NCBI RefSeq assembly: GCF_000720135.1
Contig: NZ_JOIU01000027.1
Location: forward strand, 1 to 64,000
Direction of reading: 5' to 3'
DNA: 64,000 bases
Origin: Streptomyces sp. NRRL S-1022
GTDB taxonomy: Bacteria > Actinomycetota > Actinomycetes > Streptomycetales > Streptomycetaceae
In this document: one piece after another, positions 1 through 64,000 of the stretch
How the letters are laid out: the number at the start of each line of letters is the position of its first letter
How positions within the stretch are numbered: the first letter of the stretch is position 1
Notes under the pieces: generated by a model
The model's input: the letters and a program-made list of their open reading frames with translations, nothing else
What the model was told of the DNA's origin: nothing
The model's database searches: none
Translations under genes and position numbers: made by a program

Positions 1-167
1 AGGACCGCCAGGAAATGACCCTCCGCATCCTGGAATGGCGGGGCATCCCGGTGTCCGACGCCGTCCGGGAGCGGGTGCTGGCCTGCACGGACCTCGGTCG
101 ACTGGAGGTCTGGGCCCAGCGCGCCGTCCACGCGGCCGAGGCGACGGAGTTGTTCACCGGCGAGTGA
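1..167 (+). CDS. 3' end of an unrecognised protein (partial)
   Basis: The frame is open from base 3 to the TGA at 165-167, giving the last 54 residues of a protein that begins before the window. Codon third positions are almost all G or C, as expected for a real Streptomyces gene. The tail has a charged helical look (ILEWRGIPVSDAVRERVLA, then CTDLGRLEVWAQRAVHAAEA). I associate such a tail with Streptomyces proteins of the Rpn/transposase-like nuclease type, but no catalytic motif is in view, so this is only a suggestion. The stop codon lies two bases before the inverted end of the repeat island. Confidence 0.7.
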   Translation, partial: DRQEMTLRILEWRGIPVSDAVRERVLACTDLGRLEVWAQRAVHAAEATELFTGE

Positions 168-168
168 G

Positions 169-310
169 CACGTGACCGTTGGGCCGCTCGCTTCTGGGCC
201 AGTGTCGTGCTTCCGCGGTCCGCGTCAAGGGCGCTGCGCGTCGCCTTCGGCGATGGGCCTCCGGCCCACCCTTGACCCGGCCCACTCCAGCCCGGGCAAG
301 AAGCGAGCGA
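169..310 (+). repeat. Left inverted end of the palindromic island
   Basis: It begins CACGTGACCGT and matches, as reverse complement, 1439-1579. It contains its own stem-loop: GTCAAGGG near 225 pairs with CCCTTGAC near 291, with a second small stem (GGCC/GGCC) in the loop. Conservation of this inner hairpin in both copies suggests selection on the folded DNA or RNA, or simply recent duplication. Confidence 0.8.
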
Positions 311-381
311 GCGACCCGGAACAGCGGTGGCCCAGCCCGGCACCGGGCCCTCGGGTGAGCCAAACGGCGCCGTCGGCGGGG

Positions 382-755
382 TGCGCGGTCGCGTCCCGCA
401 TGGACGCCGGGTGAGTTTGGCGGCTTACGGGTGAGTGGGGGGGGGTGGGTGCGCGGTCGCGCCTCGCCTGCACGCCGGGTGAGTTTGGCGGCTTACGGGT
501 GAGTGGGGGGTGGGTGCGCGGTCGCGTCCCGCATGGACGCCGGGTGAGCTTGGCGGCTTACGCGTGGTGGGTGGCTGCGCGGTCGCGTCCCGCATGGACG
601 CCGGGTGGCCTCGGCGACTTACGCATGGTGGGCGGATGCGCGGCCCCGCCTCGCCAGCACGCCGGGTGAGCTTGGCGGCTTGCGCATGGTGAGTGGCTGC
701 GCGGCCCCGCCTCGCCAGCACGCCGGGTGAGCTTGGCGGCTTGCGGCCATGGCCT
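382..755 (+). repeat. Six forward ~61-bp tandem repeats
   Basis: Units start with TGCGCGG at 382, 450, 515, 576, 637 and 698 (spacing 68, 65, 61, 61, 61). The best conserved core is GCCGGGTGAGTTTGGCGGCT or a close variant. Differences include CGCATGGACGC versus CGCCTGCACGC or CGCCAGCACGC. A degenerate seventh copy may follow at 740-775. G-tracts at 436-448 and 504-510 account for the longer first units. Confidence 0.85.
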
Positions 756-1020
756 GCGGGTGAGCCGGGCGGCTGCGGTTCCTTCCGGTACGGGAACGGA
801 GCCTGTCCGCTATCTCCCCGTCGTGATTGGCGGATTTGTGCCACGGGGTGGGAGGGAAGGGCAGGTCAGCGTGCGGAGGCCTCGACGGCTTGGCCCAAGT
901 CCGCCAATCGCCGATCTCGTGTGGCGTGGGGGGCCCATGGGCCCGACGGGGTCGAGTCCCCCCATCGACCCCCGACGACGTTCGTGCGGGGCCAGGGGGC
1001 GCCTTGCCGACGGGCCGCTC

Positions 1021-1385
1021 GCCGCCAAGCTCACCCGGCGTGCACGCGAGGTGGGAGTGCGCCCCCTCACCTGGCCTCAAGCTGCCGAACCCACCCGACG
1101 TGCAGACGAGGCGCGACCGCGCACCACCCACTCACCGCAAGCCGCCGAACCCACCCCGCGTGCACGCGAGGTGAGAGTGCGCCCCCCTCACTGGACCGGG
1201 AGCCGCCGAACGCACCCGGCGTGCAGGCGAGGCGAGACCGCGCACCACCCACTCGCCGCGAGCCGCCAAGCTCACCCGGCGTGCACGCGAGGTGAGAGTG
1301 CACCCCCCTCACCGGGCCGCAAGCCGCCGAACGCACCCGGCGTGCAGGCGAGGCGCGTGTGCGTTCCTGCCGACGATGCGAACGC
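1021..1385 (-). repeat. Six reverse ~61-bp tandem repeats with two alternating types
   Basis: Units start with GCCGCC or GCTGCC at 1021, 1081, 1141, 1202, 1262 and 1323. They are the reverse complement of the left array. Unlike the left arm, the units alternate: one type carries GCACGCGAGGTGAGAGTGC, the next GCAGGCGAGGCGCGACCGC or similar. The real period is therefore a ~121-bp dimer, showing that this arm grew by dimer duplication after the inversion or independently of the left arm. Confidence 0.85.
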
Positions 1386-1438
1386 AGCCGGCGTGAGGGG
1401 GCGGTGGGCCTGAGCCGGCCACTTTCCCTGGGCTGCCC

Positions 1439-1579
1439 GCTCGCTTCCACCCCGTGCTGGAGCGGGCCGAGTCAAGGGTGGCCCGGAGGGCCATCGCCGG
1501 AGGCGACGCGCAGCGCCCTTTACTCGGCTCGCGGAAGCACGACACTGGCCGGAGAAGCGGGCGGCCCCACGGTCACGTG
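1439..1579 (-). repeat. Right inverted end of the palindromic island
   Basis: This is the reverse complement of 169-310. It ends in ACGGTCACGTG, so the whole island is bounded by the same 11-base sequence in opposite orientations. The internal GTCAAGGG-type hairpin is kept with a few changes (one arm reads GTCAAGGG, the other CCCTTTAC). Confidence 0.8.
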
Positions 1580-1786
1580 ACAACTTCCTCGGCCTGACCA
1601 ACGGAGGCGAACAGCTCCACTGCAACGGGGGCACTGGCGGCGAACGGCGGGGGCGTCGGGATCCGCTGCGGTGACCGGGGCGCCAAACACCGCCGCCGAC
1701 GGTGATCCGTACCCCGCCCAGCACCCCCGTCCAGCCCCCGGTCACGATTGGGTTTCGGCCATCCTCCGCCTCTTGCCCAGCCCCCG

Positions 1787-1834
1787 TGTAATCGATTCCA
1801 ATCCTTCCTGAGCCGAGGGATGTAATCGATTCCA
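1787..1834. promoter_or_regulatory. Twin LacI-family operators of the ribose operon
   Basis: The 14-mer TGTAATCGATTCCA occurs twice (1787-1800 and 1821-1834), 34 bp centre to centre, just upstream of the regulator gene. It is a near palindrome (TG-AATCGATT-CA) centred on the CG step, the usual form of LacI/GalR operators. The natural inference is autoregulation and ribose-responsive repression of the whole downstream operon by the first gene product. Confidence 0.75.
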
Positions 1835-1860
1835 CGAGTCACGAGGAGGTGGCGCCGGCG

Positions 1861-2922
1861 ATGGCGAGCATCAAGGATGTCGCCGCTGCGGCGGGGGTGT
1901 CCGTGGCGACCGTGTCGCGGGTGCTGAACGGGCATCCGTCCGTCAGCGCCGAGGCGCGGGCCCGGGTCATGGGGGCCGTGGCGGAGCTGGGGTACCGGCC
2001 CAATGCCGTCGCCCGGTCGCTGCGGACCGATCAGACGCACACCCTCGGTCTCGTGATCAGCGACGTGATGAATCCCTACTTCACCGAGCTGGCCCGCTCC
2101 GTCGAGGAGGAGGCCCGGGCGCTCGGGTACAGCGTGATCATCGGTAACGCCGACGAGCGGCCGGAGTTGCAGGACCACCACGTGCGCAACCTGCTCGACC
2201 GGCGGATCGACGGGCTGCTGGTGTCGCCCACCGACGGCGGGTCGCCGCTGATGCTCGACGCCGCCCGGGCCGGGACCCCCATGGTGTTCGTCGACCGGTG
2301 GATCCCGGGCGTCGACGTGCCGGTGGTGCGGGCCGACGGGCGTGCGGCCGTACGGGACCTCGTCGCCCATCTGCACGGGCTCGGGCACCGGCGGCTCGCC
2401 ATCATCGCCGGGCCCGCCGCGACCACCACCGGCAGCGAGCGGGTCGAGGCCTTCCGGGCCGCCCTCGCCGAGTACGGGCTCGCCCTGCCGGACGCCTACA
2501 CGGGGCAGGGCGACTTCCAGGCGGAGAGCGGGCGGCGGGTCACCGAGGGGTTCCTGGACCTGCCGGAGCCGCCCGAGGTCGTCTTCGCGGCCGACAACCT
2601 GATGGCGCTCGGCGCGCTGGACGCCGTACGCGCGCGGGGGCTGCGCGTGCCGGACGACATCGCGCTGGCCGCGTTCGACGACATCCCCTGGTTCGTGCAC
2701 ACCGATCCGCCGGTCACCGCGATCGCCCAGCCCACCGGTGAGCTGGGGCGGGCCGCCGTACACGCGCTGGTCGACCGGATCGAGGGGCGTGCCCCGCAGT
2801 CGGTGACGCTGCCCGCGCGGCTCGTCGTGCGCCGCTCGTGCGGAGCGGCCGCACCTCGGGACGCATTCCCCGCGCAGTCCCCCTCGCAGTCCCCCTCCCC
2901 AGTGCAAAGGAGCACGTCGTGA
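1861..2922 (+). CDS. rbsR: LacI-family regulator of the ribose operon
   Basis: A 353-aa LacI/GalR repressor. The N-terminal helix-turn-helix and hinge are clear (SIKDVAAAAGVSVATVSRVL, residues ~3-22), followed by a periplasmic-binding-protein-like effector domain (LGLVISDVMNPYFTEL) that ends near VVRRSC. I chose ATG 1861, with GAGGAGG at 1843-1849. A GTG at 1849 is in frame but overlaps that ribosome site. The gene sits first in an operon with transport and ribokinase genes, and its stop overlaps the next start (GTGA). Ribose as effector is inferred from the neighbours. The C-terminal tail is rich in Pro and Ser and is probably disordered. Confidence 0.85.
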   Translation: MASIKDVAAAAGVSVATVSRVLNGHPSVSAEARARVMGAVAELGYRPNAVARSLRTDQTHTLGLVISDVMNPYFTELARSVEEEARALGYSVIIGNADERPELQDHHVRNLLDRRIDGLLVSPTDGGSPLMLDAARAGTPMVFVDRWIPGVDVPVVRADGRAAVRDLVAHLHGLGHRRLAIIAGPAATTTGSERVEAFRAALAEYGLALPDAYTGQGDFQAESGRRVTEGFLDLPEPPEVVFAADNLMALGALDAVRARGLRVPDDIALAAFDDIPWFVHTDPPVTAIAQPTGELGRAAVHALVDRIEGRAPQSVTLPARLVVRRSCGAAAPRDAFPAQSPSQSPSPVQRSTS

Positions 2923-4439
2923 GCAACCCGGACGAGTCGCTGCGCATCGAGGGCATACGCAAGACCTTCCCCGGCGTGGTCGCGCTCGACGGCGTCGACT
3001 TCGACCTGCGCCGGGGTGAGGTCCATGTGCTGCTCGGTGAGAACGGCGCCGGCAAGAGCACGCTGATCAAGATGCTCTCCGGGGCCTACACCCCCGACGC
3101 CGGCCGGATCCTCGTAGACGGTGAGGAGGTGCGCATCCACGGTGCGCAGGACTCCGAGCGGCTCGGGATCGCCACCATCTACCAGGAGTTCAACCTGGTG
3201 CCCGATCTGACCGTCGCCGAGAACATCTTCCTGGGGCGGCAGCCGCGCCGCTTCGGGATGATCGACCGCAAGCGGATGGAGGCCGAGGCCGAAACGCTGC
3301 TGAAGCGGGTCGGGGTCCGCGTCTCGCCCCGCGCGCGGGTGCGGGAACTGGGGATCGCGCGGCTGCAGATGGTGGAGATCGCCAAGGCTCTCAGCCTCGA
3401 CGCGCGCGTGCTCGTCATGGACGAGCCGACCGCCGTGCTCACCTCGGAGGAGGTGGAGAGGCTCTTCGCCATCGTGCGGTCGCTGCGCGCGGACGGCGTG
3501 GGGGTCGTGTTCATCACCCATCACCTGGAGGAGATCGCCGCCCTGGGCGACCGGGTCACCGTCATCCGGGACGGGCGGAGCGTGGGACAGGTGCCCGCCG
3601 CCACGCCGGAGGACGAGTTGGTGCGGCTGATGGTGGGGCGGTCCATCGAGCAGCAGTACCCGCGGCAGAGGCCGGAGAAGGGTGCCCCGCTGCTGTCCGT
3701 CGAGGGGCTCGGCCGGGACGGTGTCTTCCACGACGTGAGCTTCGAGGTGCACGCCGGCGAGGTCGTCGGCATCGCGGGCCTCGTGGGCGCCGGGCGGACG
3801 GAGGTGGTGCGGGCGGTGTTCGGCGCCGATCCGTACGACCACGGGGCCGTGCGGGTTGCGGGCACGCGGGTCAGGCGGCACGACGTGAACGCGGCGATGG
3901 CGGCCGGGATCGGGCTCGTACCGGAGGACCGCAAGGGCCAGGGGCTGGTGCTGGACGCCTCCGTCGAGGAGAACCTGGGGCTCGTCACGCTGCGGTCCGC
4001 CACCCGGGCGGGACTCGTCGACCGCAAGGCGCAGTCCGCCGCCGCGGAGCGGATCGCCGGGCAGCTGAAGGTGCGGATGGCGGGGCTCGGGCAGCGGGTC
4101 CGGACCCTGTCGGGCGGCAACCAGCAGAAGGTCGTCATCGGCAAGTGGCTGCTGGCCGACACCAAGGTGCTGATCCTGGACGAGCCGACGCGCGGTATCG
4201 ACGTCGGCGCCAAGGTCGAGATCTACCAGCTGATCAACGAGCTGACGGCCGCCGGGGCCGCCGTCCTGATGATCTCCAGCGATCTGCCCGAGGTGCTCGG
4301 CATGAGCGACCGGGTGCTGGTGATGGCCCAGGGCCGGATCGCCGGTGAACTGGCCGCCGGCGAGGCCACGCAGGACGCGGTGATGTCCCTCGCCGTGAGC
4401 ACCCCTACCACCGAACGGGAGGCCACCCGTGGCCACTGA
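2919..4439 (+). CDS. rbsA: Ribose ABC transporter ATPase, double-domain
   Basis: A 506-aa sugar ABC ATPase with two fused nucleotide-binding domains. Domain 1 has Walker A GENGAGKST (~residues 40-48), signature LGIARLQMVEIAK and Walker B VLVMDEPTA. Domain 2 has the degenerate Walker A usual for the RbsA/MglA class (GLVGAGRTE), signature LSGGNQQK and Walker B LILDEPTRGID. It energises the membrane subunit encoded next. Start GTG 2919 has AAAGGAG just upstream and overlaps the rbsR stop (GTGA), indicating translational coupling. The 3' end overlaps the next gene by 11 bases. Confidence 0.93.
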   Translation: MSNPDESLRIEGIRKTFPGVVALDGVDFDLRRGEVHVLLGENGAGKSTLIKMLSGAYTPDAGRILVDGEEVRIHGAQDSERLGIATIYQEFNLVPDLTVAENIFLGRQPRRFGMIDRKRMEAEAETLLKRVGVRVSPRARVRELGIARLQMVEIAKALSLDARVLVMDEPTAVLTSEEVERLFAIVRSLRADGVGVVFITHHLEEIAALGDRVTVIRDGRSVGQVPAATPEDELVRLMVGRSIEQQYPRQRPEKGAPLLSVEGLGRDGVFHDVSFEVHAGEVVGIAGLVGAGRTEVVRAVFGADPYDHGAVRVAGTRVRRHDVNAAMAAGIGLVPEDRKGQGLVLDASVEENLGLVTLRSATRAGLVDRKAQSAAAERIAGQLKVRMAGLGQRVRTLSGGNQQKVVIGKWLLADTKVLILDEPTRGIDVGAKVEIYQLINELTAAGAAVLMISSDLPEVLGMSDRVLVMAQGRIAGELAAGEATQDAVMSLAVSTPTTEREATRGH

Positions 4440-6378
4440 CACGCTCAAGAGCACGACGGGCGCGAGTGGCGCCCCGGGGGCCTTTCGCCGGCTGCTCCTC
4501 GACAACGGCGCGCTCACCGCGCTGATCGTCCTCGTCATCGCCCTGTCGGCGCTGTCCGGCGACTTCCTGACGACGGACAACCTGCTGAACATCGGCGTCC
4601 AGGCGGCGGTGACGGCGATCCTGGCCTTCGGTGTGACGTTCGTGATCGTCTCCGCGGGCATCGATCTGTCCGTGGGTTCGGTGGCCGCGCTGTCGGCGAC
4701 GGTGCTGGCCTGGAGCGCGACCTCGCACGGGGTGCCGGTCGTGCTCGCGGTGCTGATGGCGGTCGCCACGGGTGTCGTCGCCGGCCTGGTGAACGGTTTC
4801 CTCATCGCCTACGGCAAGTTGCCGCCGTTCATCGCGACGCTGGCCATGCTCTCGGTGGGCCGCGGTCTGGCCCTGGTGATCTCGCAGGGCTCCCCCATCG
4901 CGTTCCCGGACTCGGTGTCCCACCTCGGGGACACCCTCGGTGGCTGGCTGCCGGTGCCGGTGCTGGTCATGGTGGTGATGGGGCTGCTCGCCGCGCTGGT
5001 GCTGGGGCGGACGTACATCGGCCGGTCCATGTACGCGATCGGCGGCAACGAGGAGGCCGCGCGGCTGTCGGGCCTGCGCGTGCACCGGCAGAAGCTCGCC
5101 ATCTACGCCCTGTCCGGGCTGTTCGCCGCCGTCGCGGGCGTCGTGCTGGCCGCCCGGCTGTCCTCGGCGCAGCCGCAGGCCGCCGACGGCTACGAGCTGG
5201 ACGCGATCGCCGCGGTCGTCATCGGCGGTGCCTCGCTGGCCGGCGGCACCGGCAAGGCGTCCGGCACGCTGATCGGCGCGCTGATCCTGGCGGTGCTCCG
5301 CAACGGCCTCAACCTGCTGTCGGTGTCGGCGTTCTGGCAGCAGGTCGTGATCGGCGTCGTGATCGCGCTGGCGGTGCTGCTGGACACCGTGCGCCGCAGG
5401 GCCGGGGCGACTCCGGTGGCGGCCGGTGCGGGCGGGCCGAAGGGCCGGCAGGCGGTGACGTACGGGCTGGCCGCCGTGGTCACGGTGGCCGTCGTCGGCG
5501 CCACCTCGTTCCTGCACGGCGGTTCCCCGTCGTCCGCGAACCCGAAGCTGGGCCTGTCGCTGTCCACGCTCAACAACCCGTTCTTCGTGCAGATCCGGTC
5601 GGGCGCCCAGGCCGAGGCGGAGAAGCTGGGGGTGGACCTGACCGTCACCGACGCCCAGAACGACGCCTCCCAGCAGGCCAACCAGTTGCAGAACTTCACC
5701 GGTTCCAAGCTGGACGGCATCATCGTCAACCCGGTGGACTCGGACGCGGCGGGCAACTCCGTCACGGCCGCCGGCAAGGCGGGGATCCCGGTCGTGGCCG
5801 TCGACCGCGGCGTCAACAAGGCGTCCGTGGACACCCTGGTGGCCTCGGACAACGTCGCCGGTGGCGAGCTGGCGGCGAAGACCCTCGCGGAGAAGCTGGG
5901 CGGCAGGGGGAAGATCGTCGTCCTCCAGGGCCAGGCCGGCACGTCGGCGGCGCGGGAACGGGCGGCGGGGTTCGCGCGGGGCCTCAGGGCCTACCCGGGC
6001 ATCCGGGTGCTGGCCCAGCAGCCCGCCGACTTCGACCGCACCAAGGGCCTCGACGTGATGTCGAACCTGCTCCAGGCCCACCCGGACGTGCAGGGCGTCA
6101 TCGCCGCCAACGACGAGATGGCCCTGGGCGCGGTCAAGGCGCTCGGCTCGAAGGCCGGCCGCTCGGTGCAGGTGGTCGGTTTCGACGGCACCCCGGACGG
6201 GCTGAAGGCGGTCGAGGGCGGCACGCTGTACGCGTCCGTCGCCCAGCAGCCCTCGCAGCTGGGCCGGATCGCCGTGGACAACGCCCTCAAGGCCATCCGG
6301 GGCGAGAAGGTGGAGCCGACGGTGAAGGTGCCGGTGAAGGTGGTCACGAAGGACGACGTGGCCGGCTTCAGCGGCTGA
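4429..6378 (+). CDS. Ribose ABC permease fused to its binding protein (RbsC-RbsB)
   Basis: This 649-aa protein joins two normally separate subunits. Residues ~1-325 are an RbsC-type permease with about eight to ten membrane segments and the family motif region around GIDLSVGSVAALSATVLAW. Around 340-365 there is one more hydrophobic helix (YGLAAVVTVAVVGATSFL). From ~375 to the end is an RbsB-type periplasmic binding domain (LGLSLSTLNNPFFVQIRSG; VVGFDGTPDGLKAVE). The extra helix serves as a membrane anchor, so no lipoprotein signal is needed and permease and receptor are made 1:1. No separate rbsB gene is present. Such fusions are known in actinobacteria. The substrate, ribose, is inferred from rbsK and rbsD. 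Confidence 0.92.
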   Translation: MATDTLKSTTGASGAPGAFRRLLLDNGALTALIVLVIALSALSGDFLTTDNLLNIGVQAAVTAILAFGVTFVIVSAGIDLSVGSVAALSATVLAWSATSHGVPVVLAVLMAVATGVVAGLVNGFLIAYGKLPPFIATLAMLSVGRGLALVISQGSPIAFPDSVSHLGDTLGGWLPVPVLVMVVMGLLAALVLGRTYIGRSMYAIGGNEEAARLSGLRVHRQKLAIYALSGLFAAVAGVVLAARLSSAQPQAADGYELDAIAAVVIGGASLAGGTGKASGTLIGALILAVLRNGLNLLSVSAFWQQVVIGVVIALAVLLDTVRRRAGATPVAAGAGGPKGRQAVTYGLAAVVTVAVVGATSFLHGGSPSSANPKLGLSLSTLNNPFFVQIRSGAQAEAEKLGVDLTVTDAQNDASQQANQLQNFTGSKLDGIIVNPVDSDAAGNSVTAAGKAGIPVVAVDRGVNKASVDTLVASDNVAGGELAAKTLAEKLGGRGKIVVLQGQAGTSAARERAAGFARGLRAYPGIRVLAQQPADFDRTKGLDVMSNLLQAHPDVQGVIAANDEMALGAVKALGSKAGRSVQVVGFDGTPDGLKAVEGGTLYASVAQQPSQLGRIAVDNALKAIRGEKVEPTVKVPVKVVTKDDVAGFSG

Positions 6379-6472
6379 CAACGGACGACCGGGCGGGCGG
6401 CCGTACCCAGGGGTGGCGTACACCTCGGGTGCCGGCCGTCCGCCCCGGGTCATCTCTCAGGGGAGTCAACTG

Positions 6473-7375
6473 ATGTACGACTACGACCTTCTGGTCGTGG
6501 GCTCGGCCAACGCCGACCTGGTGATCGGTGTCGAGCGGCGGCCGGCCGCCGGCGAGACGGTGCTCGGCGGCGACCTGGCCGTGCACCCGGGCGGCAAGGG
6601 CGCCAACCAGGCGGTCGCCGCCGCCCGGCTGGGTGCCGGTACGGCGCTGCTGGCGCGGGTCGGCGACGACGGCCACGGCCGGCTGCTGCTCGACTCCCTG
6701 CGCGCGGCCGGGGTGGACACGGCGGGGGTGCTGGCGGGCGGGGCCCCGACGGGGGTCGCGCTGATCACCGTGGACCCCTCCGGTGACAACAGCATCGTGG
6801 TGTCGCCGGGCGCCAACTCCCGTCTGCTGCCCGCGGACGTGCGGGCGGCGACGGGCCTCCTCCACGCCTCCCGGGTGGTGTCGGCGCAGCTGGAGATCCC
6901 GCTGGAGACGGTCGTGGAGGTGGTGCGGAACCTGGCGCCGGGCAGCCGCTTCGTGCTGAACCCGTCCCCGCCGCGGGAGCTGCCCGCTGAGGTGCTGGCG
7001 GCCTGCGACCCGCTGATCGTGAACGAGCACGAGGCGCGGGTGCTCCTCGGTGCCGCCTGTGTGAGCGACGACCCGGCGGACTGGGCCCGGCTGCTGCTGG
7101 CCGGGGGGCCGCGCTCGGTGGTGGTGACGCTGGGCGCGCAGGGGGCGCTGGCGGGCGACGCCTCGGGGGTGACCCGGGTGCCGTCGGTGACGGTGGACGC
7201 GGTGGACACCACCGGTGCCGGGGACGCGTTCACGGCGGCGCTGGCCTGGAGGCTGGGCACGGGCGCGACCCTGGCGGAGGCGGCGGCGTACGCGGCCCGG
7301 GTCGGCGCGGCGGCCGTGACGAAGCGGGGCGCGCAGGAGTCGTACCCGACGGCGGCGGAGGTGGACGCGCTGTGA
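6473..7375 (+). CDS. rbsK: Ribokinase
   Basis: A 300-aa PfkB-family carbohydrate kinase that phosphorylates ribose at O5 using ATP. The N-terminal sugar-binding signature (GGDLAVHPGGKGANQAVAAA, ~35-54) and the C-terminal catalytic signature DTTGAGDAFTAALAW, with the catalytic Asp in GAGD, are both intact. ATG 6473 is preceded by AGGGGAG (6459-6465). About 95 bases separate it from the fused transporter gene, and it overlaps rbsD by GTGA. Product and position agree with a complete ribose uptake and activation pathway. Confidence 0.93.
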   Translation: MYDYDLLVVGSANADLVIGVERRPAAGETVLGGDLAVHPGGKGANQAVAAARLGAGTALLARVGDDGHGRLLLDSLRAAGVDTAGVLAGGAPTGVALITVDPSGDNSIVVSPGANSRLLPADVRAATGLLHASRVVSAQLEIPLETVVEVVRNLAPGSRFVLNPSPPRELPAEVLAACDPLIVNEHEARVLLGAACVSDDPADWARLLLAGGPRSVVVTLGAQGALAGDASGVTRVPSVTVDAVDTTGAGDAFTAALAWRLGTGATLAEAAAYAARVGAAAVTKRGAQESYPTAAEVDAL

Positions 7376-7761
7376 AGAAGGCGGGGATCCTCAACCGGCA
7401 GCTGGCCGGTGCGCTGGCCGGACTGGGCCACGGGCACGAGGTGCTGGTCTGCGACGCGGGCATGCCGACACCGGAGGGGCCCCGGGTCGTGGACCTGGCG
7501 TTCCGGGCCGGGGTCCCGTCGTTCGCCGAGGTGCTGGACGGTCTGCTGGCCGAGCTGGTGGTGGAGGGCGCCACGGCGGCGCGGGAGGTACGGGCGGCCA
7601 ATCCGGCGGCGGCCGGGCTGCTGGCGGGCCGCCTCCCGAAGCTGGTGCTCGTCCCGCACGAGGAGTTGAAGGAGCGGGCGGCCGGGGCCCGGCTGATCGT
7701 CCGCACCGGGGAGGCCCGGCCGTACGCGAACGTGCTGCTGCGCTGCGGGGTGTTCTTCTAA
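7372..7761 (+). CDS. rbsD: D-ribose pyranase
   Basis: A 129-aa RbsD/FucU-family protein that interconverts beta-pyranose and beta-furanose ribose, so that ribokinase receives the furanose form. Family features are visible: MKKAGILNRQLAGALAGLGH at the start with the conserved His, a central LPKLVLVPHEELK, and C-terminal RTGEARPYANVLLRCGVFF. Start GTG 7372 overlaps the rbsK stop, so translation is coupled. It is the last gene of the operon and a strong palindromic terminator lies just downstream. Confidence 0.93.
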   Translation: MKKAGILNRQLAGALAGLGHGHEVLVCDAGMPTPEGPRVVDLAFRAGVPSFAEVLDGLLAELVVEGATAAREVRAANPAAAGLLAGRLPKLVLVPHEELKERAAGARLIVRTGEARPYANVLLRCGVFF

Positions 7762-7802
7762 CCGGCCGCCGCGGACTTCCAGCCGGCCGCCGCGGACGTT
7801 TC

Positions 7803-7844
7803 GAGGGGGCGTGTCCGGGCCCGCGGGCCCGGACACGCCCCCTC
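7803..7844. terminator. Perfect 42-bp palindrome, bidirectional terminator
   Basis: The 42 bases are exactly equal to their own reverse complement (arms from GAGGGGGCGTG, centre GGGCCCGCGGGCCC). It lies between rbsD (plus) and the isomerase gene (minus), which converge here, so it can act in both directions. There is no T-run, as is common for Streptomyces terminators. A 15-base direct repeat (CCGGCCGCCGCGGAC) sits just upstream near 7762 and 7782. Confidence 0.85.
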
Positions 7845-7967
7845 GCTCTCCCCTCCCCGTCGGAACCCGCAACCCCCCCGGGTCCCCCGTGGTTCCGACG
7901 CCATGTACGACACCGCAGGCGGCGGAATGGTTGCACCCGTTTCCGCGGTTCTTCCCGCGCCGGCCCG

Positions 7968-8804
7968 CTAGCGGATCACGTGCTCCACGAACCGCTCCGC
8001 CGTCCGGGCGAGGACCTTCCGGCCGTCCTGGGCCCACAGGCCCTCGTTGAACAGCTCGACCTCGATGGGCCCGGTGTAGCCGGCGGCCTCCACGTATCCC
8101 TTCCACGCGCGCATGTCGATCGAGCCGTCGCCGATCTGGCCGCGGCCGTTGAGGACGCCCTCGGGCAGCGGGGTGGTCCAGTCGGCGAGCTGGAAGGTGT
8201 GGATGCGGCCGGCCGCGCCCGCGCGGGCGATCTGGGCGGGCGCCTGGTCGTCCCACCACACGTGGTACGTGTCCACGGCCACCCCGACCTGCTGCGCGGG
8301 AAAGCGTTCGGCGAGGTCCAGGGCCTGGGCGAGGGTGGAGACCACGCAGCGGTCGGCGGCGTACATGGGGTGCAGGGGCTCGATGGCGAGCCGTACCCCG
8401 CGTTCGGCCGCGTACGGGGCGAGGACCGCGAGGGCGTCCGCGATGCGCTCCCGGGCGCCGTGCAGGTCCTTGCTGCCCGCCGGGAGGCCGCCGGAGACGA
8501 GGACCAGGGTGTCCGTGCCGAGCGCGGCGGCCTCGTCGACGGCCGCGTGGTTGTCGGCCAGTGCCGCGGCCCGCCCGGCGGGGTCGGTCGCCGTGAGGAA
8601 GCCGCCCCGGCACAGCGTGGTCACCGTCAGGCCGGCGTCGCGGACCAGCCTGGCGGTCGCCGCCAGGCCGTACGCCCGGACCGGTTCCCGCCACAGGCCG
8701 ACCTGGCCGATGCCCAGGGCGGTGCAGGCGTCGGCCAGTTCGGGCAGGGACAGCTGCCGGACCGTCATCTGGTTGACGGAGAAACGCGCGAGGTCCTGGC
8801 TCAC
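7968..8804 (-). CDS. Sugar phosphate isomerase/epimerase (TIM barrel)
   Basis: A 278-aa xylose-isomerase-like TIM-barrel protein of the AP-endonuclease-2/IolE-IolI type. Metal-ligand-type motifs are visible: RLAIEPLHPMYA (Glu and His), VAVDTYHVWWD, IHTFQLADW and a late Glu in GPIEVELFNE. It is the last gene of a three-gene minus-strand operon and starts with GTG at 8804, overlapping the DUF993 stop. The likely role is isomerising or epimerising a keto-sugar or keto-inositol made by the upstream dehydrogenase. The substrate cannot be told from sequence. Confidence 0.85.
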   Translation of the reverse strand: MSQDLARFSVNQMTVRQLSLPELADACTALGIGQVGLWREPVRAYGLAATARLVRDAGLTVTTLCRGGFLTATDPAGRAAALADNHAAVDEAAALGTDTLVLVSGGLPAGSKDLHGARERIADALAVLAPYAAERGVRLAIEPLHPMYAADRCVVSTLAQALDLAERFPAQQVGVAVDTYHVWWDDQAPAQIARAGAAGRIHTFQLADWTTPLPEGVLNGRGQIGDGSIDMRAWKGYVEAAGYTGPIEVELFNEGLWAQDGRKVLARTAERFVEHVIR

Positions 8805-9955
8805 CGGCCCACCCCGTACACGCTCAGCAGGTTCCCCATGCGCTCCTCCGCCAGCTCGGGGTCCGGGAACAGGCCGAGCGTGTCGGCGAGTTCGTAGGCG
8901 CGGGCCAGGTGCGGCAGGGAGCGCGCCGACTGGAGGCCGCCGACCATGGTGAAGTGGTCCTGGTGGCCGGCGAGCCAGGCGAGCAGGACCACACCCGTCT
9001 TGTAGAAGCGGGTGGGGGCCTGGAAGAGGTGGCGGGACAACTCCACGCTCGGGTCGAGGAGTTCGCGGAAGCCCTGGACGTCCCCGGTGTCCAGGACGCG
9101 TACCGCCCGTGCCGCGAGCGGGCCCAGCGGGTCGAAGACACCGAGCAGGGCGTGGCTGAAGCCCTGGTCGTCGCCCGCGATCAGCTCCGGGTAGTGGAAG
9201 TCGTCGCCCGTGTAGCAGCGCACCCCCTGGGGCAGCCGCCGTCTGAGGTCGATCTCGCGCTGCGCGTCCAGCAGGGAGATCTTGACGCCGTCGACCTTGT
9301 CGGGGTGGGCGGCGACGACCTCCAGGAAGGTCTCGGTGGCCGCGTCCAGGCCGGCCGAGCCCCAGTAGCCCTCCAGGGCCGGGTCGAACATCGGGCCCAG
9401 CCAGTGCAGGATCACCGGTTCGGCGGCCTGGCGCAGGAGGTGGCCGTAGACCTCCTGGTAGTCCTCGGGGCCCCGGGCCGCCGCCGCCAGGGCGCGGGAC
9501 GCCATGAGGACGACCCGGGCGCCGGCCTCCTCGACGACCGCGAGCTGCTCCTCGTAGGCCGCGCGGACCTCGTCGATGGTCGCCGGGCCGGTCAGCTGGT
9601 CGGTGCCGGCACCGCAGGCGATCAGGCCGCCGACCGCCGCGGCCTCGGCGGCGCTGCGCCGGATCAGCTCGGCCGCCCCCGCCCAGTCCAGGCCCATCCC
9701 GCGCTGGGCGGTGTCCATGGCCTCGGCGACACCGAGCCCGTGGGACCACAGGTGGCGGCGGAAGGCGAGGGTGGCGTCCCAGTCGACGGCGGCCGGCGCG
9801 TCCGGGGAGACGTCGGCGTACGGGTCGGCGACGACGTGGGCCGCGGAGAAGACCGTACGGGAGGTGAAGGGGGTGCCGGCGGGGAAGGCCGGCGGCTCGG
9901 TGCGGGGTTCGTAGGCGCGCAGGGTGCCGTCCGCCGCGGGAAGGTGGAGGGTCAC
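8801..9955 (-). CDS. DUF993 family aldolase-like protein
   Basis: A 384-aa protein of the DUF993 family, distantly related to the dihydrodipicolinate synthase/class I aldolase TIM barrels. The segment DKVDGVKISLLDAQREIDL carries a Lys where DapA-like enzymes hold the Schiff-base Lys, so carbon-carbon bond cleavage or dehydration of a keto-acid or keto-sugar is plausible. Its start (GTG 9955) overlaps the stop of the dehydrogenase gene, and its own stop overlaps the isomerase start. That shows a tightly coupled operon and a shared pathway. The family has no well-established reaction that I know of. Confidence 0.85.
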   Translation of the reverse strand: MTLHLPAADGTLRAYEPRTEPPAFPAGTPFTSRTVFSAAHVVADPYADVSPDAPAAVDWDATLAFRRHLWSHGLGVAEAMDTAQRGMGLDWAGAAELIRRSAAEAAAVGGLIACGAGTDQLTGPATIDEVRAAYEEQLAVVEEAGARVVLMASRALAAAARGPEDYQEVYGHLLRQAAEPVILHWLGPMFDPALEGYWGSAGLDAATETFLEVVAAHPDKVDGVKISLLDAQREIDLRRRLPQGVRCYTGDDFHYPELIAGDDQGFSHALLGVFDPLGPLAARAVRVLDTGDVQGFRELLDPSVELSRHLFQAPTRFYKTGVVLLAWLAGHQDHFTMVGGLQSARSLPHLARAYELADTLGLFPDPELAEERMGNLLSVYGVGR

Positions 9956-11103
9956 AGGGCGATCTCCGGTACGTCGATGCGGCGGCCCTTGGCGGAGGAC
10001 CTCAGGCCCAGCTCGGCGAGCTGCACGCCGCGGGCGCCGGCCAGCAGGTCCCAGTGGTAGGGGGCGTCGGTGTACACGTGCTTGAGGAACAGCTCCCACT
10101 GGGCCTTGAAGCCGTTGTCGAACTCGGTGTTGTCGGGCACCTGCTGCCACTGGTCGCGGAAGACCTCGGTGGCGGGGACGTCCGGGTTCCACACGGGTTT
10201 GGGGGTGGCGCTGCGGTGCTGGACGCGGCAGTCGCGCAGGCCCGCGACGGCCGAGCCCTCGGTGCCGTCGACCTGGAACTCCACGAGTTCGTCGCGGTGG
10301 ACGCGGACCGCCCACGAGGAGTTGATCTGGGCGATGGCGCCGCCCTCCAGCTCGAAGACGCCGTAGGCGGCGTCGTCGGCGGTGGCGTCGTAGGGCTTGC
10401 CCTGTTCGTCCCAGCGCTGCGGGATGTGAGTGGTGGCGAGGGCCTGGACGGACTTCACGCGGCCGAACAGCTCGTGCAGGACGTACTCCCAGTGCGGGAA
10501 CATGTCGACGACGATGCCGCCGCCGTCCTCGGCCCGGTAGTTCCAGGAGGGGCGCTGGGCGGGCTGCCAGTCGCCCTCGAAGACCCAGTAGCCGAACTCG
10601 CCGCGCACGGAGAGGATCCGGCCGAAGAAGCCGCCGTCGATGAGCCGCTTCAGCTTCAGCAGGCCCGGCAGGAAGATCTTGTCCTGGACGACTCCGTGCT
10701 TGACGCCCTTGTCGTGGGCGAGGCGGGCGAGGGCGAGGGCGCCGTCCAGGCCGGTGGCGGTGGGCTTCTCGGTGTAGACGTGCTTGCCGGCCGCGATCGC
10801 CTTGGTGAGGGCCTCCTCGCGGGCGGAGGTGACCTGGGCGTCGAAGTAGACGTCGACGTCCGGGTCGGCGAGGACGGCGTCCAGGTCGGTGGAGACGTGG
10901 TCGAGTCCGTGCCGCTCGGCGATCTCGCGCAGGGCGTGTTCGCGGCGGCCGAGCAGGATGGGTTCGGGCCAGAGCACGGTGCCGTCGCCGAGGTCGAGGC
11001 CGCCCTGTTCGCGCAGGGCGAGGATCGACCGGACGAGGTGCTGGCGGTAGCCCATGCGCCCGGTCACGCCGTTCATGGCGATACGCACCGTCTTACGTGT
11101 CAC
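9952..11103 (-). CDS. Gfo/Idh/MocA-family NAD(P)-dependent dehydrogenase
   Basis: A 383-aa oxidoreductase. The N-terminal Rossmann motif (MNGVTGRMGYRQHL), the family EKP motif (YTEKPTATGLDGALALARLA) and the catalytic-domain His-containing segment GGGIVVDMFPHWEYVLHELFG are visible. Such enzymes oxidise a hydroxyl of sugars, inositols or glycosides. GTG 11103 is preceded by GAAGGGGA at a good distance; a longer frame upstream lacks this. It is the first gene of the trio with DUF993 and the isomerase, behind a LacI-type operator and divergent from a LacI regulator. Confidence 0.9.
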   Translation of the reverse strand: MTRKTVRIAMNGVTGRMGYRQHLVRSILALREQGGLDLGDGTVLWPEPILLGRREHALREIAERHGLDHVSTDLDAVLADPDVDVYFDAQVTSAREEALTKAIAAGKHVYTEKPTATGLDGALALARLAHDKGVKHGVVQDKIFLPGLLKLKRLIDGGFFGRILSVRGEFGYWVFEGDWQPAQRPSWNYRAEDGGGIVVDMFPHWEYVLHELFGRVKSVQALATTHIPQRWDEQGKPYDATADDAAYGVFELEGGAIAQINSSWAVRVHRDELVEFQVDGTEGSAVAGLRDCRVQHRSATPKPVWNPDVPATEVFRDQWQQVPDNTEFDNGFKAQWELFLKHVYTDAPYHWDLLAGARGVQLAELGLRSSAKGRRIDVPEIAL

Positions 11104-11128
11104 GTGAGTCCCCTTCGCGGGCCGGTTT

Positions 11129-11142
11129 AGCAAGCGCTTTCT
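11129..11142. promoter_or_regulatory. LacI-type operator in front of the dehydrogenase operon
   Basis: AGCAAGCGCTTTCT contains the palindromic core AAGCGCTT typical of LacI/GalR-family operators. It lies 26 bases upstream of the dehydrogenase start and about 170 bases from the divergent LacI gene, which is the obvious candidate to bind it. Confidence 0.6.
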
Positions 11143-11314
11143 ATCGAGGAGAAGCTAGCCTCTGGACGTGGTCTGTACAAGACCGTGTCCCCTTCGAGTT
11201 GTTCGAGGGGGCGAACAACCGGGGGCCGTGGCCTTAAGGTCTGCTCGGAACCACGACGTGTGCCTGGCTGTCTACGTGGGCGTACGACATGACGCGTGAC
11301 CGGAGGACGACGAG

Positions 11315-12361
11315 ATGACGGTGACCCTGGCGGACGTGGCGGCCCGCGCCCAGGTCTCCCCCGCGACGGTGTCGCGCGTGCTGAACGGCAACTACCCGGT
11401 CGCCGCGTCCACGCGCGAACGGGTGCTGCGGGCGGTGGACGAGCTGGACTACGTCCTCAACGGCCCCGCCAGCGCGCTCGCCGCGGCCACCTCCGACCTG
11501 GTCGGCATCCTCGTCAACGACATCGCAGACCCGTTCTTCGGGATCATGGCGAGCGCGATCCAGGCCGAGATCGGCGGGCCGGGCGGTCGCGCGGGGGGCG
11601 AGCGCCTGGCGGTCGTCTGCAACACCGGCGGCTCCCCCGAGCGGGAACTGACCTACCTCACCCTGCTCCAGCGGCAGCGGGCCGCGGCCGTGGTGCTGAC
11701 CGGCGGGGCCGTGGAGGACGCGCCGCACGCGGCTGCGGTCGCCGGAAAACTGCGCAAGCTGGCGGAGGCCGGGACCCGGGTGGTGCTGTGCGGGCGCCCG
11801 CCGGCCCCCGACACCCAGGCCGTGGCGCTCACCTTCGACAACCGGGGCGGCGCCCGCGCGCTGACCGACCACCTCATCGGCCTCGGCCACCGCCGGCTCG
11901 GCTACATCGCGGGCCCCGAGGAACGCACCACCACCCGGCACCGGCTGGAGGGCCACCGCGCCGCGCTCACGGCGGCGGGCATCGAGGACGACCCGCGCCG
12001 GACGGTGCACGGCCGCTACGACCGCCGGTCCGGTTACGAGGCAACGCTGGAGCTGCTGCGCCGCGACCCCTCCCTGACGGCGATCGTCGCCGCGAACGAC
12101 TCCGTCGCACTCGGCGCCTGCGCGGCCCTGCGCGAGTCCGGCCTGCGCATCCCCGGGGACGTCTCGGTGGCCGGCTTCGACGACCTGCCCTTCAGCATCG
12201 ACGCGGTGCCGTCCCTCACGACGGTCCGGCTGCCGCTGTCGGAGGCGGGGGCGCGGGCCGGACGCATCGCGATGGGCCGGGAGGAGCCGCCGCCCGGGGG
12301 GATCGCCTCGGTGCGGGGGGAGTTGATGGTGCGGGGGTCCTCCGGGGTTCCGCGGGAGTAG
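11315..12361 (+). CDS. LacI-family transcriptional regulator
   Basis: A 348-aa repressor with an N-terminal LacI helix-turn-helix (VTLADVAARAQVSPATVSRV, residues 3-22) and a sugar-binding effector domain (LVGILVNDIADPFFGIMAS; SVAGFDDLPFSIDAVPSLTT). ATG 11315 has GGAGG at 11302-11306. It is transcribed away from the dehydrogenase/DUF993/isomerase operon, the classic layout for a local regulator. The intergenic region holds a matching operator. The effector is probably the sugar consumed by that operon, which is an inference. Confidence 0.9.
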   Translation: MTVTLADVAARAQVSPATVSRVLNGNYPVAASTRERVLRAVDELDYVLNGPASALAAATSDLVGILVNDIADPFFGIMASAIQAEIGGPGGRAGGERLAVVCNTGGSPERELTYLTLLQRQRAAAVVLTGGAVEDAPHAAAVAGKLRKLAEAGTRVVLCGRPPAPDTQAVALTFDNRGGARALTDHLIGLGHRRLGYIAGPEERTTTRHRLEGHRAALTAAGIEDDPRRTVHGRYDRRSGYEATLELLRRDPSLTAIVAANDSVALGACAALRESGLRIPGDVSVAGFDDLPFSIDAVPSLTTVRLPLSEAGARAGRIAMGREEPPPGGIASVRGELMVRGSSGVPRE

Positions 12362-12475
12362 GGGTGCGGGGTGCCGGAGCGGCGCCGCCGATATTTCCGG
12401 ACGGCACCGATGACTTCTCGCGCCGCCGGCCGTCTACATCGTCGTAAGCAACGGAAAACCTCCGAGGAGCCACCC

Positions 12476-13072
12476 ATGCGTGTCGTCGTCACCGAGTTCA
12501 TCAGCCTCGACGGAGTCGTCCAGGCGCCGGGCGGCCCGGAGGAGGACACCGACGGGGGGTTCGCGCACGGGGGCTGGTCGCATCCCTTCTTCGACCCGGA
12601 GGTGCTCGGCGGGGCGTTCGCCGCGGGGCTGGAGCGGGCGGAGGCGCTGCTGTACGGGCGGCGGACGTATCTGACCATGGCCGCCGCGTGGCCCGGGCGG
12701 GCGGGCGACCCCTTCGCCGACCGGCTCAACTCGATGCGCAAGTACGTCGTCTCCGACACCCTCGGGGACGAGGAGCTGAGCTGGGAGAACACCGAGCGGG
12801 TCCCGGGTGCGCAGGCTCTGGGGAAGGTGCGGGAGCTGCGGGCCGCCGAGGGCGGGGACCTGGCGATGATGGGCAGCCCCACGCTGGTGCGGGCGCTGAT
12901 CGGGGCCGGGCTGGTGGACGAGTTGCAGCTCGCGGTCATGCCGGTGCTGCTCGGCGGCGGCAAGTCCGTCTTCCCGGCGGACGGGGGCAAGCGGTCCTGG
13001 GAGCTGGTGTCGTCGACCACCGCGAAGACGGGGGCCCAGCTGAACGTGTACCGGCCGGCCGGCGACGCGTAG
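12476..13072 (+). CDS. Dihydrofolate reductase-like (RibD C-terminal) protein
   Basis: A 198-aa protein of the RibD C-terminal/DHFR-like superfamily, a group of NADPH-dependent small reductases. It starts MRVVVTEFISLDGVVQAPGG and contains GRRTYLTMAAAWP, the nucleotide-binding stretch GGDLAMMGSPTLVRALIGAG and the terminal VDELQLAVMPVLLGGGKSVF. These are diagnostic for the family. Real folate function is unlikely, because members like this are usually uncharacterised oxidoreductases. GAGGAG lies at 12464-12469. It appears to be a single gene between the LacI regulator and another isomerase. Confidence 0.85.
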   Translation: MRVVVTEFISLDGVVQAPGGPEEDTDGGFAHGGWSHPFFDPEVLGGAFAAGLERAEALLYGRRTYLTMAAAWPGRAGDPFADRLNSMRKYVVSDTLGDEELSWENTERVPGAQALGKVRELRAAEGGDLAMMGSPTLVRALIGAGLVDELQLAVMPVLLGGGKSVFPADGGKRSWELVSSTTAKTGAQLNVYRPAGDA

Positions 13073-13148
13073 GCGGGAGGCGGGCGCCGCCGCCGGAGGG
13101 CGGGGCACGGCTGGGGTGAGGGCGTGGGAGCGAGTAGGGTCCGTGACC

Positions 13149-13949
13149 ATGAAGCTGGCGTTCTCCACTCTCGGTGTCCCCGGCCTCCCCGTCCGGGAGG
13201 TCCTCGCGCTCGCGACCACCCACGGCTACCACGGCGTCGAACTGCGCGCCCACCCGGAGGAGCCGGTGCACCCGGGCCTGGCGCCCGCCGAACGCGCCGA
13301 GACCGCGGCCCTGTTCCGGAGCGCGGGCGTCGAGGCGCTCGGCATCGCGGGGTACGCGCGTCTTGCCGCCCCGGGCGACGACGCGCCGGTCCTGGCGGAG
13401 ATCCGGGACCTGCTCCGGCTGGCCCACGACCTGGGCGCGCCCTTCGTCCGGGTCCTCCCCGGCGCCGATCCGGACCGGCCCCGCGAGGAGTCCGACGCGA
13501 TCGCCGCCCGGCGGCTCGGCACCGCCGCCGAGGACGCCTCCGCGCTGGGCGTGCGGATCCTGCTGGAGACCCACGACTCGCACCGCACGGGCGCCGACGT
13601 GATCCGGATCCTCGGCCCGGTCGGGCACCGGCAGGCGGGCGCGCTGTGGGACGTGATGCACACGTGGCTGGGCGGCGAGCAGCCGTCGGAGACGTACGCG
13701 GCGCTCGCCCCGCACCTGGGCTACGTCCAGGTCAAGGACATCGCCTCCGCCGAGGACACCACCCCGCTGCCGCTCGGCACGGGGGTGCTGCCGCTCACCG
13801 AGTGCGTGGACGTGCTGTCCCGGCAGGGCTGGGACGGCTGGCTGTGCTGGGAGTACGAGAAGCGCTGGTACGAGGGCGCCGCTCCGCTCCCGGAACTGCT
13901 CGGCGCCGGCCGGGAGCATCTGGCGCGGCTGCTGGGCGAGGCGGCCTGA
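13149..13949 (+). CDS. Sugar phosphate isomerase/epimerase (second TIM barrel)
   Basis: A 266-aa xylose-isomerase-like barrel. Visible metal-site segments are VRILLETHDSHRTGADV (Glu, His), GALWDVMHTWLGGE (Asp, His), GYVQVKDIASAEDT (Lys, Asp) and the terminal WEYEKRWYEGA (Glu). It differs clearly in sequence from the isomerase at 7968. ATG 13149 is chosen because an AGGG lies 10 bases upstream; GTG 13143 in the same frame is possible. It could serve the same sugar pathway as the operon to its left, but it is not in that operon. Confidence 0.85.
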   Translation: MKLAFSTLGVPGLPVREVLALATTHGYHGVELRAHPEEPVHPGLAPAERAETAALFRSAGVEALGIAGYARLAAPGDDAPVLAEIRDLLRLAHDLGAPFVRVLPGADPDRPREESDAIAARRLGTAAEDASALGVRILLETHDSHRTGADVIRILGPVGHRQAGALWDVMHTWLGGEQPSETYAALAPHLGYVQVKDIASAEDTTPLPLGTGVLPLTECVDVLSRQGWDGWLCWEYEKRWYEGAAPLPELLGAGREHLARLLGEAA

Positions 13950-14031
13950 CCCGGGGTCCGGTACGGAGAAAACGGCTGGCGGGCGCCCGGGCCCGCGGTT
14001 AGCCTCCCCCGGTGATCCAGCTATCGGGGCC

Positions 14032-15291
14032 GTGCGCCCGCTTCCGCTCGTGAGCCTCACCCGCTCGCTGATGGACGTACGGCCGCTGCGCACCTCCCCC
14101 GTCTTCCGGCGGCTGCTGATCGGGCGGACGGTGTCCGTGCTCGGCGGGTTCATGACCATGGTGACGGTCATGTACCAGGTCTGGGACATGACCCGCAGCA
14201 CCGCCTGGACCGGTGCGGTGGGTCTGGCGCAGGCGCTGCCGCTGGTGGTGTTCGGGCTGTTCGCCGGGGCCTGGGCGGACCGGGCCGACCGGCGCCGGCT
14301 CTTCCTCGCCGCGACCGTCGGCCAGGCGGTCTGCTCGCTGCTGCTGGCCGTGCAGGGCTTCACCGGGCACGTGCCGGTGGCGGTCGTCCTGCTGCTCGTC
14401 GCCGTGCAGTCCGCCTTCGGCGCGCTCGGCGCCCCGGCCGCCGGGGTCTTCGTACCGCGGCTGCTGCCCAAGGAGCAGGTGGCCGCCGGGCTGGCGCTGC
14501 AGCAGGTCACGGGCCAGTCGATGATGCTGCTCGGTCCGGCGCTGGCCGGGCTGCTGCTGGGCTGGTTCGGCATCGGCGTCTGCTATCTGCTGGACGCCCT
14601 CAGCTTCGGCCTCGCCTTCCACGGCGCCCGCGGGCTGCCCGCGCTGCCGCCGCAGGGCGAGCCCTCGCGGGGCGGGGTGCACGGGGTGCTGGACGGGCTG
14701 CGGTTCCTGGCCGGGCACCGGGTGGTGCGGGGCGCGCTGGTCACCGACCTCGCCGCGACCGTGCTCTCGTTCCCGGTGAGCCTGTTCCCGCTGGTCAACG
14801 CCGAGCGGTTCGGCGGCGATCCGCGCACCCTGGGCCTGTTCCTGTCGGCGCTGGCGGTGGGCGGTGTCACGGCGACCGCGCTGTCCGGCCCGCTGACCCG
14901 GCTCGCCCGGCCGGGCCCGGTGATGCTGTGCGCGTCCGCCACCTGGGGCGCGGCGCTGGTCCTGTTCGGCCTGGCCGGCAGCCCCTGGCTGGGTCTGGCC
15001 CTGCTCGCGCTGGCCGGTGCGGCGGACGCCACGGCGGTGGTCTCCCGCTCCACGATCGTGCAGACCCGCACCCCGGACGCGCTGCTCGGCCGGGTCACGG
15101 CGGCCGAGCAGATCGTCGGGCAGGCGGGCCCGAGCCTCGGCAACGTGCGCGGCGGCCTGCTGGCCGGCTGGACCTCGGGCACGACCGCCCTGCTCAGCGG
15201 CGGTCTGCTGTGCGTCCTGGCGGTGGCGGCGGTCGCCACGACGACCCCGGAACTGCGCGACCGGACTGCCGGGGTGCCGGACGAGGCGTGA
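14032..15291 (+). CDS. MFS transporter (EntS-like)
   Basis: A 419-aa integral membrane protein with about 12 hydrophobic segments and the MFS loop motif GAWADRADRRRLFLAATVG between helices 2 and 3. The overall look (FRRLLIGRTVSVLGGFMTMV at the start) resembles the MFS_3/enterobactin-exporter type, which exports small molecules. The start is uncertain: GTG 14032 or GTG 14050, neither with a strong ribosome site. No substrate can be deduced. The gene stands alone between an isomerase and a secreted glycosidase. Confidence 0.85.
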   Translation: MRPLPLVSLTRSLMDVRPLRTSPVFRRLLIGRTVSVLGGFMTMVTVMYQVWDMTRSTAWTGAVGLAQALPLVVFGLFAGAWADRADRRRLFLAATVGQAVCSLLLAVQGFTGHVPVAVVLLLVAVQSAFGALGAPAAGVFVPRLLPKEQVAAGLALQQVTGQSMMLLGPALAGLLLGWFGIGVCYLLDALSFGLAFHGARGLPALPPQGEPSRGGVHGVLDGLRFLAGHRVVRGALVTDLAATVLSFPVSLFPLVNAERFGGDPRTLGLFLSALAVGGVTATALSGPLTRLARPGPVMLCASATWGAALVLFGLAGSPWLGLALLALAGAADATAVVSRSTIVQTRTPDALLGRVTAAEQIVGQAGPSLGNVRGGLLAGWTSGTTALLSGGLLCVLAVAAVATTTPELRDRTAGVPDEA

Positions 15292-15390
15292 GGGGGGCGC
15301 CGGGACGCGGTCCCGGCTGACCAGGGGCCGGACGCGCCCCGGGAATGCGCGGTCGGCGGCCCCTTCCTGGTTACTGTGCATTCCCTTGAC

Positions 15391-15435
15391 GGAAAGAAAC
15401 TTCCCGGATATTGGTGACTCCTCGGAAGTTTCCTT
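15391..15435. promoter_or_regulatory. Pair of GGAAA/TTTCC inverted repeats before the GH3 gene
   Basis: GGAAAGAAACTTCC (15391-15404) and GGAAGTTTCCTT (15424-15435) are each imperfect palindromes and together form a 9-bp inverted repeat (GAAACTTCC / GGAAGTTTC). They lie 29-73 bases upstream of the glycosidase start. A regulator site for carbohydrate response is likely, but I cannot name the protein. Confidence 0.5.
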
Positions 15436-15463
15436 CAGCGGTTCTCCTCTGGAAGGAGCGCAC

Positions 15464-17296
15464 GTGCACGACACCAGCACGGGAAGCACGGGAAGCACCG
15501 CACGGCCGTCCAGACGCGCCGTCCTCACCGCCACCGCGGGCCTCACCGCCGCGCTGACCGTACCGGCGACCGCCCACGCCGCCACCCCGGGCGACCGCCG
15601 GCTGCGCGCCCTGATCTCCCGCATGACCCTGGAGGAGAAGGTCGGCCAGCTCTTCGTGATGCGGGTCTACGGCCACTCCGCCACCGCCCCCGACCAGGCC
15701 GACATCGACGCCAACCTCAAGGAGATCGGCGTCCGCACCGCCGCCGAGCTGATCGCGAAGTACCGCGTCGGCGGCATCATCTACTTCACCTGGGCGCACA
15801 ACACCCGTGACCCGCACCAGATCGCGGACCTGTCCAACGGCATCCAGCGGGCCTCGCTGGACCAGCCGCGCGGTCTGCCGGTCCTCATCGCCACCGACCA
15901 GGAGCACGGGGCCGTCTGCCGGGTCGGCAAGCCCGCCACGCTCTTCCCCGGCGCCATGGCGATCGGCGCGGGCGGCTCCCGCTCCGACGCGCGCACCCTG
16001 GGCCGGATCTCGGGTGCCGAGCTGCGCGCGATGGGCATCAACCAGGACTACTCCCCCGACGCCGACGTGAACGTCAACCCGGCCAACCCGGTCATCGGCG
16101 TCCGCTCCTTCGGCGCCGACCCGGACGCGGTCGCCGAGCTGGTCGCCGCCGAGGTGAGGGGCTACCAGTCGGCCGGGGTCGCGGCGACCGCCAAGCACTT
16201 CCCGGGCCACGGGGACACCGCCGTCGACAGCCACTACGGCTTCCCGGTCATCACGCACAGCCGGGAGCTGTGGGAGGAGCTGGACGCGGTGCCGTTCCGG
16301 GCCGCGGTCCGGGCGGGCATCGACTCGGTGATGACCGCGCACATCCAGTTCCCGGCGCTGGACGGCTCCGGCGACCCGGCGACCCTGTCGCAGCCGATCG
16401 TCACCGGCATCCTGCGCGGGGAACTCGGGTACGACGGGGTCGTGATCACCGACTCCCTCGGCATGCAGGGCGTGCGCACCAAGTACGGCGACGACCGGGT
16501 GCCGGTGCTCGCCCTCAAGGCCGGTGTGGACCAGCTGCTCAACCCGCCGTCGCTGGACGTGGCCTGGAACGCGGTGCTGACGGCCGTGCGGGAGGGCGAG
16601 CTGACCGAGGCCCGGCTGGACGAATCGATCCTGCGGATCCTGCGGCTGAAGGACCGGCGCGGGCTCCTCGACGACCCCTGGGCCGACCCGGCGGGCGTCG
16701 ACGGCACGGTGGGCACCGAGGCCCACCTCGCCAGGGCCGGCCGCATCGCCGAACGCACCACCACCCTGCTCGTCAACGAGGCCGGCACGCTGCCCCTGGA
16801 CCGCCGCCGGCAGCGCAGGCTCCTGGTCGTCGGCGCCGACCCCGCCTCCCCGTCCGGCACCACCGGCCCGCCCACCGGCGTCCTGGCCGCCGCCCTCACC
16901 GAACTGGGCTTCACCGCCACGGCCCTGTCCACCGGCACCGCCCCCTCCGCGGCGGCCGTCGACAAGGCGGTCGCGGCCGCCCGGGACGCGGACGCGGTGG
17001 TCGTGGCCACCTACAACGTGACCGCCTCCAGCACCCAGCGCACCCTGGTGGAGCGCCTGCTGGGCACCGGCAGGCCGGTGGTCGCGGTGGCCGTCCGCAA
17101 CCCGTACGACGTCGCCCAGCTGCCGTCCGTCCCGGCCTTCCTGGCCGCCTACTGCTGGACGGACGTCGAACTGCGCGCCGCCGCACGGGTGATCGCCGGC
17201 CGGGTACGACCCCGCGGGAAGCTCCCGGTGCCGGTCCAGCGGCCGGACGACCCGAGCCGGGTGCTGTACCCGATCGGGTACGGGCTGACGTACTAG
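15464..17296 (+). CDS. Secreted glycoside hydrolase family 3 (beta-N-acetylhexosaminidase type)
   Basis: A 610-aa exported enzyme. The start GTG 15464 has GGAAGGAG five bases upstream. The N-terminus has a Tat-like signal (SRRAVLTATAGLTAALTVPA, cleavage near AHA-A). The GH3 N-domain carries KHFPGHGDTAVDSHYG (~250), a NagZ-type hallmark with Asp and His for acid/base catalysis, and VVITDSLGMQGV with the nucleophile Asp. A C-terminal alpha/beta domain follows. Likely activity is release of terminal N-acetylglucosamine from cell-wall or chitin fragments outside the cell; beta-glucosidase is less likely given the KH-FPGHGDT signature. Confidence 0.88.
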   Translation: MHDTSTGSTGSTARPSRRAVLTATAGLTAALTVPATAHAATPGDRRLRALISRMTLEEKVGQLFVMRVYGHSATAPDQADIDANLKEIGVRTAAELIAKYRVGGIIYFTWAHNTRDPHQIADLSNGIQRASLDQPRGLPVLIATDQEHGAVCRVGKPATLFPGAMAIGAGGSRSDARTLGRISGAELRAMGINQDYSPDADVNVNPANPVIGVRSFGADPDAVAELVAAEVRGYQSAGVAATAKHFPGHGDTAVDSHYGFPVITHSRELWEELDAVPFRAAVRAGIDSVMTAHIQFPALDGSGDPATLSQPIVTGILRGELGYDGVVITDSLGMQGVRTKYGDDRVPVLALKAGVDQLLNPPSLDVAWNAVLTAVREGELTEARLDESILRILRLKDRRGLLDDPWADPAGVDGTVGTEAHLARAGRIAERTTTLLVNEAGTLPLDRRRQRRLLVVGADPASPSGTTGPPTGVLAAALTELGFTATALSTGTAPSAAAVDKAVAAARDADAVVVATYNVTASSTQRTLVERLLGTGRPVVAVAVRNPYDVAQLPSVPAFLAAYCWTDVELRAAARVIAGRVRPRGKLPVPVQRPDDPSRVLYPIGYGLTY

Positions 17297-17303
17297 CCGG
17301 CGG

Positions 17304-18719
17304 TCACGGGCGCGGCGCGGGCTCCCGTTCCGCGTTCCGGGCGTCCAGTTTCGCGTCGTACCGGGCCAGCGGCTTCGCCTGGGACACGGTGGACGGGGGC
17401 AGTCCCGCCCAGTCCAGGATGCGGGCCGTGGCGAGGCTCTTCTGGTCCGCGACCAGGCCCGCCACGTTCGCGCCGTGGTTCATGCCGGGGGCCGTGAAGA
17501 CGTAGGAGTCGCGGGCGCCCGCGCCGGGGCGGAAGCGTTCCGAGCCCCAGGGGTCGTTCTGGCCGTAGACGAAGAGCATGTGGTGCGCGTGGTGGCGGAC
17601 CCACGTGTCCACGTCCCGCATCGCCTGCGGATGGAAGCGCATCGGGATGGAGCGGGGCACGAAGTTGCGCGGCGGCTGGTAGCCGTACCGGATCAGGCGC
17701 TTGTCGATGTGCGGGAAGTGGATGGTCGGCGCGCCCAGTTGGGTGCCGGCCTGGTAGTAGTACGGCGTGAACGTCTCCAGGCCCTGGTCGGTGTAGGCGG
17801 AGAAGCCGGAGATGGTGTCGACCGAGTTCCAGATCTCCTCGTCGGTCGCGGTGGCCGCGTTCGCAGGGACGGTGTCGCAGTCCTTGAGGAGGCTGTACTG
17901 CCAGAAGCCCCAGACGTAGTCCAGGACGACCGCCTCGTAGGCCTTGTCCAGACTGCCGATGGTGGCGAAGGTGTAGCCCTTCTCCGCCGCGTACGCCGCG
18001 TACTTCTTCTCCAGCGGCTCGCGGCGCACCAGCGCCTCCCGCTGGACGGCGTTCAGCCGGTCCCGGCACTCCTTGGTGCCGACCCGCTCGAAGAAGCGGT
18101 CGTACGCCGAGTCCTCGTCGTTCACGACGTCGTCGGGGGCGACGTAGGCCACCACGCCGTCCATGTCACGCGGGTAGAAGCGCTCGTAGTAGGTGGCCGT
18201 CATGCCGCCCTTGGAGCCGCCGGTGGCCAGCCAGTTGGCGGAGTAGACCGGCTTCAGGGCCTCGTACACGCGGTGCTGGTCGCTCGCCGCCTGCCAGATG
18301 TCCAGCTTGGACCAGTCGGCCGGGTCGGGGCGGGACGGGGTGAAGAAGCGGTACTCCAGGGAGACCTGGTTGCCGTCCACGATCTGGGTGGGCTCGCGGC
18401 GCGAGGGGGTGGTGGAGACGTTGTAGCCGCTGGTGTAGAAGACCGTCGGGCGGGCCATGTCCCGGTGCAGCACGGTGATGCGCTGCTGGAAGGTGCCCCG
18501 GTCCGGGTGGCGGTGGTCGATCGGCTGGGTGAAGTTCAGGACGAAGTAGCGGTAGCCGGGGTACGGCTTCTCCTGGACGAGGCTCATGCCGGGTATCGAC
18601 AGGAGCCGGTCCTTGATGTCGGTGGGCTCGGGCTCGGCGGCGGTGGCCGCGCCGGCCGCCGTGCTCAGCGTGCCTATGAAGACCGTGAGCGCCAGCAGCC
18701 ATCTGAGCGCCTTGCGCAT
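17304..18719 (-). CDS. Secreted tripeptidyl aminopeptidase, peptidase family S37
   Basis: A 471-aa secreted serine peptidase of the Streptomyces PS-10/S37 family (prolyl tri/tetrapeptidyl aminopeptidase type). A Sec signal (RKALRWLLALTVFIGTLSTA) ends near AAGAATAAE. The catalytic Ser is in WLATGGSKGGMTATYYERFY, the Asp in MLFVYGQNDPWGSERF and the His in FTAPGMNHGANVAG. ATG 18719 follows AAGGGGAGA. In the family these enzymes trim N-terminal peptides from substrates such as transglutaminase after other proteases act. The 3' end abuts the GH3 gene with only seven bases between, so the two transcripts converge without an obvious terminator. Confidence 0.9.
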   Translation of the reverse strand: MRKALRWLLALTVFIGTLSTAAGAATAAEPEPTDIKDRLLSIPGMSLVQEKPYPGYRYFVLNFTQPIDHRHPDRGTFQQRITVLHRDMARPTVFYTSGYNVSTTPSRREPTQIVDGNQVSLEYRFFTPSRPDPADWSKLDIWQAASDQHRVYEALKPVYSANWLATGGSKGGMTATYYERFYPRDMDGVVAYVAPDDVVNDEDSAYDRFFERVGTKECRDRLNAVQREALVRREPLEKKYAAYAAEKGYTFATIGSLDKAYEAVVLDYVWGFWQYSLLKDCDTVPANAATATDEEIWNSVDTISGFSAYTDQGLETFTPYYYQAGTQLGAPTIHFPHIDKRLIRYGYQPPRNFVPRSIPMRFHPQAMRDVDTWVRHHAHHMLFVYGQNDPWGSERFRPGAGARDSYVFTAPGMNHGANVAGLVADQKSLATARILDWAGLPPSTVSQAKPLARYDAKLDARNAEREPAPRP

Positions 18720-18834
18720 GCGCACTCTCCCCTTGTGAGACAGATGTGCGCCGGAAGTTATCCCAGCGACTTGCCTCACACCAGGGGGTGTTGAGTGCCC
18801 GTCAGCGAAAAGCCCGGTTCAGCGGTTCAGCGGT

Positions 18835-19242
18835 TCAGCACAGGATCCAGCCGGAGCTGGCCGAGTACCGGCCCACCGTGCCCTTGATCCAGACGCAGCG
18901 GTGGCCGGCGTGCACGGTCACCGGGCCGGCGTGGTACCGGTAGCGGCCCTGGTCGACGACGGGCCGGTTGCCGCGGGCCTGCACGCTGACCGACATGGTC
19001 CGGGCGGAGCCGGGGTCTCTGGCCACGGTGACGGCACAGACGTAGCCGTTGCGCTGGTAGACGTGGGTGACCCCGGTCTTGAACGGCAGGGTCTTCACCT
19101 CGCGTCCGGCGCAGGTGCCGCCCGGTCCCGCAGCCTGCGCGGCCCCCGTCGCCGTGAGCGTGAGCGCCCCCGACGCGGCCAGCACGGCCGCGCCGAGCGC
19201 CAGTCGCCTGCGCAGCCGTCGGACTGTCGCACCACTGTCCAC
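18835..19242 (-). CDS. Small secreted four-cysteine protein
   Basis: A 135-aa protein I do not recognise. GTG 19242 is preceded by GGGGAGG at the right distance. The N-terminus is a Sec signal (RRRLALGAAVLAASGALTL, cleavage near AQA-A), and the ~95-residue mature part has four Cys (GGTCAG, GYVCAV, GHRCVW, GWILC), enough for two disulfides. It has the look of a small beta-rich extracellular protein. Short GCGGTTCA repeats surround its stop codon (18814-18837). No function is proposed. Confidence 0.75.
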   Translation of the reverse strand: MDSGATVRRLRRRLALGAAVLAASGALTLTATGAAQAAGPGGTCAGREVKTLPFKTGVTHVYQRNGYVCAVTVARDPGSARTMSVSVQARGNRPVVDQGRYRYHAGPVTVHAGHRCVWIKGTVGRYSASSGWILC

Positions 19243-19347
19243 TGTCGTCCTCCCCGTAATCGCACACACTCCCTAGTGCCCGTACTGATGTACGGACGCA
19301 TAGGTGTGTCGGATGGTTGCACGACCGTCAGCGATCGGCCACGGGTC

Positions 19348-22300
19348 TCATCGGGACGCGCCGACCGGCTCCTCCGGCTCGGACCGGCCGACGAAGGTCC
19401 GCCACAGCTCGGCGTACCGGCCGCCGCGGGCCAGCAGCTCCTCGTGGGTGCCGTCCTCCGCGACCCGGCCGCGGTCCATCACCACCACCCGGTCCGCGCG
19501 GGCCGCGGTGGTGAGCCGGTGCGCGACGACCAGCGTCGTACGGCGGCCCGCCAGCCGGTCGGTGGCCTGGTTGACCTGGGCCTCGGTGGCCAGGTCCAGG
19601 GCGGCCGTGGCCTCGTCCAGCAGCAGGATGTCCGGGTCGACCAGTTCGGCGCGGGCCAGCGCGATGAGCTGGCGCTGGCCGGCGGAGAGGTTGCGGCCGC
19701 GCTCGGCGACCTCGTGCAGATAGCCGCCCTCCAGGGTGGCGATCATCTCGTGCGCACCGACCGCGCGGGCCGCCGCCTCCACCTCGGCGTCGGTGGCGTC
19801 GGGGCGGCCGTAGGCGATGGCGTCGCGGATGGTGCCCGGGAAGAGGTACGCCTCCTGCGGCACGACCCCGAGCCGGTGCCGGTAGGCGGTGAGGTCCAGG
19901 GCGCGCAGGTCCGTGCCGTCGACCGTGACCCGCCCGGCGGTCGGGTCGTAGAACCGCGCGACCAGCTTGACCAGGGTCGACTTGCCGGCGCCTGTCTCGC
20001 CGACGAACGCGACCGTCTGCCCGGCCGGCACCGTCAGGTCGATGCCGGACAGCGCCTCCTCCTCGTCGCCGTACGCGAAGTGCACCCCCTCGAAGGCGAT
20101 GTCACCGCGCAGGGACAGCACGTCGAGGGGTTCGGCGGCGGACCGCGTGGACGTCGGCTCCCGCAGCAGCTCCTGGATGCGGCCCAGCGAGACGGTGGCC
20201 TGCTGGTAGCCGTCGAAGACCTGGGAGAGCTGCTGGACCGGCGCGAAGAACAGGTCGATGTAGAGCAGGTACGCCACCAGGGCGCCCGTCGTCAGCGTGG
20301 CCGCCTCCACCCGGCCCGCGCCCGCGATCAGCACGGCCGCGGCGGCGACCGAGGACAGCAGCTGCACGAACGGGAAGTAGACCGATATCAGCCACTGGCC
20401 GCGGATGCGGGCGCGCCGGTAGGAGTCGCTGCGCTCGGCGAACCGGTGCCCGCCGTCCCGCTCCCGCCGGAAGGCCTGCACGATCCGCAGCCCGGCCACG
20501 GTCTCCTGGAGGTCGGCGTTCACCGTGGAGACCCGCTCGCGGGCGAGTTCGTACGCCTTCACGCTCGCCCGGCGGAAGAAGAAGGTGGCCACGAACAGCG
20601 GGGGCAGGGTCGCGAAGACGACCAGCGCGAGCTGGAGGTCGAGCACCAGCAGGGCGACCATGATCCCGAAGAAGGTGACGACCGACACGAACGCGGTGAC
20701 CAGGCCGGTCTGGAGGAACGAGGAGAGTGCGTCGACGTCCGTCGTCATCCGGGTCATGATCCGGCCGGTCAGCTCGCGCTCGTAGTAGTCCAGGCCGAGC
20801 CGCTGGAGCTGCGCGAAGATCTTCAGCCGCAGCGTGTACAGCACGCGCTCGCCGGTACGGCCCGTCAGCCGGGTCTCGCCGGTCTGCGCGGCCCACTGCA
20901 CCAGCACGGTCAGCAGGGCGAGCAGGGCGGCCGCCCACACCGCGCCGATCGCCGCCTTGGTCACGCCCGAGTCGATGCCGTGCCGGATCAGCACCGGCAG
21001 CAGCAGGCCGGCGCCCGCGTCCACGGCGACCAGCAGCAGGCTGACCAGCAGGGGCAGCCCGAAGCCGCGCAGCAGGCGGCGCAGGCCGTAGGAGTCCTCG
21101 GGCAGGACCGCGCGGCCCTCGTCGATGTCCGGGGTGTCGGTGGCGGGGGGCAGCGCCTCCACCTGGGCGAGCAGCTCCGGGGTGGCCGGGGTGCCGGACA
21201 GGGCCGTGTCCTTGGGTTCGCGGTCGCCGGTCCACAGCCGGGGGGTCACCCCGCGCTCGGCGTCGAACTCGGCGTCCAGCTCGTCCCGGACGGAGGTGTC
21301 CTCGCGCGGCTCGGCCGGGAGGGCGTGGCCCGGGGAGACCCCGCCCAGCTCGTCGGGGTCGGTGAGCAGCCGGCGGTAGAGGGCCGAGCGCTCCTGGAGC
21401 TCCTCGTGGGTGCCGAGGTCGGCGAGCCGGCCGCCGTCGAGGACCGCGATGCGGTCGGCGAGGTTCAGGGTGGAGCGGCGGTGGGCGATGAGCAGGGTCG
21501 TACGGCCCCGCATCACGTGTCCCAGGGCCTCGTGGATCTCGTGCTCGACCCGGGCGTCCACGGCCGAGGTGGCGTCGTCCAGGACCAGCAGGCGGGGGTC
21601 GGTGAGCAGGGCGCGGGCGAGGGCGACGCGCTGGCGCTGGCCGCCGGAGAGGGTCAGGCCCTGCTCGCCGACCTTGGTGTCGTAGCCGTCGGGCAGCTCC
21701 CTGATGAAACGGTCCGCCTGGGCGGCGCGGGCGGCGGCCTCGATCTCCTCCTGGGTGGCGTCCGGGCGGCCGTAGGCGATGTTGCTGCGGACGGTGTCGG
21801 AGAAGAGGAACGAATCTTCAGGGACCAGGCCGATCGCGGCCCGCAGTGAGTCCAGGGTCAGCTCGCGCACGTCGTGGCCGCCGATGAGGACGGCGCCGTG
21901 GTTGACGTCGTAGAAGCGCGGCAGGAGCAGGGAGAGGGTGGACTTGCCGGAGCCGGAGGAGCCGACGACGGCGAGGGTCTCGCCGGGCCGTATCTCGAAG
22001 CTCAGCCCGTCCAGCACCGGACGCTCGTGGTCGTAGCCGAAGGACACGTCGTCGAACTCGACGGTCGCGGGCGCGTCGGCGGGCAGCTCCTTGGTGCCGT
22101 CCTTCAGCGTGGGCTCGGTGTCGATCAGCTCCAGGACCCGCTCGGTGCCGGCCCGGGCCTGCTGGCCGACCGTGAGGACCATCGCGAGCATGCGGACCGG
22201 GCCGACCAGCTGGGCCAGGTAGGTGGAGAAGGCGACGAAGGTGCCCAGCGTGATGTGACCACGTACGGCCAGCCAGCCGCCGAGGGCCAGCATGGCGACC

Positions 22301-23067
22301 TGGCCGAGCGCGGGCACGGCCTGGAGGGCCGGGGTGTACCTGCTGTTCAGGCGGATCGTGCGCAGGCGGCCCGCGAACAGCCGGCGGCCGACCTCGCGCA
22401 GCTTGCCGGTCTCCTGGTCCTCCTGCCCGAAGCCCTTCACCACGCGGACACCGCTCACCGCGCCGTCGACCACGCCGGCCACGGCGGCGGCCTGTGCCTG
22501 GGCGTACCAGGTGGCGGGGTGCAGTTTGCTGCGGCTGCGGCGGGCGATCCAGGCGAGGGCGGGCGCGACGGCCAGGGCGACCAGGGTCAGCGGCAGCGAC
22601 AGCCACCCCATGATCACCAGGGAGATCAGGAAGAGCAAGACGTTCCCGATGGTCATCGGGAGCATGAAGAGCAGGCCCTGGATGAGCTGGAGGTCGCTGG
22701 TGGCGCGGCCGACGACCTGCCCGGTGGACAGCTCGTCCTGGCGGCGGCCGTCGAGCCGGGTGATCGTGCCGTACATCTCGGTCCGCAGGTCGTGCTGGAC
22801 GTCCAGGGCGAGCCGGCCGCCGTAGAAGCGGCGGATGTAGGTGAGGGCGTAGACGAGGAGGGCCGCGCCGACGAGGGCACCGGCCCAGGGAGCCATGGCG
22901 CGCGTGCGGGCGCCGATCACGTCGTCGATGATCACCTTGGTGATCAGCGGGACGACGGCCAGCACGGCCATGCCGGCGAGGGACGAGCCGAGGGCCAGGA
23001 CGACGTCCTTCGGATACCGCCAGGCGTACCCCGCCAGGCGTCGTGCCCATCCCCGTTGCGCTGCCAC
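19348..23067 (-). CDS. Tandem-fused ABC exporter (TMD-NBD-TMD-NBD)
   Basis: A 1239-aa full-size exporter made of two ABCB-type halves. Half 1 has six membrane helices, Walker A VVGSSGSGKST, signature LSGGQRQ and Walker B LLVLDDATSAVD. Half 2 repeats the plan with GETGAGKST, LSAGQRQ and LLLDEATAALD. In the first half the catalytic Glu after Walker B is Asp (LDDATS), so one of the two ATP sites is probably degenerate, as in known heterodimeric exporters. A ~90-residue acidic linker joins the halves. GTG 23067 follows GGAAGG by seven bases; a longer frame to 23109 lacks this. The exported substrate (drug, lipid or peptide) is unknown. Confidence 0.92.
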   Translation of the reverse strand: MAAQRGWARRLAGYAWRYPKDVVLALGSSLAGMAVLAVVPLITKVIIDDVIGARTRAMAPWAGALVGAALLVYALTYIRRFYGGRLALDVQHDLRTEMYGTITRLDGRRQDELSTGQVVGRATSDLQLIQGLLFMLPMTIGNVLLFLISLVIMGWLSLPLTLVALAVAPALAWIARRSRSKLHPATWYAQAQAAAVAGVVDGAVSGVRVVKGFGQEDQETGKLREVGRRLFAGRLRTIRLNSRYTPALQAVPALGQVAMLALGGWLAVRGHITLGTFVAFSTYLAQLVGPVRMLAMVLTVGQQARAGTERVLELIDTEPTLKDGTKELPADAPATVEFDDVSFGYDHERPVLDGLSFEIRPGETLAVVGSSGSGKSTLSLLLPRFYDVNHGAVLIGGHDVRELTLDSLRAAIGLVPEDSFLFSDTVRSNIAYGRPDATQEEIEAAARAAQADRFIRELPDGYDTKVGEQGLTLSGGQRQRVALARALLTDPRLLVLDDATSAVDARVEHEIHEALGHVMRGRTTLLIAHRRSTLNLADRIAVLDGGRLADLGTHEELQERSALYRRLLTDPDELGGVSPGHALPAEPREDTSVRDELDAEFDAERGVTPRLWTGDREPKDTALSGTPATPELLAQVEALPPATDTPDIDEGRAVLPEDSYGLRRLLRGFGLPLLVSLLLVAVDAGAGLLLPVLIRHGIDSGVTKAAIGAVWAAALLALLTVLVQWAAQTGETRLTGRTGERVLYTLRLKIFAQLQRLGLDYYERELTGRIMTRMTTDVDALSSFLQTGLVTAFVSVVTFFGIMVALLVLDLQLALVVFATLPPLFVATFFFRRASVKAYELARERVSTVNADLQETVAGLRIVQAFRRERDGGHRFAERSDSYRRARIRGQWLISVYFPFVQLLSSVAAAAVLIAGAGRVEAATLTTGALVAYLLYIDLFFAPVQQLSQVFDGYQQATVSLGRIQELLREPTSTRSAAEPLDVLSLRGDIAFEGVHFAYGDEEEALSGIDLTVPAGQTVAFVGETGAGKSTLVKLVARFYDPTAGRVTVDGTDLRALDLTAYRHRLGVVPQEAYLFPGTIRDAIAYGRPDATDAEVEAAARAVGAHEMIATLEGGYLHEVAERGRNLSAGQRQLIALARAELVDPDILLLDEATAALDLATEAQVNQATDRLAGRRTTLVVAHRLTTAARADRVVVMDRGRVAEDGTHEELLARGGRYAELWRTFVGRSEPEEPVGASR

Positions 23068-23201
23068 GCCGGTGCCTTCCGTCAGACCTGCTCTTCCGGA
23101 AGACACCAACGTCGCAACAAGCGGATTTCATCCCTCCGCAACAAACCGCTCCGCTGGGTCCGGCCCCGGTGACCGTGCGGCGCGGACCGTCCCGGACGGC
23201 A

Positions 23202-24122
23202 TCAGCCCTGCGGCGGTACGGCGACGAACGCCTCGCTCGGCGAGTCGGTCGGGGTGTAGCGGGTGACACCCGGGGCGGCCGGCACCAGGTCCTTGTGGAT
23301 CGCCCTGGCGACGTTCTGGATGGTGGCCACGCCGTAGTCCATGGTGCTGTCGTCCTGCGTCAGCACGGTGATCGTGTAGTCGTGGCCGGCGCCGTTGAAG
23401 GTGCCCAGGCTGTGCACCCGCCAGCCGTGCGTGGAGCGCTCCAGCCAGCCGTTCTTCACGTGCACCGAGACGGACGACGGCGCTCCGGCCGGGGTGCCCC
23501 AGCGCTGGTCCGCGACGACCTGGCCCATCAGCTTCAGCATGTAGGCGCGGGCGTTGTCGCTCAGCAAGCCGTTCCGGGCGGTGACGAGCCTGAGCAGCTT
23601 CTGTTCGTCGGTGACGTTCTCCTGGGTCAGACCCCAGTAGCCGTCCGCACCCGGCACGGTCTTCGTCATGCCGGCCGCCGTCAGGAAGCCCTGGATCTTC
23701 GCCGTGCCCAGTTGCTTCCACAGCTTGCTGGTCGCGTCGTTGTCCGACTCGGTGATCATGGCCGTGGCGAGTTCGTCCTCGGTGTCGGTCAGGTACCGGT
23801 TGCTCTTCTTCGCGTCCCACAGCAGCGTGGCGAGCACGGTGACCTTCACGGTGCTGGCCGAGTCGAAGGCGGTCGTGGCGTTCAGGGTGCAGGTGGTGCC
23901 GGTCGAGCGGTCGTACAGGCCGAGGGCGACGGTGCCCTCGCGGTGCGCGAGGGCCGCCGTGATGTCCTTCTTCAGTTTGGCGGCCAGGCCCGCCTTGGCG
24001 GACGTGCAGTCGACCGCGGCCGTCGGCGCGGCCGCGGCCGGAAGGGCGGTGGCGCAGACGAGCAGCGTGGCACCGAAGGCGGTCGTGAATGCCCCGGTTC
24101 CGCGGGATATCCGGTGGGTCAT
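23202..24122 (-). CDS. Secreted serine hydrolase, class A beta-lactamase fold (copy 1)
   Basis: A 306-aa exported protein: Sec signal, then a class A beta-lactamase-like domain. The SxxK motif (DSASTVKVTVLATLLWD, Ser and Lys) and SDN (TESDNDATSKLWKQLG) are present. The third motif reads VHVKNGWLERS, that is KNG rather than KTG or KSG. The Glu of the omega loop is not obvious, so true beta-lactamase activity is doubtful; peptidoglycan-binding or a DD-peptidase-like role is as likely. It has a close paralogue at 24812, and both end in the same SEAFVAVPPQG tail. Confidence 0.88.
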   Translation of the reverse strand: MTHRISRGTGAFTTAFGATLLVCATALPAAAAPTAAVDCTSAKAGLAAKLKKDITAALAHREGTVALGLYDRSTGTTCTLNATTAFDSASTVKVTVLATLLWDAKKSNRYLTDTEDELATAMITESDNDATSKLWKQLGTAKIQGFLTAAGMTKTVPGADGYWGLTQENVTDEQKLLRLVTARNGLLSDNARAYMLKLMGQVVADQRWGTPAGAPSSVSVHVKNGWLERSTHGWRVHSLGTFNGAGHDYTITVLTQDDSTMDYGVATIQNVARAIHKDLVPAAPGVTRYTPTDSPSEAFVAVPPQG

Positions 24123-24185
24123 GAAGGCTTCCCCCTTGTGACGTCGGTCGGGCGTCGTGCGGGTACGCATGTTCGCAGGGCGGGA

Positions 24186-24197
24186 GTTCGCACGAAC
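24186..24197. promoter_or_regulatory. GTTCG-CA-CGAAC palindrome between divergent secreted-protein genes
   Basis: A 12-base inverted repeat (5-bp arms) lies in the 290-base divergent region between the serine hydrolase (minus) and the small secreted protein (plus). A further TGTTCG at 24169 gives a second, wider inverted pair with CGAACA. It could be an operator for both genes. The order of arms is opposite to the actinobacterial SOS box. Confidence 0.35.
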
Positions 24198-24412
24198 AAG
24201 GGGGTCGGCCACCGGGTCGGCGGCCCGCCGGCGGGGACGGGGCGGCGGCCAACGCGCGCACCACGGAGGCCGGTTGGCCGGGGCCTCGCGCCGTCCGTGT
24301 GCCTGCGCGCGCCCCGCTGCGCCCCTTCCGTGGGCCGTCACCGTTCGACGAGGCTCGGCGCCACGGCCGTCGTCCCGTCCCGGGGCCCGGCCCGACCAGG
24401 GAGGGGAAGACG

Positions 24413-24790
24413 ATGGGGACCACAACCGGCAGACGCCGCGCGATCGGCGCCGTCCTCGCACTGCTGGCGGGGACCGGGGCCGTCGCGGCCTCGACGGCCC
24501 CGGCGGCAGCGGCCACCGGGGACGTGCTGATCGTGCAGAAGGGCAGTACGGGCAACCTGGTGAGCGTGCAGACCTTCGTGTTCCTGCCGGGCATCACCGA
24601 GCAGGGCGACGGAGTCCAGGCCGGGGCCACGCAGTTCGCGGTCACCAATCTCACGGACCGGACCCTCGGCCTGACGGAGCGGACCGCGTCGGGCACGGTC
24701 GTCCACAGCGACACGGTGGCCGCCGGCCGCAACGGCACCTTCGCCGTCACCGCCGGCGACACCGTGACGCTCACCGTGCCGGCCGACTAG
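24413..24790 (+). CDS. Small secreted protein between duplicated hydrolases
   Basis: A 125-aa protein with a Sec signal (RRRAIGAVLALLAGTGAVAA, cleavage near AAA-ATG) and a ~90-residue mature part rich in Thr, Val and Gly. Alternating hydrophobic residues (DVLIVQKGSTGNLVSVQTFV; NGTFAVTAGDTVTLTVPAD) suggest an all-beta fold. There are no Cys. ATG 24413 follows GAGGGGAAG. It is transcribed opposite to the two flanking hydrolase genes. I do not recognise a family; a binding or inhibitory partner for the hydrolases is only a guess from position. Confidence 0.75.
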   Translation: MGTTTGRRRAIGAVLALLAGTGAVAASTAPAAAATGDVLIVQKGSTGNLVSVQTFVFLPGITEQGDGVQAGATQFAVTNLTDRTLGLTERTASGTVVHSDTVAAGRNGTFAVTAGDTVTLTVPAD

Positions 24791-24811
24791 GCCCCGGCCG
24801 GCGGCCCGGGC

Positions 24812-25735
24812 TCAGCCCTGCGGCGGTACGGCGACGAACGCCTCGCTCGGCGAGGTGGTCGGGGTGTAGCGGGTGACCCCGGAGGTGGTCGGCACCAGGT
24901 CCTTGTGGATCGCCTTGGCGACGTTCTGGATGGTGGTGACCCCGTAGCTCATGGTGCTGTTGTCCTGCGTCAGCACGGTGATCGTGTAGTCGTGGCCGGC
25001 GCCGTTGAAGGTGCCCAGGCTGTGCACCCGCCAGCCGTGCGTGGAGCGCTGCAGCCAGCCGTTCTTCACGTGCACCGAGACGGACGACGGCGCTCCGGCC
25101 GGGGTGCCCCAGCGCTGGGAGGAGACGACCTGGCCCATCAGCTTGAGGATGTAGGCGCGGGCGTTGTCGCTCAGCACGCTGTTCTTGGCGGTGACCAGTG
25201 TGAGCAGCTTCTGCTCGTCGTTGACGTTCTCCTGGGTCAGGCCCCAGTAACCGCCGGTGCCGGGCACGGTCTTGGTCATGCCGGCGGCGGACAGGAAGCC
25301 CTTGATCTTCGTCAGGCCGAGCTGCTTCCAGAGCTTGCTGGTGGCGGTGTTGTCGGACTGGGTGATCATGGCCTTGGCGAGCGACTGCTCGGTGGCCGTC
25401 AGGTACCGGTTGTGCTTCTTGGCGTCCCACAGCAGCGTGGCGAGCACGGTGACCTTCACGGTGCTGGCCGAGTCGTAGGCGCTGGTGGCCCGCAGGGTGC
25501 AGGTGGTCTTGGTGCTGCGGTCGTACAGGCCGACGGCGACGGTGCCCTTGCGGTTCGCCAGGGCGGCCGTGATGTCCTTCTTCAGCTTGGCGGCCAAACC
25601 CGCCTTGGCGGACGTGCAGGTCACGGTGGGCGTGACCGCGGCGGCCGGAGTGGCGGCGGTCACGGCCGGTATGAGCAGCGCGGCACTGACGGCGGCCGCG
25701 AGCGCACCCGCCCGGCCGGAGGTCCGGTGAGTCAT
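24812..25735 (-). CDS. Secreted serine hydrolase, class A beta-lactamase fold (copy 2)
   Basis: A 307-aa paralogue of the 23202-24122 gene, mostly identical after the signal peptide. It keeps SxxK (DSASTVKVTV), SDN (ITQSDNTATSK) and the unusual KNG (VHVKNGWLQRS). Signal peptides and the segment after them have diverged more. ATG 25735 is preceded by AAGGGGA. The first ~45 bases at the 3' ends of both copies are almost the same in DNA, pointing to recent duplication or gene conversion. The two copies flank a small secreted protein gene in opposite orientation. Confidence 0.88.
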   Translation of the reverse strand: MTHRTSGRAGALAAAVSAALLIPAVTAATPAAAVTPTVTCTSAKAGLAAKLKKDITAALANRKGTVAVGLYDRSTKTTCTLRATSAYDSASTVKVTVLATLLWDAKKHNRYLTATEQSLAKAMITQSDNTATSKLWKQLGLTKIKGFLSAAGMTKTVPGTGGYWGLTQENVNDEQKLLTLVTAKNSVLSDNARAYILKLMGQVVSSQRWGTPAGAPSSVSVHVKNGWLQRSTHGWRVHSLGTFNGAGHDYTITVLTQDNSTMSYGVTTIQNVAKAIHKDLVPTTSGVTRYTPTTSPSEAFVAVPPQG

Positions 25736-26066
25736 GGAAAGTCCCCTTGAAGGTCGTACGGGCGTCCCCCTGAACGCCGTTGAGCGCACCCGTGCGCTGT
25801 ATGAAGGGACTCGCCATGACGGTCGAAAGTTGTACACCCGTTCGGGGAACGGCAGTTCTTTACCCGGCTCTCACCGAGGCCGGGGCGGCGGAGCGGTCTC
25901 CGAGGGCCCATAGGGGTAGGACAGCGGCGCCTACGGTCCTACTAGTCCCACTTCTTCCCCCACACCGGCGACAGCGATCTTGCTCCCGGGCGTGTTCCGG
26001 GGGACGGCCCCCACCATGGCGGTGCCCGGTGCACGGCCGGGCGCCCCGACTCCCCTCTGGAGAGCC
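25736..26066. promoter_or_regulatory. Divergent upstream region with AGCGCAC-cc-GTGCGCT palindrome
   Basis: This 331-base gap separates the second serine hydrolase (minus) from the I36 inhibitor gene (plus). The 16-base inverted repeat AGCGCACCCGTGCGCT at 25783-25798 lies 48 bases before the hydrolase start and is a good operator candidate. I see no gene in the gap. Confidence 0.45.
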
Positions 26067-26423
26067 ATGAAGCAACTCCGCTCCTGGACGCTGGCAGCCG
26101 CCCTCGCGTTGACCGCCGCACTGCTGCCCGCGCAAGCCGCGTCGGCCCGCGCCGCCCAGCCCGCCTGCCCCGACGGTTCCGTCTGCTTCTGGAGCGGTGA
26201 GGGCTTCGGCGGCGACTACTGGGAGTGGACGGCCCGCAGCGGCTACCGCGACCTGCCGCCGAACCTCCACGACAACGTGGGCTCCTTCGTCGCCTCGACC
26301 CGCGCCTGCTTCACCAACTGGGGTCCGGTGGAGAAGCGCGACGTCTTCAACGGCGACTGGCGCTCCATGTACCGGGGCGACTTCGGCGGCCGGATGGACG
26401 GGGTGGGGCCGGGCGGCTGCTGA
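26067..26423 (+). CDS. Secreted peptidase inhibitor family I36 protein
   Basis: A 118-aa exported protein: Sec signal (SWTLAAALALTAALLPAQA, cleavage near ASA-R), then a ~90-residue cysteine-containing domain beginning CPDGSVCFWSGEGFGGDYWE and ending GGC. The FWSGEGFGG.YWEW pattern is typical of the I36/SMPI-like beta-gamma-crystallin-type inhibitors of Streptomyces, which act on extracellular metalloproteases. ATG 26067 follows TGGAGAG. Two disulfides are possible with the four Cys present. Target protease unknown. Confidence 0.82.
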   Translation: MKQLRSWTLAAALALTAALLPAQAASARAAQPACPDGSVCFWSGEGFGGDYWEWTARSGYRDLPPNLHDNVGSFVASTRACFTNWGPVEKRDVFNGDWRSMYRGDFGGRMDGVGPGGC

Positions 26424-26440
26424 GGCCTTCGACAGCCGAC

Positions 26441-26473
26441 GAGGCCTGGGGCGGAGTGGCCGCCGCAGGCCTC
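26441..26473. terminator. GAGGCCTG/CAGGCCTC stem-loop, bidirectional terminator
   Basis: Arms GAGGCCTG (26441-26448) and CAGGCCTC (26466-26473), with an inner GCGG/CCGC, form a GC-rich hairpin in the 60 bases between the convergent inhibitor and ATPase genes. Confidence 0.7.
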
Positions 26474-26483
26474 GGTGGCGTCC

Positions 26484-26888
26484 TCAGGCAGCGCCCAGTT
26501 CGCACCACACGTACTTCCCCCGGTCCCCGAACCGGGCCGACGGCTGCCAGCCCCAGTAGTCCGCGCAGGCCCTCACGAGCCCCAGCCCCCGCCCTCCCTC
26601 CAGTTCCGCGACCTGGTCCAGCGGCCGGGGCGGATCCGGCGGTGCGGGGTCGGTGTCCCACGCGCCGATCCACACCACGCCCTCCGGGGTGCGGCGGACC
26701 CTGAGCGCGGCCGGCCCCTTCGTGTGCTGTACGGCGTTCGACACCAGCTCCGTCGCGAGGAGCTCCGCCGTGTCGGCCAGGCCGGCCAGACCGTGCAGCG
26801 TGAGGATCAGGCGCAGGGTGCCGCGGCTGACGGTCACGGCTCTGAGGTCGTTGGGGATGTAGAGCGTGTAGTCCCAGGTTTCGGGCAT
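26484..26888 (-). CDS. RsbW-like ATP-binding protein
   Basis: A 134-aa GHKL/HATPase_c_2 protein. The N box (ATELVSNAVQHTKG, with Glu and Asn for Mg-ATP), a D-x-D-type segment (WIGAWDTDP) and the G box (GGRGLGLVRACADYWGWQ) are all present. Such stand-alone single-domain ATPases are abundant in Streptomyces and act as anti-sigma-like kinases or partners of the neighbouring XRE/DUF397 pairs. It is divergent from the XRE regulator, with a ~207-base shared promoter region. Whether it phosphorylates an anti-anti-sigma factor is not visible. Confidence 0.88.
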   Translation of the reverse strand: MPETWDYTLYIPNDLRAVTVSRGTLRLILTLHGLAGLADTAELLATELVSNAVQHTKGPAALRVRRTPEGVVWIGAWDTDPAPPDPPRPLDQVAELEGGRGLGLVRACADYWGWQPSARFGDRGKYVWCELGAA

Positions 26889-27095
26889 GCGTCGTCAACT
26901 CCGGTCGTGGGGTGGGGTTTCCGCACGCGGTGGCTCTGCCGCGGCCGTCATGGCAGGACGGGGCGGTGCGCTTCCGCTGTGTGTGCGCTACGTCACCGAC
27001 AGTAGGGTCACAATTTGGGACCCTGCAAGTCGTTGTCGTAACGTACCCACGAACGGGGCTGTTCCCCGGGGAAGTTGTGCACGAGAGGGCAGGGC

Positions 27096-27947
27096 ATGGC
27101 GCGCAGGAAAGAAGTCACCGCACGCCAAGCGCGTCTGGGTGCGGAGCTGCGGAAACTACGCGAAGCCGCAGGGCTCAAGGGGCGCGAGGCAGCTGCGCTG
27201 CTCGGGACGGACTCGGCTCAGATGAGTCAGATCGAGTTCGGCACGGCAGGCGTGAGCGGTGAGCGTGTACGTCGACTTGCCGCGCACTACGCCTGCACGG
27301 ACACCGCGTTGATCGAAGCGCTGGTGGCCATGGCCTGCGACCGGACGAGTGGCTGGTGGGAGGAGTACCGGGGCTCGCTGCCCAACTCCTTCCTGGACCT
27401 CTCCGAACTGGAGCATCACGCGACCTGTCGGTGGGACGTGGACTTCCTGCACGTCCCAGGCCTCCTGCAGACCGAGGAATACGCACGCGCCCTCTTCTCG
27501 TACGTGAACCCGGAGTTTCCGGAGAGCGATCTGGAACGCCGGGTGGAGCACCGTATGAGGCGAAGGGTCATCATCGAGCGTCCCGACGCGATCCCGTACG
27601 ACACCGTGATCCATGAAGCGGCGCTACGCATCAGGGTCGGCGACCGCGCCGCGACCCGGGCTCAGCTCAGCCGCATACTGGAACTGTCCTACGCCCCTCA
27701 CGTCAGCGTGCGGGTCATCCCTTTCGAGCTGGACGCCTTCGCAGGTGCGGGGAGCGCCATGGTGTACGCGGGCGGCCCCGTTCCCCAGCTGGACACCGTG
27801 GTGCGCGACAGCCCCAACGGAACGGTCTTCATCGACGCCCAAGCCCAACTGGACCGCTTTCGAACGCTCTTCCGTAGGGTAAAAGCTGTGTCGCTCGAAC
27901 CCGAGCGTTCTCGTGACTTCATCCACAAGCTGGCCAAGGAGCTGTGA
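27096..27947 (+). CDS. XRE-family regulator with DUF5753 domain
   Basis: A 283-aa protein: helix-turn-helix at the N-terminus (LRKLREAAGLKGREAAALLG, then SAQMSQIEFG, residues ~18-50) and a C-terminal DUF5753 ligand-binding-like domain (FLHVPGLLQTEEYARALF through MVYAGGPVPQLDTVV). This architecture, paired with a DUF397 gene, is the WhiJ-like developmental regulator set of Streptomyces. ATG 27096 is preceded by GGGCAGGG. Base composition of the first 150 bases upstream is lower in GC than the rest of the window. Confidence 0.9.
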   Translation: MARRKEVTARQARLGAELRKLREAAGLKGREAAALLGTDSAQMSQIEFGTAGVSGERVRRLAAHYACTDTALIEALVAMACDRTSGWWEEYRGSLPNSFLDLSELEHHATCRWDVDFLHVPGLLQTEEYARALFSYVNPEFPESDLERRVEHRMRRRVIIERPDAIPYDTVIHEAALRIRVGDRAATRAQLSRILELSYAPHVSVRVIPFELDAFAGAGSAMVYAGGPVPQLDTVVRDSPNGTVFIDAQAQLDRFRTLFRRVKAVSLEPERSRDFIHKLAKEL

Positions 27948-27955
27948 GGCGCACC

Positions 27956-28162
27956 ATGACCACCCCCTTGATATGGCGGAAGTCGTCCTTCTCCGGCGGT
28001 GGCGAAGGAAACGCCTGCGTCGAAGTGGCCGACCTCGACGCCCACATAGCCGTCCGGGACTCGAAGGCTCCGGCCAGGGCCACCCTCGTCTTCCCCGCCG
28101 GCTCCTTCATCCGCTTCGTCGAAGCCCTGGAAGAGCGCGCCGGGTGGGTCCGGCCGATCTAG
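27956..28162 (+). CDS. DUF397 protein, partner of the XRE regulator
   Basis: A 68-aa DUF397 protein: WRKSSFSGGGEGNACVEVA, VRDSKAPARATLVF and the C-terminal FIRFVEALEE are family hallmarks. ATG 27956 follows GAGG by six bases; a GTG at 27944 overlaps the regulator's stop and could also be used. In Streptomyces these small proteins work with the adjacent XRE protein, probably modulating its DNA binding. Together with the RsbW-like ATPase it completes the usual triad. Confidence 0.9.
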   Translation: MTTPLIWRKSSFSGGGEGNACVEVADLDAHIAVRDSKAPARATLVFPAGSFIRFVEALEERAGWVRPI

Positions 28163-28209
28163 GGCCGGTCGGGCTCGCCCCGCCGTCGCTGATGCCGCCG
28201 CCTCCCCGA

Positions 28210-29895
28210 TCAGCCCAGGTGCGTCGGCGCGAACATCCGCAGCACCGCGGGGAGTACGACCACCGAGGGGCCCGGCTCGGACAGGGCCTTGGCCAGGTCC
28301 TCCGCCAGGCTCGCCGGTGTCGTGCGGACGGCCGGGACGCCGAAGGATTCCGCGAGGGACACGTAGTCCGGGCGGGTCAGTTCCGTCGCCGTCGCCTGGC
28401 CGAAGGCGTCCGTCATGTACTCGCGGAGGATGCCGTACCCGCCGTCGTCGACGATGAGCCAGGTGACGGGGAGGCCGTACTGGCGGGCCGTGGCCAGTTC
28501 GGCGATGGAGTACAGGGCACCGCCGTCGCCGGACACCGCCAGCACCGGGCGGGTCGGGTCCGCCGCCGCCGCGCCCAGGGCCGCCGGGAAGCCGTAGCCG
28601 AGGCCGCCGGCACCCTGCGCCGAGTGCATGGTGTTGGGGCCCTGCGCGTCGAAGGCGGACCAGGCCCAGTAGGCCAGGATCGTCATGTCCCAGAAGGACG
28701 GGGAGCCGGCGGGGAGGGCGCGGCGGACCGAGGCCAGCACGTCCTGCTCCAGGGTGAGTTCCTGGCCCGCGATGCGGTCGGCGACCTTCGCCAGCAGCTC
28801 CCGCACCCGCTCCGGTGCGGAGGCGTCCGTGCGCTCCTCGACCGTCTCCAGCAGGGCCTGGAGGGCAAGCCGGGCGTCCGCGTGGATGCCGAGGGACGGG
28901 TGGTTGGACTCCAGTTTGCCGAGGTCCGCCTCGATCTGGACCACCCGGCCCCGGGGCCTGAACGTGTGGTAGTTGGAGGACAGTTCGCCGAGGCCGGAGC
29001 CGACCACCAGCAGGACGTCCGCGTCCTCCAGGAAGTCCGTCGTGTGCCGGTCCTCCAGCCAGGACTGCATCGACAGGGGGTGGTTCCAGGGGAACGCGCC
29101 CTTGCCGCCGAACGTCGTCACGACCGGCGCCTGGAGCCGCTCGGCCAGCCGGAGCAGCTTGCCGGACGCGTCGGCACGGACGACCCCGCCGCCCGCGATG
29201 ATCGCCGGGCGGGCCGCGCGGGACAGCAGGTCGGCGGCCACCGCGGTGAGTTCGGGGCGCGGGAGCAGCTCGTCCGGGGTCGCGTCCATCGCCGTCACCA
29301 CCGGCAGCGAGGTCTGCGCGAGCAGGACGTCCTGCGGGATCTCCACCCACACCGGGCCGTGCGGGGCGGTCAGCGCCGACTTCCAGGCCGCCGCGATCGC
29401 GGAGGGGATCTGCGACGGGGTGCGGACGGTGTGGACCGACTTGACGACCCCGCGGAACGAGGCCGCCTGGTCGGGGAGTTCGTGGAGGTAGCCGTGCCGG
29501 CCGCCGCCCAGGCCCGCCGTCGGGATCTGGCTGCTGATCGCCAGGACGGGGGCGGAGGCGGCCGCCGCCTCCTGGAGGGCGGCCAGTGACGTCAGCGCGC
29601 CCGGGCCCGTCGAGAGCAGCAGCGGGGCCGCCTCGCCGGTGATCCTGCCGTAGGCGTCGGCCGCGAAGCCCGCGTTGTTCTCCACCCGCAGGCCCACGTA
29701 GCGCAGCGCCGAGCGGCGCAGGGCGTCGAACATGCCGAGGGCGTGCTGGCCGGGCAGGCCGAAGACCGTGGTGGCGCCGAGCCCGGCCAGCGTCTCCACG
29801 ACCAGGTCTCCGCCGTTGCGCCCCGGGGGTGGGTTCAGGGCGGCGGTGATCTGCGCCGTCGTCGGGCGGAGTACCAGGTCGTGGTCGTGGGTCAC
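28210..29895 (-). CDS. ThDP-dependent enzyme, acetolactate-synthase-like
   Basis: A 561-aa thiamine-diphosphate enzyme with the three usual domains. The cofactor-activating Glu is in [20 protein letters not shown]. The ThDP-binding motif begins [15 protein letters not shown] and ends [12 protein letters not shown], where Asp replaces the common Asn. There is no regulatory-subunit gene. Start GTG 29895 overlaps the ureohydrolase stop (GTGA), so the two are translationally coupled and should act on the same pathway. Anabolic acetolactate synthase is unlikely in this setting; a 2-keto-acid decarboxylase or carboligase acting on a guanidino-compound-derived product is my inference. Confidence 0.85.
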
Positions 29896-30872
29896 TTCGC
29901 TTCCGCGTCCTTCCGGGCCGCCGCGATCTGGCGGCTCATGATGGTGGTCAGTTCGTACGCCGTGTGGGAGGCCGCGACCGAGGTGATCTCCGCGTGGTCG
30001 TAGGCCGGGGCGACCTCGACGACGTCCGCCGAGACCAGGTTGCAGCCCGCCAGCCCGCGCAGGATCTCCAGCAGCTCGCGGGAGGTCATGCCGCCCGCCT
30101 CCGGGGTGCCGGTGCCGGGCGCGTGCGCCGGGTCGAGGCAGTCGATGTCGATGGAGATGTACAGCGGGCGGTCGCCGATGCGCTGGCGCAGCTGGTCGGC
30201 CACCTCGTCGGCGCCCCGGCGGTAGACGTCCGCCGAGGTGACGATGCCGAAGCCCATCTTCTCGTCGTCGGTGAGGTCCTGCTTGCCGTACAGCGGGCCG
30301 CGGGTGCCCACGTGCGACAGCGCCGAGGTGTCGAGGATGCCCTCCTCCACCGCGCGGCGGAACGGGGTGCCGTGGGTGTACTCGGCGCCGAAGTAGGTGT
30401 CCCAGGTGTCCAGGTGGGCGTCGAAGTGGAGCAGGGCGACCGGGCCGTGCTTCTTCGCCACCGAGCGCAGCAGCGGCAGGGCGATGGTGTGGTCGCCGCC
30501 GAGGGTCATCAGGCGGGCGCCGGTGCCGAGCAGGTCGTCCGCGGCGGCCTCGATGGTGTCGACTGCCTCGTTGATGTTGAACGGGTTCACGGCGATGTCG
30601 CCGCCGTCGGCGACCTGCGCGAGGGCGAACGGGGAGGCGTCCTGCGCCGGGTTGTACGGGCGCAGCAGCCGGGACGCCTCGCGGATGGCGTTGCCGCCGA
30701 AGCGGGCGCCCGGCCGGTACGAGACGCCGGAGTCGAACGGCACACCGACCACGGCGACGTCGGCGGTGCCGACCTCGTCCAGGCGGGGCAGCCGGGCGAA
30801 GGTCGCCGGTCCGGCGTACCGCGGGATGCGGGAGGAGTCGACGGGGCCGCGGGGCGTCTCGTTGCTGCTCAT
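29892..30872 (-). CDS. speB: Ureohydrolase (agmatinase/guanidinobutyrase-like)
   Basis: A 326-aa binuclear manganese enzyme that removes urea from a guanidino group. All metal-ligand motifs are present: [22 protein letters not shown] and [25 protein letters not shown] 30872 has GAAGG upstream. The family member cannot be fixed by motifs. Agmatinase is the usual label, but guanidinobutyrase or guanidinopropionase fits a catabolic operon with its own Na+ symporter and PucR regulator at least as well. The gene symbol is therefore provisional. Confidence 0.85.
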
Positions 30873-30928
30873 GGTGAATTGCCTTCTTTCCAGCGCTTCA
30901 TCGCGCTTGTACTGCTTTCCCTATGACT

Positions 30929-32389
30929 CTACTGGGGAGTCGGGACCGGTTCGGACACGAGTTCGGGGGATCGTCCGGCGAGGCGCTCGCGCCAGGCGGC
31001 GAGGACCGTCTCGTCGGTGGGCCTGGTCGCCAGGGAGACGGCGACGTAGACCGCGAGGGAGGCCAGCAGGCCGTAGTAGACGGGTTCGTTGGCGAGGATG
31101 CCGTAGCCGGCCATCAGGCCGAGGACGGCGAGGCCGCCGACGGCGACGGAGGCCAGCGCGCCCTGGACCGTGCCGCGCTTCCACAGCAGGCCGCCGAGGA
31201 TCGGCACGAGCAGGCCGCCGACGAGGAGGTTGTAGGCGACGGTGAGCGCCTCGACCACGTTGTTCAGCGCGATCGCCGTGCCGATCACGGCGAGGCCCAT
31301 CAGCAGGATGAAGGCGCGGTTGCCCTTGACCTCGCCGTGCTCCGCGCCGCCGCGGCGGACGGCACCGCGCAGGCGGGACCAGATGTCGTTGTTGGCGACC
31401 GTGGCGCAGGCGATCAGGGCGCCGGAGGAGGTGGACATCACGGCGGCGAGGGCGGCGGCCAGGACCAGGCCGCGCACGCCGACCGGGAGCTCGTCCTTGA
31501 CGATGGTGGCGAAGGCGTCGTCGGGGCTGCCCAGCGTGGGGTAGAGCACCTTGGCGGCGGTGCCGATCACCGCGCCGGCCAGGGCGTAGGCCAGGCAGTA
31601 GGTGCCGGCCACCGTGCCGCCCCACTTGGCCGTCCTGTCGCCGCGGGCGGTGAACACGCGCTGCCAGATGTCCTGGCCGATCAGCATGCCGAACGTGTAG
31701 ATGAGGACGTAGGTGAAGATCGTCTCGCCGCCGATGCCCAGCGGGTCGAAGTACGAGGTCGGCAGCTTGGCCTTCATCTCGGCGAAGCCGCCCGCCTTGA
31801 CGACGGCCATCGGCAGCAGGAGCAGGAGCACGCCGATCGTCTTGACCACGAACTGCACCATGTCGGTCAGCGTGATGGACCACATGCCGCCGAGGGTGGA
31901 GTACGCGACGACGATCGAACCGCCGAGGACGATCGCGACGGTCCGGTTCATGTCGAACAGGACGTCGAAGATCGTGGCGTAGGCGATGGTCGAGGTCACC
32001 GCGAGCATCAGGGTGTACGCCCACATGACCACGCCGGAGATCACGCCGGCCCGGCCGCCGTAGCGCAGGTCGAGCATCTCGGAGACCGTGTAGACCTTCA
32101 GGCGGGCGATGCGCGCGGAGAAGAAGACGGACAGGGCGAGCAGGCCGAGGCCGATGGTGAAGACCATCCAGGCGCCGGAGAGGCCGTACCGGTAGCCGAG
32201 GCCCACCCCGCCGATGGTGGAGGCGCCGCCGAGGACGATCGCCGCCATGGTGCCGGAGTACATGACGGGGCCGAGGCGCCGGCCGGCCACCAGGAACTCG
32301 CTCTTGGACTTGGCGCGGCGCATGCCCCACCAGCCCATGGCCAGCATGCCGGCGAGATAGACGACGATCACTGTGTAGTCGACGGCCAT
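30929..32389 (-). CDS. Sodium:solute symporter
   Basis: A 486-aa SSS-family transporter with about 13 membrane helices. Family features include GRRLGPVMYSGTMAAIVLGG near helix 2, the long conserved region around GGMWSITLTDMVQF, and AAALAAVMSTSSGALIACA, which holds the Ser/Thr sodium site in helix 8. It is the first gene of the operon and presumably imports the compound that the ureohydrolase and ThDP enzyme consume. The 56-base gap to the next gene is compatible with one transcript. A divergent PucR regulator lies upstream. Confidence 0.9.
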   Translation of the reverse strand: MAVDYTVIVVYLAGMLAMGWWGMRRAKSKSEFLVAGRRLGPVMYSGTMAAIVLGGASTIGGVGLGYRYGLSGAWMVFTIGLGLLALSVFFSARIARLKVYTVSEMLDLRYGGRAGVISGVVMWAYTLMLAVTSTIAYATIFDVLFDMNRTVAIVLGGSIVVAYSTLGGMWSITLTDMVQFVVKTIGVLLLLLPMAVVKAGGFAEMKAKLPTSYFDPLGIGGETIFTYVLIYTFGMLIGQDIWQRVFTARGDRTAKWGGTVAGTYCLAYALAGAVIGTAAKVLYPTLGSPDDAFATIVKDELPVGVRGLVLAAALAAVMSTSSGALIACATVANNDIWSRLRGAVRRGGAEHGEVKGNRAFILLMGLAVIGTAIALNNVVEALTVAYNLLVGGLLVPILGGLLWKRGTVQGALASVAVGGLAVLGLMAGYGILANEPVYYGLLASLAVYVAVSLATRPTDETVLAAWRERLAGRSPELVSEPVPTPQ

Positions 32390-32579
32390 GACGGCCCTCC
32401 TTCGCGCACTGTCCGGTGGCGTGTCGTGCAGATGCTTCGTGATGTGCCGGCAGCGGCTCGCGGGGACATCCGCCCGTACCCGCGGCTGCCGTGCCCACCT
32501 GACACTAGGTGGCCGGAAAGCGACTGCGAAGAGTACGTTTCATCCATATGGACGGGGCCGGATGGAGGGAACGCACACC
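32390..32579. promoter_or_regulatory. Divergent promoter region with CCACCT-n6-AGGTGG repeat
   Basis: The 190 bases between the symporter and the PucR gene must carry both promoters. An inverted repeat CCACCT (32495-32500) / AGGTGG (32507-32512) is the best operator candidate. I could not assign -10/-35 boxes confidently. Confidence 0.4.
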
Positions 32580-34310
32580 ATGCCGGAGACGATCGCCCCA
32601 GCGGTCCCACCGACCCCACCGGTACCGCTCCAGGCGCTGCTGGCCCGCGAGGACCTCGCGCTGCGGCAGATCGCCGGGCCGGCGGATCCGGGGATCGTGA
32701 TCCACTGGGCGCACACCTCGGAGATGGCCGACCCGTACCCGTACCTGCTCGGTGGCGAGCTGCTGCTGACCGCCGGCGTGCACATCCCGGAGGCGGCCGG
32801 CTCGGGCACGTACTTCGAGGACTACGTCTCCCGGATCGTGGCGGCGGGCGGCGCGGCCCTCGGCTTCGGGCTGGCCCCGGTGCACGACACGGTCCCGCGC
32901 GCCCTGGTCGCCGCCTGCGAGCGGTACGGCCTGCCGCTGCTGGAGGTCCCGCCGCAGACCACGTTCTCCGGCGTGGCCCGGGCGGTGTGGCAGCTGATGG
33001 CGCAGGCCCGGCTGGCGGAACTGCGCCGGGTCACCGAGGCCCAGCAGAGCCTCGCGGCAGCCGCGTCCCGGCCGGATCCGGTCCCCTCCGTCCTGCGCCG
33101 GCTGGCCCAGCGGCTGGGCGGCCGGGCGGTGCTGTACGGCCCCGACGGCACGGAGGTCGCCGCGGCGGGCCCGCAGACCCCGGAGGCCGCACGGACGGCA
33201 CTGGCGCAGCTGGCCGGGGTGGTGCGGCCGGCTCCCCCGGCACCGGCGGACCCCGGCCGCCCGCACCCCGCCACCGCACCAGGTCCGACGACGGCACCGG
33301 CCGGACCGGCGGCCCGGCCCAGGCCCGCCTCCACCGCACCGGCCACCCGCCCGCACCCCGCCTCCGCACCGGGCCCGGCGGCACCGCCGGCCGGCCCCCA
33401 GGGCCGGCCGCGGCCCAGCTCCACCGCACCGCTCGCCCCCGCGCCCGCGGCCTCCCCCACAGCCACAGCCGGCGCCGCCTCCCCCACAGCCGGCCGCCCG
33501 CATCCCACCTCCGCCACCGACACGTGCGGCCCGACGCACCTCGCGGTGTACGCGCTCGGGGCCGGTGCCGGGTTCGTGCTCGGGGTGGCCGCCTCCCGGC
33601 GGGACCCGGGGGACCACACCATCGCCTCCGTCGCCGCCGTGCTGCTGTCCCTGCTGACCGGTGAGCACCAGAGCGCGGCCGGGGCGGCCCGGTCCTCCGC
33701 GCTCGTGCGGCTGCTGCTGGGCGCCCCGCCCGAGCAGGTGGCCCCGCTGCTCGGCAACGCGCAGTGGCTCGTCGTCCACGCGCGGCCGGAGGCACAGGCG
33801 CCGGACGCGGTCGCCGCCTCCGCGCTCGGCGCCGCCCTGGGCTCACCGCTGGTCGACCTCGCCGACGACGTCGTACGGGTACTGGTACCGGCGGACCGGG
33901 AGCCGGCGCCGCAGTCGGGCTGGACACTCGGGGTGAGTGCCGCGGCCGGGCCGGCGCAGTGGCCGGCCGCCGACACCCAGGCCGCCCGGGCCCTCGCCCG
34001 GGCCCGCGCGACCCGCACCCCGCTGGTCCGGCACGCGGCCCGGCCGGCGCTGGCGGACCTGGTGCCGGCGGCGGACGCCGACACGCACGCCCGTACGCTG
34101 CTCGCTCCCCTCGCGGGGCAGGCCGCGCTCGCCGAGACCCTGCGCACCTGGCTGTCGCTGCACGGCAGTTGGGACCGTACGGCGGTGGCGCTCGGGGTGC
34201 ACCGCAACACCGTGCGGCAGCGGATCGCCCGCTGCGCCGCCCTGTTGGCCGCGGACCTGGACGACCCGGACGTCCGGATGGAGCTGTGGTTCGCCCTGCG
34301 GCGCACCTGA
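32580..34310 (+). CDS. PucR-family regulator with an unusual Pro/Ala-rich insert
   Basis: A 576-aa regulator. The N-terminal PucR domain (~10-150; HWAHTSEMADPYPYLLGGEL) is followed by a GGDEF-like middle region and a C-terminal helix-turn-helix (TWLSLHGSWDRTAVALGVHR then NTVRQRIARC). Between ~215 and ~315 a stretch of about 100 residues is almost only Pro, Ala, Thr, Arg and Gly, in repeats such as RPHPATAPG and RPRPASTAP. This splits the middle domain. ATG 32580 follows GGAGGGA by nine bases. PucR proteins control purine, amine and GABA catabolism, so it most likely activates the adjacent symporter/ureohydrolase/ThDP operon. Confidence 0.88.
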   Translation: MPETIAPAVPPTPPVPLQALLAREDLALRQIAGPADPGIVIHWAHTSEMADPYPYLLGGELLLTAGVHIPEAAGSGTYFEDYVSRIVAAGGAALGFGLAPVHDTVPRALVAACERYGLPLLEVPPQTTFSGVARAVWQLMAQARLAELRRVTEAQQSLAAAASRPDPVPSVLRRLAQRLGGRAVLYGPDGTEVAAAGPQTPEAARTALAQLAGVVRPAPPAPADPGRPHPATAPGPTTAPAGPAARPRPASTAPATRPHPASAPGPAAPPAGPQGRPRPSSTAPLAPAPAASPTATAGAASPTAGRPHPTSATDTCGPTHLAVYALGAGAGFVLGVAASRRDPGDHTIASVAAVLLSLLTGEHQSAAGAARSSALVRLLLGAPPEQVAPLLGNAQWLVVHARPEAQAPDAVAASALGAALGSPLVDLADDVVRVLVPADREPAPQSGWTLGVSAAAGPAQWPAADTQAARALARARATRTPLVRHAARPALADLVPAADADTHARTLLAPLAGQAALAETLRTWLSLHGSWDRTAVALGVHRNTVRQRIARCAALLAADLDDPDVRMELWFALRRT

Positions 34311-34382
34311 GGCCGAGTGACCCCCGTCCCAGCGGGCGGTATGCCAAGGACGCGGGCCGCGGGCTGCCTCACAATGGAGGAC

Positions 34383-35171
34383 ATGCCGATATCCGGGACA
34401 CCCAGCCGCGCCCAGCTCGTCGACCACCTGGTGCGCACCCGTATCGCGGGGGACGTCGCCACGCCCCGCGAGAACAACCTCTCCCACTACCGCCAGCTCG
34501 CCAACGGTGTCCGGGGCTACTGGCTCGGTCTGGAGCTGGGCGACCGCTGGACGGACGAGCAGGACGTCCTCGCGGTGATGGCCGAGCGGGTGGGGGTCAA
34601 CGACGACCCCGAGTACCGGTACGGACAGGACACCATCGACCCCGAGCTGACCGTGGACGCGCTGGACCGGATGGCGGCGCGGCTGCGCAAGGCGGCCGAG
34701 GGGCGGCAGCGGGTGCTGTTCGCGACCGGGCACCCGGGCGGTCTGCTGGACGTGCACCGGGCCACGGCCGCCGCGTTGCGTGCCGCCGGCTGCGAGATCG
34801 TGGTCATCCCGGACGGGCTGCAGACGGAGGAGGGGTACGTCATGCAGTTCGCGGACGTGGCGGTGCTGGAGCACGGGGCCTCGCTGTGGCACACCCACTC
34901 GGGCGAGCCGATGCGGGCCATCCTGACGGGACTTGAGCGCGAGGGGCGGCCGCTGCCCGATCTGGTGGTCGCCGACCACGGCTGGGCCGGGTACGCGGGC
35001 CGGCACGGCGTCGACTCCGTCGGGTACGCCGACTGCAACGACCCGGCGCTGTTCCTCGCCGAGTCCGAGGGCACCGTCCAGGTCGTGGTGCCGCTGGACG
35101 ACCACGTGGTCAGCCCGCGCTACTACGACCCCATGACGGCATATCTGCTCGCCGAGGCGGGCCTGGCCTGA
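34383..35171 (+). CDS. Conserved actinobacterial protein, often labelled phosphatase
   Basis: A 262-aa cytoplasmic protein found widely in Streptomyces and commonly named phosphatase without experiment that I know of. Recognisable stretches are LLDVHRATAAALRAAGCEIV, VIPDGLQTEEGYVMQFAD and VVADHGWAGYAGRHG (Asp, His, Gly), then QVVVPLDDHVVSPRYYDP. The Gly-rich and Asp/His clusters suggest an alpha/beta fold with a metal or phosphate site. The start could also be ATG 34374, in frame. It follows the PucR gene by 72 bases and ends before a strong terminator. I do not assign a reaction. Confidence 0.75.
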   Translation: MPISGTPSRAQLVDHLVRTRIAGDVATPRENNLSHYRQLANGVRGYWLGLELGDRWTDEQDVLAVMAERVGVNDDPEYRYGQDTIDPELTVDALDRMAARLRKAAEGRQRVLFATGHPGGLLDVHRATAAALRAAGCEIVVIPDGLQTEEGYVMQFADVAVLEHGASLWHTHSGEPMRAILTGLEREGRPLPDLVVADHGWAGYAGRHGVDSVGYADCNDPALFLAESEGTVQVVVPLDDHVVSPRYYDPMTAYLLAEAGLA

Positions 35172-35205
35172 CGGGCCGCCACATCTGACGGCACGACAGG
35201 CGTGA

Positions 35206-35233
35206 CGTGCGGTCCCGCTGCCGGGACCGCACG
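35206..35233. terminator. 12-bp stem, 4-base loop terminator
   Basis: CGTGCGGTCCCG (35206-35217) and CGGGACCGCACG (35222-35233) are exact complements around the loop CTGC. It lies between the convergent 34383 and 35256 genes and can serve both. Confidence 0.85.
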
Positions 35234-35255
35234 CCGGAGTCAGTGCGTGGTCGGG

Positions 35256-35678
35256 TCAGTGCCCACCACCTCCTCCGTGGCCGCCACCGCCGCCACCGCC
35301 GCCGTGGCCGCCACCGCCGCCACCGTGGTCGCCGCCGCCACCGCCGTGGTCACCGCCGCCGCCGTGGTCACCGCCGCCACCGTGGTCACCGCCGCCACCG
35401 TGGTCGCCACCGCCGTGGTCACCGCCGTAGCCGCCGTGGTCACCGCCGTAGTCGCCGTGGTCGCCGCCGTAGCCGTAGTCGTCGTCGTCATCGTCGCCCC
35501 ACGAGTTGTGGTCGCCGTGACGTCCGTTGTCGTTGTCTCCCCAGCTGCTGCTGTAGGAGCCGTGGTCGCTGTGCTCCGCGGCAGAGGCGGCCCCGGCTGT
35601 GCCGATCGCGGCTCCGCCGGCCAGCAGGAGGCCGGAGGCGGACAACGCGACAAGGCGCCTCGTGCGCTGTGATCGCAT
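35256..35678 (-). CDS. Secreted Gly/Asp/His-repeat protein
   Basis: A 140-aa protein with a Sec signal (RLVALSASGLLLAGGAAIG, cleavage near ASA-A) and a highly repetitive mature part. An Asp/Ser/Trp-rich start (SSWGDNDNGRHGD; NSWGDDDDDDYGYG) is followed by about a dozen GGDHGG-type repeats that end in nearly pure Gly with His. ATG 35678 follows GGAAGG. His plus Asp at regular spacing in a Gly backbone suggests binding of divalent metals (Ni, Zn, Cu) or a disordered wall-associated polymer. I know no characterised relative. The GC-rich repeat DNA gives long shadow frames on the other strand. Confidence 0.8.
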   Translation of the reverse strand: MRSQRTRRLVALSASGLLLAGGAAIGTAGAASAAEHSDHGSYSSSWGDNDNGRHGDHNSWGDDDDDDYGYGGDHGDYGGDHGGYGGDHGGGDHGGGGDHGGGGDHGGGGDHGGGGGDHGGGGGGHGGGGGGGGHGGGGGH

Positions 35679-36008
35679 GGGAATACCTTCCATCTCCATC
35701 GTCTCTCGCGGCTCCCTGCGGAAGGCGCGAGGTGGATGGCCACGCCGCTGCGAGATGTGAGGATGCGGCGCGGTCGAGGTAACCGCAGAAAGTGATACGA
35801 AACGGCGTCAGGGGTCCCGGGTGCCGGGCGCACCGGCTGTGCCGGGCAGGCCGTTCGTTGCGGCTTTCACTAAAGGAGCCTACTGCCGCACGGGCCACAC
35901 GTCATCTCGGGAGCGGCACCACCCGGTCACACCTTCCCGGGTGCGGGCCGGCGGTCCCTGCCGGAGAGCCGTGGCAGGTCCCCCGACCTGCGGCGGGGCC
36001 GCGGGCCG
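35679..36008. other. 330-base gap with one hairpin
   Basis: No gene is seen. The right end holds GCAGGTC-cccc-GACCTGC (35974-35991), a plausible terminator for the thioesterase gene that ends at 36009 on the minus strand. The left half should hold the promoter of the Gly/His protein. Confidence 0.6.
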
Positions 36009-36875
36009 TCACCGCGGGACGCGGACCACGCCCTCCTGGATGACGGAGATGGCGAGCCGTCCGTCCTGGGTGTAGATGCGGGCCTGACCGAGGCCGCGGC
36101 CACCGTGCGCGGACGGGGACTCCTGGTCGTACAGCAGCCATTCGTCGGCTCGGAAGGGCCGGTGGAACCACATCGCGTGGTCCAGGGACGCGCCGACGAC
36201 GTCCCCGACGGCCCAGCCGCCGCGCCCGTGGGCGAGCAGCACGGAGTCGAGCAGGGTCATGTCGGAGACGTAGGTGGCGAGGACGACGTGGAGCAGCGGG
36301 TCGTCGTCGAGCTTGCCGTTGGTGCGGAACCACACCTGGGAGTGCGGCTCGCGCGGCTCGCCGTACTGCCCGTACGGCGGCTCGTCCACGTACCTCAGGT
36401 CGATCGCCTCGCGGGCCTCCAGGAACCGCTCCACCACCTCGGGCGCGAGGTGGCCGTAGCCGCGCAGCCGCTCGTGGGAGGTGGGCAGGCTCGCCGGGTC
36501 GGGCGCGGCGGGCATGGGCGCCTGGTGCTCCAGCCCCGCCTCGTACGCCTGGAAGGAGGCCGAGAGGTGGAAGATCGGCTTGCCGTGCTGGACGGCGACC
36601 ACCCGGCGGGTGGTGAAGGACCGGCCGTCCCGGATGCGGTCCACGGTGTAGACGATCGGCGCGCCCGGGTCGCCGGGGCGCAGGAAGTACGCGTGCAGGG
36701 AGTGGGCGGGCCGGTCCGCGGGGACCGTCCGCCCGGCGGCGACCAGCGCCTGCGCCGCGACCTGCCCGCCGAAGACGCGCGGGACGACGGCGGAGCGGGA
36801 CCGGCCGCGGAAGATGTTCTCCTCGATCTGCTCCAGGTCGAGCAGATCGAGGAGATCCTGGAGTGCCTGGCTCAT
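36009..36875 (-). CDS. tesB: Acyl-CoA thioesterase II
   Basis: A 288-aa double-hotdog thioesterase that hydrolyses medium- and long-chain acyl-CoA. The N-terminal hotdog shows RVFGGQVAAQALVAAGRTV and HAYFLRPGDP. The C-terminal hotdog has the catalytic-type Asp in SLDHAMWFHRPF and LGQARIYTQDGRLAIS with the conserved Gln after it. The start is ATG 36875. It lies 46 bases downstream of the acyl-CoA dehydrogenase gene on the same strand, so the pair likely forms a fatty-acid operon. Confidence 0.92.
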   Translation of the reverse strand: MSQALQDLLDLLDLEQIEENIFRGRSRSAVVPRVFGGQVAAQALVAAGRTVPADRPAHSLHAYFLRPGDPGAPIVYTVDRIRDGRSFTTRRVVAVQHGKPIFHLSASFQAYEAGLEHQAPMPAAPDPASLPTSHERLRGYGHLAPEVVERFLEAREAIDLRYVDEPPYGQYGEPREPHSQVWFRTNGKLDDDPLLHVVLATYVSDMTLLDSVLLAHGRGGWAVGDVVGASLDHAMWFHRPFRADEWLLYDQESPSAHGGRGLGQARIYTQDGRLAISVIQEGVVRVPR

Positions 36876-36921
36876 GGCGTCAGTTGTACCGGCCAGTGAT
36901 CACGTGTCGGTGCCGTGGGCC

Positions 36922-38079
36922 TTACAGACCCATGTCCTTGGCGATGATCGTCTTCATGATCTCGCTGGTGCCGCCGTAGATGCGGTTGACGCGGTTGTCC
37001 GCGTACAGACGGGCGATCGGGTACTCGTTCATGTAGCCGTAGCCGCCGTGCAGCTGGAGGCAGCGGTCGATGACGCGGTGGGCGACCTCGGTGCAGAACA
37101 GCTTGGCGGAGGCGGCCTCGGCGGGCGTCAGCTCGCCGGCGTCCAGCGCCTCCGTGGCGCGGTCGGCGACGGCCTCGGCCGCGTCCACCTCGGCCTGGCA
37201 GGCGGCCAGCTCGAACTTGGTGTTCTGGAAGTGCGCGACCGGCTTGCCGAAGACGGTGCGCTCCTGCACGTACTGCTTGGCGAACCGGACGGCGGCCTTG
37301 GCCTGCGCGTAGGCGCCGAAGGCGATGCCCCAGCGCTCGGAGGCCAGGTTGTGGCCGAGGTAGTAGAAGCCCTTGTTCTCCTCGCCGAGCAGGTCCTCGA
37401 CCGGGACCTTGACGTCGACGAAGGCCAGTTCGGCGGTGTCGGACGTCTTCAGGCCCAGCTTGTCCAGCTTGCGGCCGACGGAGTAGCCCTCGGACTTGGT
37501 GTCCACGGCGAACAGGGAGATGCCGTGCCGGCGGTCCTCGGCGGTGGGCGCGGCGGTGCGGGCGCACACGATCACGCGGTCGGCGTGGACGCCGCCGGTG
37601 ATGAAGGTCTTGGCACCGTTGAGGACGTAGTGCGTGCCGTCCTCGGAGAGCCTGGCGGTGGACTTCATGCCCGCGAGGTCGGAGCCGGTGCCCGGCTCGG
37701 TCATCGCGATGGCCCACATCTCCTCGCCGGTGACGAACTTCGGCAGGTAGCGCTTCTTCTGCTCGTCGGTGGCCAGCATCTTCAGGTACGGCAGGGCGAG
37801 CAGCACGTGCACGCCGGAGCCGCCGAACTGGACGCCCGCGCGGGCGGTCTCCTCGTAGAGGACGGCCTCGAACTTGTGGCTGTCGATGCCCGCGCCGCCG
37901 AACTCCTCGGGCACGCTGATGCCGAAGACGCCCAGCTCGCCGAGCTTGTAGTAGAAGTCGCGCGGCGCCTGGCCGGCGGCGAACCACTCGTCGTACACCG
38001 GGACGACCTCGGCCTCGATGAAGGCGCGGATGGTCTCCCGGAACGCCTCGTGATCCTCGTTGAACACCGTACGGCGCAC
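36922..38079 (-). CDS. Acyl-CoA dehydrogenase
   Basis: A 385-aa FAD enzyme of the acyl-CoA dehydrogenase family (alpha,beta-dehydrogenation of acyl-CoA). It shows WAIAMTEPGTGSDLAGMKST (substrate/FAD binding), FITGGVHAD, QLHGGYGYMNEYPIARLYAD and the catalytic Glu in YGGTSEIMKTI. GTG 38079 follows GGAGG by eight bases. The upstream operator and the neighbouring thioesterase point to fatty acid breakdown rather than the leucine module on the other side of the TetR gene. Chain-length preference cannot be told. Confidence 0.92.
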   Translation of the reverse strand: MRRTVFNEDHEAFRETIRAFIEAEVVPVYDEWFAAGQAPRDFYYKLGELGVFGISVPEEFGGAGIDSHKFEAVLYEETARAGVQFGGSGVHVLLALPYLKMLATDEQKKRYLPKFVTGEEMWAIAMTEPGTGSDLAGMKSTARLSEDGTHYVLNGAKTFITGGVHADRVIVCARTAAPTAEDRRHGISLFAVDTKSEGYSVGRKLDKLGLKTSDTAELAFVDVKVPVEDLLGEENKGFYYLGHNLASERWGIAFGAYAQAKAAVRFAKQYVQERTVFGKPVAHFQNTKFELAACQAEVDAAEAVADRATEALDAGELTPAEAASAKLFCTEVAHRVIDRCLQLHGGYGYMNEYPIARLYADNRVNRIYGGTSEIMKTIIAKDMGL

Positions 38080-38112
38080 GCCGCCACCTCCACGTACCTG
38101 ACATCGGCATGT

Positions 38113-38126
38113 CTAAGCGCTTGCTC
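38113..38126. promoter_or_regulatory. TetR-like operator before the acyl-CoA dehydrogenase
   Basis: CTAAGCGCTTGCTC (minus strand GAGCAAGCGCTTAG) has the palindromic core AAGCGCTT with partly symmetric flanks, the form seen for several actinobacterial regulators of acyl-CoA genes. It lies 34-47 bases upstream of the start codon. Confidence 0.5.
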
Positions 38127-38129
38127 ACT

Positions 38130-38690
38130 CAACCGTACCGGTGAGTACGGAACCCCGTCCAGGGGGGTTCCGCCGTAACGCTCGTCACGCCCGCCCTGGC
38201 GGTACCACACGCGACAGCCGGACAGGTCCTCGTGGACGGGGCCGGTCACCTCGGCCCGGGCCGGCACGTGGGCGTCCCCGCGGCCGTGCGACGGCACGCG
38301 GACCGGCCGGGCGGCGTGCACCCGCAGCCCGGGGACCGGGTCCGCGAAGTCCTCGTCGGCCGAGACGAACAGATTCCGGCCGCCCGTCTCGGCGACCGCG
38401 ACCACGCCGTGGCGCAGCACCCGCAGGCCCGCCGGCACGTGCGGCCCACTCGGTGCGCAGCAGCTTGAGCGGCGGGCCGGTGACGTTCTCCTGGACGGGC
38501 GGGCTCACCCAGCACGCGGTGCCGGCCCGGACGTGCGGGAAGCCGATCGCGTTCCCGGTCCCGGCCAGGCCGCGCCCCTGCGCACAGTCCCGCGCCCGGT
38601 CACCCCAGGCCGGGCCGTCAGCGCCCCCGCGACGGCGAGCGCGGCAACCCGCCCGCAGCGCTCTCGCACGCGTCCCTGAGCACCCTCGTA
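38130..38690 (-). pseudogene. Decayed gene for a secreted protein (frameshifted)
   Basis: No intact frame spans this gap, yet minus-strand segments in different frames look strongly coding (G/C at nearly every third position). In order: a signal-like VAALAVAGALTA near 38640-38600; TGNAIGFPHVRAGTACWVSP to LKLLRTEWAAR near 38555-38440; then GLRVLRHGVVAVAETGGRNL, FVSADEDFADPVPGLRVHAA and EDLSGCRVWYRQGGRDERY down to ~38185. A hairpin GGAACCCC/GGGGTTCC (38149-38171) follows, like a terminator. At least two frameshifts are needed. I do not recognise the family. A sequencing or assembly error in a real gene is an alternative. Confidence 0.5.
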
Positions 38691-38814
38691 CGCGTCCCTC
38701 AGCGCCCTCGTACGCGTCCCTCCGCGGGCCGTGCCGGTCCTCACGGCTCCCCCTCCAGTCGGCGCAGGGGAGCCTCAGTTCACGGCACTGACCTGCGGGA
38801 ACAGTCCGGTCCCG

Positions 38815-39411
38815 CTACTCCTGGCCGGCCGCCCCGAAGGCACCGCGCGCCATCCGGTGCAGCAGCGCCGCCGTCGTCTGGCGGCCGGGGAGCGTGCCGG
38901 CGCGGCCGAGGTGGGGGGTGGAGTTCAGCAGGCCGAAGACCGAGTGGACGGCGGAGCGGGCGGCCGGCTCGGTCAGCCCGGGGTACACCTCGCGGACCAC
39001 CTCCACCCACAGCTCGACGTACTGCCGCTGGAGCTGCCGCACCAGCTTGCGGTCGCTGTCGCGCAGCCGGTCCAGCTCGCGGTCGTGCAGGGTGATGAGC
39101 GGGCGGTCGTCCAGGGCGAAGTCGATGTGGCCCTCGATCAGGGAGTCGAGGACGCGGCCCGCCGGCACCCCGTCGGCCTCGGCCAGCCGCCGCTTGGCAC
39201 CGGTGAGCAGCTGCCCGCTGATGCCGACCAGCAGCTCGGCGAGCATCGCGTCCTTGCCCGGGAAGTGCCGGTACAGACCGGGGCCGCTGATGCCGACCGC
39301 GGCGCCTATCTCGTCGACACCGACGCCGTGGAAACCGCGCTCGGCGAAGAGCCGGGCGGCCTCCTTGAGGATCTGCTCGCGGCGGGTCGTGGCGTCGGTT
39401 CTGGTGACCAT
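38815..39411 (-). CDS. TetR-family regulator of the leucine/isovalerate module
   Basis: A 198-aa TetR repressor. The helix-turn-helix is in the first 50 residues (ILKEAARLFAERGFHGVGVD then IGAAVGISGPGLYRHFPGKD), with a C-terminal TetR-type ligand domain. It is divergent from the carboxylase/lyase/dehydrogenase operon, and two matching palindromes lie between them, so it most likely represses both directions. The effector is probably an acyl-CoA or intermediate of leucine or fatty acid breakdown (inference). ATG 39411 starts the protein. Confidence 0.9.
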   Translation of the reverse strand: MVTRTDATTRREQILKEAARLFAERGFHGVGVDEIGAAVGISGPGLYRHFPGKDAMLAELLVGISGQLLTGAKRRLAEADGVPAGRVLDSLIEGHIDFALDDRPLITLHDRELDRLRDSDRKLVRQLQRQYVELWVEVVREVYPGLTEPAARSAVHSVFGLLNSTPHLGRAGTLPGRQTTAALLHRMARGAFGAAGQE

Positions 39412-39432
39412 GCGGTCAATTCTAGACAGCGA

Positions 39433-39478
39433 GGTTAGCGGTCGTTAACCTGAAGGAAATGGTTAACGCTCATTAACC
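39433..39478. promoter_or_regulatory. Twin TetR operators
   Basis: GGTTAGCGGTCGTTAACC (39433-39450) and GGTTAACGCTCATTAACC (39461-39478) are two 18-bp imperfect palindromes of the same type, 28 bp apart, filling the gap between the divergent TetR gene and the carboxylase operon. Their shape and place make them the regulator's binding sites. Confidence 0.8.
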
Positions 39479-39508
39479 GGTTCGATCACCGGGTGAGGGG
39501 ACCGCAGG

Positions 39509-41125
39509 ATGCAGGAGGCACCGGAGCTGACGAGCGCGGCAGACCCCGCGTCGGAGGCCTGGCGGGCCAATGAACAGGCCCATCTCGCCCTCGTGGAGGA
39601 GCTGCGCGCCAAGCTGGCCGCGGCTGCCCTCGGCGGCGGCGAGAAGGCGCGGGCGCGGCACACCGCGCGCGGCAAGCTGCTGCCGAGGGACAGGGTGGAC
39701 ACGCTGCTCGACCCGGGCTCGCCCTTCCTGGAGCTGGCCCCGCTCGCGGCCGACGGGATGTACGAGGGGCAGGCCCCGGCCGCCGGGGTGATCGCCGGGA
39801 TCGGCCGGGTCGGCGGGCGCGAGTGCGTGATCGTCGCCAACGACGCCACGGTCAAGGGCGGCACGTACTACCCGATGACGGTGAAGAAGCACCTGCGCGC
39901 GCAGGAGGTGGCCCTGGACAACCGGCTGCCGTGCGTCTACCTGGTCGACTCCGGCGGGGCCTTCCTGCCGATGCAGGACGAGGTCTTCCCCGACCGGGAC
40001 CACTTCGGCCGGATCTTCTACAACCAGGCCCGGATGTCCGGCGCCGGCATCCCGCAGATCGCGGCCGTCCTCGGCTCCTGCACGGCAGGCGGGGCGTACG
40101 TCCCGGCGATGAGCGACGAGGCCGTGATCGTCCGCAACCAGGGCACGATCTTCCTCGGCGGGCCGCCCCTGGTGAAGGCGGCCACCGGCGAGGTCGTCAC
40201 CGCCGAGGAGCTGGGCGGCGGCGAGGTGCACTCCCGGGTCTCCGGGGTCACCGACCACCTCGCGGAGGACGACGCGCACGCCCTGCGGATCGTCCGGAAC
40301 ATCGTGGCCACGCTGCCCGCCCGGCGCTCCCTGCCCTGGGAGGTCCAGCCGTCCGTCGAGCCCAAGGCCGACCCCTACGGGCTGTACGGCGCCGTCCCGG
40401 TCGACTCCCGCACCCCCTACGACGTCCGCGAGATCATCGCGCGCGTGGTCGACGGCTCCCGGTTCGCCGAGTTCAAGAGCGAGTTCGGGCAGACCCTGGT
40501 CACCGGGTTCGCCCGGATCCACGGCCACCCGGTCGGGATCGTCGCCAACAACGGCATCCTGTTCGCCGAGTCCGCCCAGAAGGGCGCCCACTTCATCGAG
40601 CTGTGCGACCAGCGCGGCATCCCGCTGGTGTTCCTCCAGAACATCTCCGGCTTCATGGTCGGCAAGGACTACGAGGCGGGCGGCATCGCCAAGCACGGCG
40701 CCAAGATGGTGACCGCGGTGGCCTGCACCCGCGTGCCGAAGCTGACGGTCGTCGTCGGCGGCTCCTACGGCGCGGGCAACTACTCCATGTGCGGCCGGGC
40801 CTACTCGCCCCGCTTCCTGTGGATGTGGCCCAACGCCAAGATCTCCGTCATGGGCGGCGAGCAGGCCGCCAGCGTCCTGGCCACCGTCAAGCGCGACCAG
40901 TTGGAGGCGCGCGGCGAGGAGTGGCCGGCCGAGGAGGAAGAGGCCTTCAAGGCGCCGGTCCGCGCGCAGTACGAGCGCCAGGGCAACGCCTACTACGCCA
41001 CCGCCCGCCTGTGGGACGACGGCGTGATCGACCCGCTGGACACCCGTCAGGTCCTCGGACTGGCCCTGACGGCCTGCGCCAACGCGCCCCTGGGAGAGCC
41101 CCAGTTCGGCGTCTTCCGGATGTGA
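39509..41125 (+). CDS. accD1: Methylcrotonyl-CoA carboxylase carboxyltransferase subunit
   Basis: A 538-aa biotin-dependent carboxyltransferase beta subunit. Hallmarks are [20 protein letters not shown] (acyl-CoA carboxylase loop), [17 protein letters not shown] and the second-domain [20 protein letters not shown] and [11 protein letters not shown]. Length and the pairing with a biotin carboxylase, HMG-CoA lyase and acyl-CoA dehydrogenase identify it as the leucine-pathway enzyme rather than propionyl-CoA carboxylase. It is the first gene of the operon behind the twin operators. The symbol follows my memory of the S. coelicolor naming. Confidence 0.9.
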
Positions 41126-41136
41126 GGAGGGGAACC

Positions 41137-43053
41137 GTGTTCGACACAGTGCTGGTGGCCAACCGGGGCGAGATCGCCGTACGCGTCATCCGTACGCTCC
41201 GCTCGCTGGGCGTGCGCTCGGTGGCGGTCTTCTCCGACGCCGACGCCGACGCACGGCACGTCCGGGAGGCCGACACGGCGGTCCGGATCGGTCCGGCGCC
41301 GGCCGCCGAGAGCTATCTGTCGGTGGAGCGGCTGCTGGAGGCCGCCGCCCGCACCGGCGCCCAGGCCGTCCACCCGGGGTACGGCTTCCTCGCCGAGAAC
41401 GCGGGATTCGCCCGCGCGTGCGAGGAGGCGGGGCTGGTCTTCATCGGCCCGCCCGCCGACGCGATCGCGCTCATGGGCGACAAGATCCGCGCCAAGGAGA
41501 CGGTGAAGGCGGCCGGGGTGCCGGTCGTACCCGGCGGACGTGACCCGGAACTGGCGGCGGCGGCCCGCGAGCTGGGGGCGCCGGTGCTGCTGAAGCCGTC
41601 GGCCGGCGGTGGCGGCAAGGGCATGCGGCTGGTGCGGGACCTGAGCGTGCTGGAGGAGGAGATCGCCGCAGCCCGCCGCGAGGCCCGTGCCTCCTTCGGC
41701 GACGACACCCTGCTGGTGGAGCGGTGGGTCGACCGGCCCCGGCACATCGAGATCCAGGTGCTGGCCGACGGCCACGGCAACGTGGTCCACCTCGGCGAGC
41801 GCGAGTGCTCCCTCCAGCGGCGCCACCAGAAGATCATCGAGGAGGCGCCGAGCGTCCTGCTGGACGAGGAGACCCGGGCCGCGATGGGCGCGGCGGCCGT
41901 GCAGGCGGCCCGCTCGTGCGGGTACCGGGGCGCGGGCACGGTGGAGTTCATCGTGCCGGGCGGCGACCCGTCGTCGTACTACTTCATGGAGATGAACACC
42001 CGTCTCCAGGTGGAGCACCCGGTCACCGAACTCGTCACCGGGCTCGACCTGGTCGAGTGGCAGCTGCGGGTGGCGGCCGGGGAGCGGCTGGGCTTCGCGC
42101 AGGAGGACCTGCGCCTGACCGGACACGCGGTGGAGGCCCGGATCTGCGCCGAGGACCCCGCGCGCGGGTTCCTCCCGTCCGGCGGCACGGTGCTGCTGCT
42201 CGACGAGCCCCAGGGCGACGGCGTCCGCACCGACTCCGGGCTGAGCGAGGGCACGGAGGTGGGCAGCCTCTACGACCCGATGCTGTCCAAGGTGATCGCC
42301 TACGGCCCCGACCGCGCGACGGCGCTGCGCCGGCTGCGGGCGGCCCTCGCGGAGACGGTCACGCTGGGCGTGCAGACCAACGCGGGCTTCCTGCGCCGGC
42401 TGCTGGCCCACCCGGCGGTGGTGGCGGGCGAGCTTGACACCGGTCTGGTGGAGCGGGTGGTGGACGAGCTGCTCCCCGCCGAGGTGCCGGAGGAGGTGTA
42501 CGAGGCGGCGGCGGCCGTGCGGCTCGCGGCGCTGCAACCGCGCGCGGAGGGCTGGACCGACCCGTTCTCGGTGCCGAGCGGCTGGCGGCTGGGCGGCACC
42601 CCGAAGCCGCCGTCCTTCCCGCTGCGGGTGCAGGAACCGGTGACCCACACGCCCCGCGGTGTCCACACGGTCACCGGGGACCGGGTGTCCGTCACCCTCG
42701 ACGGCGTCCGGCACACCTTCCGCCGCGCCGGCGACTGGCTGGGCCGCGACGGCGACGCCTGGCACGTGCGCGACCACGACCCGGTCGCCGCGTCCCTGAA
42801 CCGCTCGGCCCACGCGGGCGCCGACTCGCTGACCGCGCCCATGCCCGGCACGGTGACGGTGGTGAAGGTGGCCGTCGGGGACGAGGTCGCCGCCGGGCAG
42901 AGCCTGCTGGTGGTGGAGGCGATGAAGATGGAGCACGTCATCTCCGCCCCGCACGACGGCACGGTCGCCGAACTGGACGTGACGCCGGGCACCACGGTCG
43001 CCATGGACCAGGTGCTGGCCGTCATCGCACCGCACGAGGAGGTGGCGCGGTGA
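41137..43053 (+). CDS. Methylcrotonyl-CoA carboxylase biotin-carrying subunit
   Basis: A 638-aa biotin carboxylase plus carrier. The biotin carboxylase domain shows [30 protein letters not shown], the ATP-grasp [11 protein letters not shown] and [14 protein letters not shown]. The biotin lysine is in [12 protein letters not shown] (Lys ~600). GTG 41137 follows GAGGAGGGG by four bases. The middle BT-like part is shorter than in eukaryotes. It carboxylates biotin for the adjacent carboxyltransferase. Its stop overlaps the lyase start (GTGA), giving coupled translation. Confidence 0.92.
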
Positions 43054-43991
43054 CCGCAGAGGGACTGCCCATGGCCGTGCCGGCCCCGGGCCTGCCCGCG
43101 CGGGTGCGGATCCACGAGGTCGGCGCGCGCGACGGACTGCAGAACGAGAAGACGGCCGTGCCGACGGCGGTGAAGGCGGAGTTCATCCGCCGGCTGGCCG
43201 GCGCGGGCCTGACCACGATCGAGGCGACGAGCTTCGTGCACCCCAAGTGGGTGCCCCAGCTGGCGGACGCCGAGGAACTGTTCCCGCTGGTCCGTGACCT
43301 CGACGCCGACCTGCCGGTGCTGGTGCCCAACCAGCGCGGGCTGGACCGGGCGCTGGCCCTCGGTGCCGGGCGCGTCGCCGTGTTCGCCAGTGCCACCGAG
43401 TCCTTCGCGAAGGCCAACCTCAACCGCACGCTGGACGAGTCCCTCGCGGTGTTCGAGCCGGTGGTGCGGCAGGCCAAGGACCGGGGCGTGCACGTGCGCG
43501 GCTATGTGTCGATGTGCTTCGGCGACCCGTGGGAGGGCGCGGTGCCGCTGCACCAGGTGGCCCACGTCTGCACGGCCCTGCGGGACATGGGCTGTGACGA
43601 GCTGAGCCTCGGCGACACGATCGGGGTGGCCACCCCGGGTCATGTGCAGGCACTGCTCTCCCTGCTGAACGAGAAGGGCGTGCCGGCGAACGTGATCGGC
43701 GTGCACTTCCACGACACCTACGGACAGGCGCTCGCCAACACGCTGGCCGCGCTGCAGCACGGCGTGACCACGGTCGACGCCTCCGCGGGCGGGCTCGGCG
43801 GCTGCCCGTACGCCAAGTCCGCCACCGGCAACCTCGCCACCGAAGACCTCGTCTGGATGCTGCACGGACTCGGCATCGAGACCGGGGTCGACCTCGGCCG
43901 TCTGACCGCCACCAGCGTGTGGATGGCCGAACAGCTGGGCCGGCCCAGCCCGTCCCGTACCGTCCGCGCTCTCTCCCACAAGGACCAGTGA
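43050..43991 (+). CDS. Hydroxymethylglutaryl-CoA lyase
   Basis: A 313-aa TIM-barrel lyase that splits HMG-CoA into acetyl-CoA and acetoacetate. Visible are [20 protein letters not shown] (with the Arg-Asp of the active site), [15 protein letters not shown], the metal His pair in [16 protein letters not shown] and the catalytic Cys loop [22 protein letters not shown] 43050 overlaps the upstream stop; ATG 43071 is an alternative. It is the terminal step of leucine breakdown in this operon. Confidence 0.93.
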
Positions 43992-43996
43992 TCAGC

Positions 43997-45157
43997 ATGG
44001 ACCACCGCCTCAGCCCCGAGCTGGAGGAACTCCGCCGTACGGTCGAGCAGTTCGCGCACGACGTCGTGGCGCCGAAGATCGGCGACTTCTACGAGCGGCA
44101 CGAGTTCCCGTACGAGATCGTCCGGGAGATGGGCCGCATGGGCCTGTTCGGGCTGCCGTTCCCGGAGGAGCACGGCGGGATGGGCGGCGACTACCTGGCC
44201 CTGGGCCTGGTGCTGGAGGAGCTGGCCCGCGTCGACTCCTCGGTGGCCATCACGCTGGAGGCGGGGGTGTCGCTGGGCGCGATGCCGATCCACCTCTTCG
44301 GCACGGAGGAGCAGAAGCGGCGGTGGCTGCCCCGGCTCTGTTCCGGCGAGATCCTGGGCGCGTTCGGCCTGACCGAGCCGGACGGCGGCAGCGACGCGGG
44401 GGCGACCCGTACGACGGCCCGCCTGGACCCGGACACCGACGAGTGGGTGATCAACGGCACGAAGTGCTTCATCACCAACTCCGGTACGGACATCACGGGC
44501 CTGGTGACGGTGACCGCGGTGACCGGCCGCAAGCCGGACGGCAGGCCGGAGATCTCGGCGATCATCGTCCCGGCCGGCACGCCGGGCTTCACGGTGGCGC
44601 CGCCGTACTCGAAGGTCGGCTGGAACGCCTCCGACACCCGTGAGCTGTCCTTCGCCGACGTCCGGGTGCCCGCCGCCAACCTGCTGGGCGAACAGGGCCG
44701 CGGCTACGCCCAGTTCCTGCGCATCCTGGACGAGGGCCGCATCGCGATCGCCGCCCTCGGCACGGGCCTGGCCCAGGGCTGTGTGGACGAGTCGGTGAAG
44801 TACGCCAGGGAACGCCACGCCTTCGGCAGGCCCATCGGCGCCAACCAGGCCATCCAGTTCAAGATCGCCGACATGGAGATGAAGGCCCACACGGCCCGCC
44901 TGGCCTGGCGCGACGCGGCCAGCCGCCTGGTCGCCGGCGAACCCTTCAAGAAGGAGGCGGCCCTGGCCAAGCTGTACTCCTCCACGGTCGCCGTGGACAA
45001 CGCCCGCGACGCCACCCAGATCCACGGCGGGTACGGCTTCATGAACGAGTACCCGGTGGCCCGCATGTGGCGCGACTCCAAGATCCTGGAGATCGGCGAG
45101 GGCACGAGCGAGGTCCAGCGCATGCTGATCGCCCGCGAACTGGGGCTGGTGAGCTGA
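43997..45157 (+). CDS. acdH: Acyl-CoA dehydrogenase (isovaleryl-CoA type)
   Basis: A 386-aa FAD acyl-CoA dehydrogenase. It shows FGLTEPDGGSDAGATRTTAR, CFITNSGTDI, RHAFGRPIGANQAIQFKIAD, IHGGYGFMNEYPVARMWRD and the catalytic-type EGTSEVQRMLIA. Placement with carboxylase and lyase suggests isovaleryl-CoA oxidation, the first committed step of leucine degradation. Broader branched-chain use (isobutyryl-CoA) is also known for Streptomyces AcdH. ATG 43997 is used; GTG 43988 in the same frame overlaps the lyase stop and may be the true coupled start. A terminator follows. Confidence 0.9.
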   Translation: MDHRLSPELEELRRTVEQFAHDVVAPKIGDFYERHEFPYEIVREMGRMGLFGLPFPEEHGGMGGDYLALGLVLEELARVDSSVAITLEAGVSLGAMPIHLFGTEEQKRRWLPRLCSGEILGAFGLTEPDGGSDAGATRTTARLDPDTDEWVINGTKCFITNSGTDITGLVTVTAVTGRKPDGRPEISAIIVPAGTPGFTVAPPYSKVGWNASDTRELSFADVRVPAANLLGEQGRGYAQFLRILDEGRIAIAALGTGLAQGCVDESVKYARERHAFGRPIGANQAIQFKIADMEMKAHTARLAWRDAASRLVAGEPFKKEAALAKLYSSTVAVDNARDATQIHGGYGFMNEYPVARMWRDSKILEIGEGTSEVQRMLIARELGLVS

Positions 45158-45162
45158 GCCGT

Positions 45163-45195
45163 ACGGGACCGGTGGCGCACGGCCGCCGGTCCCGT
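45163..45195. terminator. 10-bp stem terminator after the leucine operon
   Basis: ACGGGACCGG (45163-45172) pairs exactly with CCGGTCCCGT (45186-45195). It lies between the plus-strand dehydrogenase and the convergent small membrane protein gene, abutting that gene's stop. Confidence 0.8.
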
Positions 45196-45196
45196 G

Positions 45197-45370
45197 TCAT
45201 CGCGTGCCGTCACCGTCGTCGTCCGCGCGGGTGCGCCGGGCCTCGTCGACGACGCGGCGCCAGGAGCGGATCACGTCGGGCACCTGGTCCAGGAGTCCCT
45301 TCAGGGCGGACAGGGCAGCGGACACGACGCCTGCCGTGCCCAGAATCACCAGGATGATCTGCAGATCCAC
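45197..45370 (-). CDS. Small single-span membrane protein
   Basis: A 57-aa protein starting at GTG 45370 with GGAGGAA just upstream. Residues ~2-24 form one hydrophobic helix (LQIILVILGTAGVVSAALSA), followed by a charged tail (IRSWRRVVDEARRTRADDDG). A longer frame upstream has no ribosome site and poor coding character. It is unrecognised and probably a membrane peptide of unknown role. It points away from the desferrioxamine genes. Confidence 0.6.
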   Translation of the reverse strand: MDLQIILVILGTAGVVSAALSALKGLLDQVPDVIRSWRRVVDEARRTRADDDGDGTR

Positions 45371-45793
45371 GCTCGGGTTCCTCCTGCGCCGGAGGGTGGC
45401 CGAGCTGAGGGCGAACCGCATGCGGGAGGGCAGGTGTCTCAGGCCGACCACCCGGAATACGGATGACCAACTGAGGCCCTGCCGACGTACAGGCCGTATA
45501 TGCGGTTGTCGCGATTGACGCGGGGCCGGCTGTGCCGGCCGCCACGCCCGAAAGGGACGTCGGACCCGTTCCCGTCGCAGCCGGCTGTGCCGACCGTGCG
45601 GTGCCGACTGTAGCCGCGCGGCCCCCGGCCTGTCCCGCGTACCGCCAACTCCCCGGGCTCCAGGGGCCGTCCACAGGGCCCGCACCGGGCGGCCGGGCGG
45701 TCGGACACCCACTGGACATCAGCTGAGGTTAGGCTAACCTACCTTGAAACTTGTCCGGCGGGCGCTCCGCCCCGTTCGAAAGCAGTCATACCC
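45371..45793. promoter_or_regulatory. Upstream region of the siderophore receptor with an iron box
   Basis: This 423-base gap has no convincing gene. The iron box TGAGGTTAGGCTAACCTAC (45724-45742) lies 51 bases before the lipoprotein start and matches the DmdR1/IdeR consensus (TTAGGTTAGGCTCACCTAA) at most positions. Iron-dependent repression of the two downstream genes is expected. Confidence 0.85.
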
Positions 45794-46840
45794 ATGCCCC
45801 TTGCCCGTGCTCCCCACCTCACTCGCCGCGGCCTGCTCGCCGCCGGCGGCGCCCTCGGTCTCGGTGCCGCGCTCGCCGCCTGCGGGGACGACAAGGGCGA
45901 AGACGGCGGCTCGGGCACGGAGGCGAAGGGCGGGAAGTCCGGGCCCTGGTCCTTCAGGGACGACCGCGGCACGACCGTGAAGCTGGACAAGGTCCCCGCG
46001 AACATCGTCGCGTTCACCGGTGCCGGTGCCGCGCTGTACGACTACGGCATCCAGGTGAAGGGCGTCTTCGGCCCGACGAAGACCACCGCCGGCAAGCCCG
46101 ACGTCCAGGCCGGCGACATGGACATCAGCAAGGTGACGGTCCTGGGCAACGCCTGGGGCCAGTTCAGCATCGAGAAGTACGCCTCCCTCGCCCCGGACGT
46201 GCTCGTCACCACGATGTTCGACGACGCCGGCACCCTCTGGTACGTCCCCGAGGAATCGAAGAAGAAGATCGCCCAGCTGGCCCCCAGCGTCGGCATCTCC
46301 GTCTACGACCGCCAGCTCACGCAGCCGCTGCAGCGCATGTGGGACCTCGCCGAGTCGCTCGGCGCCGACATGAAGGCCGCGAAGGCCGCCGGTGCCAAGA
46401 AGCGCTTCGAGGACGCCGCCGCCCGGCTGCGCGCGGCCGCCAAGGCCAAGCCCGGCCTCAAGGTGATGGCCGGTTCCGCGAGCGACCAGCTGTTCTACGT
46501 CTCCGGCACCGACCTCTCCGTCGACCTGGAGTACTTCAAAGCCCTCGGCGTGAACTTCGTGGAACCGCCGGAGAGCGCCAAGAAGCAGGGCGGCGGCTGG
46601 TACGAGTCGCTCAGCTGGGAGAACGTCGACAAGTACCAGGCCGACATCATCATGATGGACGACCGCTCCTCGGCCATCCAGCCCGCGGACATCACCAAGG
46701 CCACCTGGAAGAAGCTGCCCGCGGTCAAGGCCGGGCAGGTCATCCCCCGCTCCCCCGAGCCGATCCTGTCGTACGACAAGTGCGTGCCGCTGCTGACGAA
46801 CCTGGCCGAAGCCCTCGAAAAGGCCAAGAAGGTCAGCTGA
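45794..46840 (+). CDS. desE: Siderophore-binding lipoprotein (ferrioxamine receptor)
   Basis: A 348-aa substrate-binding lipoprotein of an iron-siderophore ABC transporter. The signal (RRGLLAAGGALGLGAALAAC) carries twin Arg and ends in a lipobox LAAC, with Cys as lipid anchor. The mature part is a FecB-like fold (KVPANIVAFTGAGAALYDYG; LSWENVDKYQADIIMMDDRS). No permease or ATPase is beside it. The iron box and adjacency to desABCD identify it as the ferrioxamine receptor known as DesE in Streptomyces. Confidence 0.9.
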   Translation: MPLARAPHLTRRGLLAAGGALGLGAALAACGDDKGEDGGSGTEAKGGKSGPWSFRDDRGTTVKLDKVPANIVAFTGAGAALYDYGIQVKGVFGPTKTTAGKPDVQAGDMDISKVTVLGNAWGQFSIEKYASLAPDVLVTTMFDDAGTLWYVPEESKKKIAQLAPSVGISVYDRQLTQPLQRMWDLAESLGADMKAAKAAGAKKRFEDAAARLRAAAKAKPGLKVMAGSASDQLFYVSGTDLSVDLEYFKALGVNFVEPPESAKKQGGGWYESLSWENVDKYQADIIMMDDRSSAIQPADITKATWKKLPAVKAGQVIPRSPEPILSYDKCVPLLTNLAEALEKAKKVS

Positions 46841-46881
46841 CCCCCGACAGAGCCCTGGACCCCCACTCTCAGGAGCCGCAG

Positions 46882-47724
46882 ATGACGACGGCCGTAGCCG
46901 CCCCGTTCCGTTTTTTCGCCCTTCAGGTCGTACGGACGAGGCGGCTCGGTCCGTCTCTGGTCCGGGTCACCTTCGGCGGAGCCGATCTGCACGCCTTCCA
47001 CTCCGACGGGCGGGACCAGTCCCTGTCGCTCTTCCTCCCGCACCCCGGGCAGGACGAGCCCGTCGTCCCGCTGGAGCTGGGCGACGGCTGGTGGCAGGGA
47101 TGGCGCGAACTGCCGGACGACGTACGGGCGGTGATGCGTTCGTACACGCTCAGGGCGCTGCGCCGGGACCCCGACGAGGTCGACGTCGACTTCGCGCTGC
47201 ACGGGGTCGAGCCGGGTGCCGCCACGCCCGCCGGGCCGGCCTCCCGCTGGGCCGCGCGGGCCGCCGCGGGCGACCGGGTGCTGCTGCTCGGGCCCGCCGT
47301 CGCCGACAACCGGGCGATCCGGTTCCGCCCGCCCGGGGACACCGGGCTCGTCGTGTTGTGCGGCGACGAGACCGCCGTACCGGCCGCGACCGCGATCCTG
47401 GAGGCCCTGCCAGCCGGCACCCGGGTCCGGGCCTGGCTGGAGGTGCCGCACGCCGGTGACGTCCAGGACGTGCGCACCGCGGCGGACGCGGAGATCACGT
47501 GGCTCGTACGGCACGACGGGGCCCCCATGGCCGTCGACGCCGTACGGGCCGCCCGGATCACCGGCACCGAGCGGGCGTACGTGTGGCTCGCGGGCGAGTC
47601 CGGCCGGGTGAAGGCCCTGCGGCGGTACTTCGTCGGCGAACGCGGGGTGGACCGGCGGCGGGTCACCTTCGTCGGCTACTGGCGGCAGGGCATGACGGAG
47701 GAACAGCTCCGGGCCGCGGAATAG
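46882..47724 (+). CDS. Siderophore-interacting protein (flavin reductase)
   Basis: A 280-aa SIP-family protein related to ViuB. FAD binding is marked by VMRSYTLRALRRDP (Arg-x-Tyr-Thr), and the NAD(P)H-binding C-terminal domain has VVLCGDETAVPAATAILEAL and AYVWLAGESGRVKALRRYF. It reduces ferric iron in imported ferrioxamine so that it is released in the cytoplasm. ATG 46882 has AGGAG at 46871-46875. It lies 41 bases after desE, so the two are likely co-transcribed from the same iron-box promoter. Confidence 0.9.
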   Translation: MTTAVAAPFRFFALQVVRTRRLGPSLVRVTFGGADLHAFHSDGRDQSLSLFLPHPGQDEPVVPLELGDGWWQGWRELPDDVRAVMRSYTLRALRRDPDEVDVDFALHGVEPGAATPAGPASRWAARAAAGDRVLLLGPAVADNRAIRFRPPGDTGLVVLCGDETAVPAATAILEALPAGTRVRAWLEVPHAGDVQDVRTAADAEITWLVRHDGAPMAVDAVRAARITGTERAYVWLAGESGRVKALRRYFVGERGVDRRRVTFVGYWRQGMTEEQLRAAE

Positions 47725-47784
47725 CGGCGGGCGCACCCCTTCCGGGCCACCGGTTGCGGAGAAGTGCGCCCCGGACCATGGAAC

Positions 47785-47803
47785 TTAGGTTAGGCTAGCC
47801 TAA
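47785..47803. promoter_or_regulatory. Iron box before desA
   Basis: TTAGGTTAGGCTAGCCTAA lies 38 bases upstream of the desA start and matches the DmdR1/IdeR consensus closely. Established Streptomyces work places desABCD under DmdR1 repression, so this is the expected control site. Confidence 0.95.
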
Positions 47804-47841
47804 GTTGATCCCGACGGACCGTCCCCTCGGAGGACCCTCCC

Positions 47842-49284
47842 ATGCGCTCGCACCTGCTCAATGGCCTCACCGCGGAGCACTACCGCCGCTCCGTGACCGA
47901 AGGAGTCGAGCGGGTGGCGGCCAAACTCGCCACCACCGACCGTCCGTTCACCGGCGTCGGCGTGGACGCCCTCTCCCCCGCCATCGACGCGATCGACCTG
48001 GACCGCCCGCTGGGCGACACCACCGCCGTGCTGGACGAGCTGGAGGACGTCTACCTCCGGGACGCCGTCTACTTCCACCACCCCCGCTACCTCGCCCACC
48101 TCAACTGCCCGGTCGTCATCCCGGCGGTGCTCGGCGAGGCCGTGCTCTCCGCGGTCAACTCCTCGCTGGACACCTGGGACCAGTCGGCCGGCGGCACCCT
48201 CATCGAGCGCAAACTGATCGACTGGACGGCCGCCCGCACCGGCCTGGGCCCGGCCGCCGACGGCGTCTTCACCTCCGGCGGCACCCAGTCCAACCTCCAG
48301 GCGCTGCTGCTGGCCCGGGAGGAGGCCAAGGCCGACAGCCTCGCGAAACTGCGGATCTTCACCTCCGAGGTCAGCCACTTCAGCGTGCAGAAGTCCGCCA
48401 AACTGCTCGGCCTCGGGCCGGACGCCGTCGTCGTGATCCCCGTCGACCACGACAAGCGCCTGCAGACGGTCGCCCTCGCCCACGCGCTGGAGCGCTGCGC
48501 GAGCGACGGCCTGGTCCCCATGGCCGTCGTGGCCACCGCCGGCACCACCGACTTCGGCTCCATCGACCCGCTGCCGGAGATCGCCGGCCTGTGCGCCCAG
48601 TACGGCGTCTGGATGCACGTGGACGCGGCCTACGGCTGCGGTCTGCTCGCCTCCCTGAAGTACCGGGACCGCATCGAGGGCATCGAACGGGCCGACTCGG
48701 TGACCGTCGACTACCACAAGTCCTTCTTCCAGCCGGTCAGTTCCTCCGCCCTGCTGGTCCGGGACGGAGCCACGCTGCGGCACGCCACCTACCACGCGGA
48801 GTACCTCAACCCGCGCCGCATGGTGCAGGAACGTATCCCCAACCAGGTGGACAAGTCCCTCCAGACCACCCGCCGCTTCGACGCCCTCAAGCTGTGGATG
48901 ACGCTGCGCACGATGGGCGCCGACGGCATCGGGCAGCTCTTCGACGAGGTGTGCGACCTGGCCCGGGAGGGCTGGAAGCTGCTGGCCGCCGACCCCCGCT
49001 ACGACGTCGTCGCCGAGCCCGGCCTGTCCACCCTCGTCTTCCGCTACGTCCCGGCGGCCGTCACCGACCCCGCCGAGATCGACCGCGCCAACCTCTACGC
49101 CCGCAAGGCCCTGTTCGCCTCCGGTGACGCGGTGGTCGCGGGCACCAAGGTGGCCGGCCGCCACTACCTGAAGTTCACCCTGCTCAACCCCGAGACGCGG
49201 ACGGCCGACATCGCCGCCGTCCTCGATCTGATCGCCGGCCATGCCGAGCAGTACCTGGGAGAGTCCCTTGACCGCGCGTCCTGA
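47842..49284 (+). CDS. desA: Lysine decarboxylase of desferrioxamine synthesis
   Basis: A 480-aa PLP-dependent group II decarboxylase that converts lysine to cadaverine. Visible are the substrate region [35 protein letters not shown], the PLP Asp in [11 protein letters not shown] and the Schiff-base Lys in [17 protein letters not shown]. It is the first gene of the desABCD operon; its end overlaps the desB start region by 17 bases. Confidence 0.95.
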
Positions 49285-50554
49285 AGTCCCGCACCGCACC
49301 CACGACTTCGTGGGCATCGGGCTCGGCCCCTTCAACCTCGGCCTCGCCTGCCTGACCGAGCCGATCGCCGAACTGGACGGCGTCTTCCTGGAGTCCAAGC
49401 CCGACTTCGAGTGGCACGCCGGCATGTTCCTGGACGGCGCCCACCTCCAGACCCCGTTCATGTCGGACCTGGTCACGCTGGCCGACCCGACCTCGCCGTA
49501 CTCCTTCCTGAACTACCTGAAGGAGAAGGGCAGACTGTACTCGTTCTACATCCGCGAGAACTTCTACCCGCTGCGGGTCGAGTACGACGACTACTGCCGC
49601 TGGGCCGCCGCTCAGCTGAGCAGCGTCCGCTTCGGCACCACGGTCACCGAGGTGACGTACGAGGACGAGCTGTACGTCGTCCGCACCGACGCCGGGGACA
49701 TCTACCGCGCCCGGCACCTGGTGCTCGGCACCGGCACCGCCCCCTTCGTGCCGGAGGCGTGCCGGGAACTCGGCGGGGACTTCCTGCACACCTCCCGTTA
49801 CATGCACCGCAAGGCGGAGCTGCTGAAGAAGAAGTCCGTCACGATCGTCGGCAGCGGGCAGAGCGCGGCCGAGATCTACTTCGAGCTGCTCTCCGGGATC
49901 GACGTCCACGGCTACCAGCTCAACTGGGTCACGCGCTCCCCGCGGTTCTTCCCGCTGGAGTACACCAAGCTGACCCTGGAGATGACCTCCCCGGACTACG
50001 TCGACTACTTCCGGGCGCTGCCCGAGGAGACCCGCTACCGGCTGGAGAAGCAGCAGAAGGGCCTGTTCAAGGGCATCAACTCGGACCTCGTCGACTCGAT
50101 CTACGACCTGCTGTACCAGAAGGACGTCGAGAGCGGCGACCGGCCGGTGCCCACCCGGCTGCTCACCAACTCCACGCTGCGCACGGCGGCGTACCGGGAC
50201 GGCACGTACACGCTCGGCTTCCACCAGGACGAGCAGGGCAAGGACTTCGAGATCCGTACCGAGGGCCTGGTCCTGGCCACCGGCTACCACTACACCCCGC
50301 CGGCCTTCCTGGACCCGGTCCGCGACCGCCTGCTCTTCGACGGGCACGGCCGCTTCGACGTCGCCCGCAACTACGCCGTCGACGTCACCGGCCGCGGGGT
50401 CTTCCTCCAGAACGCCGGCGTCCACACGCACAGCGTCACCAGCCCCGACCTGGGCATGGGCGCGTACCGGAACGCGTACATCATCCGTGAGCTGCTCGGC
50501 ACGGAGTACTACCCGGTCGAGAAGACCATCGCCTTCCAGGAGTTCGCCGTATGA
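49268..50554 (+). CDS. desB: Cadaverine N-monooxygenase
   Basis: A 428-aa FAD/NADPH N-hydroxylating monooxygenase of the lysine/ornithine hydroxylase family; it makes N-hydroxycadaverine. The FAD motif is [16 protein letters not shown], the NADPH motif [19 protein letters not shown], and the C-terminal ATGYHY is diagnostic. I placed the start at TTG 49268, which has GGGAG upstream and overlaps desA. An ATG at 49241 in frame is possible but lacks a ribosome site. Confidence 0.93.
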
Positions 50555-51078
50555 CCTTCACGTTCCGCCCCGTCGACCCGCTGACGGACGCCGAGCTGCT
50601 GCACGAGTGGGTCACCCACCCCAAGGCCGCGTTCTGGATGATGCAGGACGCGCGGCTGGAGGACGTCGAACGCGCCTACATGGAGATCGCGGCGGACGAG
50701 CACCACCACGCGCTGCTCGGCCTCGCCGCGGACGGCACGCCCGCCTTCCTGATGGAGCAGTACGACCCCGCGCACCGGGAGCTGGCCGGGCTGTACGAGC
50801 CGCGGTCGGGCGATGTCGGCATGCACTTCCTGACCCCGGCCACCGACACCCCCGTGCACGGGTTCACCCGGGCCGTCCTCACCGCCGTGATGTTCCGTCT
50901 CTTCGAGGACCCGTCGGTGCGGCGGGTCGTCGTCGAGCCGGACGTCCGCAACACGGCCGTGCACGCCCTGAACGCGGCCGTCGGCTTCGTGCCCGAACGG
51001 GAGATCGACAAGCCGGAGAAGCGGGCCCTGCTGAGTTTCTGCACCCGCGAACAGTTCGAGAAGGCGGTGACCGCATGA
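50551..51078 (+). CDS. desC: Hydroxycadaverine acyltransferase
   Basis: A 175-aa GNAT-type acyltransferase of the siderophore (IucB/RhbD) kind. It transfers succinyl or acetyl from CoA to N-hydroxycadaverine. [20 protein letters not shown] and [20 protein letters not shown] are family features. ATG 50551 overlaps the desB stop (ATGA), and its own stop overlaps desD in the same way. Confidence 0.93.
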
Positions 51079-52844
51079 CCCTCGCCGACGCCGTGGCCCA
51101 TCTGTCCCCCGAGCGCTGGGCGACCGCCAACCGGCTGCTGCTGCGCAAGGCGCTCGCCGAGTTCGCGCACGAGCGGCTGATCACCCCGCAGGAGGACGGC
51201 GAGGGGTACGTCGTCCGCAGCGACGACGGGCTCACCAGCTACCGCTTCCGGGCCGTGCGGCGGGCCCTGGACCACTGGGAGATCGACCCCGGCTCCCTCA
51301 CCCGGCACCGCGACGGCGAGCAACTCCCGCCGGCCGCAATGGACTTCTTCATCGAGCTGAAGGACTCCCTGGGGCTGAGCGACGAGATCCTGCCGGTGTA
51401 CCTGGAGGAGATCTCCTCGACCCTGTCGAGCACCTGCTACAAGCTCGCCAAGCCGCAGGTGACCTCCGCCGAGCTGGCCCGCGGCGGCTTCCAGGACGTC
51501 GAGACCGGCATGACCGAGGGCCACCCGTGCTTCGTCGCGAACAACGGGCGGCTCGGCTTCGGCGTGCACGAGTACCTGTCGTACGCCCCCGAGACGGCGA
51601 GCCCGGTCCGGCTGGTGTGGCTGGCCGCGCACCGCTCGCGGGCCGCGTTCACGGCCGGCGCCGGGATCGAGTACGAGTCGTTCCTGCGGGCGGAGCTGGG
51701 CGAGAAGACGGTGGAGCGGTTCCGTGCCGTCCTCACCGACCGGGGCCTGGACCCGGCCGACTATCTGTTCATGCCGGTCCACCCGTGGCAGTGGTGGAAC
51801 AAGCTGAGCGTCACGTTCGCCGCCGAGGTGGCCCGTGAGCTGCTGGTCTGCCTCGGCGAGGGCGACGACGAGTACCTGGCCCAGCAGTCGATCCGGACCT
51901 TCTTCAACACCAGCGCCCCGCACAAGCACTATGTGAAGACGGCTCTGTCCGTGCTCAACATGGGCTTCATGCGCGGTCTGTCGGCCGCCTACATGGAGGC
52001 GACCCCGGCGATCAACGACTGGCTGGCCCGGCTGATCGACGGCGACCCGGTGCTGAGGTCCACCGGTCTGACGATCATCCGGGAGCGGGCCGCCGTCGGC
52101 TACCGGCACCTGGAGTACGAGCGGGCCACCGACCGCCACTCGCCGTACCGCAAGATGCTGGCCGCGCTGTGGCGGGAGAGCCCGGTGCCCGCGCTGCGGG
52201 ACGGCGAGACCCTCGCGACCATGGCCTCCCTGCTGCACGTCGACCACCGGGGCGCCTCCCTCGCGGGCGCGTTGGTCGAACGCTCGGGCCTGACGCCGGC
52301 CGAGTGGCTGCGGCGGTACCTGCGGGCCTACTACACCCCGCTGCTGCACAGCTTCTACGCGTACGACCTGGTGTTCATGCCGCACGGTGAGAACGTCGTC
52401 CTGGTGCTGAAGGACGGCGCCGTGCAGCGGGCGGTCTTCAAGGACATCGCCGAGGAGATCGCCGTCATGGACCCGGACGCGGCACTGCCGCCGGAGGTGC
52501 GGCGGATCCGCGTCGAGGTCCCCGAGGACAAGAAGCTGCTGTCCGTCTTCACGGACGTCTTCGACTGCTTCTTCCGCTTCCTCGCCGCCCACCTCGCCGC
52601 CGAGGGCGTCCTGGCGGAGGACGACTTCTGGCGCACGGTCGCCGAGGTCACCCGCGAGTACCAGGAGGCGAACCCGGAACTGGCCGACAGGTTCCGCCGG
52701 TACGACATGTTCGCCCCCGAGTTCGCCCTGTCCTGCCTCAACCGCCTCCAACTGCGCGACAACCGCCAGATGGTGGATCTCGCCGACCCGTCCGGCGCGC
52801 TCCAGCTGGTCGGCAGCCTGCGCAACCCCATCGCCGGCTTCTGA
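51075..52844 (+). CDS. desD: Desferrioxamine synthetase (NIS synthetase)
   Basis: A 589-aa IucA/IucC-type NRPS-independent siderophore synthetase that couples and cyclises the succinyl-hydroxycadaverine units with ATP, giving desferrioxamine E and related products. Motifs include GHPCFVANNGRLGFGVHEYL, FMPVHPWQWWNKL, FFNTSAPHKHYVKTALSVLN, and the C-terminal VFMPHGENVVLVLKDG. It is the last gene of the operon, followed by a terminator. Confidence 0.95.
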   Translation: MTLADAVAHLSPERWATANRLLLRKALAEFAHERLITPQEDGEGYVVRSDDGLTSYRFRAVRRALDHWEIDPGSLTRHRDGEQLPPAAMDFFIELKDSLGLSDEILPVYLEEISSTLSSTCYKLAKPQVTSAELARGGFQDVETGMTEGHPCFVANNGRLGFGVHEYLSYAPETASPVRLVWLAAHRSRAAFTAGAGIEYESFLRAELGEKTVERFRAVLTDRGLDPADYLFMPVHPWQWWNKLSVTFAAEVARELLVCLGEGDDEYLAQQSIRTFFNTSAPHKHYVKTALSVLNMGFMRGLSAAYMEATPAINDWLARLIDGDPVLRSTGLTIIRERAAVGYRHLEYERATDRHSPYRKMLAALWRESPVPALRDGETLATMASLLHVDHRGASLAGALVERSGLTPAEWLRRYLRAYYTPLLHSFYAYDLVFMPHGENVVLVLKDGAVQRAVFKDIAEEIAVMDPDAALPPEVRRIRVEVPEDKKLLSVFTDVFDCFFRFLAAHLAAEGVLAEDDFWRTVAEVTREYQEANPELADRFRRYDMFAPEFALSCLNRLQLRDNRQMVDLADPSGALQLVGSLRNPIAGF

Positions 52845-52860
52845 CGGCGGCACGGACGGA

Positions 52861-52895
52861 CGGGCGCCCCGCGGTACGGTCCCGCGGGGTGCCCG
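52861..52895. terminator. 14-bp stem terminator between desD and the hexosaminidase
   Basis: CGGGCGCCCCGCGG (52861-52874) pairs with CCGCGGGGTGCCCG (52882-52895), with one G-T pair and a 7-base loop. The flanking genes converge on it. Confidence 0.85.
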
Positions 52896-52904
52896 TCGCC
52901 GTGG

Positions 52905-54506
52905 TCAGCGGGCCGGCCAGGGCACCTGCGGGGAGCGGTAGTAGCGGATGCCGAGGGCGTCCCAGCGCGGGGCCTGCGCGGCCAGCCGCGCCCGGTAGGC
53001 GGTCCAGCTGTGCGTGGCCGGCGGTGACCAGCCCAGCTCGGCGGCGCCGGCGAGGCGCGGGAACGCCATGTACTCGATGTCGGCGGTCGTGGTGAGGGTC
53101 TCGGACCACAGCGGCGCCTCGACGCCCCGGATCGCCGAGGCCGGGACGCCCGGCAGGTAGGCGCCGGGGTCCCAGTCGTAGGAGCGCCGCACCTCCACCA
53201 GGCCCGCCCACTTGGTGCCGAGCCTGGTGGCGCTCGTGTACTTCATGTCGAGGTAGACCCGGTCGGCCGGGGACAGGATCAGGCCCGTGCCGTTCCGGGC
53301 GGCCTGCGCGACCTGCGCCTTCTCCGCCGCGCTCGTGCCGTCCAGGCCCCAGTACTGGGCGAGGGCCCCGCGGGCCGGACGGGCGCCGGTGAGCTGGTGC
53401 CAGCCGATGACCGTCTTGCCGTACCGGGCGACGACCGGCTGCACGCGGTCCATGAAGGCGACGTAGTCGGCGTGGCTCGTGGAGTGCGCCTCGTCGCCGC
53501 CGATGTGCAGGTAGCGGCCGGGGGTCAGGGCGGCCAGCTCCCGGATCACGTCGTCCACGAAGTCGTAGGTGACCTGCCGGGGCACGCACAGCGAGCTGAA
53601 GCCGACCTGGGTGCCGGTGTACAGCGGGGGTGCCACGCCGTCGCAGTTGAGCTGCGCGTAGGAGGCGAGGGCCGCGTTGGTGTGGCCGGGCATGTCGATC
53701 TCGGGCACGACCTCCAGGTAGCGGGCCGCCGCGTACCGGACGATCTCCCGGTAGTCGGCCTTGGTGTAGAAGCCGCCCCTGCCGCCGCCGACCTGGGTGG
53801 AGCCGCCGTAGGTGGTCAGGCGCGGCCAGGAGTCGACGGCGATGCGCCAGCCCTGGTCGTCGCTCAGGTGCAGGTGCAGCTCGTTGAACTTGTAGAGGGC
53901 CAGGTGGTCGATGTAGCGCTTGACCTGGGCGACCGTGAAGAAGTGCCGGGCGACGTCCAGCATGGCGCCCCGGTAGGCGTAGCGCGGGCGGTCCTGCACG
54001 GTGCCGCCGGCGATCCGCCACGGTCCGGGCTGCACGGTGCTCTTCTCGACGGCGGCCGGCAGGAGCTGGCGCAGGGTCTGCACACCGTGGAAGAGCCCGG
54101 CGGGGGTGCTCGCCGTGAGGGTGACCCCGCCGGCACCGCTCGTCAGCCGGTAGCCCTCGGCGCCGAAGCCGCCGCCGGCCAGCCGGAGCCGGATGCCGCC
54201 GGTGCCGCGGTCGGTGACCGGCAGCGGGTAGCCGGTGGCGGGCCGCAGCAGGCCGGCCAGGTAGGCGCCGATCCGGCGGACCTCGGCCGGGCCGTCGACA
54301 CGCACGCCGGTCGCCCGGGTGATGCGGTACGGCGTGCCGCCCGGGGTGACCGAGGCCGGCGCCGGGACCACCCGGTCCAGCGGGACCGGGGCGGCGGCCT
54401 CCGCCGTGGGCGCCGTGCCCAGGGTGAGGGCGCCGGCCGCCGCGAGCGGCAGCAGGGCGCCGAGGACGCGGGGGGTTCGGGGAGTCGTGCCGTGGTTCCG
54501 TCTCAC
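52905..54506 (-). CDS. Secreted beta-N-acetylhexosaminidase, GH20
   Basis: A 533-aa GH20 enzyme releasing N-acetylglucosamine from chitin oligomers. A Sec-type signal (VLGALLPLAAAGALTLGTAP, cleavage near AEA-A) is followed by a GH20b domain and the catalytic barrel: GAMLDVARHFFTVAQVKRYI, LHLSDDQGWRI and the catalytic Asp-Glu pair in HIGGDEAHS. GTG 54506 follows AAGGGAG by six bases. A DasR-type site is upstream, tying it to the GlcNAc/chitin regulon. Confidence 0.93.
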   Translation of the reverse strand: MRRNHGTTPRTPRVLGALLPLAAAGALTLGTAPTAEAAAPVPLDRVVPAPASVTPGGTPYRITRATGVRVDGPAEVRRIGAYLAGLLRPATGYPLPVTDRGTGGIRLRLAGGGFGAEGYRLTSGAGGVTLTASTPAGLFHGVQTLRQLLPAAVEKSTVQPGPWRIAGGTVQDRPRYAYRGAMLDVARHFFTVAQVKRYIDHLALYKFNELHLHLSDDQGWRIAVDSWPRLTTYGGSTQVGGGRGGFYTKADYREIVRYAAARYLEVVPEIDMPGHTNAALASYAQLNCDGVAPPLYTGTQVGFSSLCVPRQVTYDFVDDVIRELAALTPGRYLHIGGDEAHSTSHADYVAFMDRVQPVVARYGKTVIGWHQLTGARPARGALAQYWGLDGTSAAEKAQVAQAARNGTGLILSPADRVYLDMKYTSATRLGTKWAGLVEVRRSYDWDPGAYLPGVPASAIRGVEAPLWSETLTTTADIEYMAFPRLAGAAELGWSPPATHSWTAYRARLAAQAPRWDALGIRYYRSPQVPWPAR

Positions 54507-54556
54507 CTGCGCTCCCTTCGGAGGGGATCGACCGCCGGACGGGGCTGACCGTCCGA

Positions 54557-54572
54557 CGTGGTCGAGACCACT
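54557..54572. promoter_or_regulatory. Putative DasR (dre) site
   Basis: CGTGGTCGAGACCACT matches the dre consensus core TGGTCTAGACCA with one mismatch (T to G at the centre). It sits 51-66 bases before the GH20 start and 31-46 bases before the divergent DUF4429 gene. DasR controls aminosugar genes in Streptomyces, so the GH20 gene is a fitting target. Confidence 0.75.
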
Positions 54573-54602
54573 CTCCCGCAGATCGGGTGAAACAATCCCC
54601 GC

Positions 54603-55475
54603 ATGGCGGAAATCATCCAGAAGGACGGCACCTGGGTCTTCGACGGCGACGCCCTGCGCATCACCCCCGGCCGGGACAAGAACGTGGGCCTGCTCCGCCG
54701 CGAGCTGGGCGAACTCGTCGTACCGCTGGGCGCGTTGGCCGGTGTCTCGTTCGAGCAGGGCCGGAAGGCCGGCCGGCTCAGGCTGCGGCTGCGCGACGGC
54801 GCCGACCCCCTGCTCCAGGCCACCGCCGGCCGGCTGGCCGAGGCGCACGACCCGTACCGGCTGGCCGTGGAGCCCGACCGGTACGGCGTCGCCGAGTACG
54901 TCGCCGACGAGCTGCGCAACGCCCTGCTGCTGGAGGGGATTTCCCCGGAGCCGGCGGACGCCTACCTGCTGCCGGGCCCGCCGGTGCCGGTGTCCGTCTC
55001 GGCCGGGGACGGCACGGCGGGCTTCGACGGGGAGCGGGTGCGGCTGGAGTGGAACTGGAAGACGGAGGACGCCAAGGCCTCCGCGGGCCCCCGCACGATC
55101 CCCCTCGCGGACGTCACCGGCGTGGAGTGGCAGCCGGCGGCCGGCCTGGAGAACGGGCATCTGCGGTTCCTGGTGCGCGGCGCCCCGGTCACGGCTGCGC
55201 CCAAGTACGACCCGAACGCGGTCGAGCTGTGGGGCTTCAGGAAGGACCCGCTGATGGCCTTGGTGGCGGCGGCCGTGCAGGCGCGCCTGCCGCACCCCTC
55301 GGCGGCCGGCCCCGGCCCGCGGGGCATCCCGCCGCAGCCGTCCGGGGAGCGGGCCGGGGAGGACCACGACGCGCTGCTGCGCCGGCTGCGCGAGCTGGGC
55401 GAACTGCACCGCGACGGGGTGCTGACGGACGAGGAGTTCACCCTGGCGAAGCAGGCGGTCCTCAAACGCCTGTGA
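54603..55475 (+). CDS. DUF4429/SHOCT protein
   Basis: A 290-aa cytoplasmic protein typical of actinobacteria. Two related DUF4429 halves are visible (IIQKDGTWVFDGDALRIT at the start; GTAGFDGERVRLEWNWKTED in the middle), then a Pro-rich linker and a C-terminal SHOCT motif (LRRLRELGELHRDGVLTDEE, then FTLAKQAVLKRL). SHOCT tails often mediate oligomer formation. Function unknown. Its last bases and stop codon lie inside a 14-bp stem-loop. Confidence 0.88.
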   Translation: MAEIIQKDGTWVFDGDALRITPGRDKNVGLLRRELGELVVPLGALAGVSFEQGRKAGRLRLRLRDGADPLLQATAGRLAEAHDPYRLAVEPDRYGVAEYVADELRNALLLEGISPEPADAYLLPGPPVPVSVSAGDGTAGFDGERVRLEWNWKTEDAKASAGPRTIPLADVTGVEWQPAAGLENGHLRFLVRGAPVTAAPKYDPNAVELWGFRKDPLMALVAAAVQARLPHPSAAGPGPRGIPPQPSGERAGEDHDALLRRLRELGELHRDGVLTDEEFTLAKQAVLKRL

Positions 55476-55486
55476 GGACCGCCTGC
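55451..55486. terminator. 14-bp stem-loop spanning the DUF4429 stop codon
   Basis: GCAGGCGGTCCTCA (55451-55464) is the exact complement of TGAGGACCGCCTGC (55473-55486), loop 8 bases. The TGA stop is part of the right arm, so the terminator overlaps the coding end. A 12-base direct repeat (ACTTGGCCCTGC) sits just beyond it (from 55514 and 55528). Confidence 0.8.
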
Positions 55487-55525
55487 GCCACGGGTGCCTG
55501 CTTGGACCCGCCGACTTGGCCCTGC

Positions 55526-57112
55526 CTACTTGGCCCTGCGTGACACCGTGAAGTGGTCGATGCGGTCGCCGGTCTCGGCGATGCCCGACACCTTCAGCGT
55601 GGCGTGCCGGCCCTTGGGCGCGGGCGCGACGTCCACGCGCAGGAAGGAGTAGTTCAGGTACCGCACCCGGGACCAGGCGACGGTCTCGTTCACCTTGCCG
55701 TCCTTGGTGTTGACGAAGGAGGCCACGGACTCGGCCTCGTGCTCGTGGCCCTCGTAGGAGTCCGGGGCGGAGAAGGCGTACAGGCTGCGCCCGGCCGCGC
55801 CGGCGGTGACGTAGACCACGCCGTCGGTCTCGGGGTAGGCGGTGCCGCCGATCGGCAGCTTCTTGGCGACCTTGCCCGCCTTGATCACGTCGGTGCGCTC
55901 GTACTGGTGGTTGTGGCCGTTGATGACCAGGTCCACCGTGTACTTCTCGAACAGCGGCACCCACTCCTGGCGCACCCCGCCCTCGGAGGCGTGCGCGGTG
56001 GAGGTGCAGTAGGCGCAGTGATGGAAGAAGACGACGACGAAGTCCACGTCCTTCGAGGCGCGGAACTTCTTCAGCTGGCCTTCCAGCCATTTCGTCTGCG
56101 TTCCGCCGGATATGCCCAGGTTCGCCGGGATCTCGAAGGAGATGTCGTTGGCGTCGAGCGAGATGACCGCCGTGTTGCCGTAGACGAAGGAGTAGACGCC
56201 CGGCAGGTGCTTCTTGTCGGGGCCGTTGTCCGGGAGGTTCCAGCGGGCCTCCTCGCCGCCGTAGCCGTTCGCCGAGTACCAGGCCTCCATGTCGTGGTTG
56301 CCGTACGCGGGCATCCACGGGACCTGCTTGGCGACCGACTCGGTCTGGGCCAGGAAGGAGTCCCAGGTGCGCGCGTCGAAGCCGGTGTCGGTGGTCTTGC
56401 CCGCGCCGGAGGGGTCGGCGTAGGCGATGTCGCCGGCGTGCAGGTGGAAGGCCGGGTTCTGCCCCAGCAGGAGGCTGTTGTTGGCCAGGCCGTGGTAGCC
56501 GACGCCCTCGTCGCCGAAGGCGGTGAAGGTGAACGGCGCCTTGTGGGCGGGGGCGGTGGTGAAGGTGCCCACGGTGCCCAGCAGGTGGGGTGCGGCCGGG
56601 TCGAAGCCCTGGTGGCCGACGCCGTAGTAGTAGGTCCGGCCGGGGCGCAGGTGGGTCAGCTTGGCGTGCAGGTAGTACTGGGTGTGGTCGCCGCTCGCAC
56701 CGACACCGGCCGGGGTGTACAGGGTGCGGACCTCGGCCTCGATCCTGCGGGAGAGGTCCCAGGGGTGGGCGCCGATGCGGATGAACGGCTTCTTGACGGC
56801 GACCGGGACCTGCCAGGAGACGGTGATCTCGGTGCGCGGGTCGTTGCCCCAGGCCAGGTGGCGGCCGAAGGGGGCGACGTGGGAACCGTCGACGGTCGCG
56901 GCGGCGGGGGCGGGGGCGGTGCGCTGGGCGGGCACGGCGGCCTGGGCGGTGGCGCCCGGCACGAACGCGCCCCCGGTGACGGCGCCCAGCGTGACGGCGC
57001 CGCCCCTGATCATGGTGCGCCGCGAGAATCTGGCGCGCAGGTACTCATGCTGCTCGGCCATGCTCATGCGCGCGGCCAGCTTCTCGGGTACTCCCATACG
57101 AGGAATGTCCAT
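55526..57112 (-). CDS. Tat-exported purple acid phosphatase-like metallophosphoesterase
   Basis: A 528-aa exported phosphatase. The N-terminus has a late twin-arginine motif (FSRRTMIRGGAVTLGAVTGG), then a fibronectin-like domain (ITVSWQVPVAVKKPFI; YYYGVGHQGFDP) and the metal centre: FTAFGDEGVGYHG, LHAGDIAYADP, PAYGNHDMEAW, VFFHHCAYC and VINGHNHQYERTD. All purple-acid-phosphatase ligand blocks are intact. The start is uncertain: ATG 57112 is used, and ATG 57097 is possible; neither has a strong ribosome site. Likely role: phosphate scavenging outside the cell. Confidence 0.9.
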   Translation of the reverse strand: MDIPRMGVPEKLAARMSMAEQHEYLRARFSRRTMIRGGAVTLGAVTGGAFVPGATAQAAVPAQRTAPAPAAATVDGSHVAPFGRHLAWGNDPRTEITVSWQVPVAVKKPFIRIGAHPWDLSRRIEAEVRTLYTPAGVGASGDHTQYYLHAKLTHLRPGRTYYYGVGHQGFDPAAPHLLGTVGTFTTAPAHKAPFTFTAFGDEGVGYHGLANNSLLLGQNPAFHLHAGDIAYADPSGAGKTTDTGFDARTWDSFLAQTESVAKQVPWMPAYGNHDMEAWYSANGYGGEEARWNLPDNGPDKKHLPGVYSFVYGNTAVISLDANDISFEIPANLGISGGTQTKWLEGQLKKFRASKDVDFVVVFFHHCAYCTSTAHASEGGVRQEWVPLFEKYTVDLVINGHNHQYERTDVIKAGKVAKKLPIGGTAYPETDGVVYVTAGAAGRSLYAFSAPDSYEGHEHEAESVASFVNTKDGKVNETVAWSRVRYLNYSFLRVDVAPAPKGRHATLKVSGIAETGDRIDHFTVSRRAK

Positions 57113-57262
57113 GGCGTCTGAAACTCGCCCGTTCGGGCAACGAGTCACAAGACGCAGGATGGACAGCTTACGAACAGAGCCCCATAAGACTCTCAACAGT
57201 CGCTTGCCCGGAATCGGGCACGATTCTTGCGAAAGAGCCGCCGGTACTCCAGGATCTACCGG

Positions 57263-57520
57263 GTGCACGACGAACTTCTTGATCACCTGACGCGGTCCAC
57301 GCCCCTCAGCCGGGGCGAGGCGCTGCGCGTGGTCCAGGACGTGCTCGCCTATTTCGACGAGACGGCCCAGGAGTACGTCCGCCGCCGCCACCGTGAACTC
57401 CAGGCCCAGGGCCTGGTGAACACGGAGATCTTCGAACGGATCGAGGCGGACCTGAAATACCGGGCGGTGGCGCCGCCGGAGCTGACGCTCAGGCAGCTGC
57501 GCCGCATGGTCTACGGCTGA
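57263..57520 (+). CDS. Small conserved helical protein upstream of glmS
   Basis: An 85-aa cytoplasmic protein with high helix content and many charged residues (LSRGEALRVVQDVLAYFDET, then VRRRHRELQAQGLVNTEIFE and LTLRQLRRMVYG). I do not know a family name. GTG 57263 follows CCAGGA; a TTG at 57227 in frame would add 12 residues. It ends 46 bases before glmS on the same strand, so it may be co-transcribed with it. Confidence 0.7.
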   Translation: MHDELLDHLTRSTPLSRGEALRVVQDVLAYFDETAQEYVRRRHRELQAQGLVNTEIFERIEADLKYRAVAPPELTLRQLRRMVYG

Positions 57521-57566
57521 AACCAGCCGGGGCCGGACCAGCGACAGCCAAGGGATACCTCTATAT

Positions 57567-59384
57567 ATGTGCGGAATTGTCGGATACATCGGGAAGCGTG
57601 ACGTCGCCCCCCTCCTGCTGGAGGGTCTCCAGCGCCTGGAGTACCGCGGCTACGACTCCGCGGGCATCGTCGTCAGCTCCCCGAAGACGCCCGGCCTGAA
57701 GCTGGTCAAGGCCAAGGGCCGGGTGCGCGACCTGGAGGCCAAGGTCCCGGCGCGCTTCAAGGGCACCACCGGTATCGCCCACACCCGCTGGGCCACCCAC
57801 GGCGCCCCCTCCGACGTGAACGCCCACCCGCACATGTCGGCCGACCAGAAGGTGGCCGTCGTCCACAACGGCATCATCGACAACGCCGCCGACCTGCGCC
57901 GCAAGCTGGAGGCGGACGGCGTCGAGTTCCTCTCCGAGACCGACACCGAGGTCCTCACCCACCTGATCGCCCGCTCGCAGGCCGAGAAGCTGGAGGACAA
58001 GGTCCGCGAGACCCTGCGGGTGGTCGAGGGCACGTACGGCATCGCCGTCATGCACGCCGACTTCCCCGACCGCATCGTGGTGGCCCGCAACGGCTCCCCG
58101 GTCGTCCTCGGCATCGGCGAGAAGGAGATGTTCGTCGCCTCGGACATCGCCGCCCTGGTCGCCCACACCCGGCAGATAGTGACGCTGGACGACGGCGAGA
58201 TGGCCACCCTCAAGGCCGACGACTTCCGCACCTACACCACCGAGGGCACCCGCACCTCGGCCGAGCCGACCACCGTGGAGTGGGAGGCGGCCTCCTACGA
58301 CATGGGCGGCCACGACACCTACATGCACAAGGAGATCCACGAGCAGGCCGAGGCGGTCGACCGCGTGCTGCGCGGCCGCATCGACGACCGGTTCTCCACC
58401 GTGCACCTCGGCGGCCTCAACCTGGACGCCCGCGAGGCCCGGCAGATCCGCCGCGTGAAGATCCTCGGCTGCGGCACCTCGTACCACGCGGGCATGATCG
58501 GCGCCCAGATGATCGAGGAGCTGGCCCGCATCCCCGCCGACGCCGAGCCGGCCTCCGAGTTCCGCTACCGCAACCCGGTGGTCGACCCCGACACCCTGTA
58601 CATCGCGGTCTCCCAGTCGGGTGAGACGTACGACGTGCTGGCCGCCGTCCAGGAGCTCAAGCGCAAGGGCGCCCGGGTCCTCGGCGTGGTCAACGTGGTG
58701 GGCTCCGCGATCGCCCGCGAGGCCGACGGCGGCGTCTACGTGCACGCCGGCCCCGAGGTCTGCGTCGTCTCCACCAAGTGCTTCACCAACACCACGGTCG
58801 CCTTCGCGCTGCTCGCCCTGCACCTGGGCCGCACCCGCGACCTGTCCGTCCGTGACGGCAAGCGGATCATCGAGGGCCTGCGCAAGCTGCCCGAGCAGAT
58901 CACCGAGATCCTCAAGCAGGAAGAGGAGATCAAGGAGCTGGCGGAGAGCTACGCCGACGCCCGCTCGATGCTCTTCATCGGCCGCGTCCGGGGCTACCCG
59001 GTGGCCCGCGAGGCCTCCCTGAAGCTCAAGGAGGTCTCCTACATCCACGCCGAGGCCTACCCCGCCTCCGAGCTGAAGCACGGCCCGCTGGCCCTCATCG
59101 AGCCGGCCCTGCCCACGGTCGCGATCGTCCCCGACGACGACCTGCTGGAGAAGAACCGCGCGGCCCTGGAGGAGATCAAGGCCCGCAGCGGCAAGATCCT
59201 CGCCGTGGCCCACCAGCACCAGGAGAAGGCCGACCAGACGATCCTCGTCCCGAAGAACGAGGACGAGCTGGACCCCATCCTGATGGGCATCCCCCTCCAG
59301 CTCCTCGCCTACCACACGGCCAAGGCCCTGGGCCGCGACATCGACAAGCCGCGCAACCTCGCCAAGTCGGTGACGGTGGAGTAG
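57567..59384 (+). CDS. glmS: Glucosamine-6-phosphate synthase
   Basis: A 605-aa glutamine:fructose-6-phosphate amidotransferase, the entry enzyme to aminosugars. The class II glutaminase domain starts with the nucleophile Cys after Met (CGIVGYIGKR) and shows RWATHGAPS and VVHNGIIDN. Two SIS domains follow (ILGCGTSYHAGMIGAQMIEE; GRVRGYPVAREASLKLKEVS), with the terminal LAKSVTVE. AAGGGA precedes ATG 57567. Streptomyces often has a second GlmS elsewhere, so this may be the paralogue. No glmS ribozyme is visible in the short leader. Confidence 0.95.
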   Translation: MCGIVGYIGKRDVAPLLLEGLQRLEYRGYDSAGIVVSSPKTPGLKLVKAKGRVRDLEAKVPARFKGTTGIAHTRWATHGAPSDVNAHPHMSADQKVAVVHNGIIDNAADLRRKLEADGVEFLSETDTEVLTHLIARSQAEKLEDKVRETLRVVEGTYGIAVMHADFPDRIVVARNGSPVVLGIGEKEMFVASDIAALVAHTRQIVTLDDGEMATLKADDFRTYTTEGTRTSAEPTTVEWEAASYDMGGHDTYMHKEIHEQAEAVDRVLRGRIDDRFSTVHLGGLNLDAREARQIRRVKILGCGTSYHAGMIGAQMIEELARIPADAEPASEFRYRNPVVDPDTLYIAVSQSGETYDVLAAVQELKRKGARVLGVVNVVGSAIAREADGGVYVHAGPEVCVVSTKCFTNTTVAFALLALHLGRTRDLSVRDGKRIIEGLRKLPEQITEILKQEEEIKELAESYADARSMLFIGRVRGYPVAREASLKLKEVSYIHAEAYPASELKHGPLALIEPALPTVAIVPDDDLLEKNRAALEEIKARSGKILAVAHQHQEKADQTILVPKNEDELDPILMGIPLQLLAYHTAKALGRDIDKPRNLAKSVTVE

Positions 59385-59400
59385 GACGCGGGAACAGAAC

Positions 59401-59435
59401 GGACCCCCACGCGGCCACCTTCTGCGTGGGGGTCC
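59401..59435 (+). terminator. 12-bp stem terminator after glmS
   Basis: GGACCCCCACGC (59401-59412) pairs exactly with GCGTGGGGGTCC (59424-59435), followed by TTCC. It starts 17 bases after the stop codon. Confidence 0.9.
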
Positions 59436-59488
59436 TTCCGTGCTGCTCACCAGCCGGCGGCCGTCACCCCCCGGCCCGCAGCACACCC

Positions 59489-59557
59489 CTCGCACGACGG
59501 GCTCCCCTCGTGCGGGTCCAGTGGTGCGGTGAGCGCTATATGCCCTTCACAAGGGCA
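59489..59557. other. Two further hairpins in the glmS-usp gap
   Basis: CGCACGA/TCGTGCG (from 59491) and TGCCCTT-cac-AAGGGCA (59541-59557) lie in the 272-base gap. The second is about 100 bases beyond the stop of the minus-strand stress protein gene and could end its transcript. No gene is seen in the gap. Confidence 0.5.
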
Positions 59558-59656
59558 CGAACCACCTCTACGCGTGAGTAGTCTTGCGCTGCACGGACAG
59601 CACCCGGCGGGACGGCACCCGGCTGTGGCAAGGGAGCCGGCAGGGGGTCGCGGGAC

Positions 59657-60184
59657 TCAGGGAATGACGATCACGGGCCGCTGCGCCCGCTTGGCGAGCC
59701 GTCCGGCGACAGAGCCGAAGATCCGGCCGACGATGCCGTGCGTGGAGCCGACGACGATCGCGTCGGCCTCGTACTCCCGCCCGACCTCTTCCAGCTCGTG
59801 GCAGATGTCACCGCCCCGCTCGACCAGGATCCACGGCACCTCGGCCAGATAGTCGGCGCACGCCAGCTCCAGCCCCAGGACCTCCGTGCGGTGGTCCGGC
59901 ACGTCCACGAAGACGGGCGGCTCGCAGCCCGCCCACACGGTGGTGGGCAGCCGGTTCGCCACATGCACGATGATCAGACCGGAGTGGGAACGGTGGGCCA
60001 TGCCGATCGCGTAGGCGAGGGCGCGCTCGCTGGAGGTGGAGCCGTCGAAGCCGACGACGACTCCGTGCCGGAAGGCGGGGTCGCAGGAAGGGCGTGACTC
60101 CTCCGCCGCCAGGGGCTCGGCCGCCGTGGGATCGGCGACCGGCCGCTTGCGGTCCGCGGGTTCGAAGAATTCGTGACCGGCCAT
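59657..60184 (-). CDS. Universal stress protein
   Basis: A 175-aa single-domain UspA protein. It has GVVVGFDGSTSSERALAYAI at the start of the fold and the ATP-binding signature near the end: VGSTHGIVGRIFGSVAGRLA then RPVIVIP. An extra ~45 residues precede the fold. ATG 60184 is used; ATG 60268 in frame would add 28 residues (alternative). Role in stress or dormancy is inferred from the family. Confidence 0.88.
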   Translation of the reverse strand: MAGHEFFEPADRKRPVADPTAAEPLAAEESRPSCDPAFRHGVVVGFDGSTSSERALAYAIGMAHRSHSGLIIVHVANRLPTTVWAGCEPPVFVDVPDHRTEVLGLELACADYLAEVPWILVERGGDICHELEEVGREYEADAIVVGSTHGIVGRIFGSVAGRLAKRAQRPVIVIP

Positions 60185-60498
60185 GGCTGTCTCGGCGTAG
60201 TGATCCTTTTTGGGAGGGACGACAGGGTGCGGCGGAGCTGTGTCCGGGAAACGTCTTCCCAAGCCCATACCCCCAAGGGTACGGCGGCACGCCTCCTGAG
60301 CCCAGATCCCGCGCACGCTCCGTGAGCGGTCCCCCGACGTCCGTAGGGGTTCACCGGAGCATGCACGAGCCGCGCCCGTAACGCAATGGTTGCTGCCCCG
60401 TACAGGCGGTTTGCACAGCGTTCACAGCTGTGCCTGCGGTGACCGACGGGTCGAACGGGCGTTGAATCGGGGTGAGCCACCGCCACAGGGAGTACGAG

Positions 60499-60768
60499 AT
60501 GCCCGCACCCCGGCCCGGCAGCGAGCCGCGCCCCGCGCCCGACACCGCGAGCGATGTGATCCGCTGGGCGGCCTTCAGCTGCGTGCTCGTGCCCGTGGTG
60601 CTCGTCTGGTACGGCACCTCGCTGGCCGGCGCCGCGGGGTCCGCGCTGGGGCTCGCCGCGGTCACGGCCGTCTGCCGGGTGCTGCTGCGCCGCTCCGAGC
60701 GGGGCGCCCGGCGTTGCGCCGCGCAAAGAGGCGGACGTCACACCCGGGAGCAGACACCGGTCGACTGA
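60499..60768 (+). CDS. Small two-helix membrane protein upstream of adpA
   Basis: An 89-aa protein with a Pro/Arg-rich start, two hydrophobic helices (WAAFSCVLVPVVLVWYGTSL and AAGSALGLAAVTAVCRVLL) and a basic tail. AGGGAG lies six bases before ATG 60499; GTG 60472 in frame is an alternative. I recognise no family. It is separated from adpA by ~378 bases. Confidence 0.7.
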   Translation: MPAPRPGSEPRPAPDTASDVIRWAAFSCVLVPVVLVWYGTSLAGAAGSALGLAAVTAVCRVLLRRSERGARRCAAQRGGRHTREQTPVD

Positions 60769-61146
60769 CCTGTTTCCGCGCCTCTGAACGCTGCTTTTCA
60801 GCCAACTTCTGGATATCGCCCAAGGGGGGCCCGGACCACCCTCCAACCCCCGTTCCACCTGCACGGAAAGGGTCTACGGGCCGCTGCGCACCCTACGCGG
60901 TTTGGCCACTGCGACAAGGCGCACTTCCCTGCGCGCCTCACGAGTGCAACGCTTCGTGATCGAATGCTTCACGCCAAGTTGTCATGTCGACAATGTGCCG
61001 CGTGGGGAACTGGTCACCGCCCGATCGCGGGAGCCAGTAAATTCGATCTTGACTGTCTTACGGCGGGGGACTCGTGCAGGACCGAGGGGAAACGTGCAGG
61101 AGCGACACAACCGAGGAGCCGCGACCACCGAGGGGGGCTTAGCAGT
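60769..61146 (+). promoter_or_regulatory. Long leader/promoter region of adpA
   Basis: A 378-base gap of lower GC than its surroundings and without a supported gene. It contains the inverted repeat TTGTC-n5-GACAA (60979-60993) and a TTGACT box (61049-61054) that could be a -35 element, though no good -10 is seen at the right distance. Long regulated leaders are usual for adpA in Streptomyces; AdpA autoregulation sites are expected here, but I could not match the consensus with confidence. Confidence 0.6.
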
Positions 61147-62367
61147 ATGAGCCACGACTCCACTGCCTCGCCGGACGCCGCAGCCCGGAAACTGTCCGGG
61201 CGACGCCGCAAGGAGATCGTCGCGGTGCTGCTGTTCAGCGGCGGCCCCATTTTCGAGAGTTCCATTCCGCTGTCGGTGTTCGGGATCGACCGCCAGGACG
61301 CCGGCGTGCCGCGCTACCGCCTGTTGGTGTGTGCCGGCGAGGAAGGCCCGCTGCGGACCACAGGGGGCCTGGAACTCACCGCACCGCATGGGCTGGAGGC
61401 GATCTCACGCGCCGGGACGGTCGTCGTACCGGCCTGGCGTTCGATCACCTCACCGCCACCGGAGGAGGCACTCGACGCGCTGCGCCGGGCACACGAGGAA
61501 GGCGCCCGCATCGTCGGGCTGTGCACGGGCGCGTTCGTGCTCGCCGCGGCCGGACTGCTGGACGGCCGCCCGGCGACCACACACTGGATGTACGCACCGA
61601 CGCTGGCCAAGCGCTATCCGTCGGTGCACGTCGATCCGCGCGAGCTGTTCGTCGACGACGGCGACGTGCTCACGAGCGCGGGTACGGCGGCCGGAATCGA
61701 TCTCTGTCTGCACATCGTGCGGACGGACCACGGCAACGAGGCGGCCGGCGCGCTCGCCCGGCGCCTGGTGGTCCCACCGCGCCGTTCGGGCGGTCAGGAG
61801 CGCTACCTGGACCGCTCTTTACCAGAGGAGATCGGCGCCGACCCGCTCGCCGAGGTCGTCGCCTGGGCGCTGGAACACCTCCACGAGCAGTTCGACGTGG
61901 AGACCCTGGCGGCACGCGCCTACATGAGCCGCCGTACGTTCGACCGCCGGTTCCGCTCGCTCACCGGGAGCGCTCCGCTGCAGTGGCTGATCACGCAGCG
62001 GGTGCTCCAGGCGCAGCGGCTGCTGGAGACGTCGGACTATTCCGTGGACGAGGTGGCGGGGCGGTGCGGCTTCCGTTCACCTGTCGCGCTGCGCGGGCAC
62101 TTCCGCCGCCAGCTCGGCTCGTCCCCGGCCGCCTACCGGGCCGCCTACCGGGCCCGTCGTCCGCAGGGCGACAAGCCGCCGGGTGAGGCGGAGCCGGCGA
62201 TGCCGTCCGGCCAGCAGGGCGCGCCCGCGGGCCTGTCCGGCACCGGACCGGTGGGCCCGCCACCGGCCCTGCTGCACGAGCACCGGGACGGCGGAGTGCC
62301 GCTGCAGAGCCGCCGGGCCGCGGCCGGCGCGGTGGGGCTGCTGCCGGGACCGCGCAGCGGCAACTGA
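61147..62367 (+). CDS. adpA: AdpA, AraC-family central developmental regulator with TTA codon
   Basis: A 406-aa regulator: an N-terminal DJ-1/PfpI (GATase1-like) dimerisation domain (~25-190; VGLCTGAFVLAAAGLLDGRP) and a C-terminal AraC helix-turn-helix pair (~235-325; AARAYMSRRTFDRRFRSLTG, then VDEVAGRCGFRSPVALRGHF). The hinge between them holds the leucine codon TTA at 61819-61821 (residue 225, in RSLPEE). This rare codon makes translation depend on the bldA tRNA, the well-established control of AdpA in Streptomyces. Ribosome site GGGGGG lies before ATG 61147. AdpA turns on morphological and secondary-metabolism genes. Confidence 0.96.
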   Translation: MSHDSTASPDAAARKLSGRRRKEIVAVLLFSGGPIFESSIPLSVFGIDRQDAGVPRYRLLVCAGEEGPLRTTGGLELTAPHGLEAISRAGTVVVPAWRSITSPPPEEALDALRRAHEEGARIVGLCTGAFVLAAAGLLDGRPATTHWMYAPTLAKRYPSVHVDPRELFVDDGDVLTSAGTAAGIDLCLHIVRTDHGNEAAGALARRLVVPPRRSGGQERYLDRSLPEEIGADPLAEVVAWALEHLHEQFDVETLAARAYMSRRTFDRRFRSLTGSAPLQWLITQRVLQAQRLLETSDYSVDEVAGRCGFRSPVALRGHFRRQLGSSPAAYRAAYRARRPQGDKPPGEAEPAMPSGQQGAPAGLSGTGPVGPPPALLHEHRDGGVPLQSRRAAAGAVGLLPGPRSGN

Positions 62368-62384
62368 GCGGTACGTGCACGAAG

Positions 62385-62423
62385 CGCCAAGGGGGGCGGA
62401 GCGGGACTCCGCTCCCCTTGGCG
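62385..62423 (+). terminator. Terminator after adpA
   Basis: CGCCAAGGGG (62385-62394) pairs with CCCCTTGGCG (62414-62423), with a further inner stem GCGGA/TCCGC. It separates adpA from the oligoribonuclease gene. Confidence 0.85.
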
Positions 62424-62510
62424 TGTCCGCCGCTCTTCGCGTGTCCGCGCACCGACAAGGTGGGCGCACGGTCGGTCCAGCTCAGCGCGGCGCGCCGTAA
62501 GGTGAGACGC

Positions 62511-63113
62511 ATGAACGATCGCATGGTGTGGATCGACTGCGAGATGACCGGCCTCTCGCTGTCCGACGACGCGCTCATCGAAGTGGCCGCCCTCGTCACC
62601 GACTCCGAGCTGAACGTACTCGGCGAGGGGGTGGACATCGTCGTCCGGCCGCCGGCCCGGGCCCTGGAGACGATGCCGGAGGTGGTCCGCCAGATGCACA
62701 CCGCGTCCGGGCTGCTCGCCGAGCTGGAGAACGGTACGACCCTGAAGGACGCCGAGGAGCAGGTGCTGGCGTACGTGAAGGAGCACGTGAAGGAGCCCGG
62801 CAAGGCGCCCCTGTGCGGCAACTCGGTCGGCACCGACCGGGGTTTCCTGCTGCGGGACATGCCGACCCTTGAGGACTACCTCCACTACCGGATCGTCGAC
62901 GTGTCCTCGGTCAAGGAGCTGGCCCGCCGCTGGTACCCGCGGGCGTACTTCAACAGCCCGGAGAAGAACGGCAACCACCGGGCCCTCGCCGACATCCGCG
63001 AGTCGATCGCCGAGCTGCGCTACTACCGCGAGGCCATCTTCGTGCCGCAGCCCGGCCCGGACTCCGACACCGCCAGGGCGATCGCCGCCAAGCACGTCCT
63101 GCCCGCGCAGTAG
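62511..63113 (+). CDS. orn: Oligoribonuclease
   Basis: A 200-aa DEDDh exoribonuclease that degrades 2-5 nt RNAs and pGpG, thereby finishing c-di-GMP turnover. The three exonuclease blocks are visible: MVWIDCEMTGLSLSDDALIE, LCGNSVGTDRGFLLRDMP and NHRALADIRESIAELRYYRE. In Streptomyces this gene (ornA) lies next to adpA and is needed for normal growth. ATG 62511 starts the protein; a longer frame upstream has no support. Confidence 0.96.
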   Translation: MNDRMVWIDCEMTGLSLSDDALIEVAALVTDSELNVLGEGVDIVVRPPARALETMPEVVRQMHTASGLLAELENGTTLKDAEEQVLAYVKEHVKEPGKAPLCGNSVGTDRGFLLRDMPTLEDYLHYRIVDVSSVKELARRWYPRAYFNSPEKNGNHRALADIRESIAELRYYREAIFVPQPGPDSDTARAIAAKHVLPAQ

Positions 63114-63239
63114 CCGCCCGCGCGGCCTCCCCGGGGCCGCTCGGCGGCCCGCGCGAAAACCTGTGCGCGAGCACCCCTTCGGACCCTGTAGACTTCTTCT
63201 CGGCCGGTCGGGGAAACGACAAGTTCCACCGCCGGTCAT

Positions 63240-63313
63240 GGTGGGTGTAGCTCAGCTGGTAGAGCACCTGGTTGTGGTCCAGGATGCCGCGGGTTCGAGT
63301 CCCGTCACTCACC
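63240..63313 (+). tRNA. tRNA-His (anticodon GTG)
   Basis: A full cloverleaf: acceptor arms GTGGGTG (63241-63247) and CACTCAC (63306-63312), D-arm GCTCAGCTGGTAGAGC, anticodon stem CCTGG/CCAGG with loop TTGTGGT (anticodon GTG, 63274-63276), and the T-loop GGTTCGAGTCC. The extra G at position -1 (63240) can pair with C73 (63313), the identity mark of tRNA-His. The 3' CCA is not encoded. Confidence 0.97.
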
Positions 63314-63318
63314 CTGAA

Positions 63319-63363
63319 CGTTCAGCCGGTGACTGCGTCGCAAGACGGGTCACCGGCTGAACG
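63319..63363 (+). terminator. 15-bp stem terminator after tRNA-His
   Basis: CGTTCAGCCGGTGAC (63319-63333) pairs exactly with GTCACCGGCTGAACG (63349-63363), starting five bases after the tRNA. Confidence 0.9.
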
Positions 63364-63481
63364 CGTTCCGGCGCCCGTTCGGACCACGGGCAGGCCGGAT
63401 CGGCAGATCTGTTCCAGCCCCCGCCGACCCGGCCTGCGGCTTCGCCGCGCCCCGGTGGCACGGACCTGCCGGACTCTCCCG

Positions 63482-64000
63482 CTACGACGACGCCCGGACC
63501 ACCAGTTCCGTCGGGAGGACCGCCCGACGGCGGTCCAGGCCGCGGGAAGCGGGCGGCCGGCGGTCGGCGATCTCGGTGAGGAGGAGGTCGATCATCGCGC
63601 GGCCCATCTCCTCGATGGGCTGGCGGACGCTGGTGAGCGGCGGGTCCATGTGCCGGGCGATGGCGGAGTCGTCGTAACCGACCAGGGCGACGTCGTCGGG
63701 GATGCGGCGGCCCGCCTCGCGCAGCACCTGGCGGGCGCCGGCCGCCATCACGTCCGAACCGGCGAAGACCGCGTCCAGGTCGGGGTGGTGGGACAGCAGG
63801 GCCGTCATCGCCCGGCGGCCGCCCTCCTCGGTGAAGTCGCCCGGCTGGACGAGCAGGTCGTCGGCCGGGTGGCCCGCGTCGCGCAGGGCCTCGCGGTAGC
63901 CGTCGACGCGGCGCTGGGCGCCGTAGACGTCCAGGCGGCCGGTGATGTGCGCGATCCGGCGGCGGCCCCGGCCGAGCAGGTGCTCCACGGCCGAGCGGGC
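63482..64000 (-). CDS. cebR: LacI-family regulator, C-terminal part (CebR-like)
   Basis: The last ~172 residues of a LacI/GalR repressor; the start is beyond the window edge. The effector-domain features are clear: MEHLLGRGRRRIAHITGRLD, AVFAGSDVMAAGARQVLREA and DVALVGYDDSAIARHMDPPL, then TSVRQPIEEMGRAMIDLLL. In S. coelicolor I recall cebR, the cello-oligosaccharide repressor, directly after ornA and the tRNA, which suggests the same gene here. The helix-turn-helix and the ceb transport operon are not in view, so the name rests on synteny. Confidence 0.75.
   Translation of the reverse strand, partial: ARSAVEHLLGRGRRRIAHITGRLDVYGAQRRVDGYREALRDAGHPADDLLVQPGDFTEEGGRRAMTALLSHHPDLDAVFAGSDVMAAGARQVLREAGRRIPDDVALVGYDDSAIARHMDPPLTSVRQPIEEMGRAMIDLLLTEIADRRPPASRGLDRRRAVLPTELVVRASS

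Follow-up and report, generated by a model that had tools for sequence, protein, structure and literature searches.

The genome of Streptomyces sp. NRRL S-1022 (G000) raises the question of what kind of DNA is represented by a non-coding, 1.4-kb nested palindrome that is near-identical on both strands. The palindrome occupies positions 169-1579 of the window, i.e., of the whole stretch analysed here (64,000 nucleotides, positions 1-64,000 of contig NZ_JOIU01000027.1 [C27] in assembly GCF_000720135.1). The original prediction had described a nested plan with inverted ends, six units in each direction and a centre with its own inverted pair. Self-comparison, TRF and unit alignment confirmed both this anatomy and its coordinates. 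The locus is composed as follows.

3..167, plus strand: 3' end of an unnamed upstream gene, with 54 codons left at the contig edge and the stop codon TGA at 165-167.
169..345, plus strand: left end, a long hairpin with a cloverleaf apex, identified by its inverted match to the right end, folding at -90.7 kcal/mol and found at other loci.
217..283, plus strand: left cloverleaf core (TCAAGGG..CCCTTGA at 225-275), 88.8 bits with covariance model R1, both window cores having belonged to the 29-sequence set used for building R1.
374..750, plus strand: six forward 61-bp units, from TRF and unit-by-unit comparison.
751..1010, no strand assigned: centre (~260 bp) with the inverted pair 824-835 / 899-910.
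1011..1373, minus strand: six reverse 60-61-bp units of two alternating subtypes, from TRF and unit-by-unit comparison.
1404..1579, minus strand: right end, an inverted copy of the left end, identified by the inverted match and folding at -97.2 kcal/mol.
1464..1530, minus strand: right cloverleaf core, 86.6 bits with R1.
1849..2922, plus strand: LacI-family regulator, a flanking gene outside the element and transcribed away from it.

A repeat search of the window returned inverted arms at 197-317 and 1430-1550 (87% complementary), and blastn of 175-342 against the window paired 175-312 with 1573-1435 (87% over 139 aligned positions). By eye, the inverted match reaches out to CACGTGACCGT at 169 and 1579. 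TRF reported a period of 61 with 5.8 copies at 379-746, a period of 60 with 5.7 copies at 1013-1353 and a period of 121 with 2.8 copies at 1021-1355. The six forward units start at 374, 442, 507, 568, 629 and 690, and the six reverse units have their outer ends at 1373, 1312, 1252, 1191, 1131 and 1071. Mean unit identity is 81% in the forward arm, 78% in the reverse arm and 74% between the arms. Alternate units of the reverse arm share 79% and 86% identity, compared to 74% for neighbours. The inverted pair of the centre consists of TGATTGGCGGAT at 824-835 and an imperfect complement at 899-910. As a single strand, 169-1579 folds at -1073 kcal/mol (-796 ± 10 for 20 dinucleotide shuffles), and 474 of the 568 pairs in this fold join the left to the right arm. 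Depending on where the boundary is set, the palindrome starts 1-7 bp past the TGA of the upstream gene, and it stops 269 bp short of the LacI-type gene. No Pfam match was obtained for the upstream gene tail, and neither Pfam nor NCBIfam matched its full-length relative (L041:4747-5589). Elsewhere in the window, tandem repeats were observed at 35266-35480 and 33257-33431, densely packed ones with short periods (9-39 bp) and one of 90 bp.

The window begins at a contig end, and its first bases, including the 3' end of the upstream gene, also precede an element on contig C58, as might be expected if the arrangement were an artefact of assembly or had arisen by one recent inverted duplication. However, similar elements lie within long contigs of other assemblies, e.g., the 9.4-Mb contig of G009, and the plan itself therefore cannot be put down to assembly. 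A simple recent inversion, against which the original prediction had already argued, is at odds with ends that are only 87% alike, with units that are closer within than between arms and with the recurrence of the plan in divergent species. This explanation is refuted for the class, and its probability is negligible. In gene tail and element half, window positions 1-529 closely match the start of C58 (L037; 89.5% over 534 aligned positions), after which the two contigs diverge. C58 continues to an RHS-repeat gene, as do the similar places L040 and L041, the latter with an Ntox28 domain.

Within G000, the left end also occurs on C58, on C19 (paired, with arrays) and on C8, and relatives in this and other Streptomyces genomes share the plan of inward-facing cloverleaf ends with opposed arms. 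The window end matched 15 of 41 genomes at E<=0.001 (weak matches counted, 20 candidates scored per genome), and the exact core pattern was present in 10 of the 41. Genome G006 holds 20 forward and 20 reverse cores, every pair of them inward-facing and 0.9-2.4 kb apart; a reversed control pattern had no match there. The 20 copies in this genome are homologous, with a mutual coverage of 44-99% (exception L092, 33-42%), and the best-aligned part of their two arms is 75-96% alike. Whole elements measure 0.5-2.5 kb and carry from one to about eight units per arm, the C19 element having about eight forward and two reverse units and the G009 element one unit per arm. Of the 17 elements or half-elements inspected, 10 showed an inverted central pair with a span of 78-89 bp. 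Among the G006 copies (L084-L103), we also observed two end subtypes in the combinations A-B, A-A and B-B, and additional short repeats outside the end appear to be present in some copies.

Comparison of orthologous gaps in related species revealed the element to be present, absent or decayed at two sites. Between a DUF397 gene and a LysR gene, it fills the gap from the TAA stop codon onward in G009 and G042; G140 has a few bases at this position and G115 a short stretch resembling both outer ends. Seven loci were examined for this place, of which L298-L300 were unused (neither DUF397 gene nor end), and 23 fetched loci of more distant relatives were left out. Behind a YceI gene, only G000 has an intact element; G020 and G016 have decayed versions and G127 a small hairpin, while locus L118 has no element and the same HATPase neighbour next. 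In the others of the 30 fetched loci, the HATPase gene was not seen directly behind YceI, and there were short end pieces at most. Relatives of the gene left of L092 yielded no useful empty site. Intact, decayed, hairpin-only and empty sites show that the element is either gained or lost as a whole and that copies decay.

The conserved hairpin noted inside each end proved to be the key part of the structure. Each end forms a hairpin of ~140-150 nt with a four-way junction at its apex, a cloverleaf of the form TCAAGGG-CGC..GCG-TCG..CGA-GG..CC-CCCTTGA, in which TCAAGGG/CCCTTGA closes the arms CGC..GCG, TCG..CGA and GG..CC. Alignment A1 comprised 26 of 75 distinct ends after a 93% similarity filter and removal of ends near a contig edge; L040 and L109 (broken or divergent) were left out. 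In A1, 95.4% of the cells pair, compared to at most 51% in slid controls, and changed cells are altered on both sides in 84 cases and on one side in 1. Shuffles reached the A1 values in 0 of 500 cases on four of the five measures and in 34 of 500 on the number of further pair types. The stems vary by lineage and much of the junction is invariant, in an alignment collected with the core pattern, which itself favours core conservation. The core alignment A2 corresponds to A1 minus L042 12513, L044, L052 and L112 (long first arms); the plasmid sequence L059 is also out. Among changed pairs there is almost no G-U. Together with the strong covariation, this suggests that the end hairpin pairs as DNA, while high G+C and the few independent lineages may contribute to the G-U scarcity.

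The scarcity of G-U also counts mildly against an RNA role for the palindrome, such as the dsRNA source proposed in the original prediction. Stop codons lie within -6..12 bp of 17 of 75 ends compared to 1.2 expected, as counted with a home-made ORF rule, one control window and per-family boundaries and with some copies orthologous. The 75 are the ends with an ORF-rule call, including both G009 and its orthologous site in G042; the left ends of the window and of L037 received no such call despite a stop codon 1-7 bp away. Called neighbours of 28 elements are convergent in 13 cases, co-directional in 14 and divergent in 1, compared to 8, 18 and 5 for the 31 gaps in the window. These positions and the -1073 kcal/mol hairpin would be accounted for by a function at the 3' ends of genes, as a terminator acting both ways, an mRNA stabiliser or a target of RNase III, with spread by recombination rather than transposition; transcripts entering from both sides also meet the core in the same sense. 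However, the tendency of neighbouring genes to face the element does not exceed background (52 of 75 vs 0.64 expected, p 0.20), the related species G140, which lacks the element, shows no obvious replacement, and the junction sequence is conserved across phyla, beyond a terminator's needs. At gathering score, Rfam returned only a tRNA in the window and only a tRNA and an SRP RNA in L196 among 20 further loci. Searching 150-1600 at E<=5 gave one chance-level match (E 4.8). No run of T was visible by eye behind the end hairpins in the sequences inspected. Overall, we consider a 3'-end function an unlikely explanation of the element. Candidate target-site duplications are no longer than 5 bp in the 12 gene-bearing elements compared and measure 4-9 bp in 25 Streptomyces elements, where the mean is 6.0 vs 5.4 by chance and the boundaries are uncertain by a few bases.

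Beyond Streptomyces, further occurrences of the core are spread over Actinomycetota and extend to some alphaproteobacteria. An exact-core search found at least 112 stretches, and the matches listed include records of Nocardia, Actinomadura, Phycicoccus, Janibacter, Leifsonia, Nocardioides, Mycobacterium, Pseudonocardiaceae and Caulobacterales. With strict filters, R1 identified 11 of 296 genomes of the phylum at E<=1e-4, including G000 and one more Streptomyces. An end or core was found in 10 of 72,556 plasmid records, one match covering 98% of the end and nine covering 32-48% around the core. Nine of these ten places were opened and had no annotated gene in common. A phage collection contained no match to the end, and viral contigs no exact match to one core pattern. 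On actinobacterial plasmids, solitary cores were observed at distances of about 0.2-0.6 kb from a MobC gene (L055, L061) or from a hypothetical gene adjoining a relaxase (L063). Two Caulobacterales MAGs (G470 and G471; L369-L372) have 23 and 18 core hits, mostly single, and no DUF222 match.

A recurrent candidate gene partner emerged in the Pseudonocardiaceae genome G455, one of 20 core-bearing genomes outside Streptomyces, with 31 core hits. In each of ten regions of ~4.5 kb, two cores separated by about 1.5 kb face inward and enclose a DUF222 gene encoding 379 aa; these ten genes are 87.6-93% identical to the copy in L231 (L231:6418-7557), and their flanking genes differ. The genome has 45 DUF222 matches in several subfamilies. 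Among the loci listed, a core accompanies 14 of 14 members of one subfamily, on both sides in 11, compared to 0 of 14 other DUF222 loci within flanks of about 1.5 kb; an inverted-repeat search of the flanks of these 14 core-less loci gave one weak pair only (L382). Furthermore, six of seven core hits in Actinomadura (G453/G454) lie beside DUF222, and in L365 and L367 inverted pairs enclose the gene. The G455 protein shows a C-terminal HNH-like motif by eye, and Pfam assigns HNH in a Streptomyces relative, L235. Genes like the latter occur in 14 of 392 Streptomyces genomes, and 5 of these 14, like L235 itself, have a core on the same strand at most about 1.5 kb upstream of the gene. All these cases represent one orthologous place next to a SEC-C gene, with a single end beside the gene and no pair. 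These ends are 73-86% identical to the left end of the window over 160-188 nt (L405 in two pieces). The putative kinship of the window element with the G455 elements is based on the core.

The DNA-binding part of the linked protein has a ParB-like fold; a Foldseek search against the PDB gave no match at E<=0.001, the top rows being membrane receptors with a TM of about 0.1. This fold, together with unit arrays on opposite strands, would suit a chromosome-folding or protein-binding array. Yet the arms hold anything from one to about eight units and copies differ between related species, which makes such an array very improbable.

In an all-vs-all blastp of 264 flanking ORFs, the large groups were DUF5753/HTH-type regulators (20) and DUF397 (5), both common in Streptomyces, or reflected orthologous places; the Pfam check covered two DUF5753/HTH-type and two DUF397 members. 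PD-(D/E)XK-type candidate partners, namely MTES_1575/DUF559-like (L036, L092, L177) and Vsr (L052, L234, L235), were set aside as too few and partly orthologous. The former are weak MTES_1575/DUF559 nuclease matches at L036:3798-4835, L092:4506-6500 and L177:3419-4414; the gene in L036 is also AbiEi-like according to PADLOC, and the stop codon touches the element in L036 and L092. One conserved Streptomyces place, seen at L052, L234, L235, L404-L408, L042, L053, L111, L144, L180 and L194, has a Vsr or type IV restriction enzyme-like helicase gene, in most cases with a cloverleaf end, in most with a SEC-C gene and sometimes with DUF222-HNH, which gives it the look of a defence neighbourhood.

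Cloverleaf inverted ends, many copies, presence, absence and decay at orthologous sites, abutment on stop codons and cores facing each other across a multi-copy DUF222-HNH gene are best explained together by mobility. The window palindrome is probably one copy of a dispersed, non-coding and non-autonomous MITE/BIME-like mobile element from a superfamily whose gene-bearing members carry DUF222-HNH. Of the original suggestions, a non-autonomous mobile element thus fits best, given the dispersed copies, the two orthologous sites and the gene-containing relatives. We infer that DUF222-HNH moves the elements, in a setting in which G000 and G006 have no DUF222 match, 5 of 19 other core carriers have none either, and in the rest mostly none is listed near a core.

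A nuclease or recombinase supplied in trans would recognise the ends in the form of extruded or single-stranded DNA hairpins; the most likely candidate is an enzyme of the DUF222-HNH kind, with its DNA-binding helical part and HNH nuclease. A nick at the hairpin could then allow the element to be copied elsewhere with no consistent duplication of the target, and surviving insertions would be those just behind genes. In the Streptomyces elements, the gene may have been lost and the unit beside each end amplified in tandem, giving the nested palindrome, and deletion between the arms during later decay would leave the small outer hairpin.

Alternatively, the element may be mobile or amplified while DUF222-HNH is, in some lineages, a mere passenger or a homing-type hitchhiker. 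The hairpin would then be spread by another enzyme (such as a REP/RAYT-like single-strand transposase) or by host repair, and the gene would occupy the cloverleaf element much as HNH homing genes occupy introns. This would fit the presence of cores in genomes that lack DUF222, namely G000, G006 (20 copies) and the two Caulobacterales, as well as the solitary cores on plasmids near MobC or relaxase genes or near tyrosine integrases and a resolvase. On the other hand, one DUF222 subfamily is tied to cores in G455 and again in Actinomadura, and gene and ends multiply together. We regard a passenger role as conceivable, though doubtful.

If mobility driven by DUF222-HNH is accepted, the elements could, tentatively, represent a new class of transposable element, in which an enzyme with a ParB/KorB-like DUF222 part and an HNH part recognises extruded end hairpins and inserts the element beside stop codons; the Streptomyces palindromes would be gene-less satellites and the solitary hairpins of Actinomycetota and alphaproteobacteria solo ends. 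The cloverleaf, which also occurs in a multi-copy, gene-carrying element in other soil bacteria, possibly marks undescribed jumping DNA, with the nuclease as its candidate partner. Such an outcome would provide a function and a mobility logic for DUF222-HNH genes, which are seldom named in the open-access literature searched, would add a structured four-way-junction end to the known kinds of transposon ends and would explain large palindromes of this sort. The elements also allow a direct test of an HNH nuclease with a ParB-like DNA-binding part as a transposase.

Several known systems invite comparison. REP sequences are built on a short (20-40 nt) palindromic unit with a tetranucleotide mark; the end hairpin described here, at about 140 nt, is larger than such a unit, and to our knowledge the cloverleaf is unlike known REPs. 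MITEs are non-autonomous inverted-repeat elements, gene-less relatives that share their ends with gene-bearing elements. Intrinsic terminators between convergent genes consist of a GC hairpin behind a stop codon, followed by a run of T. The REP13E12 repeats of mycobacteria were reportedly described by Gordon et al. in 1999. The available text of open-access literature, including PMC4681348, PMC3765725, PMC10589994 and PMC2817692, yielded no account of the palindromic element or of cloverleaf ends.

The hairpins behind stop codons resemble intrinsic terminators, from which the element differs in size, conserved junction, dispersed copies and gene-bearing relatives. REP13E12/HNH/DUF222 appears as a repeat category in mycobacterial reads (PMC10589994), and repeated DUF222/HNH genes are a common feature; in a comparison by description, cloverleaf ends go unmentioned in the accessible part of that source. 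The window element encodes no DUF222-HNH and would be a gene-less relative, not a member, of the 13E12 / DUF222-HNH repeats. As in MITEs, gene-less elements share inverted ends with gene-bearing relatives, copies are dispersed and relatives have empty sites; unlike in MITEs, the ends are structured hairpins and the units form a nested palindrome. Target-site duplications are candidates only. With REP/BIME repeats and their RAYT (Y1/HUH) partners, the elements share palindromic, extragenic, non-coding units, often in inverted pairs, with many copies and mixed end subtypes. They differ in the 140- to 150-nt ends with their four-way junction, in the overall length with unit arrays and in the linked gene, DUF222-HNH. 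By analogy, the element appears to work like a MITE or a giant BIME.
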